From assembly GCA_026414995.1 (NCBI GenBank), contig JAOAHY010000009.1, positions 1-42,596 of the forward strand: a stretch of 42,596 nucleotides of DNA. The letters run 5' to 3'. The notes under the pieces are model-generated. The model saw only the letters and a list, made by a program, of their open reading frames with translations. It made no database searches and had not been told where the DNA came from. This document shows positions 1-42,596 of this stretch, in pieces; within the stretch, counting starts at the first letter, position 1; every line of letters starts with the position of its first letter. The translations under genes and the position numbers were made by a program. The DNA comes from Caldisericia bacterium. GTDB taxonomy: Bacteria; Caldisericota; Caldisericia; B22-G15.

Positions 1-888
1 ATTATTTTATGTGGACTTGCAATTGCAATTCCATTTCAAGCACAACAATTTAATATTGGAGCAGAAGGAGCTCTTTTTATATCAGCAGCTGTTGCTACTG
101 GTTTTGGAGTTTCAACAAATTTTCCTAAATTAATACATATTCCTTTAATGCTTCTTGTCGCAGGTGGAGTAGGAGCATTTTGGGGATTTATTCCAGGAAT
201 TTTAAAGGCAAAATGGAAAGCAAGTGAACTTGTTATAACTCTGATGATGAATTATGTAGCACTTTATCTTAGTTTATATATTATAAATTTTCATTTTAGA
301 GATAAAAAAGCGGGGTATCTTGTATCATATCAACTTCCAAAAACTGCTTGGTTTGATCAATTTGTAAAAAATACAAGAATACATTATGGAGTTTTGTTAA
401 CAATTGTTTTTATAATTTTAGTTTACATTTTACTTTACAAAACAAAACTTGGTTATGAAATAAGAATGACAGGTTTTAATATAAACTTTGCAAAATATGG
501 AGGAATTAATACTTTTAAAATTATTTTATTAACTCAAGTAATAGGTGGCTTAATTGCAGGAATTGCAGGGATAAGTGAGGTTATGGGAATTCATAGAAGA
601 TTTAATTGGCAAGCAACACCAGGTTATGGGTGGGATGGAGTTGTTGTTGCAATAATTGGTAGAAATCATCCAATTTTAATAGCATTTGCATCAATTTTTA
701 TAGCATATTTAAGAGTAAGTGGTCAGGTTTTAAATTTACTTACTGATATTCCAGCAGAAATTGTAACAGTTCTTGAATCCATAATAATTCTTTTAATTAC
801 TGCTGAAGCATTTCTTACACAATGGAAATATAGAATTACAGTGAGAGAAGCAGAAAAAAGGGAGGTTAAAATTGAATCCGCTTCTTAA
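1..888 (+). CDS. BMP-type nucleoside ABC transporter permease (partial, 5' end outside window)
   Basis: The reading frame is open at base 1, so the start lies left of the window; the first in-frame ATG (148) is internal. The product is an inner-membrane permease of the BPD_transp_2 family, the NupP/YufP-like half of a nucleoside importer. The motif FNIGAEG near the visible N-terminus is typical of this subunit, and about seven hydrophobic segments follow. The second permease overlaps its 3' end by 17 nt. A full paralogue (384 aa) lies at 19155-20309, so roughly 90 residues are missing here. The matching ATPase and binding protein are probably just left of the window (inference). Nucleoside-processing genes follow directly, which supports a nucleoside rather than a sugar substrate. 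Confidence 0.88.
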   Translation: MILCGLAIAIPFQAQQFNIGAEGALFISAAVATGFGVSTNFPKLIHIPLMLLVAGGVGAFWGFIPGILKAKWKASELVITLMMNYVALYLSLYIINFHFRDKKAGYLVSYQLPKTAWFDQFVKNTRIHYGVLLTIVFIILVYILLYKTKLGYEIRMTGFNINFAKYGGINTFKIILLTQVIGGLIAGIAGISEVMGIHRRFNWQATPGYGWDGVVVAIIGRNHPILIAFASIFIAYLRVSGQVLNLLTDIPAEIVTVLESIIILLITAEAFLTQWKYRITVREAEKREVKIESAS

Positions 889-1789
889 AAGTATTTTAAG
901 CACATCTTTTGGTTTTGCAATCTTAAGGGTCATGACTCCAATTTTATATGCTGCAATTGGAGTCGCTATAACAGCCCTATCAGGTGCAATAAATATCTCT
1001 ATGGAAGGAACAATGCTTTTAGCAGCTTTCTTTGGTGTTATAGTTAGTGCTTTTACACAAAATCTACTTTTTGCTTTGATTGCAGGAGTAGCAGCAGGAA
1101 TAGGACTTGCTTGTATTCTTGCATATTTTCATCTTAAACTCAAAGCAGATATAATTCTAGCAGCAATTGCTTTAAATATGTTTTCATCAGGATTTTCAAT
1201 CTTTCTTCTTTATGTTTTTGCAAAAGATAAAGGAACATCAAGTTCTCTAAAAAGTTTAGTTTTTCCATCACTTCATATTCCAATTCTTAAAGATATACCA
1301 ATATTAGGTGAGATTTTTAGTGGCCATAATATTCTTACTTATTTAGCATTAATATCTGTAATTATTTTTTATATAATAATCTTTAAAACTCCACTAGGAT
1401 TAAGAATTAGAGCAGTAGGTCAAAATCCAGACGCAGCAAGTTCTGTTGGTGTTAATGTTAATAAAATTAGATTTTATGCATTAGTTCTTTCAGGGATTTT
1501 TGGTGCTCTTGGTGGTCTATATTTAGCGATGGGTTATGTTAGTTGGTTTGCAAGAGATATGACAGCAGGAAGAGGATTTATTGCTATTGCTGCTTCTAAT
1601 TTAGGAACTCATATGCCTGTTGGTGTTTTTCTTGCTTCTCTTCTTTTTGGTATTTTAAATACCATTGCTATTTATCTTGCATCGCTTCAAATTCCTTCAG
1701 AATTTATTCAAATGATACCTTATATTGCAACAGTTATTACTCTAACAATATATTCAATTCAAGCATCAAGAAAAAGAAGAAAATTATAA
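872..1789 (+). CDS. BMP-type nucleoside ABC transporter permease, second subunit
   Basis: This 305-aa polytopic protein is the NupQ/YufQ-like permease that pairs with the preceding subunit. The start is a TTG at 872, chosen because AGGGAGG lies 6 nt upstream and the frame continues as a typical N-terminus of this family. Family motifs include GAINISMEGTM near residue 38 and the loop LGLRIRAVGQNPDAA near residue 173, followed by a GVNV segment. It overlaps the upstream permease by 17 nt, which points to translational coupling. The nucleoside hydrolase begins 16 nt downstream. A homologue sits at 18173-19168 in the second importer operon. The exact nucleoside transported cannot be read from the sequence. 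Confidence 0.9.
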   Translation: MNPLLKSILSTSFGFAILRVMTPILYAAIGVAITALSGAINISMEGTMLLAAFFGVIVSAFTQNLLFALIAGVAAGIGLACILAYFHLKLKADIILAAIALNMFSSGFSIFLLYVFAKDKGTSSSLKSLVFPSLHIPILKDIPILGEIFSGHNILTYLALISVIIFYIIIFKTPLGLRIRAVGQNPDAASSVGVNVNKIRFYALVLSGIFGALGGLYLAMGYVSWFARDMTAGRGFIAIAASNLGTHMPVGVFLASLLFGILNTIAIYLASLQIPSEFIQMIPYIATVITLTIYSIQASRKRRKL

Positions 1790-1805
1790 AAAGAAAGGAG
1801 AAAAA

Positions 1806-2741
1806 ATGAAAAAAATAATTCTTGATTGTGATCCTGGACATGATGATATGATTGCTATTATGCTTGCTTCAACAAGAAATGAAATAGAACTTCTTGGTAT
1901 TACAACAGTTGCAGGAAATCAAACTGGAGATAAAACATTTGAGAATGCATTAAAAACATTGACATTAATAAATAGAAAAGATATAAAAGTTGCAAGAGGT
2001 TTTGATAAACCAATATTAAGAGATTTAGTAACTGCTCCAAAAATTCATGGAATATCAGGTTTGGATGGAGCCAATCTTCCTATACCTCAGGTTGAACCAC
2101 TTAAAATTCATGCAGTCGATTTTATAATTAACACAATTTTAAACTCAAATGAAAAAATTTATCTTGTTCCAACAGGGCCACTCACAAATATAGCAATTTC
2201 TCTTATAAAAGAACCAAAAATAAAAGAAAAAATAGAAAAAATTGTTCTAATGGGTGGAGCAATTTTTGATTCAAATATTACTCCTTCTGCGGAATTTAAT
2301 ATTTATGTTGACCCTGAAGCAGCAAAAATTGTTTTTAATTCAGGTATTCCACTAGTAATGGTTGGTCTTGATGTTACAAATAAAGCTCTTTTAACTTTTG
2401 AAGATATTGATAAAATTGAAAAAATGAATGGAAAAGTTTCAAGGGTTGTTGGTCCACTTTTAAAATTTTTTGCTAACGCAAATAAGGAATTTTTCGGATT
2501 TAATGGAGCACCAATTCATGATGCTTTAACAGTAGCATATCTTGTTGATGAATCTGTATTAACCTTAAAAGATTATTATGTAGATATAGAAACACAAGGA
2601 GAATTAACAAGGGGAAGAACGGTTGTTGATACTTATGGTGTTTTGAAGAAAAAACCAAATGTTTCAGTTGCGGTTAATTTAGACATAAATAAATTTAAAA
2701 AAATGATTTTTGAAATGATTGAAAAGTTAGATATAAGTTAA
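1806..2741 (+). CDS. inosine-uridine preferring nucleoside hydrolase family protein
   Basis: This is a cytoplasmic 311-aa enzyme of the nucleoside hydrolase family, which cleaves the N-glycosidic bond of ribonucleosides to give ribose and a free base. The N-terminal calcium-binding motif DCDPGHDD (D7, D9, D13, D14) is intact. Also visible are PTGPLTN, the MGGA loop, EFNIYVDPEAA, and the C-terminal PIHDALTVAYL, whose histidine is the usual catalytic acid. GAAAGGAG precedes the ATG at good spacing. It sits between the permease genes and the deaminase and phosphorylase genes, so it probably acts on imported nucleosides. Substrate preference (purine, pyrimidine or nonspecific) is not decided by these motifs. 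Confidence 0.92.
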   Translation: MKKIILDCDPGHDDMIAIMLASTRNEIELLGITTVAGNQTGDKTFENALKTLTLINRKDIKVARGFDKPILRDLVTAPKIHGISGLDGANLPIPQVEPLKIHAVDFIINTILNSNEKIYLVPTGPLTNIAISLIKEPKIKEKIEKIVLMGGAIFDSNITPSAEFNIYVDPEAAKIVFNSGIPLVMVGLDVTNKALLTFEDIDKIEKMNGKVSRVVGPLLKFFANANKEFFGFNGAPIHDALTVAYLVDESVLTLKDYYVDIETQGELTRGRTVVDTYGVLKKKPNVSVAVNLDINKFKKMIFEMIEKLDIS

Positions 2742-2758
2742 ATCAAAAGGAGGTATTT

Positions 2759-4054
2759 GTGCTAATAAAAAATACAACAATTATAAATTTTTCAGATCTT
2801 AAAATTGAAAAAAATAAGGATATTTTGATAGAAGGGAATATAATTAAAAAAATTGGAGAAAATTTAGAAGGGGGTCAAGAAGTTATTAATGGAGAAAATT
2901 TTTATACAATGCCAGGGTTAATAAATTGCCACTCCCATGTTGCGATGACATTAATAAGAGGTTCAGCAGAAGATGTTAATTCAACTGATTGGTTTAATAA
3001 GTATATTTGGATTTATGAAAAAAATTTGAAACCCCATTTTGTTTATTTTGGAACTCTACTTGGAGCAGCTGAGATGCTCCTTTCCGGTGTAACAACTGTT
3101 TTTGATCACTATTTTTATATGGATGAGGCATATAAAGCTTACGATGAATCAGGCATGAGAGCAGATCTTGCTTGGGCTCTTTTTGGGATAGGAGAAGGTG
3201 AAGAAGAAAATTTTAAAAAAGCAATGGATTTTATAGAAAAATATAATGGTCTTTCTGATAGATTAACACTCTCTTTAGGTCCACATTCTCCATATGTTTG
3301 TCCAGAAGATTTTTTGAAAAAATTTTCTATTTTATCACAAACTTATAAATTAAAAATTCATATTCATGCATCAGAAATGGAGTGGCAGGTAGAAAAAAGT
3401 TTAAAAGAGAAAGGCAGAACTCCAATCGAATATCTATATAATCTTGATTTAATAAAAGAAAACACTCTAATTGCACATGCATATAGAGCAAAAGATGAGG
3501 ATTTAAAAATAATAAAAAATGAAGGTGCTTTTATTGCTCATGCAGCAAAAACATTTATGAAATTTGGAGATCTTTCAGATATTTTGGTAAGAATTTTAAA
3601 AGAAGGAGTAAGATGTGGTTTTGCAACAGATGGAGTTGTTTCTAATAATACACTATCAATTTTTGAATCAGGAAGATTTGCAGCACTTAATGCAAAAATT
3701 TCAAAGAATAATGCTGAAATAGCAAAAATTGAAGAACTTATTCCACTATTTTCTTCAGGTGGATCACTTCTATCACATATAAATTTAGGTGAAATAAAAG
3801 AGGGATATGTTGCTGATTTAATTCTTGTAAATAAAAATTCTCCATCATTAAATCCGTTTATAAATATTTTCGCAAATTTACTCTATTCAATCTCTGAAAG
3901 AGATATAGATACTGTAATTGTTAATGGAAAAGTTGTTGTAAAAAATGGAAAAATTCTTACAATTGATATTCCTTATATTATGAAAGAAATAAATAAAATT
4001 AAAGATGTTATGCTTATAAGAAGTGAAATACCAATGCAAAAATTTGGAGTATAA
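2759..4054 (+). CDS. mtaD: amidohydrolase, 5'-methylthioadenosine/S-adenosylhomocysteine deaminase type
   Basis: This 431-aa metal-dependent deaminase belongs to the TRZ/ATZ branch of the amidohydrolase superfamily. The GTG start at 2759 has AAAAGGAGGT 5 nt upstream. Metal ligands are visible as H58 and H60 in NCHSHV, the histidine of HIHASE, AHAYR, and the aspartate of ATDG. The C-terminus returns to the small beta-sandwich (GYVADLILVNK) normal for the family. Where many members have HNPxSN, this one has HAAKTFMKFGD, as in MTA/SAH-type deaminases of thermophiles. Lying between a nucleoside hydrolase and a phosphorylase, it would deaminate adenosine-type nucleosides (MTA, SAH, adenosine) to inosine-type products. 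Guanine deaminase or another nucleoside deaminase is a less likely alternative. Confidence 0.82.
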   Translation: MLIKNTTIINFSDLKIEKNKDILIEGNIIKKIGENLEGGQEVINGENFYTMPGLINCHSHVAMTLIRGSAEDVNSTDWFNKYIWIYEKNLKPHFVYFGTLLGAAEMLLSGVTTVFDHYFYMDEAYKAYDESGMRADLAWALFGIGEGEEENFKKAMDFIEKYNGLSDRLTLSLGPHSPYVCPEDFLKKFSILSQTYKLKIHIHASEMEWQVEKSLKEKGRTPIEYLYNLDLIKENTLIAHAYRAKDEDLKIIKNEGAFIAHAAKTFMKFGDLSDILVRILKEGVRCGFATDGVVSNNTLSIFESGRFAALNAKISKNNAEIAKIEELIPLFSSGGSLLSHINLGEIKEGYVADLILVNKNSPSLNPFINIFANLLYSISERDIDTVIVNGKVVVKNGKILTIDIPYIMKEINKIKDVMLIRSEIPMQKFGV

Positions 4055-4059
4055 ATTTT

Positions 4060-4782
4060 ATGAGTGAAGCCCATATCAAATGCGAAAAAGAGGATATTTC
4101 AGAAAAAATAATATTAGTTGGAAATCCAGATAGAGCGAAAAGAATTAATAACGAATTTTTAAAAAATAGTAAACTTGTAAATGATTATAGAGCTCTATAT
4201 GTGTATACTGGATTTTATAAAGATGTAAGAATTACTGTTGCAACAACAGGAATGGGCTCACCCTCTGCTGCAATTGTTCTTGAAGAATTAATAAAATTGG
4301 GTGGAAAAATTTTTATAAGAGTTGGTAGTGCAGGTGGGTTAAATCCTGAAATTAAAACTGGTGATATTGTTGTTGCAACTGCTTCTATAAGAGATGATGG
4401 AACATCCTTAAAATATTTGCCATTGGAATTTCCAGCAGTTCCTGATTTTGATTTAACAAAACTTTTAATTAAAAAGGCTAAAGAAAATTTTGAAAGAACC
4501 TTTTATGGTATAATTTTATCTTCTGATGGGTTTTATGAAAATTATGATGAATATACAATGAAAAAATTTGTTGAATCTCAAGTTCAAGCAGTAGAAATGG
4601 AAAGTGGAATTGTTTTTATTGTTTCACAAAGAAGAAAAGTTAAAGCAGGTGCGATTTTTGTTATTGATGGAAATATAACATTAGGAAAAATGAAAGAAAA
4701 GGGGAAAGATAAAGAATTTATGCAAGGTGAATATTTTGCTTCAAAAATCGCACTTGAAACTATTTCAGAATATAAAATATAA
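4060..4782 (+). CDS. purine nucleoside / MTA / uridine phosphorylase family protein
   Basis: This 240-aa enzyme of the PNP_UDP_1 family catalyses phosphorolysis of a nucleoside to base and ribose-1-phosphate. Seen in sequence: the phosphate-binding loop GNPDRAKRI near residue 21, TTGMGSPSAAIVLEEL, RVGSAGGLNPEIKTGDIV, and the ribose-binding AVEMESG near residue 178. The pattern resembles archaeal hexameric MTA/purine nucleoside phosphorylases (FIR-GS-GG and FY-DEE-like segments) more than E. coli Udp, so a purine or methylthio-nucleoside substrate fits the deaminase before it. The start is 5 nt after the deaminase stop, with only GGAG embedded in that gene as a ribosome site, so coupling is likely. 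It is the last recognisable enzyme of the salvage operon. Confidence 0.88.
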   Translation: MSEAHIKCEKEDISEKIILVGNPDRAKRINNEFLKNSKLVNDYRALYVYTGFYKDVRITVATTGMGSPSAAIVLEELIKLGGKIFIRVGSAGGLNPEIKTGDIVVATASIRDDGTSLKYLPLEFPAVPDFDLTKLLIKKAKENFERTFYGIILSSDGFYENYDEYTMKKFVESQVQAVEMESGIVFIVSQRRKVKAGAIFVIDGNITLGKMKEKGKDKEFMQGEYFASKIALETISEYKI

Positions 4783-5782
4783 CTTTTCTTATATTTTACT
4801 TATTTTTATTACTTCATTATGGAGTTTTTGGGGGGTGAATGAAATGTTTCATGAGGGGTGGTATAAACCATTTGAATGGATATATTTTTTATTACCATCT
4901 ATTATAACAATATTGTTATCTATTATCTCAATTTTATATCCAAAAATTGGAGGTGTCTTAATTATAATTTTTGGTGGAATTTTTTCTATTACTGTCTTAT
5001 CAAGAATAATATCAATAAACACTTTAAGTTTGAAAATTATTATTTCTTGGATTCCAGTGACTTTTCTTTTTATTTTAATGGGATTTTTATTTATATATGA
5101 ATCTAAGAAAAAACAAATTAGCAAAAAAATTAAATTAAAAAGAGTGCTCTATTTAATATTAATAAACCTCATAATAATATTTTTATTTGGTGTTCCTCTT
5201 TTTATAAGAAATATAAATAGATTTAATGATGGTTATAGAGGAGAAAGAAAAATTAAAGGTTTTGAAATTGAATTAATATGGTCAGGTGAAGGTGTTGCAT
5301 TTCATTTTAAATCAAAAGGAAATTTGTCATGGAATGAAATCGCACTTTATGGAAAAGGTGAGATTGGTTTTGAAGGAAAAAAATTTATTTATGCGACAAA
5401 AAAAGATTTTGAAAAATATAACATGTTTAGATATATAAATTATGAAGGAACAGAATTAACTGACAAGATATATGATTTTTGGAGATTGCCTACTATTGAT
5501 GAATTAACAAGGAGTATGTATAGAAAAGGAAAATGCGTTGGAGTTCCATGGAATGGAAAAGAAGGAAAGCAAAATTATGAAATAACACCTGATAAAGAAA
5601 CACCCTTGTGGCTTACAAATGAACCAGTAATTTATTATTTGTCTTCAACTGAAGCAAACGATAAAGAGATATATACAATATCTTATAATGGTTGTGTCAT
5701 TAAAAGAGATAAAAGTTTTGTTATTGGTTCTCTTGGTTTCAGAGCTGTAAGAACTAATAAATCATTTGAAGAAAGTAAATAG
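4736..5782 (+). CDS. membrane protein of unknown function with C-terminal Lcl/DUF1566-like domain
   Basis: I do not know the function. From the TTG at 4736 (AAGGTGA 5 nt upstream) the protein has about 348 residues. A first hydrophobic segment ends in SFWGVNEMFHEGW, followed by about three more membrane spans to residue ~155. An extracytoplasmic-looking C-terminal half ends in FWRLPTIDELTRS, YYLSSTEAND and GFRAVR, the pattern of Lcl_C/DUF1566 domains. The N-terminal half resembles small membrane proteins with a WSFWGxNExFHEGW signature (possibly DUF7670, from memory). The start is uncertain: GTG 4727 has no good ribosome site, while ATG 4844 has GGTGA 5 nt upstream but would lose the first membrane span. 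The 5' end overlaps the phosphorylase gene by about 47 nt. Confidence 0.72.
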   Translation: MLQKSHLKLFQNIKYNFSYILLIFITSLWSFWGVNEMFHEGWYKPFEWIYFLLPSIITILLSIISILYPKIGGVLIIIFGGIFSITVLSRIISINTLSLKIIISWIPVTFLFILMGFLFIYESKKKQISKKIKLKRVLYLILINLIIIFLFGVPLFIRNINRFNDGYRGERKIKGFEIELIWSGEGVAFHFKSKGNLSWNEIALYGKGEIGFEGKKFIYATKKDFEKYNMFRYINYEGTELTDKIYDFWRLPTIDELTRSMYRKGKCVGVPWNGKEGKQNYEITPDKETPLWLTNEPVIYYLSSTEANDKEIYTISYNGCVIKRDKSFVIGSLGFRAVRTNKSFEESK

Positions 5783-5854
5783 TAACCACTATATCTTTTC
5801 TTTAAAACCATTTAAAATATTGTTAATAATGATTAAAAAGGAAAGGAGGAATAA

Positions 5855-7099
5855 ATGAAAAAAGTTTTGGAGAGGTTTTTAAATTATGTTAAGTTTGATA
5901 CTCAATCAAAAGAAGGAAGTGAAACTTATCCCTCAACTCAAACTCAAAAAATTTTTGCTGAATATCTTAAAAATGAACTGATTTCGATAGGAATGGAAGA
6001 TGTTGAGGTTGATAAATATTCCTATGTTTTCGCAACACTTCCCTCTAACATAGAAAAAGATATTCCACCTCTTGGTTTTATGGCACATATGGATACAGCA
6101 CCAAATATGAGTGGAAAAAATGTTAATCCAAAGGTAATTGAAAATTATGATGGTAAAGAAATTGTTTTAAATGAAAAAGAAAATATTATTCTTTCACCTT
6201 CTTATTATCCTGAAATATTGAAATATGTTGGAGATGATCTCGTTGTTACTGATGGAACAACTCTTCTTGGAGCAGATGATAAAGGAGGAATTGCAGAGAT
6301 AATAACTGCAATGGAATATCTTTTAAATCATCCTGAAATAAAACATGGAAAAATTAGAGTTTGTTTTACTCCAGATGAAGAGATTGGAAAAGGAGTTGAA
6401 TTTCTTGAACCAGAAAAATTTGGGGTTAAATTTGCTTATACAGTTGATGGTGGAGAAGTTGGTGAACTTCAATTTGAAAATTTTAATGCTGCAAAGGCGC
6501 TTGTTGAAATTAATGGAGTTGATATACACCCTAAAGAAGCTAAAGGCAAAATGAAAAATTCAATGCTAATTGCAAATGAACTTATAAATATGTTGCCTCC
6601 ACAAGAAAGACCAGAACACACAGAAGGATATGAGGGTTTCTTCCATCTTATTTCATTTGAAGGAAAAGTTGAAAAAACAAATCTTTATTTTATTATTAGA
6701 GATTTTTTTAAAGATAGTTTTCAAAAAAGAAAAGAATTAATGAAAAAAATTTCAGAAATTTTAAATTTTAAATATGGGAGTGGAACAGTAAATTTAATAT
6801 TAGAAGATACATATTATAATATGAAAGAAATTGTTGAACCACATATGGAATTAATTGAAATTGCAAAAAAATCTATGGAAGAAATTGGTATAAATCCAAA
6901 AATAATTCCAATAAGAGGTGGTACAGATGGTGCTAGATTATCTTATAAAGGAATACCAACTCCAAACATTGGAGTAGGTGGTTTTAATTATCATGGAAGA
7001 TATGAATATATACCTGTATCATCTCTTGAAAAAGTAACTCAAATTATAATAAATATTGTAAAAAATTACACTGAATTTTATTATAAGTCACCTGGGTAA
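5855..7099 (+). CDS. pepT: peptidase T (tripeptide aminopeptidase)
   Basis: This is a cytoplasmic zinc aminopeptidase of family M20B that removes the N-terminal residue of tripeptides. All family landmarks are present: GFMAHMDTAP (zinc ligand H78, catalytic-site D80), LGADDKGG (bridging D141 region), FTPDEEIGKG (general base E175/E176), YTVDGGEVGEL, and the C-terminal IRGGTDGARLS and GVGGFNYHGRYEY zinc site. The length of 414 aa is normal. A strong GGAAAGGAGG precedes the ATG. The last 19 nt overlap, tail to tail, the 3' end of the secreted propeller gene on the other strand, and no terminator is visible between them. It is probably expressed on its own, 72 nt after the unknown membrane protein. 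Confidence 0.95.
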   Translation: MKKVLERFLNYVKFDTQSKEGSETYPSTQTQKIFAEYLKNELISIGMEDVEVDKYSYVFATLPSNIEKDIPPLGFMAHMDTAPNMSGKNVNPKVIENYDGKEIVLNEKENIILSPSYYPEILKYVGDDLVVTDGTTLLGADDKGGIAEIITAMEYLLNHPEIKHGKIRVCFTPDEEIGKGVEFLEPEKFGVKFAYTVDGGEVGELQFENFNAAKALVEINGVDIHPKEAKGKMKNSMLIANELINMLPPQERPEHTEGYEGFFHLISFEGKVEKTNLYFIIRDFFKDSFQKRKELMKKISEILNFKYGSGTVNLILEDTYYNMKEIVEPHMELIEIAKKSMEEIGINPKIIPIRGGTDGARLSYKGIPTPNIGVGGFNYHGRYEYIPVSSLEKVTQIIINIVKNYTEFYYKSPG

Positions 7100-10000
7100 A
7101 TTATCGATATTTTTTTATTAATTGAATCCCAGTTTACCTTGCATCCTAAATTTTCCGCAACAAATCTAATTGGTAGCATAGTCCTGCCATTTATTATAAG
7201 GGGTGTAACTTTGGGATTTTCTGGATCTATTAATTTAATGTTATTGTTTACTTTTGCTAAATTTTTATCTATCCACAATTCTATAATTATATCATTGAAT
7301 AATATTTTGACTTTTCTTTCATTCTGTTCCCATATCAATTTTGCACCAAGAGGTTCTAAGATATATCTTATAGGTAGATAAGTTCTGCCTTCTATTATTC
7401 TAGGAGGAGTATCAATTTTTTTAGGTGTATCATTAACATACATAATATCGCTATTTATAGTAAGTTCAAATTTAATAATTTTTAAATAAAGTACTTTAAA
7501 AGACTTTTCACCTAAATTTCCTGCAATATCTTCATATTTAAAATTTAGATAATTTATGCCTTCCTTTAAATAAATAATTTGATAAAATTCAAAATTTTCT
7601 GTCAAATTTAAAATATTATCATTTAATTTAAGATATTTAATAAATTTATAATTATCTTTTATTTTACCATTTATAATAAGTGTATCATTATAAACCCTAT
7701 CAGGTATATTCAAAATTAGTTCAGGTTTTTCTAAATCAAGAATCACATTAATTTCTTTTATTGCAAAATTATTAAAAGTATCATATGCTTTTATAAATAT
7801 TTTATTTATGCCTTCATTTAAATTTAAATTAAAATTGAAAAGTCCGGTTATATTAAAATTTATTTTATTATCATTAATATAAATATCCTTAACATTTGTC
7901 TCATGATCATATACCTTACCAATAATATTAATTTGATAATTATTTGTGTAATAGTTATCATTTGGAAAAATAATTTCAATATAAGGAGGATTTGAATCCT
8001 GAATAGGAATTTGAATTATTAAAATTTCAGATATTTCAGTAAAATAAAATCCTACAATTTTTAATTGATAGTAATAAACATTATTAGATGAAATTTCATT
8101 ATCTAAATATTCAAAAGAGTTATTATTAAATACTTTAATTAATTTCATTTCTTCTAATGTGTTACCTCTATAAAGCTCATATTTTCTTATATAAGAAATT
8201 TCAAAATCTAAAATATTCCATTTAATTTTTACAAATTTTTCCATAAATTCATAATTAAATATGATACTAGGTTTTTCAGTGTAAATTTTAATTAATTTAA
8301 ATATTCCATTTCCATCAGTTCCTACATACACATTATTTTTATTATCAATATATAAATCATTCAAAAAATAATTTGTTAATCCATTTGATAGAGGAATCCA
8401 TATTTTATTAATAAAATCATAATAATTAATTCCAGAATCACCAGATGTTAAAATTCCATTATTATATTGATAAATTTTAAAAACTTTACTATTCTCTAAT
8501 CCTAAAAATCTCCAATTTTTACCAATATCTTCAGATTCATATACACCATTGTCTGTTCCAATATAAATTTTATTATTTATAAAATTTAGAATATATATAT
8601 TAGAACCTATTGCTTTTGTATCTACATAATTATGAATATCAAATAATTTTTCCCATACTTTAAGATCTTTAGTTATATATAATCCGTTATTAGTAGCAGC
8701 AAAATATAACTTTTTATCTTCAAAATTAATACAACTAAAAGAATTAATTTTTAATTCATTTAAGCCAATATTTATCCATTTATATTTGTTAATATCTGAC
8801 ATAAAAATCCCTTCATTAGTTGATAAAAAAATTCTAAAAGAATCATTTTTGTCTATAAAAATAGAATTAATACTTGATCTAAAATTTGTTGTTTCATTTG
8901 TTTCTATATATTTCAAATTCTTTAAATCAAAATTAAATAATCCAAAATTAGTTCCTAAATAAATAGTATTTTCATTTAATGGGTTTAAATGAATACAATA
9001 TATTTCTAAATCTAAAGGATAATTATACAAAAATGATCTTCTTATATTATCAAAATATCCTATTTTCCCATCTCTACCGATATAATATAATTTATTGTCA
9101 AACTCTAAAGTATTTGAAATGTATAAAGAAGTATTTACACTATTAAAATATCCAGAATTATTAGAAATATTTAAATAAAAATTGCCAATTTCAGTTGATA
9201 AAATCAAAACATCAGGTGACTCAAAAAAATATGAGTTTATATTCTCTATTGTTAAAGGTAATTCAAGTTCATACCAATTAATAAAACAATCATTTGTATA
9301 GAAGCAAAAACCTCTCTGTTTGTTTACAAGAGGTATATTTAAAATTCCAAATGTATAAATTATATTGTTATTATTTGGATGAATAAATATATTTTTAAAC
9401 GTATAGTATTCAGAATCAAAAATAAATGCTCTTTCCCAAGTTATTCCATCGTTATCAGTTTTAAATAAACCATAATTTGATGTTCCAACAAATAATTTTT
9501 TATTATTGTTTGGATCAATGCCTATCGAATAAATATAATAATAAGTTAAACCAATATTTTCCCATGTATCACCAGCATCTGTTGATTTAAATAAACCTCT
9601 TCCTCCAAGATATATAATTGATGGGTTTTTAAGATTTATTTCAAAACATATAACAATTCCATTAAATGTTTTTTTAAAATTTAAATTTTCTGAATATATT
9701 GATTTATAAAAACCTGAAAATGAAGATAAAAAAATATATGTTAAATCTTGATCTTTTAATTTAGCTATCTCAATTTTTTCAATATCTAATTTTGTGTTTA
9801 TATCAATATTAACCTCATGAAAACTTTCTCCAAAATCGTCAGTTTTATATAATCCATTGTTTGTTGCAACATAGAAAATATTATAATTGTTAGGATCTTC
9901 TTTTATATAATTTACAATGAAGTTATCAAATCCTATTTTAACCCATACTTTATTATTTATTTTTTTGTATAATCCAAAAGAAGTGCATGAAAATTCTGTA

Positions 10001-11055
10001 TTATTAATTTTTTTTGTATATAAAATTTGTTTTGGCTCTTCAAATTTTAAAAATGTTTTTCCAAAATTTTTACTTATTGCATAATTTTCATTAAGCCCTA
10101 TGTACATAATATTATTATTAAATTCAATACAATTAATATATTCACTATCTAAATTTAACTTTTCTAAAAGTTTAGCTTCTTCGTCATATTTGTAAATTTC
10201 ACCAATATTTGTTCCAAAAAATATATTTTTTTTATTAAGTATATTTAGACATGACACGCCAGATTTTAGACTTCTGAATATAGGACTCCAATTTTTACCA
10301 TCATCATAAGATACAAATAAACCATGAACTGTTCCAACATATAATTTTCTAATGCTATCATCATATATAATTTTAATAACTGTTGAGCATTCATTATTAA
10401 ATCCAAATATTTTCCAAGTTAAACCTCCATCCTCTGATTTATATATTCCATTACTTGTAGCTATGTAGAGGTTATTTTCATTTTTAGAATCTTGTTCTAT
10501 AAAATAAATATTTTCATTATCTTTTGATAAATTTTTATCAATATCAATATAAATCCAATCTTTTCCTTCATTTGTAGATAAGTATAATCCATATTTATTA
10601 CATCCAGCAAATATTTTATCTTTATTTTTTAAATCAAAAATAAATGTATTTACAACATCAGGCAACTCTGAAAGAAAAAACCAATTTTTACCATTATTAA
10701 TTGATTTATAAATACCAATATCAGTAGCTAAAAATATTTTATTTGGATCTTCTTGATCAAATATAATCTTATTAATAAAATGAGTAAATAAACCATTATT
10801 AATAGGTACAAGATCTTCCTCATTTAATATAGATTTATATACACCTTCTCCCCAGGTAGCAAAATATATTTCATCATTTTTAAATTTTATATCTTTAATT
10901 GATGAAAACATATAATTTTTATTAAGTGGAAACATAATTTTATTATCAAATTCAGAATTTCTAAGAATTTTTGAATTTGATAATAAAAAATCGAGATTAA
11001 GAAAATAAATTATCAGTAAACTGATAAATAAAATTATTTTAATTTTGTATGACAT
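7081..11055 (-). CDS. large secreted Asp-box beta-propeller protein with FN3-like, Ig-like and copper-amine-oxidase-N-like domains
   Basis: The 1324-aa product begins with a basic, hydrophobic export segment (residues 3-24). Residues ~45-900 hold many Asp-box/BNR-like units of the form (Y/F)-K-S-x-D-x-G-x-T-W, for example IYKSEDGGLTWKIFG, LFKSTDAGDTWENIG and VYESEDIGKNWRFLG, as in sortilin- or sialidase-like propellers. Next come an FN3-like segment (~905-990) and two Ig-like repeats beginning near DSNPPYIEIIFP and DLEKPELIL. Last are two copper-amine-oxidase-N-like repeats, each with LPIR followed by NGRT or W. Sialidase catalytic residues were not recognised, so binding or scaffold roles are likelier than catalysis (inference). 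The protein is very rich in Asn, Ile and Lys. AAAGGGA precedes the ATG, only 12 nt after tRNA-Ala. Confidence 0.85.
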   Translation of the reverse strand: MSYKIKIILFISLLIIYFLNLDFLLSNSKILRNSEFDNKIMFPLNKNYMFSSIKDIKFKNDEIYFATWGEGVYKSILNEEDLVPINNGLFTHFINKIIFDQEDPNKIFLATDIGIYKSINNGKNWFFLSELPDVVNTFIFDLKNKDKIFAGCNKYGLYLSTNEGKDWIYIDIDKNLSKDNENIYFIEQDSKNENNLYIATSNGIYKSEDGGLTWKIFGFNNECSTVIKIIYDDSIRKLYVGTVHGLFVSYDDGKNWSPIFRSLKSGVSCLNILNKKNIFFGTNIGEIYKYDEEAKLLEKLNLDSEYINCIEFNNNIMYIGLNENYAISKNFGKTFLKFEEPKQILYTKKINNTEFSCTSFGLYKKINNKVWVKIGFDNFIVNYIKEDPNNYNIFYVATNNGLYKTDDFGESFHEVNIDINTKLDIEKIEIAKLKDQDLTYIFLSSFSGFYKSIYSENLNFKKTFNGIVICFEINLKNPSIIYLGGRGLFKSTDAGDTWENIGLTYYYIYSIGIDPNNNKKLFVGTSNYGLFKTDNDGITWERAFIFDSEYYTFKNIFIHPNNNNIIYTFGILNIPLVNKQRGFCFYTNDCFINWYELELPLTIENINSYFFESPDVLILSTEIGNFYLNISNNSGYFNSVNTSLYISNTLEFDNKLYYIGRDGKIGYFDNIRRSFLYNYPLDLEIYCIHLNPLNENTIYLGTNFGLFNFDLKNLKYIETNETTNFRSSINSIFIDKNDSFRIFLSTNEGIFMSDINKYKWINIGLNELKINSFSCINFEDKKLYFAATNNGLYITKDLKVWEKLFDIHNYVDTKAIGSNIYILNFINNKIYIGTDNGVYESEDIGKNWRFLGLENSKVFKIYQYNNGILTSGDSGINYYDFINKIWIPLSNGLTNYFLNDLYIDNKNNVYVGTDGNGIFKLIKIYTEKPSIIFNYEFMEKFVKIKWNILDFEISYIRKYELYRGNTLEEMKLIKVFNNNSFEYLDNEISSNNVYYYQLKIVGFYFTEISEILIIQIPIQDSNPPYIEIIFPNDNYYTNNYQINIIGKVYDHETNVKDIYINDNKINFNITGLFNFNLNLNEGINKIFIKAYDTFNNFAIKEINVILDLEKPELILNIPDRVYNDTLIINGKIKDNYKFIKYLKLNDNILNLTENFEFYQIIYLKEGINYLNFKYEDIAGNLGEKSFKVLYLKIIKFELTINSDIMYVNDTPKKIDTPPRIIEGRTYLPIRYILEPLGAKLIWEQNERKVKILFNDIIIELWIDKNLAKVNNNIKLIDPENPKVTPLIINGRTMLPIRFVAENLGCKVNWDSINKKISIIYPGDL

Positions 11056-11067
11056 TTACAATCCCTT

Positions 11068-11142
11068 TGGTGGAGCAGACGGGATTTGAACCCGTGACCT
11101 CCTGAGTGCAAATCAGGCGTTCTCCCGCTGAACTACTGCCCC
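11068..11142 (-). tRNA. tRNA-Ala (anticodon TGC)
   Basis: The minus strand folds as a complete cloverleaf. The seven-pair acceptor stem GGGGCAG/CTGCTCC includes the G3-U70 wobble that identifies alanine tRNAs. The D arm is GTTC/GAAC, the anticodon stem CCTGA/TCAGG encloses the loop TTTGCAC (anticodon TGC), and the T arm ACGGG/CCCGT carries TTCAAAT. Discriminator A and CCA are encoded. A promoter lies directly upstream and the next gene's ATG is 12 nt downstream. Confidence 0.98.
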
Positions 11143-11160
11143 ACCTAAAAATCTTAAAAT

Positions 11161-11188
11161 ATTATATCATAAAATATTTTAATGTAAA
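11161..11188 (-). promoter_or_regulatory. promoter of tRNA-Ala (and probably the gene after it)
   Basis: On the minus strand, TTTACA (-35, 11183-11188) is followed after 16 bp by TATAAT (11161-11166), with TGA directly before it, giving an extended -10 TGATATAAT. The expected start is about 11-12 nt before the tRNA 5' end. It fills the gap between the PQQ gene's stop and the tRNA. Confidence 0.75.
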
Positions 11189-12757
11189 TTAACTCTTTGG
11201 ATATACAATTGTTACTTTTCTTGTATTTCCATCCCATTGAACTTCACAACCAAGATTTTCTGCAACAAATCTAATTGGAAGCATTGTTCTTCCATTTATA
11301 ATGATTGGTTTTACATTATGGTTATTTTCATCAATCCATTTTATGATTCCATTAACTTTTGCTTGAGGATTATCTATCCACAATTCAATTATGTCTCCTT
11401 TAAAAGAAATAGTAACTTTTCGAGAAACTCCATCCCACATGATTTCTCCACCTAATTCCTCTACTATTGCTCTAATTGGAAGAAGAGTTCTTCCCCAATC
11501 ACTTACTATTACTGGAACAGTTCCTCTTCCTGGATCAATCTCTTTATAAATTCCATTAACACTCATCATAGGATTTCCTATCCAAAGAAGAATTGTTATT
11601 TTTTCTAATGGTGGGGGTGGCGGTGGTGATTCACTATCTTCAAATGCCCAAAGGTTATTTCCTGAACCTATAAAAATAGTTCTATTATTTCCAATTGCAA
11701 CTGATGAGTAGTATATTTTCTTCTTAAGATCAAGTTCCCATTTAAGAGTTCCATCTGGTTTAATAGCATAAAGATAACCACTTTCATCTCCAATATATAT
11801 AACTCCATTACCATCAATTGATGGTGAAGAGTTTAGCCAATATCTACTTTTAAAAGTCCATTTAATAGTTCCATTTGGATTAAATGCAACCAGCCCTCTA
11901 TTTATAACTCCAACATAAATTGTTCCATCAAATCCAATTGCTGCTGTTGAATTTATTGGACAATTATTTCCAAAATCAAATTCCCATTTTTTAGTTCCAT
12001 CTGGATTTAAAGCATAAAACTTTTGATCTGTTGATCCAAAATAAATTGTTCCATCATCTCCTATAGTTGGTGAAGAATTTATTAAATTTCCAGTTGGAAA
12101 GATCCATTTTTTAGTACCATTTGGATTGATTGCATAAATTTTTCTATCTTTTGAACAAACATATATAGTTCCATCAGGTGATACTGCAGGAGAAGATTTT
12201 GAAATAGAATATCCTGTTTCATATTCCCATTTTTTGTTTCCATTTTTATCAAGTGCATATAAATATTTACCTCCTCCAACATATATGGTTCCATCAAAAG
12301 AAATTGTTGGTGCTGATTCCGTGAGACCTCCTGTTTTATAAGACCATTTTAATGTACCATCAGGTTTTATTGCATAAATTGTTGAACCTCTTCCAAAATA
12401 TATTACACCATTTGAATCAATTGCTGGTGACGAAACTGTGCTAACATCTCCTGGACCTTTATAATACCATTTTTCTGTGCCATTTGAATTAATTGCATAG
12501 AGTTTTCCATCACTTGATGCAACATAAATTGTTCCATCACTTCCAATAACTGGTGATGTATCAATTGCATCACCTGTAGAAAATCTAAATTTTTCTTTTG
12601 GTGTCTCTGGGCCAAGAAGATTAGTTCTTCCTGTGTGATAAATATCATGCATAAACATAGGCCAAGGTGAAATTTGATTTGTTTTTGAATTTATAAATCC
12701 AATTTGACCTAAAAATAAAAAAGTTAAAATCAATGAGAAAATTATTAATCTTCTCAT
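11189..12757 (-). CDS. secreted PQQ-type beta-propeller protein with copper-amine-oxidase-N-like C-terminus
   Basis: The 522-aa product starts with a signal peptide (MRR plus hydrophobic residues to ~20). SPWPMFMHDIYHTGR follows, the usual entry to PQQ/WD40-like propellers of secreted bacterial proteins. Residues ~50-375 hold about eight blades with the repeated pattern DGTIYVGS...YAINPDGTKKW, in tandem units of about 40 aa. A proline linker (PPPPPP near residue 380) leads to two copper-amine-oxidase-N-like repeats whose last part (NGRTMLPIRFVAENLGC) is identical to the end of the 1324-aa protein across the tRNA. No PQQ-enzyme active site was recognised. The family role is usually extracellular binding or assembly; any specific function here is unknown. 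GGAGGAG precedes the ATG. Confidence 0.87.
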   Translation of the reverse strand: MRRLIIFSLILTFLFLGQIGFINSKTNQISPWPMFMHDIYHTGRTNLLGPETPKEKFRFSTGDAIDTSPVIGSDGTIYVASSDGKLYAINSNGTEKWYYKGPGDVSTVSSPAIDSNGVIYFGRGSTIYAIKPDGTLKWSYKTGGLTESAPTISFDGTIYVGGGKYLYALDKNGNKKWEYETGYSISKSSPAVSPDGTIYVCSKDRKIYAINPNGTKKWIFPTGNLINSSPTIGDDGTIYFGSTDQKFYALNPDGTKKWEFDFGNNCPINSTAAIGFDGTIYVGVINRGLVAFNPNGTIKWTFKSRYWLNSSPSIDGNGVIYIGDESGYLYAIKPDGTLKWELDLKKKIYYSSVAIGNNRTIFIGSGNNLWAFEDSESPPPPPPLEKITILLWIGNPMMSVNGIYKEIDPGRGTVPVIVSDWGRTLLPIRAIVEELGGEIMWDGVSRKVTISFKGDIIELWIDNPQAKVNGIIKWIDENNHNVKPIIINGRTMLPIRFVAENLGCEVQWDGNTRKVTIVYPKS

Positions 12758-12786
12758 TTTATCTCCTCCTTTAAATTATTTTTTTA

Positions 12787-12814
12787 ATTATAATAAACAA
12801 ATAAAAATAAACAA
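12787..12814 (-). promoter_or_regulatory. promoter of the PQQ-propeller gene
   Basis: On the minus strand, TTGTTT (12809-12814) and TATAAT (12787-12792) are separated by 16 bp. The predicted start near 12780 leaves a short leader containing the GGAGG. Its -35 box overlaps the likely -35 of the divergent proB promoter. Confidence 0.6.
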
Positions 12815-12835
12815 GTTGTTTTATTGTGATAAAAT
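12808..12835 (+). promoter_or_regulatory. promoter of proB, probably giving a leaderless mRNA
   Basis: TAAACA (12808-12813) lies 16 bp before TAAAAT (12830-12835), which is preceded by TGA, giving an extended -10 TGATAAAAT. Only 7 nt separate the -10 from the proB ATG at 12843, so transcription should begin at or next to the start codon. No Shine-Dalgarno sequence precedes that ATG. Confidence 0.5.
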
Positions 12836-12842
12836 TTAAAAT

Positions 12843-13931
12843 ATGAATAAAGTTGTGATAAAAATTGGGACAAATTGTCTTACACATTCTGAAACAAAAG
12901 TTCCAGAACCAGAAGTTCTTGGAAGTTTAGCAAAAGGGGTTTATTATTTAATAAACAAAGGATATAAACCAGTTATTGTAACTTCTGGTGCAATTGGCCT
13001 TGGTTTAAAAACTCTTGGTTTAAATCAAAAACCAAAATCAATCTCTCTAAAACAAGCATCTGCAGCAATAGGGCAAAGCATATTAATGAATATATATTCT
13101 GAATTTTTTTCACTTTTTGGAATAAAAATCGCTCAAATTCTTTTAACAAGAGAAGATATTATTGATAGAACAAGATATATTAACACAAGAAACACTTTTG
13201 ATGTTTTACTTGATAGAGGAGTTGTACCGATTGTAAATGAGAATGATGTTGTTGCAGTTGATGAGATTAAATTTGGAGATAATGATACATTATCAGCAAT
13301 TGTTTCAACTATAATAGATGCTGATATTTTGATAATACTTACAACAACAGATGGTGTATATGATAAAGATCCGCTGATTCATAAGGATGCAAAAAGAATA
13401 AAGATAGTTGAATCTTTTGATGATAAAATTTATTCATCTATTGAAAAAACAAAAACTTCTCTTGGAACTGGTGGCATGGAAACAAAAATTAATGCAGCAA
13501 AAATTGCAACAAGCGTTGGAATAAAAACTGTGATTGGTAGTGGATTAAATCCATTTAGAACAATTAAAGGCACAATAGAAGGAGAAGATATAGGAACTAT
13601 TTTTATTCCAAAGGAAAAACATCTTGATTCAAGAAAAAGGTGGATTTTATATGCTTTAACTTCTAAAGGGGAAATTATAATTGATAGAGGTGCTGAAGAT
13701 GCTATTAAAAATTTAGGGAAAAGTTTACTTTTGCCTGGAATAGTAGAAGTTAAAGGAGAATTTTTTGAAAAAGAAGCTGTTTCAATATTAAATATAGAAA
13801 ATAAAAAAATAGGTCAAGGACTAACAAACTTTTCTTCATTAACTATAAAAAGTATGATTTTACATAAAAATGAATTAAAATCAATTAAAGAAATTATTCA
13901 TAGAGATAATTTAGCAATAATAAAAGAATAA
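12843..13931 (+). CDS. proB: glutamate 5-kinase
   Basis: The 362-aa cytoplasmic kinase phosphorylates glutamate to glutamyl-5-phosphate, the first step of proline synthesis. The amino-acid-kinase domain shows VIKIGTNCLT, VTSGAIGLG, RYINTRNTFD, VNENDVVAVDEIKFGDND, DGVYDKDP and GTGGMETKINAAK. A PUA domain occupies residues ~265-350 (GEIIIDRGAEDAI, LLLPGIVEV), so it is the full-length two-domain form. The ATG has no Shine-Dalgarno site and sits just after an extended -10, suggesting leaderless translation. An aminopeptidase and ychF follow in the same direction. The partner gene proA is not beside it or anywhere in this window. Confidence 0.95.
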   Translation: MNKVVIKIGTNCLTHSETKVPEPEVLGSLAKGVYYLINKGYKPVIVTSGAIGLGLKTLGLNQKPKSISLKQASAAIGQSILMNIYSEFFSLFGIKIAQILLTREDIIDRTRYINTRNTFDVLLDRGVVPIVNENDVVAVDEIKFGDNDTLSAIVSTIIDADILIILTTTDGVYDKDPLIHKDAKRIKIVESFDDKIYSSIEKTKTSLGTGGMETKINAAKIATSVGIKTVIGSGLNPFRTIKGTIEGEDIGTIFIPKEKHLDSRKRWILYALTSKGEIIIDRGAEDAIKNLGKSLLLPGIVEVKGEFFEKEAVSILNIENKKIGQGLTNFSSLTIKSMILHKNELKSIKEIIHRDNLAIIKE

Positions 13932-13941
13932 GGAGGTTTTT

Positions 13942-15294
13942 ATGGAATTAAATGAATTAAAACTTAAAAAGAAAAATGTTTGGGAGGAGTACAAAGAAGA
14001 AGAAATTGAAAAAGTTTCGAAAGATTATATTAGATTTATTTCTTACGCAAAAACAGAAAGAGAATCAGTTGATTATATTGAAAAGATTTTAATAGAAAGC
14101 GGATTTAAAAATTTAGATGAAAATAAGAGTGATGATAAACTTTATAAAAAAATAAAAAATAAATCAATTTTTATTTTAAGAAAGGGTGAAAAAGATCTTA
14201 GAGAAGGTTTTAATCTTGTAACAGCTCATATTGATTCTCCAAGAATAGATTTAAAACAAAATCCTCTTTATGAAGACACTTCCCTTGCTTTTTTTGAGAC
14301 ACATTACTATGGTGGAATTAAAAAATATCAATGGGTATCAATTCCCCTTGCATTAAAAGGAGTAATTATTAAAAAGAATGGAGAAGTTTTAAAAATAGAT
14401 AGTGAAAAAGAAGGTATAATTTTTTCAATAACCGATTTACTTCCACATCTTGCGAGAAAACAATATGAGAAGAAAATTGGTGAAGCAATTGAAGGTGAAA
14501 ATTTAAATGTATTAATTGGCTCAAAGCCACTGAAAGATGAAAAAGAAGAAAAGGTAAAAGCAAATATATTAAAATTTTTAAACGAAAAATATGGTATATG
14601 TGAAGAAGATTTTATATCAAGTGAACTTACATTAGTTCCATATGGTGAAGCAAAAGAAATTGGTTTTGATAAAAGCATGATTTTAGGCTATGGTCATGAT
14701 GATAGATCTTGTGCTTTTTCTGGTTTTCATGCAATTTTAAATTCAGAAAAGCCAAAAAGATGGTCTATAGTTTACTTGATGGATAAAGAAGAAATTGGCT
14801 CAGAGGGAAACACATCAGCACAATCCTTTGTTTTTGATGAAATACTTTTGAATTTTGTAAATGATTATAAAGAATTAATAAATATATATTCAAAATCATG
14901 TGTTTTATCAGGTGATGTTAATGCTGCTTTTGATCCTAACTTTAAAGAAGTTTTTGAACCAAAAAATACAGCATATTTAAATAATGGTGTTGTAATGACT
15001 AAATTTACAGGAAGAGGCGGAAAATATGAATCTAATGATGCGAGTGCAGAATATGTTGGAAAAATTAGAAATTTATTAAATGAAAATGGAGTAGTTTGGC
15101 AAACTGCTGAATTAGGAAGAGTTGATGAAGGTGGTGGAGGAACAGTTGCAATGTTTTTCGCAAGAAAAGGCATGGATGTAATTGATATGGGACCAGGAGT
15201 TTTATCTATGCATGCTCCATTTGAAATTATTTCAAAAGGTGATCTATTTGCAACATATCATTCTTATAAAGTTTTTATTGAAAAATTTGAATAA
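13942..15294 (+). CDS. M18 family aminopeptidase
   Basis: This 450-aa metallo-aminopeptidase belongs to family M18 (ApeA/aspartyl-aminopeptidase-like) and trims N-terminal residues from peptides in the cytoplasm. Two-metal site landmarks are visible: VTAHIDSPRIDLKQNPLYE, GYGHDDRSCAF, DKEEIGSEGNTSAQS (catalytic glutamate pair), LSGDVNAAFDPNF, GRVDEGGGGTV and the C-terminal MHAPFEIISKGDLF histidine. AAGGAGG lies 6-7 nt before the ATG, 10 nt after proB. ychF begins on the base after its stop codon, so the three genes form an operon. Peptidase T upstream and M18 here suggest active use of peptides. The exact residue preference is not visible. Confidence 0.92.
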   Translation: MELNELKLKKKNVWEEYKEEEIEKVSKDYIRFISYAKTERESVDYIEKILIESGFKNLDENKSDDKLYKKIKNKSIFILRKGEKDLREGFNLVTAHIDSPRIDLKQNPLYEDTSLAFFETHYYGGIKKYQWVSIPLALKGVIIKKNGEVLKIDSEKEGIIFSITDLLPHLARKQYEKKIGEAIEGENLNVLIGSKPLKDEKEEKVKANILKFLNEKYGICEEDFISSELTLVPYGEAKEIGFDKSMILGYGHDDRSCAFSGFHAILNSEKPKRWSIVYLMDKEEIGSEGNTSAQSFVFDEILLNFVNDYKELINIYSKSCVLSGDVNAAFDPNFKEVFEPKNTAYLNNGVVMTKFTGRGGKYESNDASAEYVGKIRNLLNENGVVWQTAELGRVDEGGGGTVAMFFARKGMDVIDMGPGVLSMHAPFEIISKGDLFATYHSYKVFIEKFE

Positions 15295-16386
15295 ATGGAA
15301 ATAGGAATAATTGGTTTACCAAATTCAGGAAAATCAACTCTTTTTAAAGCACTTACTGGCAATGACATAGTGATAAACCTTTTTCCATTTTCAACAGTTA
15401 ATCCAAATATTGGGGTTGTCTCAGTTCCAGATGAAAGATTAGAGATTCTTTCAAAATATATAAAACCAGAAAAAATTATTCCAACTTCAATTAAATTTAT
15501 TGATCTTGCGGGATTAGTTAAAAATGCACATAAAGGAGAGGGACTTGGAAACAAGTTCCTCTCCGAAACAAGGAGAGCAGATGGACTTTTAGAAGTTGTT
15601 AGATGTTTTGAAGAAAAAAATGTGCCACATGTTGAAGGAAGTATAGATCCAATAAGAGATATAGAAATAATTCACATAGAAATTGCTCTTTCTGATTATG
15701 AAATTATTGAAAAAAATTTTGAGAAAGTTGATCATGCATATCGCTCTGGAAAACAAGAATTAAAACTTGAATTTGAAGCACTTAATTTTGCAAAAGAAAC
15801 TCTTAAAAAAGGTGCTTGGTTAAATGAAATAAATTATCCTAATGAATTTAATGAAATTTATAAAAAATATAATCTTTTGACAACAAAACCTCTTATAATA
15901 ATTGGAAATGTTGGTGATGAGGATATTTTTAATGGGGAAAGTGAAAATTTTAAAAAATTAAAAGATTATTGTGAAAAGAAAAAATATAAACTTTTAAAGG
16001 TTCCTCTGAAAATTGAACTCGAACTTTCAGAAATGGAAGAGAACGAAAGAGAGGCTCTTCTAAAAGAATTAAATTTAAAAGAAAGAATTCTAAATACAAT
16101 TATAAAGGAATCATATACAATTTTAAATTTAATAACCTTTTTTACATATGCTAACAATATTATTCAAGCATGGTCTATAAAAAGGGGAGCAAATGCAAAA
16201 GAAGCTGCAGGAAAAATTCATACTGATTTTGAGAAAGGTTTTGTTAAAGCAGAGGTTTTTAATATAAATGATTTAAAAAAAGTAAATTCATTGCATGAAT
16301 TAAGAGAAAAAGGGTTAATAAAAATTGAGGGAAAAGAATATATTGTTCAAGATGGTGATGTTATTTATTTTAAAATAAATATTTAA
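15295..16386 (+). CDS. ychF: YchF/OLA1-family ribosome-associated ATPase
   Basis: This 363-aa P-loop protein of the Obg-related YchF family binds ATP rather than GTP and associates with ribosomes. Domains: P-loop GLPNSGKST at 7-15; the G3 region DLAGLVKNAHKGEGLGNKFL, diagnostic of YchF; a helical insertion at ~125-195; and a C-terminal TGS domain with LITFFTYANN, RGANAKEAAGKIHTDFEKGF and VQDGDVIYF. The specificity motif, usually NxxE, reads NVGD here, a conservative change. The ATG follows the aminopeptidase stop with no intervening base and no good ribosome site, so translation is probably coupled. It converges on the fur-like gene with a 2-nt gap and no visible terminator. Confidence 0.95.
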   Translation: MEIGIIGLPNSGKSTLFKALTGNDIVINLFPFSTVNPNIGVVSVPDERLEILSKYIKPEKIIPTSIKFIDLAGLVKNAHKGEGLGNKFLSETRRADGLLEVVRCFEEKNVPHVEGSIDPIRDIEIIHIEIALSDYEIIEKNFEKVDHAYRSGKQELKLEFEALNFAKETLKKGAWLNEINYPNEFNEIYKKYNLLTTKPLIIIGNVGDEDIFNGESENFKKLKDYCEKKKYKLLKVPLKIELELSEMEENEREALLKELNLKERILNTIIKESYTILNLITFFTYANNIIQAWSIKRGANAKEAAGKIHTDFEKGFVKAEVFNINDLKKVNSLHELREKGLIKIEGKEYIVQDGDVIYFKINI

Positions 16387-16388
16387 AT

Positions 16389-16793
16389 TTATTTTTTACA
16401 GTTTTTACATACCCCATAAATTTCAATTATATAATGAAGTGGTTCAAAATCAGTTTCTTTAATACCAAGAAGATTAAAAATCTTATCAACCTCAGGAGCA
16501 TTAAATTCAATTATTTTCCCACAATTTGTACAAATAAAATGTATATGAGGTTTTGTTGATATTTCATAATTCATGTGTCTTTTATGAAATGATGTTTTTC
16601 TAACAAGACCTTTACTTTCAAGAATAGATAGAGTTCTGTAAACACTTGTTAAACTAACTCCTTTTGTTTTTAGAGATTCGTAAATATCCATAGCAGAAAG
16701 GTGTTTCCCTTTATTCTTTATTAAAAATCTTAAAATCTCTTTTCTTTCTTTTGTTGTTCTAAAACCAAAATTTGAAAATACTTTATCTATCAA
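16389..16793 (-). CDS. Fur-family metal-dependent transcriptional regulator
   Basis: The 134-aa protein has the Fur layout. An N-terminal winged helix (TTKERKEILRFL, SLTSVYRTLSILESKGLV) is followed by a dimerisation and metal domain with HKRHMNYE, HIHFICTNCG and a final CKNCK. The two CxxC pairs form the structural zinc site. The start is TTG at 16793, supported by AGAGGAG about 8 nt upstream inside the pncC end; no better start exists. It is the last gene of the psuG-pncC group. Whether it senses iron, zinc, manganese or peroxide (PerR-like) cannot be told, and no obvious target palindrome was found nearby. Confidence 0.9.
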   Translation of the reverse strand: MIDKVFSNFGFRTTKERKEILRFLIKNKGKHLSAMDIYESLKTKGVSLTSVYRTLSILESKGLVRKTSFHKRHMNYEISTKPHIHFICTNCGKIIEFNAPEVDKIFNLLGIKETDFEPLHYIIEIYGVCKNCKK

Positions 16794-17324
16794 TTAATTA
16801 GCTCCTCTAATTAAGTTTATATAAAAAAGATATATTATATTATAAACAATTTTTTGTCTAATCTCTTCTCTTGTACCATATAAAATAAAACTTTTTTTTA
16901 TGAATTTATCACAAAATAAAATTGATACATAAATTAAACCTTTATTTTTGCCTTCTTGTGTTATCGGACCTAAATTTCCAGTTACTCCAATTGAGTAATC
17001 AACATCAAATAGATACTTTGCTTTTTTTGCCATATCAAAAGATGTTTCAATACTTACTGCACCAAAATTTTTAAGAATTTCGCTATCGACCTTTAAAACT
17101 TTTTCTTTAATCTCATTTGTATATACAACTATAGAACCTTTAAAAAATTTTGATGAGTTTGGTAAAAAATTAAAAAGATATGAGAGATATCCACCGGTGC
17201 ATGATTCAGAAATTCCCAGTGTCTTTTTTTCTTTTATTAATTTATTTCTTATTTCAATAAGATAATTCAATAGATATTTATTTTTCAAAGTAAAGTTTAG
17301 AAACTTTTGCACAGAGTTTTGCAT
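16794..17324 (-). CDS. pncC: CinA C-terminal-domain protein (nicotinamide-nucleotide amidase type)
   Basis: The product is a stand-alone CinA C-terminal domain of up to 176 aa, a family that deamidates nicotinamide mononucleotide to nicotinate mononucleotide in NAD recycling. Landmarks are GISESCTGGYLSYL (active-site serine), VVYTNEIKEKVLKV, FGAVSIETSFDMA, SIGVTGNLGP and GLIYVSI. The N-terminal ~35 residues are longer than usual, and the ATG at 17324 lies 47 nt inside psuG without a ribosome site. A TTG at 17288 or 17270 is an alternative start. The molybdopterin-like N-terminal domain of full CinA is absent. It is followed immediately by the fur-like gene. Confidence 0.88.
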   Translation of the reverse strand: MQNSVQKFLNFTLKNKYLLNYLIEIRNKLIKEKKTLGISESCTGGYLSYLFNFLPNSSKFFKGSIVVYTNEIKEKVLKVDSEILKNFGAVSIETSFDMAKKAKYLFDVDYSIGVTGNLGPITQEGKNKGLIYVSILFCDKFIKKSFILYGTREEIRQKIVYNIIYLFYINLIRGAN

Positions 17325-18195
17325 TATTTATAAGAAGTGCTTTGTTTGCTCTTATTGTTTTTCCATTCGAGATTTTATGTAATTCTGAAAGAATAAAGGG
17401 GGTAATGTTTTTACCTTCAATTTTTTTCTTTTCTAAATTTTTCAAAACACTTTGAAGTATATCTTCAAACTCTTTTTTATCCATTTCATCTTCCTCAGGA
17501 ACAGGATTTACTATTAAAAGGGAAGATGTATAAAATCTATCCCAAAAATCAATGTAGTTAATTAAATCTTCAATATTATCAAAATAATTATCAAGATAAA
17601 TGTCAGTTTCTCTGTAATAAAAACCAGGTAGTTTATCAGTTTTAAATCCAACAACTGGAACTCCAAGAGTTTCAAGAAATTCCCAACTCTTTTTAATATC
17701 AAGAATGGATTTGAATCCAGAAGTTATTAAAACTACTTTAAATTTTGATAAAGCAAAAAGATCAGTAGAAATATCAAAATACTTTTCAAAACCAATATGT
17801 ACTCCCCCAAGGCCACCTGATGCAAGAAATTTTAAACTAAAATGATCCATAACATAAAGCATTCCTGAAATTGTAAGTGCTCCACTTTTCATTGTTGACA
17901 AAAGATAAGGCACATCTCTCATATTAGCTTTTATTACATCTTTACTTTTTGCAAAAAATTCAAAATCTTCTTCTTTTAAACCAACAAGAATTTTTCCATC
18001 TCTTATTCCAATAGTTAATGGAGTGACTTCTTCTTTTCTTATTATCTCTTCTAATTTGGTTGCAATTTTTAGATTATCTGGATATGGAAAACCAAAAGAG
18101 ATTAAAGTTGTTTCAAGGCATGTGTGAGGATAAAAACTACCTTTAAATTCATCAGAAAAGATAATTGAATCTTTACAACTTTTCGCCTTTTTCAT
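17278..18195 (-). CDS. psuG: pseudouridine-5'-phosphate glycosidase
   Basis: PsuG breaks the C-C glycosidic bond of pseudouridine 5'-phosphate to give uracil and ribose-5-phosphate. Visible landmarks are CLETTLISFGFPYP (catalytic glutamate), TIGIRDGKILVGL, the GGLGGVHIGFEKYFDISTDL metal site, GFKSILDI (catalytic lysine), TLGVPVVGFKTDKLPGFY, NPVPEEDEM and a C-terminal KALLINNAKLCAKV. I chose ATG 18195 (305 aa) because GGAG lies 6 nt upstream; an in-frame ATG at 18237 would add 14 residues deeper inside the permease gene. It overlaps the permease by 23 nt, so it belongs to the importer operon. The kinase that would make its substrate, PsuK, is not in the window. Confidence 0.93.
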   Translation of the reverse strand: MKKAKSCKDSIIFSDEFKGSFYPHTCLETTLISFGFPYPDNLKIATKLEEIIRKEEVTPLTIGIRDGKILVGLKEEDFEFFAKSKDVIKANMRDVPYLLSTMKSGALTISGMLYVMDHFSLKFLASGGLGGVHIGFEKYFDISTDLFALSKFKVVLITSGFKSILDIKKSWEFLETLGVPVVGFKTDKLPGFYYRETDIYLDNYFDNIEDLINYIDFWDRFYTSSLLIVNPVPEEDEMDKKEFEDILQSVLKNLEKKKIEGKNITPFILSELHKISNGKTIRANKALLINNAKLCAKVSKLYFEK

Positions 18196-19168
18196 ATGGA
18201 ACTCCATCTGCTGCAGGTGGAGTAGCTCTACCAACAAATCCAGCTAGAATAAGAATTGTTAAAATATATGGAAGTGCCAAGAAAAATCCTCTTGGAATTA
18301 TTTTTAAAATTTGTGGAGCTTGAGTTTGAATATAAATTTGGATAACATTTGCTAGTGTGAAGAAAAGAGCAGCTAAAAATGTTCCAAGTGGTTTCCATTT
18401 TCCAAAAATCATTGCTGCAAGAGCAATAAATCCTAAACCAGCTGGCATATGATTATCAAATAAATCTAATTGTCCTATTGACATTGATGCACCTGCAAGG
18501 GCTGCAAAAAATCCAGACATAATAACTGCAAAGTACCTAATTCCATAAACATTAACTCCAAGAGTATCTGCTGCTTTAGGGTGTTCTCCAACTGCTCTAT
18601 GTCTTAATCCCCAATGAGTATGATATAAATAAAAATGGACAATAAAAGGAAGAATAACAGCAAGCCATACGAAGATATTCATCGTTTTAAACAGGTCTCC
18701 CAAGATTGGAATTTTTGCAAGTGCTGGAAAAAGTGGTTTCCCCATAAATGATGCAACAGATGGTGAGTGCCCTGTAGTATTAAAATATCTTTCCAAGAAA
18801 AATGTCATACCACCAAGAGAGAAAACATTAATTGCAACTGCTGAAACAATTTGATTTCCTTTTAAAGAAATTGAAATATATCCATGTAAAAGTCCTGCTA
18901 AAACTCCAACTATAATTGCAAATAAAATACCAACCCATGGATTTCCAGCAAGTGGATCTCTTCCACCAGTTATAGGATCTATTACTTTTGAAGATATATA
19001 AGAACCAAAAACAGCAAAAAATCCTCCAAATCTCATTATTCCTTCAAGAGCAATATTAACAACACCAGCATTTTCACACATAACTCCACCAAGTCCTGCA
19101 AGAATAATTGGAGTTCCAAAAACTAACATTGAAGATATAAAAGATATAATAGTTTTAAGAAACTCCAC
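18173..19168 (-). CDS. BMP-type nucleoside ABC transporter permease (NupQ-like)
   Basis: This 331-aa polytopic inner-membrane protein belongs to the BPD_transp_2 family. Motifs include VMCENAGVVNIALEGIM near residue 28, SISLKGNQIVSAVAINV near 102, and the cytoplasmic loop WGLRHRAVGEHPKAADTLGVNVYGIRY near 190. It overlaps the preceding permease by 14 nt and the following psuG by 23 nt, tight coupling that ties the importer to pseudouridine metabolism. It is a homologue of the permease at 872-1789 but longer, with an extra extracytoplasmic loop around residue 60. The start ATG at 19168 lies just after an AAGGAGG inside the upstream gene. Confidence 0.93.
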   Translation of the reverse strand: MEFLKTIISFISSMLVFGTPIILAGLGGVMCENAGVVNIALEGIMRFGGFFAVFGSYISSKVIDPITGGRDPLAGNPWVGILFAIIVGVLAGLLHGYISISLKGNQIVSAVAINVFSLGGMTFFLERYFNTTGHSPSVASFMGKPLFPALAKIPILGDLFKTMNIFVWLAVILPFIVHFYLYHTHWGLRHRAVGEHPKAADTLGVNVYGIRYFAVIMSGFFAALAGASMSIGQLDLFDNHMPAGLGFIALAAMIFGKWKPLGTFLAALFFTLANVIQIYIQTQAPQILKIIPRGFFLALPYILTILILAGFVGRATPPAADGVPYEKGEKL

Positions 19169-20309
19169 TGATTACCTCCTTGCCCTTAAAAACTCTCTTT
19201 TCACCAATCTTAAAGAGGAGATACTTTATCCCAACTTGACCTGCAACAAAGATAGTTGCAACACCTTGAATTATATCTGCAAAACTCTTGTGAATTCCAA
19301 TAAGTTGCATTCCAGTTGCTCCACCTCTAACAAGACCAAAGAAAAGAGATGCTATAAAAGTTCCCACAGGTGTGGTATTTCCAACTAATGCCATTGTTAT
19401 ACCATCAAATCCATAACCAGGTCTAAAAACACCAGGATATCTTCCTTCAGTTCCAAGAATCATACATGCACCACTTATTCCAGATAAAGCACCAGCAATA
19501 AACATAGAAATTATCATAGTTCTACTTATATTTATTCCAGCATAGCGTGCTGCTTCAAGGTTTAAACCTGTTGCTTGAATTTCATAACCAAGAATAGTTT
19601 TATTTATTAAGATATAAACTAAAATTACTGCAATTATAGCAATAAAAATAGTTGCATTTAATCGAGTCCCAGCAAAAAGTGGTTTTAATCTTGAATTATC
19701 TGTTATATAGGGTGTACCAGCAAGAACTGCTCTTGGATTATATCTTAATATATTAAATGGTCCAACGACTATCCAGTTCTCAACAAGGTGAATTGCAATC
19801 CAATTTAACATTATGGTTGTAATAACTTCATGTACACCTCTTTTTACTTTTAAAAATGCTGCAAATGCACCATAAAGTCCTGAAGCAACTGCGACAATCA
19901 AGAGTATTAGAGGTATTCCTATAAGAGGAGGCAAATTAAATTTAAAACCAAAATAAGCAGCAGTTATTGCACCAATAATAAATTGTCCTTCTGCTCCAAT
20001 ATTAAAAAGCCCTGCCTTAAAAGCAACTGTAATTGATAAACCTGTTAATGCGAGTATTGCTCCTTTAAGAATTCCTTCACCTGCAACTCTTAATGATATA
20101 AATTCTGCAAAACTTTTTCCAATTGCTCCTTGGAATAAAACTCTATATGCTTGAATAGGACTTTTTCCTGTAAGTTTAATCATAATTCCAGCAATTATAA
20201 ATGAAATTATGACTGAAATTATTGGAACAAGAAAAGATGATAAATCTTCTTTTTTTGCATTCCACCAGTTAATAAATTTATCAATACTTGATAATTTTAA
20301 ATTATTCAT
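19155..20309 (-). CDS. BMP-type nucleoside ABC transporter permease (NupP-like)
   Basis: This 384-aa membrane subunit begins with a cytoplasmic segment, then about eight to ten hydrophobic helices. Diagnostic motifs are GLFNIGAEGQFIIGA near residue 107 and LGYEIQATGLNLEAARYAGINI near residue 244, the loop that contacts the ATPase. Its ATG overlaps the ATPase stop in the arrangement TAATG, so translation is likely coupled. It is the full-length counterpart of the truncated permease at the left edge of the window. It pairs with the permease encoded next for nucleoside import driven by the dual ATPase. Confidence 0.93.
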   Translation of the reverse strand: MNNLKLSSIDKFINWWNAKKEDLSSFLVPIISVIISFIIAGIMIKLTGKSPIQAYRVLFQGAIGKSFAEFISLRVAGEGILKGAILALTGLSITVAFKAGLFNIGAEGQFIIGAITAAYFGFKFNLPPLIGIPLILLIVAVASGLYGAFAAFLKVKRGVHEVITTIMLNWIAIHLVENWIVVGPFNILRYNPRAVLAGTPYITDNSRLKPLFAGTRLNATIFIAIIAVILVYILINKTILGYEIQATGLNLEAARYAGINISRTMIISMFIAGALSGISGACMILGTEGRYPGVFRPGYGFDGITMALVGNTTPVGTFIASLFFGLVRGGATGMQLIGIHKSFADIIQGVATIFVAGQVGIKYLLFKIGEKRVFKGKEVISGVS

Positions 20310-21853
20310 TATTGCACCTCTTTTTTCTCATATCTCTTTAGTCCTAACATAAGAAGTCCTAATTCTTCTTCTGTTGCATCCTTTGCATTCATCTCTCCAA
20401 CTATTTCACCATTATACAAAACAGCAATTCTATCTGATAAACTCATAATTTCTTCAAGTTCAAGAGAAATAAGAAGTATTGCTTTCCCTGAATCTCTCTG
20501 CTCAACTAACTTTTTATGAACAAATTCTGTTGCTCCAACATCAAGACCTCTTGTTGGTTGTGATGCAATTAAAATGTCTGGATCATAAGAAACTTCTCTT
20601 GCAACTACAACTTTTTGTTGATTTCCACCAGAGAGCGCATCTACTTTAAGATATGGGTTTCTTGGTCTTATGTCATACTCTTCAACTTTACTATTTCCAA
20701 AAACTTTTATATAACCACTATTTAAAAATCTTCCTTTTGAAAAAAGTTTTTCTCTTTGTCTTCCTAAAAATAGGTTATAAGATACAGTAAAAGGTAAAAC
20801 AAGCCCTCTCGCTCTTCTATCTTCAGGTATATGAGCCATTCCTAAATTTCTTAAAATTTTTGCATCACTTATGAGTATCTCCTTACCTTTAACTATTATT
20901 TTTCCACTTTCAATTGGTCTCAAACCAGTAAGAGCTTCAACAAGTTCTTTTTGTCCATTACCTTCAACTCCAGCGATTCCTAAAATTTCATATTTTCTTA
21001 ATTTAAAAGATATTCCTTTAACTGCTGGAATACCTCTATCACTTAAAACTACAAGGTCTTTAACTTCAAGAACAACTTCTCCTGGTTCAACTCCTTTTTT
21101 TGGAATTTCTAGCACTACATCTCTTCCTACCATAAGACGTGCTAATTCTCTCTCATTAGTCTCCTCTTTATTTTTAATCCCCATAACTTTTCCATTTTTC
21201 AAAACACAAATTCTATCTGCAATTTCAAGAACTTCTTTTAATTTATGTGAAATAAATATAATTGTCTTTCCTGCTTTTTTAAGTTCTTTTATTGTTAAAA
21301 AAAGTTCTTTTGTTTCTTGAGGTGTTAATACTGCGGTTGGCTCATCTAAAATTAATATCTCTGCTCCTCTAAAAAGAACCTTTAAAATTTCAACTCTTTG
21401 TTGAATTCCAACTGGAAGATTTTGAATTTTTTCAAGAGGATCAACTTTAAGCCCATACTTTTCAGATAAATTTTTTACTTCTTCAATTGCTTTTTTTCTA
21501 TCAAAAACAAATCCATTTTTTATAAACTCATTTCCAAGTACAATATTTTCATAAACAGTAAAAACTGGAACAAGCATAAAGTGTTGATGAACCATACCAA
21601 CACCAAGTTCTATAGCTCTTTTTGGTGAATTATGTATTACTTTTTTTCCATTTATATATATTTCACCTTTATCAGGTGTGTAAAGACCATAAATAATATT
21701 CATTAATGTAGTTTTTCCAGCACCATTTTCTCCAACTATTGCAAATATCTCCCCCTTTTTTATTTGTAAATTGATATTATCATTTGCAATGACACCAGGA
21801 AAAACTTTAGTTATATTTTTTAACTCAATTGCGTACTCCAAACTCTCCTCCAA
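20309..21853 (-). CDS. nucleoside ABC importer ATPase (two ABC domains)
   Basis: The 514-aa peripheral membrane ATPase has two fused ABC domains as in the RbsA/MglA/NupO group. Domain 1 (residues ~8-240) has the Walker A GENGAGKTT, the signature-like LPVGIQQRVEIL and the Walker B ILILDEPTAVLT. Domain 2 (~265-505) has a degenerate Walker A, GVEGNGQKE, lacking the GK(S/T) lysine, but an intact signature LSGGNQQKVVVARE. One degenerate site is normal for this group. It is separated from the binding-protein gene upstream by a strong intrinsic terminator, so its expression probably depends on read-through or on an unseen promoter. GGAGAG precedes the ATG. Confidence 0.95.
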   Translation of the reverse strand: MEESLEYAIELKNITKVFPGVIANDNINLQIKKGEIFAIVGENGAGKTTLMNIIYGLYTPDKGEIYINGKKVIHNSPKRAIELGVGMVHQHFMLVPVFTVYENIVLGNEFIKNGFVFDRKKAIEEVKNLSEKYGLKVDPLEKIQNLPVGIQQRVEILKVLFRGAEILILDEPTAVLTPQETKELFLTIKELKKAGKTIIFISHKLKEVLEIADRICVLKNGKVMGIKNKEETNERELARLMVGRDVVLEIPKKGVEPGEVVLEVKDLVVLSDRGIPAVKGISFKLRKYEILGIAGVEGNGQKELVEALTGLRPIESGKIIVKGKEILISDAKILRNLGMAHIPEDRRARGLVLPFTVSYNLFLGRQREKLFSKGRFLNSGYIKVFGNSKVEEYDIRPRNPYLKVDALSGGNQQKVVVAREVSYDPDILIASQPTRGLDVGATEFVHKKLVEQRDSGKAILLISLELEEIMSLSDRIAVLYNGEIVGEMNAKDATEEELGLLMLGLKRYEKKEVQ

Positions 21854-21860
21854 ATATATT

Positions 21861-21896
21861 AAAAAAAGGGGTGAGGCTTAAACTTGCCTCACCCCT
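21861..21896 (-). terminator. intrinsic terminator / attenuator inside the importer operon
   Basis: On the minus strand, the perfect 11-bp stem AGGGGTGAGGC / GCCTCACCCCT encloses an 8-nt loop and is followed directly by a run of T (complement of 21861-21867). It lies between the lipoprotein stop (21917) and the ATPase start (21853). It would terminate most transcripts after the binding-protein gene, allowing more binding protein than ATPase and permeases. Confidence 0.92.
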
Positions 21897-21916
21897 AAAG
21901 ATTCATATAACCTTAA

Positions 21917-23275
21917 TTATGGAACTTGAGGAGGAACAAATTTTGCAAATGCATCTCTTGAGTCTGGAACTGTAAATGTACCATCTGCAATCATCTTCTT
22001 TAGTTTTTCAACTTTTTCTAAAACTGCTGATGGTATCATATTCTTTGTATATTTCATAGGTGAAAGACCAACTCCACCCTCTTTTACTCCAAGAGAAACA
22101 ATTCCTGATTTAAATGTATTTTCAACAACTGATTTAATTGAAAGCCAAACTGCATAGTCAACATGCTTAATCATAGATGTTAATACATTTCCTGGTGCCA
22201 TATAATCTTGATCTGAATCTACTCCAACTGCAAAGAATCCTTGTCCTCTTTTTTGTGCTTCTTTTATTACACCAATACCGCATGCACCTGATGCGTGATA
22301 AACAATATCAGCACCAGCATCAAATTGTTGTTTTGCAATTTTTTGTCCATCATCTGCACTTGTGAAGTTTCCAGTGTATCCAATTAAAACTTCACATTTA
22401 GGATTAACAGTCTTTACTCCTGCTCTATATCCTGCTTCAAATTTATGAATAATAAATAGGTCCATTCCACCAACAAATCCTACTTTATTTTTCTTTGTCA
22501 TCTGTCCTACAAGAGCACCAACAAGGAATGAACCTTCATGCTCTTTAAATGTATAGCAAACTACATTTGGTGGTGCAGGATCAATAACACCATCTATTAA
22601 CATAAAGTATGTATTTGGATATTGTGGTGCAACTTCTTTTATAGCATCTGTTAACATAAATCCAACACCAATAACAAGTTTACAACCCTCATCTGCTAAC
22701 TTCTTTAAATTTGGAATATAATCTTCATTTGCTTTTGATTCAAGAACAAGTGGTTCAATATCAAATTTTTTAATTCCTCTATCTAAAAGATCTGGTGCTT
22801 CATCTTCAATACTCTTTTTATACTCTTCATCTGTTAATGGTTGATAACCAACACCAGCAACCATCTTAAGTCCAGCACCCCATGCTTCTAAACCTCTTAA
22901 TGCTGAATCGTTAAATGATTTGTCACCTCTACCACCTACGTCTGTAACTAATCCAACTTTAATAACTGGTGATAAAGATATGTCTTTTGTTATTGTTTTT
23001 CCTGCTTCAATAGTTACTTTTTCAGTAAAATCTTTATAACCTTTGAGTGTAATTTTTAAAGTTTGTTCACCCTTGGGGACATCTTTAATTTCATATTTAC
23101 CATCGCTTCCAGTGGTGGCTGTCTTTCCACCAATTGTTACTGTTGCACCTGGAACTGCTTTTCCAGTTGCTTTATCTTTTACTGTACCAGAAATTGTACC
23201 TGTAGTTTTTGCGCATCCAGCAAAAATTACACCAACTAAAAGTAATACCAAAAAAATTGTTAAAGTTTTTTTCAT
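21917..23275 (-). CDS. BMP-family nucleoside-binding lipoprotein with N-terminal carboxypeptidase-regulatory-like domain
   Basis: The 452-aa extracytoplasmic binding lipoprotein begins with a type II signal peptide ending in VIFAGC, so Cys21 is the lipidated residue. Residues ~24-104 form a carboxypeptidase-regulatory-like (CarboxypepD_reg) beta-sandwich: GTISGTVKDKATGKAVPGA, GSDGKYEIKDVPKGEQTL. From residue ~105 the BMP/PnrA domain follows: VGLVTDVGGRGDKSFNDSA, YHASGACGIGVIKEA, AVGVDSDQDYMAPGNVLTSM. BMP lipoproteins normally go straight from the lipobox to the binding domain, so the inserted sandwich is unusual; it may act as a wall-spanning spacer (inference). GGAGG precedes the ATG. It is the first gene of the importer operon. 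Confidence 0.94.
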   Translation of the reverse strand: MKKTLTIFLVLLLVGVIFAGCAKTTGTISGTVKDKATGKAVPGATVTIGGKTATTGSDGKYEIKDVPKGEQTLKITLKGYKDFTEKVTIEAGKTITKDISLSPVIKVGLVTDVGGRGDKSFNDSALRGLEAWGAGLKMVAGVGYQPLTDEEYKKSIEDEAPDLLDRGIKKFDIEPLVLESKANEDYIPNLKKLADEGCKLVIGVGFMLTDAIKEVAPQYPNTYFMLIDGVIDPAPPNVVCYTFKEHEGSFLVGALVGQMTKKNKVGFVGGMDLFIIHKFEAGYRAGVKTVNPKCEVLIGYTGNFTSADDGQKIAKQQFDAGADIVYHASGACGIGVIKEAQKRGQGFFAVGVDSDQDYMAPGNVLTSMIKHVDYAVWLSIKSVVENTFKSGIVSLGVKEGGVGLSPMKYTKNMIPSAVLEKVEKLKKMIADGTFTVPDSRDAFAKFVPPQVP

Positions 23276-23347
23276 TTATGCCCTCCTTCTTTAAGAAAAA
23301 TTTTGAGAATTTTTATGATTAACAATCACCTCCTTTCCATTTTAAAA

Positions 23348-23373
23348 ATTATACCACACTTTCATAGTGACAA
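23348..23373 (-). promoter_or_regulatory. promoter of the BMP importer operon
   Basis: On the minus strand, TGGTATAAT (23348-23356) is an extended -10. A TTGTCA (23368-23373) lies upstream, but at a short 14-bp spacing, so the extended -10 may carry most of the recognition. It overlaps the stop codon of the Na/Pi cotransporter gene and would give a leader of about 65 nt. Confidence 0.6.
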
Positions 23374-24962
23374 ATAATATTTGCAATTTTTATTATATGA
23401 TCACCAATTCTTTCAAGATTTGAAATTGTATCAAGATATATAACACCCGCTTCATTTAAACAAATCCCTTGTTTTAATCTTTCAATATGATTATCTCTCA
23501 TACAATCTTCTAATCTGTCAATCTCTATTTCATTTTTCTTAACTTCATCATAAAAATCAAAATCATTATTATATAAATTTTCTTTTACTAATAAGAAATT
23601 TTTATAAACTAATTCAAACATTTCTTCTAATTCTTTCATAGCATATTGAGAATATGGAATTTTTTCTTCTAATCTATTTAACTCAATTTGGGAAGTATTA
23701 TCTATGATATCTCCAATTCTTTCAAATTGAGAAGATACAATAAGTAATCGAGGTATCTCTCTCGCTTCTTTTTCTGGAAGAGAAAGAGATGAAATTTTTG
23801 AAACATATCTTGATATTTCTCTGTTAACAAAATTAATTGTTTCCTCTCTTGAAGTTATATCTAAAACAGCACTTTTATTTTTATTAAAAATGAGCTCTCT
23901 TAAACATATAAAATTATTATTTACAATTTCTCCTAATCTTTTTATTTCATTAACCAAAGCATCATAAGCAACAATAGGAGATTTTAAAATTGAAGGATTT
24001 AAATATTTAACTCCGGTTTCAATTAATTTTTCTTCACCTGGCAATAATTTTGTAATTAAAGCAACATATTTTGATGTAAAAGGTAAAAAAATCAATGTAT
24101 TTATAACATTAAATAGAGTATGAGAATTAGCAATTTGTTTAACTGTATCTGAAGTAAGAGATGATATAAACAAAATATAGGGTTTTAAAATAATTAAAAA
24201 TATTAATGTACCTATAACATTGAAAAGTAAATGTGATAAAGCAGTTCTTTTTGCTGATAATTTTGTTCCAATACTTGCTATTAGTGCAGTAACACAAGTT
24301 CCAATATTTGCTCCTAATATTAAAGGAAAGGCAGAATTTATGTCAACTAATCCTTCCATACCAAGTGCTTCAATTATGCCAACTGTTACACTACTACTCT
24401 GTTGAATTGCTGTGAAAATTGTTCCTGCAAGTACTCCTAAAATTGGAACCTTTCCAAATTCAGTAAAAACATCAACAACTTTTTGTGATGCTCTTAATGG
24501 ACTAACTGAAGAAGTCATAATTTCAATAGCGATAAAAATTAAACCAAAACCCATTATAAATTCACCAAAATACTTTACTCTTTTTCTGAATGGTAAGAAA
24601 TATAACAAAAATCCAACTGTGAAAAACAAAAATCCATATTTAGTTATTTTTAAAGCAATAATTTGTGCTGTTATTGTTGTACCTATGTTTGCACCAAAAA
24701 TAATACCTACTGCTTGATAAAGAGTTAATATGCCACTATTAACCAAACTAACAACAATTACTGTTGTTGCAGAACTTGATTGAATTATAGAAGTAACTAT
24801 AAAACCAAGTAAGACACCCATAACTGGATTTGAAGTTGCTTTTTCTAAAATTTTTTTTAGATTTTGTGCTAATGCTTTTTGAATACCATTAGATGTGATA
24901 TGAATACCATAAATAAAAAGAGCAATGCCTCCAATTAAAGGAAAAATAATTTTTGTTAGCAC
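23349..24962 (-). CDS. Na+/phosphate cotransporter family protein with PhoU-like domain
   Basis: The 537-aa membrane protein has two inverted Na/Pi_cotrans repeats, each with a QSSS motif (IIQSSSATTVIVV near residue 63 and AIQQSSSVTVGI near 187) and GANIGT signatures. A C-terminal helical PhoU-like domain covers ~345-535. The family imports phosphate with sodium or has related efflux roles. The GTG start at 24962 has AAGGAG about 8 nt upstream, at the end of lon; only one nucleotide separates it from the lon stop, so it is the last gene of the clpP-lon operon. The promoter of the next operon overlaps its stop codon. Substrate and direction of transport are not shown by sequence. Confidence 0.92.
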   Translation of the reverse strand: MLTKIIFPLIGGIALFIYGIHITSNGIQKALAQNLKKILEKATSNPVMGVLLGFIVTSIIQSSSATTVIVVSLVNSGILTLYQAVGIIFGANIGTTITAQIIALKITKYGFLFFTVGFLLYFLPFRKRVKYFGEFIMGFGLIFIAIEIMTSSVSPLRASQKVVDVFTEFGKVPILGVLAGTIFTAIQQSSSVTVGIIEALGMEGLVDINSAFPLILGANIGTCVTALIASIGTKLSAKRTALSHLLFNVIGTLIFLIILKPYILFISSLTSDTVKQIANSHTLFNVINTLIFLPFTSKYVALITKLLPGEEKLIETGVKYLNPSILKSPIVAYDALVNEIKRLGEIVNNNFICLRELIFNKNKSAVLDITSREETINFVNREISRYVSKISSLSLPEKEAREIPRLLIVSSQFERIGDIIDNTSQIELNRLEEKIPYSQYAMKELEEMFELVYKNFLLVKENLYNNDFDFYDEVKKNEIEIDRLEDCMRDNHIERLKQGICLNEAGVIYLDTISNLERIGDHIIKIANIICHYESVV

Positions 24963-24963
24963 A

Positions 24964-27285
24964 TTAAGAACTCCTTAAAGATAATTTAATACCCTCCTCC
25001 ACTCTTTCAATTAAATGAAATTTTAAACTGTTTTTAATTTGCTTTGGAATTTTCTTGAGATCATTCTCATTCTCTTTTGGAATAATTACCTCTTTAATTC
25101 CTGCTCTGTGTGCTGCAAGAACTTTAATCTTAAGACCTCCAATTGGTAAAACTTTTCCAGTTAAAGTTATCTCTCCTGTCATTGCAACTTCTTTTTTAAC
25201 TGGAACTTCTTTAATTGTTGAAATCATTGCTGTAAGCATTGCAATTCCTGCAGATGGTCCATCTTTTGGAACAGCACCTTCTGGAACATGAACATGAAAA
25301 TCAAATTTTTTATAAAAATCTTTATCCTCAATTCCAAGTGTATCAGCATGAGATCTTATATAAGAGAATGCTGCATGTGCTGATTCTTTCATAACATCTC
25401 CAAGTTGTCCTGTTAGAATAAGTTTTCCATCTCCTTTCATTTTAACAACTTCGATTTTTGTAATGTCTCCTCCAAATGGTGTCCAAGAAAGACCAGTTGC
25501 AACACCAATTTCATCTCTCTCTTCTTTTATTCCAAATCTATATAGTGGATATTCTAAATATTTAAATAAATTTTTTGCTGATACTGTAACTTTTTTAAAG
25601 TTTTCACCTTTCTCAAGTTTCTCTTTTGCAACTTTTCTTAAAATTTTAGAAATCTGTCTTTCAAGTTCTCTTAATCCAGATTCTCTTGTATATTCTCTTA
25701 TTATTTTTAAATATGCCTCATCTGTAATTTTAACATCATCTTCATTTAAACCATTAAAGTTTAGTTGTTTTGGAAATAGATATTTTTTAGCTATGTGAAG
25801 TTTTTCATCTTCAGTATAACCTGGAAGGTAAATTATCTCCATTCTATCTAAAAGTGGCGGAGGAATTGTGTGAGTAACATTTCCTGTTGTAATAAATAAA
25901 ACATCAGAGAGATCAAACGGAATTTCAATATAATGATCAGAAAAATGTGAATTTTGATCTGGGTCAAGAGCTTCAAGAAGTGCTGCTGATGGGTCTCCTC
26001 TAAAATCTACTCCGACTTTGTCTATTTCATCTAAAAGGAAAACTGGATTTCTTGTACCTGCTTCTTTTATCCCCTGTATTATTCTTCCAGGAAGAGCTCC
26101 AACATATGTTCTTCTATGACCTCTTATTTCTGCTTCATCTCTAATTCCACCAAGAGATACATGAACAAATTTTCTTCCAAGTGCTCTTGCTATAGATCTA
26201 CCTAGAGATGTTTTTCCTACTCCAGGAGGTCCTATAAAACAAAGAATTGGGGATTTTGGCTTTTTTGTTAATCTTCTTACTGCAAGATACTCAAGAATTC
26301 TTTCTTTAACATCTTCAAGACCATAATGATCTTCATCTAAAATTTTTTGTGCTCTTAAAATTTCAATCTCATCTTTTGTTGATTTATCCCATGGTAGATC
26401 TAGAAGCCAATCAAGATATGTTCTAATAACTGCTGCTTCCATTGCCATAGGTGGCATTTTTGATAAGCGCTTCAACTCTTCATTAAATTTTTCTAAAACA
26501 TAATCTGGTAATTTTCTTCCCTTTAGTTTATTTCTATATTCTTCAACTTCTTCAGAATACTCTTCAGATTCACCTAATTCTCTTTTAATTGCTTTAAGTT
26601 GCTCTCTTAAGAAATATTCTCTTTGTGTTTTATCAACTTGTGATTTTACTTTCTCTTCAATTTCATTTGTTATTTTTAGAAGTTCAACCTCTTTTGAGAG
26701 AAGTTTTATTAAAATTTCAAATCTCTCTTCAATATTTATAGTTTCTAAAATTTTCTGTTTATCTTGAATAGGAACAATTATATTTGATGCAACTATATCT
26801 AAAAATCTTGTAGGATCTCCAATATCTTGAACAGCTGTTAAAGAATCTATTGGAATTTTTTTTGACAATCTTACATAATCTGCATAAAGGTCAAGTGTAA
26901 CTCTTGTTAAAGCCTCGATTTTTGGTGTAATCTCAACTTTATCTTCTATCTCTGTTACTTCTGCTTCGAAATAGGGTTCAACTTTTGTATAATTTTCAAT
27001 TTTGACTCTTTTTATTGCTTCAACTATAACTCTTTCAGTTCCATCTGGAAGTTTAACATTTTGTAAAATTTGAGCAAGAACACCTATTTCATATAAACCC
27101 TCTGGTGTTGGATCTTCCTCTTCTTCTATTTTTTGAGTGACAAGAATAAGAAGTTTATCTTTTTTTATTGCTTCTTCAAATGATGCAAGCGATTTTCTTC
27201 TTCCAACAAAAATTGGAAGGACAGTGTGAGGAAAAACTACAACATTCCTTAATGGTAAAACAGGATAAATTGTCTTCTTTTCCAT
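24964..27285 (-). CDS. lon: ATP-dependent protease Lon
   Basis: The 773-aa cytoplasmic protease degrades misfolded and regulatory proteins. The N-terminal LON domain (residues 1-~200, starting [14 protein letters not shown]) is followed by a coiled-coil segment (~205-245). The AAA+ module has Walker [10 protein letters not shown] at 352-360, a Walker B with [12 protein letters not shown], and [13 protein letters not shown]. The C-terminal protease domain holds the Ser-Lys dyad ([12 protein letters not shown] and [13 protein letters not shown]). Length and order are those of bacterial LonA. It begins 2 nt after clpP and runs into the Na/Pi cotransporter gene. The ribosome site is weak (AGGAAAT), consistent with coupling to clpP. 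Confidence 0.98.
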
Positions 27286-27287
27286 AT

Positions 27288-27884
27288 TTATTTCCTATTC
27301 TCTAAAACTTCATCAATTATTCCATAATCTTTTGCTTCATATGAAGTCATATAATAATCTCTATCAGTATCTTTTTCAATTTTATCAAGGGGTTGCCCAG
27401 TATGTTTTGATAAAATTTCATTAATTTTATTTTTTACTCTTATAATCTCTTTTGCTACAATTTCAATATCTTTTGCTTGGCCCTGCACCCCACCCCATGG
27501 TTGGTGTATTAAAATTCTTGTATTTGGTAATGCATATCTTTTATTTTTAGTACCTGCTGCAAGAAGTACAGCAGCCATACTTGCTGCTTGGCCTACACAT
27601 ATTGTTGATACAGGTGCTTTTATAAATTGCATTGTATCGTATATTGCAAGACCTGCTGTAACTTCTCCTCCAGGACTATTTATATATAAATTTATATCTC
27701 TTTCAGGGTCTTCTGCCTCAAGAAAAAGAAGTTCTGCTATAATTGCATTTGCTACCTGATCATTAATTTCAGTTCCAAGAAAAATAATTCTATCTTTAAG
27801 TAATCTTGAAAAAATATCATAACTTCTTTCACCATATGGTGTCTTTTCTATAACCCATGGTATAACCTGATTAATCTCTTTCAT
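27288..27884 (-). CDS. clpP: ATP-dependent Clp protease proteolytic subunit
   Basis: The 198-aa serine peptidase forms the tetradecameric chamber used with ClpX or ClpC. The catalytic triad is complete: S102 in GQAASMAA, H127 in LIHQPWGG and D176 in [26 protein letters not shown] is also diagnostic. The N-terminal extension of about 15 residues before YDIFSRLL may include a short propeptide. The ATG lies 14 nt inside the phosphoribosyltransferase gene with GGAG upstream. Here clpP precedes lon directly and no clpX is in the window, whereas clpP-clpX-lon is a common order elsewhere. Confidence 0.98.
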
Positions 27885-28500
27885 GTCTTCTCCTTTCTTC
27901 CAATATATTTATAACATAATTATCTTCAACTTGCTCAAAATCCTCATAAAACTGTCCAACCGCATAAAAAAAGTGTGGAAGATACAATGAAATAAATAGA
28001 TCTACCTCTTTTTCTATTCTTTCTTTTGCATCAATACTTGAAACAGGAACAGCAACAATTGTTTTGTTTGGATTTTTATTTTTTATAGTTCTTACTGCAA
28101 TTAACATTGTTTCTCCTGTTGCAATTCCATCATCAACAACAATTGCAGTTTGATTAGTTAAATCTTTTAATTGTTTACCACCTCTAAATAATTTAACTCT
28201 ATCTTCAAGAGTTTTTCTTTTTCTTTCGATTGTTTTTTTTAAAAGCTCTTCATTTTCTTTTTCTCTTAAAAAAATTGTTCCATCTTCACTTATTGCACCA
28301 ATTGCATACTCTTCATTGTAAAAAGAAGGAATTTTAGAAACAATAATAATGTCAAGAGGGCAATCTAAAATCTTACTTATTTCATAACCAATTACAACTC
28401 CTCCTCTTGGTATGCCAAAAACAATAGGATTTTTTAAGTTTAACTCTTTTAATTTTTTTCCTAATAGTATTCCTGCTTCTTCTCTATTTCTGAATATCAA
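27871..28500 (-). CDS. phosphoribosyltransferase-family protein
   Basis: The 209-aa protein has the type I phosphoribosyltransferase fold, with the PRPP-binding motif [13 protein letters not shown] at 119-131 and an N-terminal [15 protein letters not shown] segment with [17 protein letters not shown]. This subgroup, often annotated simply as phosphoribosyltransferase, has no known nucleobase specificity and is frequently found near stress or transport genes. It overlaps the bactofilin gene by 17 nt and clpP by 14 nt, so it is tightly built into this operon. A role in nucleobase salvage is possible but not supported by a specificity motif that I can recognise. Confidence 0.85.
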
Positions 28501-28891
28501 CTTTTGTTTTCTCTTTTGAAATTAAAGTTTCTTTATTTACTCCCATTGTGCATTTTCCTTCTAAAACCCCTCCCTCTTCAATTGCAATTTTAGATGTATG
28601 AACATCACCAATTAATTTTCCAGTTGAATAAATTTCTACTTTTCTATCAGAAAAAACATTTCCATTAATAACTCCCATTATTTGAACTTCAGCTGCCTTA
28701 ATATTTGATTCAACAACTCCTTTTTCTCCAATTGTTACTATTCCTTTAACTTCAATTTCACCTTTTACTTTTCCATCAACTCTTAAACTACCTTCACAAA
28801 TAATTTTTCCTTCAACTGTTGTTCCTTCACCAATATATGACTGTGCTGAATCTCTTACAACTTCTTCTTTTGATGCTTTTCCGAATGGCAT
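28484..28891 (-). CDS. bactofilin-family cytoskeletal protein
   Basis: The 135-aa protein is a bactofilin (polymer-forming cytoskeletal family, DUF583). A short disordered N-terminus leads to a right-handed beta-helix with repeating turns such as GEGTTVEGKIICEGSLRVDG, KGEIEVKGIVTIGEKGVV and NIKAAEVQIMGVINGNV. The C-terminal tail is charged. Bactofilins polymerise at the membrane without nucleotide and often position cell-wall enzymes. GGAGG precedes the ATG. It is the first protein gene after tRNA-Gly, only 23 nt from the tRNA's CCA end, so it has no room for a separate promoter. Operon partners include the phosphoribosyltransferase, ClpP and Lon. Confidence 0.92.
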   Translation of the reverse strand: MPFGKASKEEVVRDSAQSYIGEGTTVEGKIICEGSLRVDGKVKGEIEVKGIVTIGEKGVVESNIKAAEVQIMGVINGNVFSDRKVEIYSTGKLIGDVHTSKIAIEEGGVLEGKCTMGVNKETLISKEKTKVDIQK

Positions 28892-28914
28892 TACTACCTC
28901 CTTTTTGAAATTTA

Positions 28915-28989
28915 TGGAGCGGGAAACGGGATTCGAACCCGCGGCCCTCGGCTTGGGAAGCCGATGCTCTACCCCTGAGCTATTCCCGC
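28915..28989 (-). tRNA. tRNA-Gly (anticodon CCC)
   Basis: The minus strand forms a full cloverleaf: acceptor stem GCGGGAA/TTCCCGC, D arm GCTC/GAGC, anticodon stem TCGGC/GCCGA around loop TTCCCAA (anticodon CCC), T arm GCGGG/CCCGT with TTCGAAT, discriminator T, and encoded CCA. It lies between the LmbE-like gene and the bactofilin gene on the same strand. Confidence 0.98.
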
Positions 28990-28997
28990 CTAATGAT

Positions 28998-29006
28998 ATT
29001 ATATCA
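28998..29006 (-). promoter_or_regulatory. promoter of tRNA-Gly and the bactofilin-clpP-lon operon
   Basis: On the minus strand an extended -10, TGATATAAT, ends 8 nt before the tRNA 5' end. No good -35 is visible (TGTAGA at 16-bp spacing is the best). The same nonamer precedes tRNA-Ala and rpsO. Confidence 0.65.
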
Positions 29007-29012
29007 ATAATT

Positions 29013-29798
29013 TTAAGTATCTACATAAAATATCTCATTTTTTCTTATAAAACTTGGTAATAATTCTTTTAGTGGTATCTTTTCAATTTGAGATTTATAG
29101 ATAAAAATTGATTCTTTCTTAATTTCAATTTCTTTTTCATTTAAAATAAATTTTTCCCATTTTGAATGAAAATTTAATGTTCTTAAAGGAGGCAAAACGT
29201 ATAAATTTGGATCAAATTTAATTGGTTGAGGGAAATAATCATGATGTACAAGATATTGATAAATTTTTATATTCTCAAAATTTGATAAAACCTCTTTTAA
29301 TACCTCTCCACTTACTTTATGGTCTTTATGCTTATCATAAGATAAAGGTATAAATACTTTGTCAGGTTTATAATTTTTAACTATTCCGTAAAAATCTATA
29401 TAAAGTTCATTTCTATATTTAAATAATTTACCATCGGGATAATTCAAGAAAATTAAGTTATCTTCTTTTAAACCAAGCAAAGAAGCAGCATTTCTTAATT
29501 CATTATATCTAATCTCTTTCTTATGTCTCTTATTTCCATCAGTAATTAAAACTATAAAAACATTTGATTGATTTATAATTGCTCTATGTATATAACCACC
29601 ACAAGCAATGGTTTCATCATCAGGATGTGGAGAAAAAACAATTATTCTTTCATTTTTTTTTGGATTTTCAATTTCAGGCAATAAATTTATTGCTCCTTGT
29701 GGTAAAACTTGAGTTGCTCTTATAAAAAATAAACCATAAATTAAAATAATAAAAAGAGAGAAAAGAATTAAATATTTATATAATTTTTTCTTTTTCAT
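29013..29798 (-). CDS. membrane-anchored LmbE/PIG-L-family deacetylase
   Basis: The 261-aa protein has an N-terminal lysine-rich stretch and a single hydrophobic anchor (residues ~8-27), with the catalytic domain after it. The zinc-site motif SPHPDDET (H58, D60, D61) and a second motif HKDHK near residue 155 identify the LmbE/PIG-L family of zinc N-deacetylases, which act on GlcNAc-containing or similar substrates. With the anchor, the domain probably faces the outside of the membrane (inference). It is the last gene in the run that begins at rpsO, 22 nt after the HIT gene. The substrate cannot be assigned from sequence. Confidence 0.88.
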   Translation of the reverse strand: MKKKKLYKYLILFSLFIILIYGLFFIRATQVLPQGAINLLPEIENPKKNERIIVFSPHPDDETIACGGYIHRAIINQSNVFIVLITDGNKRHKKEIRYNELRNAASLLGLKEDNLIFLNYPDGKLFKYRNELYIDFYGIVKNYKPDKVFIPLSYDKHKDHKVSGEVLKEVLSNFENIKIYQYLVHHDYFPQPIKFDPNLYVLPPLRTLNFHSKWEKFILNEKEIEIKKESIFIYKSQIEKIPLKELLPSFIRKNEIFYVDT

Positions 29799-29820
29799 AT
29801 AATTAAATTTTACTATTAAA

Positions 29821-30276
29821 TTATTTATTGAGTACTTCTTTAAGTTTTTCTATTTCATTATTACTTAACCTATTTTTAACCCATACTTCTTTTAAATTTT
29901 TAACAATAAAATCTATTAAATTCATAGTCACCTTTCTTATTCCTCCATCTGGAAAACTAGTATCACCAATATATCTTGGTATTAAATGAAAATGAATATG
30001 TTCTATTGATTGACCTGCAACTTCTCCAAGATTTAATCCAAAATTAAAACCAGATGCTTTAAGAACTATTTCAATACCAATTTTCACTTTTTTATATGTT
30101 TCAAAAATATTTAAAATTTCTTCATCGTTTAAATCTTCTAATTTCAAAACATGTCTATTTGGAATAATTAATGTATGTCCTTTAGTTACAGGAAATATAT
30201 CAAGAAGTGCAAAAGAAAATTTATTTTTAAAAATTACTCTTTCATTTTCAGGTTCACAAAAAGGACAAAAATTCAT
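29821..30276 (-). CDS. HIT-family nucleotide-binding protein
   Basis: The 151-aa protein carries the histidine triad HIHFHLIPR near residue 100 and the family segments FALLDIFPVTKGHTLIIP and FNFGLNLGEVAGQS. Members hydrolyse nucleoside phosphoramidates, AMP-lysine or diadenosine polyphosphates. The N-terminal CPFC pair is common in zinc-binding HIT proteins. Its ATG overlaps the stop of the DUF362 gene by 4 nt (ATGA), showing translational coupling. It is embedded in a -strand block with PNPase and RNase J, so a role in nucleotide housekeeping is plausible but unproven. Confidence 0.92.
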   Translation of the reverse strand: MNFCPFCEPENERVIFKNKFSFALLDIFPVTKGHTLIIPNRHVLKLEDLNDEEILNIFETYKKVKIGIEIVLKASGFNFGLNLGEVAGQSIEHIHFHLIPRYIGDTSFPDGGIRKVTMNLIDFIVKNLKEVWVKNRLSNNEIEKLKEVLNK

Positions 30277-31370
30277 ATTTCCTTTATATTATATTTTCTT
30301 TCTCCCAAGCCAATCTCTTCACCATATTCAAGTTGTCTTATACCAGAAATTTTGTGGACATATAAAAATTTATCTTCATTTTCTAAAGTTTTATAATCTA
30401 ATGAGTGAACTTTTAGGGCCTCAATATTTTTTATTGCATCAAAAGATGCTTGATCAACTGCAACAATATCTTTTGAACCAAACAAACCAATATCTCTTAT
30501 TATATTTTCATCATGCCATGGTAAACAATCACAATCTGGTGATACATCCAAAACGAAATTTAAAAAGGAGATTCTTTCTTCAAAAAATTTTTTTACTCCA
30601 AAAGCATATTCGACCATTTTTTCCTCTAAAATTTCACTTGAGCTTCCCCAAGATGTTTTAATTGCATTTGTTGGACAAACAGTAACACATTCTCCACATC
30701 CAATACATTTTGAATAATCGAAACTTGCTTTTTTATTTATAATTTCAATTGCATTTTCAGGGCAATGATCTCTACATTTACCACAGCCAATACATCTTTC
30801 AAAAATAAATGGTGGTTTAAAATCTGCATGTTGCTGTTGTTTTCCTGCTCTTGAAGCACAACCCATAGCTACATTTTTAATGCTCCCTCCAAAACCTGCT
30901 GACATATGACCTTTGAAGTGAGTTAAAACAACAAGATAATCTGAATCAATAATTGCACCACCAATTTTTACTTTTTTAAAGTGTTTTAAGTTTACTTCAA
31001 TTTCATAAAAATATTGTCCTCTTACTCCATCAGCAATTACAATTGGACAACCCATTGAGGAGTAAGAAAATCCATTGTATATTGCAGTGTTCAAGTGATC
31101 AATTGCATTTGACCTTGAGCCTCTATAAAGAGTGTTAGTATCTGTTAAAAATGGTTTACCTCCTAAATCCTTAACAAGGTCAACAATCTGCCTTACAAAA
31201 ATTGGCCTTAAAAAACCATGATTACCTAACTCTCCAAAATGAAGTTTAATTGCAACTAGATCACCATTTTTAATCTCTTTAATAAGTTTAGATGCTAAAA
31301 TTTTAATTTTTCTTAAAAATGACCTCTCTTCATTTTCTGCTCTGAGTGAAGCAAATAAAACTTCAGCCAT
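30273..31370 (-). CDS. DUF362-domain protein with two [4Fe-4S] ferredoxin motifs
   Basis: The 365-aa protein has an N-terminal DUF362 region (VAIKLHFGELGNHGF, FLTDTNTLYRGSR, HFKGHMSAGFGGSIKN) interrupted by two bacterial ferredoxin motifs, CIGCGKCRDHCPENAI and CIGCGECVTVCPTNAI, near residues 193-240. This arrangement is common in anaerobes; the biochemical role is not established. It lies 25 nt after RNase J and overlaps the HIT gene by 4 nt. Its presence agrees with an anaerobic lifestyle. No signal peptide is evident. Confidence 0.9.
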   Translation of the reverse strand: MAEVLFASLRAENEERSFLRKIKILASKLIKEIKNGDLVAIKLHFGELGNHGFLRPIFVRQIVDLVKDLGGKPFLTDTNTLYRGSRSNAIDHLNTAIYNGFSYSSMGCPIVIADGVRGQYFYEIEVNLKHFKKVKIGGAIIDSDYLVVLTHFKGHMSAGFGGSIKNVAMGCASRAGKQQQHADFKPPFIFERCIGCGKCRDHCPENAIEIINKKASFDYSKCIGCGECVTVCPTNAIKTSWGSSSEILEEKMVEYAFGVKKFFEERISFLNFVLDVSPDCDCLPWHDENIIRDIGLFGSKDIVAVDQASFDAIKNIEALKVHSLDYKTLENEDKFLYVHKISGIRQLEYGEEIGLGERKYNIKEI

Positions 31371-31395
31371 TTTAAATTTTCCTTTCTAATAAATT

Positions 31396-33057
31396 TTATT
31401 CATTCTCTTCAAAAATTAATGGAATAATAATTGGTTTTCTTCTTGTTCTCTCATAAAGAAATGAAGAAAGAGCACCTTGTAAATCTCTTTCAAGTATATC
31501 TTTTGAATAAGAGTGATTTGAATTATATATCTCCTCTACTCTTTCTTTAGCATCTTTTATTATTTTATTAAACTCAATTCCATTAAAAAATCCTCTTGAT
31601 GAAAAACTTATGTCTTTTATTTTCCCTTTATTTATTAAAATACCTAATACAACAATACCTTCTTTTGCTAAAATTTTTCTATCTTTTAAAACTTCACTCT
31701 CTTCAGATTCAAGACCAAGCCCATCAATAAAAAGATCTCCTGTGTTTTCTTTTTTTCCTCTTCTAACATGGTCCTTTGTGACTATTAAAGTATCACCATT
31801 TTCAACTACAAAAATTTTATCTTCACTTATACCAATCTCTTTTGCTACCTTTTTGTGAGCATAAAGGTGTCTTGCTTCTCCATGAATAGGAACAAAATAA
31901 TCTGGTTTAATAAGTTGAAGCATTATTTTTAACTCCTCAGTTGAAGCATGTCCTGATACATGAACACCATCTTCTTCTCTATAGATAACTTCAGCATTAA
32001 GATAAAAAAGAGAATTTATAATTTTGTTTACATATTCTTCATTTCCAGGAATTGGATGTGCAGAAATTATAACTGTATCTTTTGGAAGAATTTTTATTTT
32101 ATCATGTGCTGAATTTGCAAGTCTTGTAAGCCCTGAAAGTGGTTCACCCTGACTTCCAGTTGTTAAAATAACTAATTTCTCTTCTGGAACAAGAGAAAGT
32201 TCATCAATCTGGATCATTAGATCATTTGGAATATTTAAAAAGCCGAGTTTTTTAGAAATTGTAATTATAATTACAAAACTTTTTCCATCAACATAAACTT
32301 TTTTATTTAGTTTATGAGAAATATCAAAAATTTGTTGGATTCTATGAATGTTTGTTGAGAAAGTTGTAATTATAATTCTTCCTTTTATTTTTCTAAAAAG
32401 ATCAAAAAGCCTTTCACCAACAACCCTTTCAGAACCAGTAAAACCTTCTTTTGTTGCATTTGTAGAATCTGATAGAATGAGTAAAACTCCATCTTGTCCA
32501 ATTTTTCCTAATTTTTGAAGATCAATTGCTTTTCCATCAATTGGAGTTGTATCAATTTTAAAATCTCCTGTATGAAAAATTCTTCCAGAAAAGGGATTTT
32601 CAATTAAAAAACCAAGTCCGTCTGGAATTGAATGATTTACATAAACTCCCTCAAGTGTAAAATTTCCTATTTTAAATTTTTCATTTGGTTTTATTTCAAC
32701 TTCTTCGTATGGTTTTAATTTACCTGGAATTACAGTTGAAGCAAGACCAAGAGTTAGTTTTGTTCCATAAAGAGGAAGTTTTACTTTTTCAAAAATATAT
32801 TTTATAGAACCAATATGATCAAGATGACCATGAGTTATAACTATTCCTTTTAATTTATTTTTTATTTTATCAATATATGTTAGATTTGGAATTACATATT
32901 CAACTCCATACATTTCAATTTCAGGAAATTTAAAACCTGCATCAAGAATAAAAGCAGTTTCATTATCTTCAAAAATCATCATGTTTTTACCAATTTCGTT
33001 TAACCCTCCTAAAAAAGTTATTTTTACAAATTTACTTGATAATTCTTGCGAACTCAT
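31396..33057 (-). CDS. rnj: ribonuclease J
   Basis: The 553-aa metallo-beta-lactamase/beta-CASP nuclease has 5'-3' exo- and endonuclease activity on mRNA and rRNA. Visible are LGGLNEIGKNMM, the zinc site THGHLDH (H76, H78, D80, H81), FHTGDFKID, the beta-CASP segments SDSTNATKEGFTGSE and TTGSQGEP, and FVPIHGEARHL. The C-terminal domain is present. Start ATG 33057 lies 26 nt inside the M16 peptidase gene, with GGAGG about 11 nt upstream, a rather long spacing. The order pnp-M16-rnj places two RNA-decay enzymes in one operon with rpsO. Confidence 0.97.
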   Translation of the reverse strand: MSSQELSSKFVKITFLGGLNEIGKNMMIFEDNETAFILDAGFKFPEIEMYGVEYVIPNLTYIDKIKNKLKGIVITHGHLDHIGSIKYIFEKVKLPLYGTKLTLGLASTVIPGKLKPYEEVEIKPNEKFKIGNFTLEGVYVNHSIPDGLGFLIENPFSGRIFHTGDFKIDTTPIDGKAIDLQKLGKIGQDGVLLILSDSTNATKEGFTGSERVVGERLFDLFRKIKGRIIITTFSTNIHRIQQIFDISHKLNKKVYVDGKSFVIIITISKKLGFLNIPNDLMIQIDELSLVPEEKLVILTTGSQGEPLSGLTRLANSAHDKIKILPKDTVIISAHPIPGNEEYVNKIINSLFYLNAEVIYREEDGVHVSGHASTEELKIMLQLIKPDYFVPIHGEARHLYAHKKVAKEIGISEDKIFVVENGDTLIVTKDHVRRGKKENTGDLFIDGLGLESEESEVLKDRKILAKEGIVVLGILINKGKIKDISFSSRGFFNGIEFNKIIKDAKERVEEIYNSNHSYSKDILERDLQGALSSFLYERTRRKPIIIPLIFEENE

Positions 33058-34291
33058 CTTGTGTTAAGCCTCCACATACACCAAAACCAAATTTTTCAAA
33101 CTCTATTTCACTAAACTCTTTCATTAAATCATCTCTATTAACTTTTTGAATTCTTTCAATTACTTCTTCAATTTTCTCAACATAACCTTTTCTAAAAAAA
33201 TTAACTCCATTTCTTTCACTTTTTGCCAAAGAGTTCTCTAATCTAAGAAGCAAATTTCCAATTAAAAATTCTTTACTTCTCTCTATCTCATCTATTTTAA
33301 AAGACTCTTTTTTTATTTTCTCAAATTCACTTTTAATTTCATAAAGAACTTTTTCTAAATTATTCTTGTTTGTTGCAAAATAGATTACTCCAGCCCCAGT
33401 TTGTTTATAAGATAAATTGAAAGAATAAATTGAATAAACTAAACCTAAATCTTCTCTTATCCTTTGAAATAATCTTGATGACATTCCACCACCTAAAACA
33501 TTTAAAAGAACAAGATGAATAGGATATTCTTTTGTGAGAATTGAAACAGATTTAAAAGCCATGTGTACATAAACTTGTTTAATATCTTTATATCTAACTT
33601 TTATATCAGATAAAAAATTTGGTTCAAAAACTTCACTTATTTTTTTATCATAATCAAATTTTTTTAAATTTTCTTCTACTACCTTTTTAACTTCATCAAA
33701 TTGAATATTTCCATAAAAAGAGATGATTAAATTTTCTGGATGATAAAAATTTTTAAAAAAGGAAAAGAGAGAATCTCTTGTTGAATTTTTTATATTTTCA
33801 ACTTTTCCAATAACATCATAAGAAAAACTTGAATTTCCCCAAATAGCTTTTTTAAGTTCAATTAGAGAAAGTTCTTCAGGTGAATCCTCAATTGAGTTAT
33901 ACTCTTCAATAACAACATTTTTTTCTTTTTCAATTTCAATTTCAGGAAAAAGTGGATTTTGAATAATATCTAAAATAACATCAGTTGCTTTTTTAAAACT
34001 TCTATCTCTTCCTCTAATATAGTAGCCAGTATATTCACTTGATGTAAAAGCGTTCATATCACAACCAATTCCTTCGACTTCAATTGAAATTTCTTTTGAG
34101 TTTCTTTTAGGAGTTCCTTTAAAAACAAGATGTTCTATAAAATGTGAATATCCATTTGTCTCTTCACTCTCATAAATTGAACCTGCTGGTACCAAAATAA
34201 AAAGAGAGAAGGAAGGGAAATTTTCTCCTCTCTGGTATATTAATGTTGAGCCATTAAATAGTGGCTCAACTATTGTTTCGCTATCTGCCAT
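33032..34291 (-). CDS. M16 family zinc peptidase
   Basis: The 419-aa peptidase has the inverted zinc motif HFIEH at 50-54 with the distal glutamate in VVIEEYNSIEDSPEE, and the second-half motif GGGMSSRLFQRIRE followed by YSIYSF. These are the marks of the processing-peptidase-like M16 group often found directly after pnp in Gram-positive and related bacteria. The ATG follows the pnp TAG stop without a gap, and the ribosome site would be inside the pnp end. The 3' end overlaps rnj by 26 nt. The natural substrate is unknown; export signals are absent. Confidence 0.93.
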   Translation of the reverse strand: MADSETIVEPLFNGSTLIYQRGENFPSFSLFILVPAGSIYESEETNGYSHFIEHLVFKGTPKRNSKEISIEVEGIGCDMNAFTSSEYTGYYIRGRDRSFKKATDVILDIIQNPLFPEIEIEKEKNVVIEEYNSIEDSPEELSLIELKKAIWGNSSFSYDVIGKVENIKNSTRDSLFSFFKNFYHPENLIISFYGNIQFDEVKKVVEENLKKFDYDKKISEVFEPNFLSDIKVRYKDIKQVYVHMAFKSVSILTKEYPIHLVLLNVLGGGMSSRLFQRIREDLGLVYSIYSFNLSYKQTGAGVIYFATNKNNLEKVLYEIKSEFEKIKKESFKIDEIERSKEFLIGNLLLRLENSLAKSERNGVNFFRKGYVEKIEEVIERIQKVNRDDLMKEFSEIEFEKFGFGVCGGLTQDEFARIIK

Positions 34292-36454
34292 CTATTCTCT
34301 TCTATCTCTTCTCCTTTCTCTATCTTCATCATCAAATATAATTCCTTTTTGAGTTAAATTAACTCTTCCAAGGTCATCAACATTTGCAACTTTAACAATT
34401 ATTTCATCTCCAACTTTTGGCCAGAGTTTTGTATTTTTTGCAATATTACTTCTCATTTGAGATACATGAAGCAATCCATCTTTATTAGGTGTTATTTCAA
34501 CAATTAAACCAAATTCTCTTACTTGCAAAACTTTTCCAAGATAAATTTTTCCAACCTCAATGTCTTGAGTGAGCTCTTTTATCATTTCTCTTGCTCTTTC
34601 TCCTGAATTGTAATCTGGTGCAGTTATATAAATTCTTCCAGTTGGTTCAATGTCAATTTGAACTTTTGTTTCATCTATAATTTTTTTGATAAATTTTCCT
34701 TGAGGACCAATAACATCTTTAATTTTGATTGGTTCAATTTCCATAACAATAACTCTTGGAGCAAGTGGTGAAATTTCTGGTCTTGGTTTATCAATAACTT
34801 TTAACATTTCACTTAATATATATAATCTTCCCTCTTTTGCTTGTTTTAGTGCTTTTTCAATTATTTCAAGATCTATTCCTTTTATTTTTATATCCATTTG
34901 AAGAGCAGTAACACCTTCTTCTGTACCTGCAACTTTAAAATCCATGTCTCCAAGATGGTCTTCCATTCCTTGAATATCAGAAAGAATTGTATATTTGTCT
35001 CCTTCTTTAATTAAACCCATTGCAATACCAGAAACAGGTCTTTTAATTGGAACTCCTGCATCCATTAAAGAAAGAGTTGAACCGCAAACAGAAGCCATAG
35101 ATGTTGAACCATTAGATTCCAAAACTTCTGATACAACTCTTATTGAATATGGAAATTCTATCTCATCTGGAATAACTGCAAGAAGCGCCCTTTCTGCTAA
35201 AGCACCATGTCCTATTTCTCTTCTTGATGGACCTCTAAGAGGTTTAACTTCTCCAGTAGAAAATGGTGGAAAGTTATAATAGTGCATATATCTTTTTGTG
35301 AATTCTTCTTCAAGACCTTCAATGAGTTGTCCTTCTTTAAGACCTCCTAATGTTACAACTGAAAGAACTTGAGTTTGACCTCTTGTGAATAAACCAGAAC
35401 CATGAGTTTGAGGTAAAAGACCAACTTTTATATAAAGTGGTCTAATTTCATCAGGTTTTCTTCCATCAACTCTTATATTTTTTTCAATAATCCTTTTTCT
35501 TACAAATTCTTTTAAAATTTTTGTGAATGTATAATCAAGTTTTTTTAATAACTCATTTTCTTCTTTTGTAAACTCCTCTTTTGTTTCAAAATCCTCTATG
35601 AAATATTTAAAAAGTTCATCCTTAAGTTTTTCAAGCTCCTCTTCTCTTTTTGTTTTCTCAGGAAAATTCTCAAGTATATCTTCAAACTTTGGCTCAAGAA
35701 ACTCTTTTGATTTATGAATTATTTCATCTTCTACTAAGAATGGCTCAACTATAATTTTTTCTTTTCCATTTTCTTTTGCAAAATCTTTTATTTTTCTTGC
35801 AATTTTTTTAATCTCTTCATGTGCTAAATCAAGTGCTTTGAGTATATCTTCCTCTTTTACTTCTTTAAGACCTGCCTCAACCATAACAATATAATCTTCT
35901 GTTCCTGCGACAACAATATCCATTTCACCTTTATCTATCTCTTCAAATGTTGGATTAATTATAAATTTATCTTCAATTTTACCAACTCTTACTGCACCAA
36001 CTGGACCTAAAAATGGTGCAGAAGATAGAGATAATGCAAGGGATGCTCCATTTAAGGCTAAAATATCTGCTGGATTCTCTTTATCTTGTGATAAAACCAT
36101 TGCTATAATTTGAACATCATTATAGAAAAATTCGGGAAATAAAGGTCTTAAAGATCTATCTATTAATCTACCTTTAAGTATTTCTTCATCTGTTGGTTTT
36201 CCTTCTCTTTTATAAAATCCGCCTGGAATTTTACCAACTGCATAAAGTTTTTCTTCATAATCAACAACAAGTGGAAGAAAATCTTGCCCTTCTTTTACTT
36301 CTTTACTTACAGCACATGTAACTAAAACAACAGTACCACCACATTTTACTAGTGTGGCACTATCTGCTTGTTTTGCAACTTCACCAATTTCAAAAAAATA
36401 TTTTTTATTAGAAATTTCAATTTCTAATGTCCGTTTATTTATATCTAAAATCAT
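34292..36454 (-). CDS. pnp: polyribonucleotide nucleotidyltransferase (PNPase)
   Basis: The 720-aa phosphorolytic 3'-5' exoribonuclease has all domains: two RNase PH-like cores (first ~1-215, second ~315-545 with GRKPDEIRPL, GSGLFTRGQTQVLS and MEDHLGDMDFKVAG), the alpha-helical linker, KH (VIGPQGKFIKKIIDE) and S1 (GLIVEITPNKDGLLHVSQ). The C-terminus is an arginine-rich tail. GGAG precedes the ATG at 36454, 22 nt after rpsO. The rpsO-pnp order is the classical one; both are expected from the rpsO promoter. The M16 peptidase starts on the base after its stop. Confidence 0.98.
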   Translation of the reverse strand: MILDINKRTLEIEISNKKYFFEIGEVAKQADSATLVKCGGTVVLVTCAVSKEVKEGQDFLPLVVDYEEKLYAVGKIPGGFYKREGKPTDEEILKGRLIDRSLRPLFPEFFYNDVQIIAMVLSQDKENPADILALNGASLALSLSSAPFLGPVGAVRVGKIEDKFIINPTFEEIDKGEMDIVVAGTEDYIVMVEAGLKEVKEEDILKALDLAHEEIKKIARKIKDFAKENGKEKIIVEPFLVEDEIIHKSKEFLEPKFEDILENFPEKTKREEELEKLKDELFKYFIEDFETKEEFTKEENELLKKLDYTFTKILKEFVRKRIIEKNIRVDGRKPDEIRPLYIKVGLLPQTHGSGLFTRGQTQVLSVVTLGGLKEGQLIEGLEEEFTKRYMHYYNFPPFSTGEVKPLRGPSRREIGHGALAERALLAVIPDEIEFPYSIRVVSEVLESNGSTSMASVCGSTLSLMDAGVPIKRPVSGIAMGLIKEGDKYTILSDIQGMEDHLGDMDFKVAGTEEGVTALQMDIKIKGIDLEIIEKALKQAKEGRLYILSEMLKVIDKPRPEISPLAPRVIVMEIEPIKIKDVIGPQGKFIKKIIDETKVQIDIEPTGRIYITAPDYNSGERAREMIKELTQDIEVGKIYLGKVLQVREFGLIVEITPNKDGLLHVSQMRSNIAKNTKLWPKVGDEIIVKVANVDDLGRVNLTQKGIIFDDEDRERRRDRRE

Positions 36455-36476
36455 TTTTCTCCTTTAGAGAGTTAAA

Positions 36477-36743
36477 TTACTTTCTTAAATTTAAACTCTC
36501 AATTAATTGTAAATATTTATCGTAATCTTTCTCCTTAAGATAATTAAGGAGTTTTCTTCTTCTTCCAACCATCTTAAGAAGCCCTCTTCTTGAGGAGTGA
36601 TCCTTTTTATGCTCCTTAAGATGTTCGGATAACCTTCTAATCTTTTCAGTTAATATAGCAATCTGTACCTCAGGAGATCCTGTATCTTTTTCGTGTAATC
36701 TAAACTTTTCTATTATCTCCTGTTTTTCTTTTTTATCTAACAT
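36477..36743 (-). CDS. rpsO: 30S ribosomal protein S15
   Basis: The 88-aa primary 16S rRNA-binding protein is easily recognised by [55 protein letters not shown] and a final LNLRK. It binds the junction of h20-h22 and starts assembly of the platform. TTAGGAGG lies 5 nt before the ATG. A strong promoter and a structured ~72-nt leader precede it, and pnp follows after 22 nt. S15 represses its own translation in several bacteria, and the leader here looks suited to that. Confidence 0.99.
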
Positions 36744-36764
36744 CTTTACCTCCTAACCTACCCT

Positions 36765-36795
36765 TTAACCCAGATTTAACTTTAATCCAGGTTAA
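36765..36795 (-). promoter_or_regulatory. candidate S15 autoregulatory hairpin in the rpsO leader
   Basis: The minus-strand RNA can form TTAACC-TG-GATT, a 7-nt loop, then AATC-TG-GGTTAA. The two TG pairs form tandem U-G/G-U wobbles in the middle of the stem. The first arm (TAACCT, 36789-36794) can instead pair with AGGTTA (36754-36759), which touches the GGAGG of rpsO, so two exclusive folds exist. Confidence 0.6.
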
Positions 36796-36822
36796 GGATC
36801 ATTGGTTTTATAACTTTAAAAA

Positions 36823-36850
36823 ATTATATCATATTAAGGAAATTTTTCAA
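36823..36850 (-). promoter_or_regulatory. rpsO-pnp operon promoter
   Basis: On the minus strand, TTGAAA (36845-36850) and TATAAT (36823-36828) are separated by 16 bp, with TGA before TATAAT giving the extended -10 TGATATAAT. The predicted start near 36816 yields a leader of about 72 nt before rpsO. Confidence 0.8.
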
Positions 36851-36867
36851 ATTATATGGGTAAAAAA

Positions 36868-38934
36868 TTATTTTTTCCAACCTAAAATATCATTTGCGGC
36901 AATAATTCCTGAAATAACTACTCCTTCAATTCCCCCTCCTGGAAATGTTGAAGCAGAAGCAAGATAAAGGCCTTTAATTGGAGTTTTAAAAAATGGCCTT
37001 TTTGTGTCAATTGATTGATCGAAAGAATAAAGAGCTCCCTCTGGCATCAATGTGTACCTTTCAAATGTTTTAGGTGTTGCTCCTTCTTTAATTAAAATTT
37101 TATCTTTAATTTCTGGAATTAATTTAATCAATTTTTCAATTGATTCATTAATATATTTCTCTTTTAAATTTTTATATTCCTCACTTTCTCTTTTAGGGAA
37201 ATCATAATAATTAGCACCACTTATTATTGTTATACTTGATTTATTTGTTAGTGCTAAATTTGGATCAGCGTTTGAATTTATTACAACATCAATTTCATCA
37301 TCAATATCTTTTATTAAATTTGGATAACCTTTTAAATCAATATCAACACTCAAAAAAGTCATAAAACATGATGGTGACATCCTTAAACTTTTAATATATT
37401 CTATATAATCTTTATCAATTTCTTTTTGATCAATGAGTTTTAAAAAAGTAACCTTTGCATTTATGTTTGAAATAACTATATCAGATTTAAAAAACTTTTC
37501 ATTAGAAATTACTCCTTTTACAACTCCATTTTCAACAACTATTTTTTGAACTTCATGATTTGTTAAAACTTTCCCATTGTATTCTTCAATTTTATTTTTG
37601 AGAGAATTTGAAAAATTTTGGGCACCACCTTTAGGAAAATATCCTCCAAAAAGAAAATAAGAAACACAATTTGTTAAAGCGCTACTTGCATAAATTTTGT
37701 TTGGTGAAGAACCAACATAACCAACAAGAGATGATATAAGTTTTTTTAAATTATTATCTTTGAAATATTCATTAAGCTTATCTTCAAAAGTTTTATTCAT
37801 CCAATCATAAAAATGAGGATGTTCCCTAGGATAATTTACAAGATATTTACTTCCTAAAACCTTCAAAATAAGTTCAGCAGGAAGTGGAGTGCCAAAAAAT
37901 TTTACATCTTTATAACATTCAATATATGCATTTTTAGCATCATCAAAAAATCTTATAATATTTTCTTTTTCATGAGGAAATTTTTGAGAAAGAAGAGAAA
38001 TAAAGCTTTCAAGATCCTTTTGATCAATTTTTTCACTATTTAAAATATATTGAGTTTTGTTCTTTACAAAAAGAGAGTCTTTATCTAAATTTAACTCTTT
38101 TAATAAATAAGAAATAGGCCCACCTTCCCATAAACCACTTACATCTTCAACTCCAGTGTTAAAAATAAATCCTTTTCTTCCAAAAGAAGAGCAATATCCA
38201 CCAACTTTATAGTGTCTTTCAAGAACTAAAACTTTAAAACCATTTTTTGCAAGAAGCGATGCTGATGTTAAACCGCCAATTCCAGAACCTAAAACAATAA
38301 TTTCATACTCATTCTCATCTTTTTGTTTTGCTCTATCAATCTTAACTTCAAAATCATACTTTTTTAAAAATTCTTTATAAACTCTTTTAATAAAATATTC
38401 AGGTGCTTTTGATGGAAATATGATTGAAAAAATTACTCCTAAAGCAATATTTATGTTTGAAAAAATCAAATTTAATGGAAACAATAAAAATAAATAAAAA
38501 AGAGAGTTTAAGCCATAAACAAAAATCCAAAAAATAGTGATAATATAATTTACAAAAATAAAAGTTTTATCTTTCCAGTAAACTTTTGGATAATCTTTTT
38601 TAGACACTTGAAATGTGTATGGGTTTTTAATTGTTATTGAAAATAAAGCCATTATAAAAAGAGTAAAATAGCCTAAAAGACCACTTTTTTCATAAAATAT
38701 TTTATTTTTAAAAAATATAGTAAATATTAATGCTATTGAAAAATAGAAAAATGTGAAAAAATCCATTAAATTAAAATCTTTTCTTTTAATTTGTGGTAAT
38801 AAAAGAAAAATTGTAATTATAAGTGGAATTAAAAGAGAAATAATTTTTTCTAAATTTGAAGTGCTCCAATAAATTATCCAAGGTATAAAAGATATTAAAA
38901 TAAAGAGCATTCCTGGAATTTTAACTCTTTTCAT
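36868..38934 (-). CDS. phytoene-desaturase/retinol-saturase-like flavoprotein with N-terminal membrane domain
   Basis: The 688-aa protein has two parts. Residues ~5-175 contain about six hydrophobic segments. From ~210 an FAD-binding oxidoreductase follows, with VLGSGIGGLTSASLLAKNG (GxGxxG at 216-221), VLERHYKVGGYCSSF and the C-terminal GLYLASASTFPGGGIEGV typical of CrtI/CrtISO/retinol-saturase enzymes. Members desaturate, saturate or isomerise polyenes and related lipids using FAD. The fused multi-span N-terminus is unusual and would fix the enzyme in the membrane. The ATG overlaps the larC end by 4 nt, so it sits in the lar operon. No carotenoid-synthesis genes are near, and its substrate is unknown. 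Confidence 0.85.
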   Translation of the reverse strand: MKRVKIPGMLFILISFIPWIIYWSTSNLEKIISLLIPLIITIFLLLPQIKRKDFNLMDFFTFFYFSIALIFTIFFKNKIFYEKSGLLGYFTLFIMALFSITIKNPYTFQVSKKDYPKVYWKDKTFIFVNYIITIFWIFVYGLNSLFYLFLLFPLNLIFSNINIALGVIFSIIFPSKAPEYFIKRVYKEFLKKYDFEVKIDRAKQKDENEYEIIVLGSGIGGLTSASLLAKNGFKVLVLERHYKVGGYCSSFGRKGFIFNTGVEDVSGLWEGGPISYLLKELNLDKDSLFVKNKTQYILNSEKIDQKDLESFISLLSQKFPHEKENIIRFFDDAKNAYIECYKDVKFFGTPLPAELILKVLGSKYLVNYPREHPHFYDWMNKTFEDKLNEYFKDNNLKKLISSLVGYVGSSPNKIYASSALTNCVSYFLFGGYFPKGGAQNFSNSLKNKIEEYNGKVLTNHEVQKIVVENGVVKGVISNEKFFKSDIVISNINAKVTFLKLIDQKEIDKDYIEYIKSLRMSPSCFMTFLSVDIDLKGYPNLIKDIDDEIDVVINSNADPNLALTNKSSITIISGANYYDFPKRESEEYKNLKEKYINESIEKLIKLIPEIKDKILIKEGATPKTFERYTLMPEGALYSFDQSIDTKRPFFKTPIKGLYLASASTFPGGGIEGVVISGIIAANDILGWKK

Positions 38935-39842
38935 AAATTTATTTTATTTAATTCCTTTTCAATAATTGAATAAATCTTAACAATTGGTAAATTTTTCTCT
39001 TCTGCAATTTTTTTAATATCATCATATTCAGGTGTAATTTTTTTCTCTCCTTTAAAATATGAAATTTTAATTCTTATTTTACCTAATTCTGTCTCTAACT
39101 CTTTAATTTCTCTTTTTAAAAATACTTTCTCAACTCTTGTTAACCTAACTCCAATTGATGTAGTCTCACTAAAAATTAGATCAATTAAGTTATTTTTATC
39201 TTTCTCTTCACATAAAATTGAGATTTTATAAGATGGTCTGTTCTTTTTCATATAAATTGGGGTAAAAAATACATCAAGGGCACCTAAAGAAAATGCTTTA
39301 TCAATTATATATCCAAAAATTTGAGGATTCATATCATCAATATTTGTTTCTATAAGTGTATTGAAATCTTTTAAATAAAAATCATAAAGTTCTCCAATAA
39401 AAACTCTTAAGATATTTGGAATTTCAAAATCTTTTTTTCCAAGACCATATCCAATTTTTTCTATTTTCATAGAAGGTAAATCACCAAATGATGTACTAAG
39501 AGTTGTTATAATAGCTGCGCCAGTTGGAGTTGTAATTTCACCTTTGATTCCATTTGAAAATATTGGAACTCCTTTAAGAATTTCTATAGTTGCTGGTGCT
39601 GGGATAGGTAAAACTCCGTGATGAGTTTTTACAAATCCACTTCCAACAGGAACTGGAGATGAATAAACTTTTTCAACATTTAATAATCTTAATCCAATAA
39701 CACTTCCAACGATATCAATAATTGAATCTAATCCCCCTAATTCATGAAGGTGAACTTCTTCAAATTTTTCATTTTCTGTTAATTTTATATTTTTACTCAA
39801 ATTTTTTACTTCTTTTAGATATTTATATTTTTTAATCAACAC
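38931..39842 (-). CDS. larC: nickel-pincer cofactor biosynthesis protein LarC, C-terminal part
   Basis: The 303-aa product is the main part of LarC, the CTP-dependent enzyme that inserts nickel into the pincer nucleotide. Landmarks are EEVHLHELGGLDSIIDIVG, VPVGSGFVKTHHGVLPIPAPAT, GEITTPTGAAIIT, IGYGLGKKDFEIPNILR, ETNIDDMNPQIFGY and the C-terminal TPEYDDIKKIAEE. It begins with GTG at 39842 and overlaps the upstream N-terminal fragment by 7 nt in another frame. The His-rich linker usual before EEVH is shortened. It may be made as a separate subunit, by frameshifting from the upstream frame, or be interrupted by mutation or sequencing error. Confidence 0.9.
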   Translation of the reverse strand: MLIKKYKYLKEVKNLSKNIKLTENEKFEEVHLHELGGLDSIIDIVGSVIGLRLLNVEKVYSSPVPVGSGFVKTHHGVLPIPAPATIEILKGVPIFSNGIKGEITTPTGAAIITTLSTSFGDLPSMKIEKIGYGLGKKDFEIPNILRVFIGELYDFYLKDFNTLIETNIDDMNPQIFGYIIDKAFSLGALDVFFTPIYMKKNRPSYKISILCEEKDKNNLIDLIFSETTSIGVRLTRVEKVFLKREIKELETELGKIRIKISYFKGEKKITPEYDDIKKIAEEKNLPIVKIYSIIEKELNKINL

Positions 39843-40078
39843 ATTTCTATTAAATCAATCCCTTTTCTTTCAGTGAGAGTATCAGAAATATTAATTTTAA
39901 AATCTGTTCCATAAATTCCATTTTTTTCTTTTTTTGTTATTTCAATCTCAAATCCAGTTAAATACAGTTTATCTATTTCTTTTTTCCATGTTGAATAATC
40001 AAGACCTAAATCAAAAAGTGCTCCTAAAATCATATCTCCACTTATGCCATTAAATAGATCAAAATAGATAATTTTCAC
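39836..40078 (-). CDS. larC: LarC, N-terminal part (separate frame)
   Basis: The 80-aa product matches the start of LarC: YFDLFNGISGDMILGALFDLG and GFEIEITKKEKNGIYGTDFKI. It stops at TGA (39836-39838) just where the family continues into its His-rich linker. The rest of LarC is in the frame one base back, starting with GTG inside this gene's end. The frames can be joined only by a -1 shift between 39852 and 39838, and no canonical slippery heptamer is seen there (TTTAATA is the nearest). The ATG overlaps the larB stop by 4 nt. Confidence 0.85.
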   Translation of the reverse strand: MKIIYFDLFNGISGDMILGALFDLGLDYSTWKKEIDKLYLTGFEIEITKKEKNGIYGTDFKINISDTLTERKGIDLIEMC

Positions 40079-40830
40079 TCTTCTTCACCAATTTTATTTA
40101 TTAAACTTGCAAAAAAGCCAGCTCCAAAACCATTATCAATATTTACAACAGCAACTCCAGGTGAACATGAGTTAAGCATTGTTAAGAGGGGGGCAAGACC
40201 ATTAAAATTAGCACCATAACCAATACTTGTAGGAACAGCAATTACTGGAACTTTAACTAAACCTCCAATAACACTTGGAAGAACACCATCCATTCCAGCA
40301 ACAACTATTAAAACTTTTGCTTCTTTTATTTTTTGAAGATTATCAATTACTCTATGAAGACCTGCAACACCTATATCATAAATTTTTTCTACATTATTCC
40401 CCATAATTTTTGCTGTTTCATAAGCTTCTTCAGCAACTGGAATATCTGTTGTTCCAGCAGTAAGAATTATAATTTTTCCTTTAGGTTTTAACTCTTCTTC
40501 GCAAATTGAAATAGTTCTTCCAAGTGGGTTATATTGAGCGCTTTTTATTTTTTCTTTTACAAGTTTAAAAAGATTTTCATTACCTCTTGTTGCAAGAACT
40601 CTTTTCGACTTTTCATAAAGTTTTAATATAATATTTAATGCATCTTCATCTCTCTTTCTTTCACAAAATACAACCTCTGGAAAACCTTTTCTTATTTCTC
40701 TAAAATGGTCTATTTTAGCAAAACCAAGGTCTTCATAAGGGAGTTTCATGAGATCTTCTAAAGTCTCCTCAATTGATAATTTGTTTTCTTTAAAATCAGT
40801 TAGTAATTTTTTAAGTTTTTCTAAATCCAC
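40075..40830 (-). CDS. larB: LarB, pyridinium-3,5-biscarboxylic acid mononucleotide synthase
   Basis: The 251-aa enzyme carries out the first step of nickel-pincer nucleotide synthesis, carboxylating C5 of nicotinate adenine dinucleotide and releasing AMP. Its C-terminal half is PurE-like: ILTAGTTDIPVAEEAYETA, YDIGVAGLHRVI, VVAGMDGVLPSVIGGL, VPTSIGYGANF and NSCSPGVAVVNIDNGFGAG, in which C222 corresponds to the conserved LarB cysteine. The N-terminal domain shows KIDHFREIRKGFPEVVF. The ATG lies 10 nt inside larE, and the stop overlaps larC by 4 nt. Confidence 0.95.
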   Translation of the reverse strand: MDLEKLKKLLTDFKENKLSIEETLEDLMKLPYEDLGFAKIDHFREIRKGFPEVVFCERKRDEDALNIILKLYEKSKRVLATRGNENLFKLVKEKIKSAQYNPLGRTISICEEELKPKGKIIILTAGTTDIPVAEEAYETAKIMGNNVEKIYDIGVAGLHRVIDNLQKIKEAKVLIVVAGMDGVLPSVIGGLVKVPVIAVPTSIGYGANFNGLAPLLTMLNSCSPGVAVVNIDNGFGAGFFASLINKIGEEE

Positions 40831-41627
40831 TTAAACTTTTCCTCAACCTTCTCTTTTTTATATCCTTCTAAATCAATAAGAGTTCCTTTAAACCCTATAT
40901 CTTTAAACTTTTTAGTAATTTTTTCTAAATTTTTATAAATTATATCAATTTCATTAAGTAAAACTTCAATTTTTGCATATTCATTCATAATTCTAACCCT
41001 AACTAAAGAAATACCTAAACTTTTTAAATAATTCTCGCTTTCTTCTATCATTTTTAATTTTTCTAAAGTGATTTTTTCTCCAAAAGGAACTCTTGTTGCA
41101 AGACATGATTCAGGAGGCTTATTCCATGTTTTAAGATTGAGTTGTTTTGAAATCTCTCTTATTTCTTCTTTTGTGAATTTCAATTCTAAAAGGGGACTAA
41201 TTATATTTAACTCCTTTAATGCTCTTAATCCAGGACGATAATCGCTTAAATCATCATAATTTGTGCCATCTAATATATTATTAAAACCTAAGTTGATAGA
41301 GAAATTTTTAATTTCTGAAAAAATTTTATATTTACAAAAATAACATCTATCTTTCGGGTTTTTCCTAATTATTTCATCTTCTAAAATATTAAATTTCAAA
41401 ATATAACTTTTAATATTATTTTCTTCAGTAAAATTTTTAACAAATTCAATTTCTTCTCTTTTTTGAAATTCTGTATCTATTGTAATAGAAATTATATTTT
41501 CTTTTAAAGTATCATGTGCAACTTTGAGAAGAAAAGTTGAATCAACTCCTCCTGAAAATGCAATAGAAACTTTATTTAAATTTTTTAGATAATTTTTTAA
41601 TTCATCTAATTTTTTATTTAAATCCAT
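40821..41627 (-). CDS. larE: LarE, ATP-dependent sulfur insertase for the nickel-pincer cofactor (three-cysteine type)
   Basis: The 268-aa PP-loop enzyme turns the carboxylates of the LarB product into thiocarboxylates. The ATP motif is AFSGGVDSTFLL at 23-34. Three cysteines are placed as in cluster-binding LarE proteins: C95 and C98 in RCYFCKYK and C175 in PPESCLATRVPFGE. In Lactobacillus-type LarE only the last is kept and is sacrificed as sulfur donor; LarE proteins with all three bind a [4Fe-4S] cluster and can act repeatedly. It precedes larB with a 10-nt overlap and follows the acidic protein after 6 nt, without its own clear ribosome site. Confidence 0.93.
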   Translation of the reverse strand: MDLNKKLDELKNYLKNLNKVSIAFSGGVDSTFLLKVAHDTLKENIISITIDTEFQKREEIEFVKNFTEENNIKSYILKFNILEDEIIRKNPKDRCYFCKYKIFSEIKNFSINLGFNNILDGTNYDDLSDYRPGLRALKELNIISPLLELKFTKEEIREISKQLNLKTWNKPPESCLATRVPFGEKITLEKLKMIEESENYLKSLGISLVRVRIMNEYAKIEVLLNEIDIIYKNLEKITKKFKDIGFKGTLIDLEGYKKEKVEEKFKWI

Positions 41628-41633
41628 TAAATT

Positions 41634-41936
41634 TTATCTATCTTCTTCCTCAAAATCTTCTTCTTCCCAAATCTCCTCTTCTAAATCTTCTTCCTCTTCT
41701 TCGTAATCTTCATCTTCAATCTCTTCAATTATCTCTTCAAGTTCTTTTTCTCTTTCTTTTATTTTTTCAATTAGAATCTCTTTTAATTCATCTTCATCGT
41801 ATAACTCTTCTAAAACTTCAAATACATCATAATTATCAAGTGTTTGTAATTCTTCATAAATATCATCAATAAGTTCTTTTACATTTTCATAATCTTTATA
41901 ACTTTTTAAATCTCTAACCAAATCTTCTATTCTCAT
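41634..41936 (-). CDS. small, very acidic hypothetical protein heading the lar operon
   Basis: I do not recognise this 100-aa protein. Residues 1-60 look helical (RIEDLVRDLKSYKDYENVKE). From ~62 it is mostly Glu/Asp with coiled-coil potential, ending in runs of glutamate and two WEEE-type patches. No cysteine or histidine is present, so a metal-chaperone role is not indicated by side chains other than carboxylates. It is the first gene before larE, separated by 6 nt, with GGAG 4 nt before its ATG. The low-complexity tail could arise from selection for acidity rather than a fold. Confidence 0.7.
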   Translation of the reverse strand: MRIEDLVRDLKSYKDYENVKELIDDIYEELQTLDNYDVFEVLEELYDEDELKEILIEKIKEREKELEEIIEEIEDEDYEEEEEDLEEEIWEEEDFEEEDR

Positions 41937-42186
41937 ATCATATCTCCTTTCAAAGAAAATTTACAAATTATATTTTACTAATTTTTTATCAATTTATAAA
42001 TCTTAAATGAAATAACTAAAAAATCATATTTATAATCATTTTGATAAATTTGATTTTACTTATATGGTCATAAAGTATCTTTATTATCTTAGAGATACAT
42101 AAAAATTTTTTACTAATTTCTTTTTAATAATATTATATTTTTTTTTATATAATAGTTTTTAATTCTGCAACAAGATGCTTATTTAG
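41937..42186. other. non-coding AT-rich gap between the lar operon and the CRISPR array
   Basis: No gene is recognised. On the minus strand, TATAAT (41967-41972) may be the lar-operon -10, with TTGATA (41987-41992) at a short 14-bp spacing. A weak hairpin, GTATCT/AGATAC around 42080-42105, could end the array transcript. This region is the distal flank of the array, not its leader. Confidence 0.4.
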
Positions 42187-42216
42187 TTTTCAAACCCTTA
42201 TAAGTTAAATAAAAAC
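42187..42216 (-). repeat. degenerate terminal CRISPR repeat
   Basis: It matches the consensus at 22 of 30 positions, keeping TTTCAA, CCCT and the final TAAAAAC. Decay of the leader-distal repeat is typical and independently supports leftward transcription. Confidence 0.85.
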
Positions 42217-42596
42217 AATATATGCGATGTTTATCGATTTTTGTGAATCAAATTGTTTCAATCCCTCATAGGCGAGCTAAAAACTTATCGTAAACTGATA
42301 AATTTATAGTGAGTTCTGAGTGTTTCAATCCCTCATAGGCGAGCTAAAAACTCATTATCTAACTCATCTAAAAATCTATTCTTTAGAACATTTCAATCCC
42401 TCATAGGCGAGCTAAAAACATATTAGGCTGTTTAAAATACCTTATATCTTTCATAAGTTTCAATCCCTCATAGGCGAGCTAAAAACGTTCGGAATTTATT
42501 AAAAATCCAATTAGAGTAAACCTAGTTTCAATCCCTCATAGGCGAGCTAAAAACTTTACAAAATTATAATAAGCCTCTAAAATAAATTTCAAGTTT
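42187..42596 (-). CRISPR. leader-distal end of a CRISPR array (six complete repeats, cut by window edge)
   Basis: 30-nt repeats begin at 42187 (degenerate), 42255, 42322, 42390, 42457 and 42525. A seventh begins at 42593 and is cut after 4 nt. Spacers are 38, 37, 38, 37, 38 and 38 nt. As read on the + strand the repeat starts GTTTCAATCCC and ends GCTAAAAAC; its reverse complement ends ATTGAAAC, the 8-nt 5' handle usual for type I-B/III crRNAs. The array is therefore transcribed leftward and the leader lies right of the window. Repeat 4 has A in place of the first G. No cas genes are present. Confidence 0.97.

Follow-up and report, generated by a model that had tools for sequence, protein, structure and literature searches.

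A tRNA-Ala gene leads an evolutionarily young, probable tRNA-mRNA operon in a Caldisericia genome whose tRNAs head operons throughout

The window analyzed here, a stretch of 42,596 nucleotides, belongs to a Caldisericia genome (G000) of 1,270,882 bases (1.27 Mb) in 58 contigs. On its minus strand lie, in order, the end of a co-directional 522-aa gene (11189-12757), a promoter (11188-11161), a tRNA-Ala(TGC) gene (11068-11142), a 12-nt spacer (11056-11067), and an intact open reading frame for a 1324-aa secreted or surface protein (7081-11055). The tRNA was called by ARAGORN and matched Rfam family RF00005 at 73.5 bits, and its last three 3' bases are an encoded CCA. The gap of 12 nt between this CCA and the ATG given in the initial annotation is exact, with the tRNA ending at 11068 and the open reading frame starting at 11055; the leader start AAAGGGA proposed alongside it counts the final A of the CCA as leader. 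The spacer itself, AAGGGATTGTAA, carries a weak Shine-Dalgarno-like AAGGG.

The 1324-aa product has an N-terminal signal, which is hydrophobic and contains lysine, and domain matches to Sortilin/BNR propeller repeats, Glucodextran_B, and a C-terminal Cu_amine_oxidN1 domain. The 522-aa protein encoded on the other side of the promoter is also a propeller, of the PQQ type, and ends in the same Cu_amine_oxidN1 domain. Proteins with these shared parts are multicopy in relatives. Long propeller proteins of 1369 and 1372 aa (our own gene caller) are encoded in the related genomes G002 and G003, where their genes are located elsewhere and have ordinary Shine-Dalgarno leaders; no tRNA was found in the 12-kb loci around them. 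A scan of genome contigs with P0001 as the query returned no relatives.

A near-consensus promoter occupies the 46 nt preceding tRNA-Ala. The consensus scan placed a -35 hexamer, TTTACA, at 11183-11188, where it directly follows the stop codon of the 522-aa gene, and a -10 hexamer, TATAAT, at 11161-11166, with 16 nt between them, a match at 11/12 positions, and the upstream TG of an extended -10 element. A strong extended -10 promoter had been proposed directly before the tRNA, and it is indeed there: its score was equaled by 0 of 5000 order-1 resamples of the same 70-nt stretch, and TG-N-TATAAT is kept before the same tRNA-Ala in G002, G003, and G004. The best promoter-like score between a point 70 nt before the CCA end and the ATG was 5/13, compared with 12/13 upstream of the tRNA. 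No convincing promoter was found between tRNA-Ala and the ATG by consensus scans, which cover one promoter type only, and a sequence scan of the same interval detected no terminator-like site. Because a strong promoter lies upstream and neither element intervenes before the ATG, joint transcription of tRNA-Ala and the 1324-aa gene is likely and is the most economical reading; the layout gives good support to the earlier proposal that one transcript, begun at the tRNA promoter, covers both, a proposal read from anatomy. Transcription could still end within the long 1324-aa gene, or be weak.

The distance between the two genes is ordinary for this organism. We examined all 43 tRNAs of G000 with their flanks, calling genes with our own codon-usage script. 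Twenty-four tRNAs end a cluster and have a neighbor, 19 of these face a co-directional gene, and in 17 of the 19 the start codon lies within 30 nt of the tRNA (16 by script and 1 added). The added junction, tRNA-Trp followed 8 nt later by SecE, was missed by the script and confirmed by Pfam; another of the 17 is a 79-aa open reading frame behind Leu(caa) that has no Pfam support. Because 75% of co-directional protein pairs in G000 are likewise within 30 nt, short spacing is the habit of the genome, and the idea that a 12-nt spacing is unusual in itself was rejected. The tRNA share was not significantly above that of the protein pairs (p=0.18); the spacing behind tRNAs, being no closer than among protein genes overall, is therefore, alone, no proof of a special arrangement.

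What does set the leading tRNAs apart is the asymmetry of their flanks. The median gap is 44 nt upstream of them and 12 nt downstream (p=8e-4), and upstream gaps of at most 30 nt occur in only 5/17 (p=2e-4 versus background). Before leading tRNAs the promoter scores average 10.3; the average is 7.5 for controls inside operons and 6.4 for the tRNA together with its spacer. Given these gaps and scores, tRNAs head operons throughout G000, with promoters before the tRNAs and neither inside nor after them. The window's other tRNA, Gly(CCC), is a further case (28484-28989), with a co-directional bactofilin gene 23 nt on that has a strong Shine-Dalgarno site and a junction that is kept in G002. Elsewhere in the genome, tilS (L044:614-2011), uvrA (L045:2105-4001), and a gene for a PPIC-type PPIase (L035:2096-3058) start 5, 5, and 6 nt after the CCA, and no Shine-Dalgarno site was found in the spacers before them; if the tRNAs are excised at the CCA, these three mRNAs would be nearly leaderless. 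TilS modifies tRNA-Ile(CAU), and the tRNA 5 nt before tilS (L044:614-2093) has a CAU anticodon, one of three such tRNAs in the genome.

This arrangement recurs in relatives, which were drawn from a PNPase scan and are labeled Caldiserica or Caldisericia. In G002, which belongs to the same genus, 12/16 co-directional tRNA junctions are within 30 nt by script. Thirteen junctions of a tRNA with a homologous protein gene are common to G000 and G002, including those of secE, leuS, thrS, tilS, uvrA, and an H+-PPase, and most have nearly equal spacings in the two genomes (5/5 nt for tilS, 5/5 for uvrA, 6/6 for the PPIase, 10/10 for a CT398-like protein, and 20/20 for leuS). The Gly/bactofilin spacing differs by at least 4 nt, and a fourteenth common junction, behind Leu(taa), has a gap of 52-54 nt. 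In other families of the class, six junctions in G018 and three in G009 are shared with G000; two Firmicutes genomes, incompletely sampled, gave 0/10 and 1/4. On these counts, other members of the class share the habit of placing the tRNA first, which is most pronounced in this genus.

The junction of tRNA-Ala with the propeller gene does not belong to those kept. The syntenic locus of G002 has the same tRNA-Ala, the same promoter, the upstream propeller gene, and an M20 peptidase gene beyond, and the 1324-aa gene is absent. In its place, behind tRNA-Ala on the minus strand of L113, lie about 690 nt of what by eye appears to be a decayed, unrelated membrane-protein coding sequence, and no significant tblastn match to the 1324-aa protein was found in this interval. 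The G003 contig ends 12 nt past tRNA-Ala, with a different sequence there, and in G004 no start codon was found close behind the tRNA. A conserved tRNA-Ala/propeller pair was rejected, since the G002 interval holds only the remnants of another coding sequence; the junction that a conserved functional coupling would keep is absent there, and 13 others were kept. The decayed remnants in the G002 slot suggest gene turnover behind tRNA-Ala.

The tRNA-Ala/1324-aa layout is of a known kind, the mixed tRNA-mRNA operon: by consensus scans, a promoter lies upstream of the tRNA and the interval before the coding sequence is free of promoters and terminators. In Escherichia coli, thrU-tyrU-glyT-thrT-tufB and tRNA-Trp-secE are such operons; secG-leuU and metT were reportedly described as such by Mohanty and Kushner in 2008. 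Our search of the literature on mixed tRNA-mRNA operons returned nothing directly relevant. As in the bacterial operons, a tRNA and a protein gene would share one transcript, and G000 also has tRNA-Trp before secE; unlike in those, nearly all co-directional neighbors of tRNAs in G000 are so arranged, and the 1324-aa gene encodes a lineage-specific surface protein. In mitochondrial tRNA punctuation, the 3' cut of a tRNA sets the 5' end of an mRNA. The resemblance here would hold only if the tRNA is excised at its CCA, whereupon the 3' cut would set the mRNA 5' end; unlike the mitochondrial case, each unit in G000 has its own promoter, and the cleavage is hypothetical.

The explanation that we favor, with a probability of roughly 80%, is that the tRNA-Ala is the first member of an operon transcribed from a sigma-70-type promoter, in the default layout of this compact genome, with a propeller gene behind it in one lineage only. 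The promoter at 11161-11188 would start a transcript near 11153 that contains the tRNA and continues into the 1324-aa gene. RNase P would cleave the 5' side of the tRNA, and a 3' cut or trimming would free it and leave an mRNA with a leader of at most 12 nt. Having arrived, or stayed, behind tRNA-Ala, the propeller gene would thereby receive constitutive transcription from a tRNA promoter. The pair is ordinary, one instance, young in evolutionary terms, of a layout that this genome uses throughout. The initial annotation had supposed that expression of the surface protein is specially tied to tRNA synthesis, which does not fit a layout found in 17/19 cases and a pair absent from the syntenic G002 locus; because that junction is missing in G002 and the long relatives lie elsewhere without a tRNA, a conserved regulatory tie is not supported. 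More likely, the propeller gene came to lie downstream of an active tRNA promoter, or stayed there, in a single lineage.

A stronger version of the cleavage step, in which a cut exactly after the CCA makes the functional mRNA and tRNA synthesis and processing regulate surface-protein output, appears unlikely. The encoded CCA and the 12-nt spacer with AAGGG speak for it, and RNase Z of Thermotoga maritima cuts just after the CCA (PMC7479834). CCA is encoded in all G000 tRNAs except one, and, given this near-universal CCA and the cutting position of the T. maritima enzyme, a cut behind it may set the mRNA free. The exception, tRNA-Thr(CGT) (L041:2009-2082), reads CTC at its predicted 3' end; it also lacks CCA in G002, and the G018 copy has one. 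G000 thus resembles T. maritima in encoding CCA in nearly all tRNAs (PMC7479834) and differs from it in having no RNase Z match above the family cut-off. With one HMM per family, by which a divergent enzyme could escape detection, G000 gave no match for RNase E/G and, for RNase Z, only one of 22 bits in a metallo-hydrolase-like protein; the same window has genes for RNase J and PNPase. Cutting may occur even without the standard enzyme, because Propionibacterium acnes, which also lacks an obvious tRNase Z, shows unusual 3' cuts (PMC3848588). The regulatory claim is weakened further by the absence of the pair from G002 and by predicted pairing at the start codon, which is similar in the joined and released RNAs and therefore does not point to a switch. 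A ribosome could also initiate on the uncut transcript.

It is also quite improbable that transcription mostly ends after the tRNA, leaving the long gene barely expressed or decaying. The absence of the gene from G002, in a slot occupied by another, decayed coding sequence, indicates a slot that turns over and would accord with this, but the open reading frame runs unbroken for 1324 codons and retains every domain, and nothing resembling a terminator separates it from the tRNA. Least plausible, to the point of being hardly credible, is a start for the 1324-aa gene of its own, within the tRNA or spacer or of a type outside the scan and independent of the tRNA promoter: the consensus scan was limited to one promoter type, but promoters before leading tRNAs fit sigma-70 well and tRNA plus spacer scores below controls.

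By itself the tRNA-Ala/propeller locus is of little importance; of more interest is that this lineage uses the layout genome-wide and conserves it. In a group that has been little studied, the layout makes it simple to ask whether the excision of tRNAs defines bacterial mRNA 5' ends and which nuclease does the cutting where the standard ones are not found; the conserved tilS, thrS, leuS, secE, and uvrA junctions suit that question better than the propeller gene does. We raise tentatively, and with considerable doubt, the idea that in Caldisericia 5' punctuation by tRNAs is genome-wide, such that most co-directional mRNAs behind tRNAs would begin at the tRNA 3' cut, several of them (tilS, uvrA, and the PPIC-type PPIase) with 5- to 6-nt leaders lacking a Shine-Dalgarno site. 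If true, this would couple a group of translation genes to the promoters and processing of tRNAs, in a bacterium with no recognizable RNase Z or RNase E/G.

Two further features were observed in the window. Just past the signal-peptide codons of the 1324-aa gene lies a 51-nt near-perfect palindrome (10938-10988), with 25-nt arms, 23 pairs, and a 1-nt loop, which the initial annotation had overlooked. It is unique in the 443 kb of genome scanned, N runs aside, and its class was present in 0/300 codon shuffles of the gene; its predicted fold has an energy of -16.5 kcal/mol, and the part of the gene that contains it has a folding energy (rank 61 of 386) that lies away from the extremes of the genome. 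A template-switch mutation and a DNA-level element are both possibilities for its nature. Finally, five CRISPR direct repeats (Rfam CRISPR-DR2, RF01315) lie at 42255-42554, at the window's right end, where the contig ends too.
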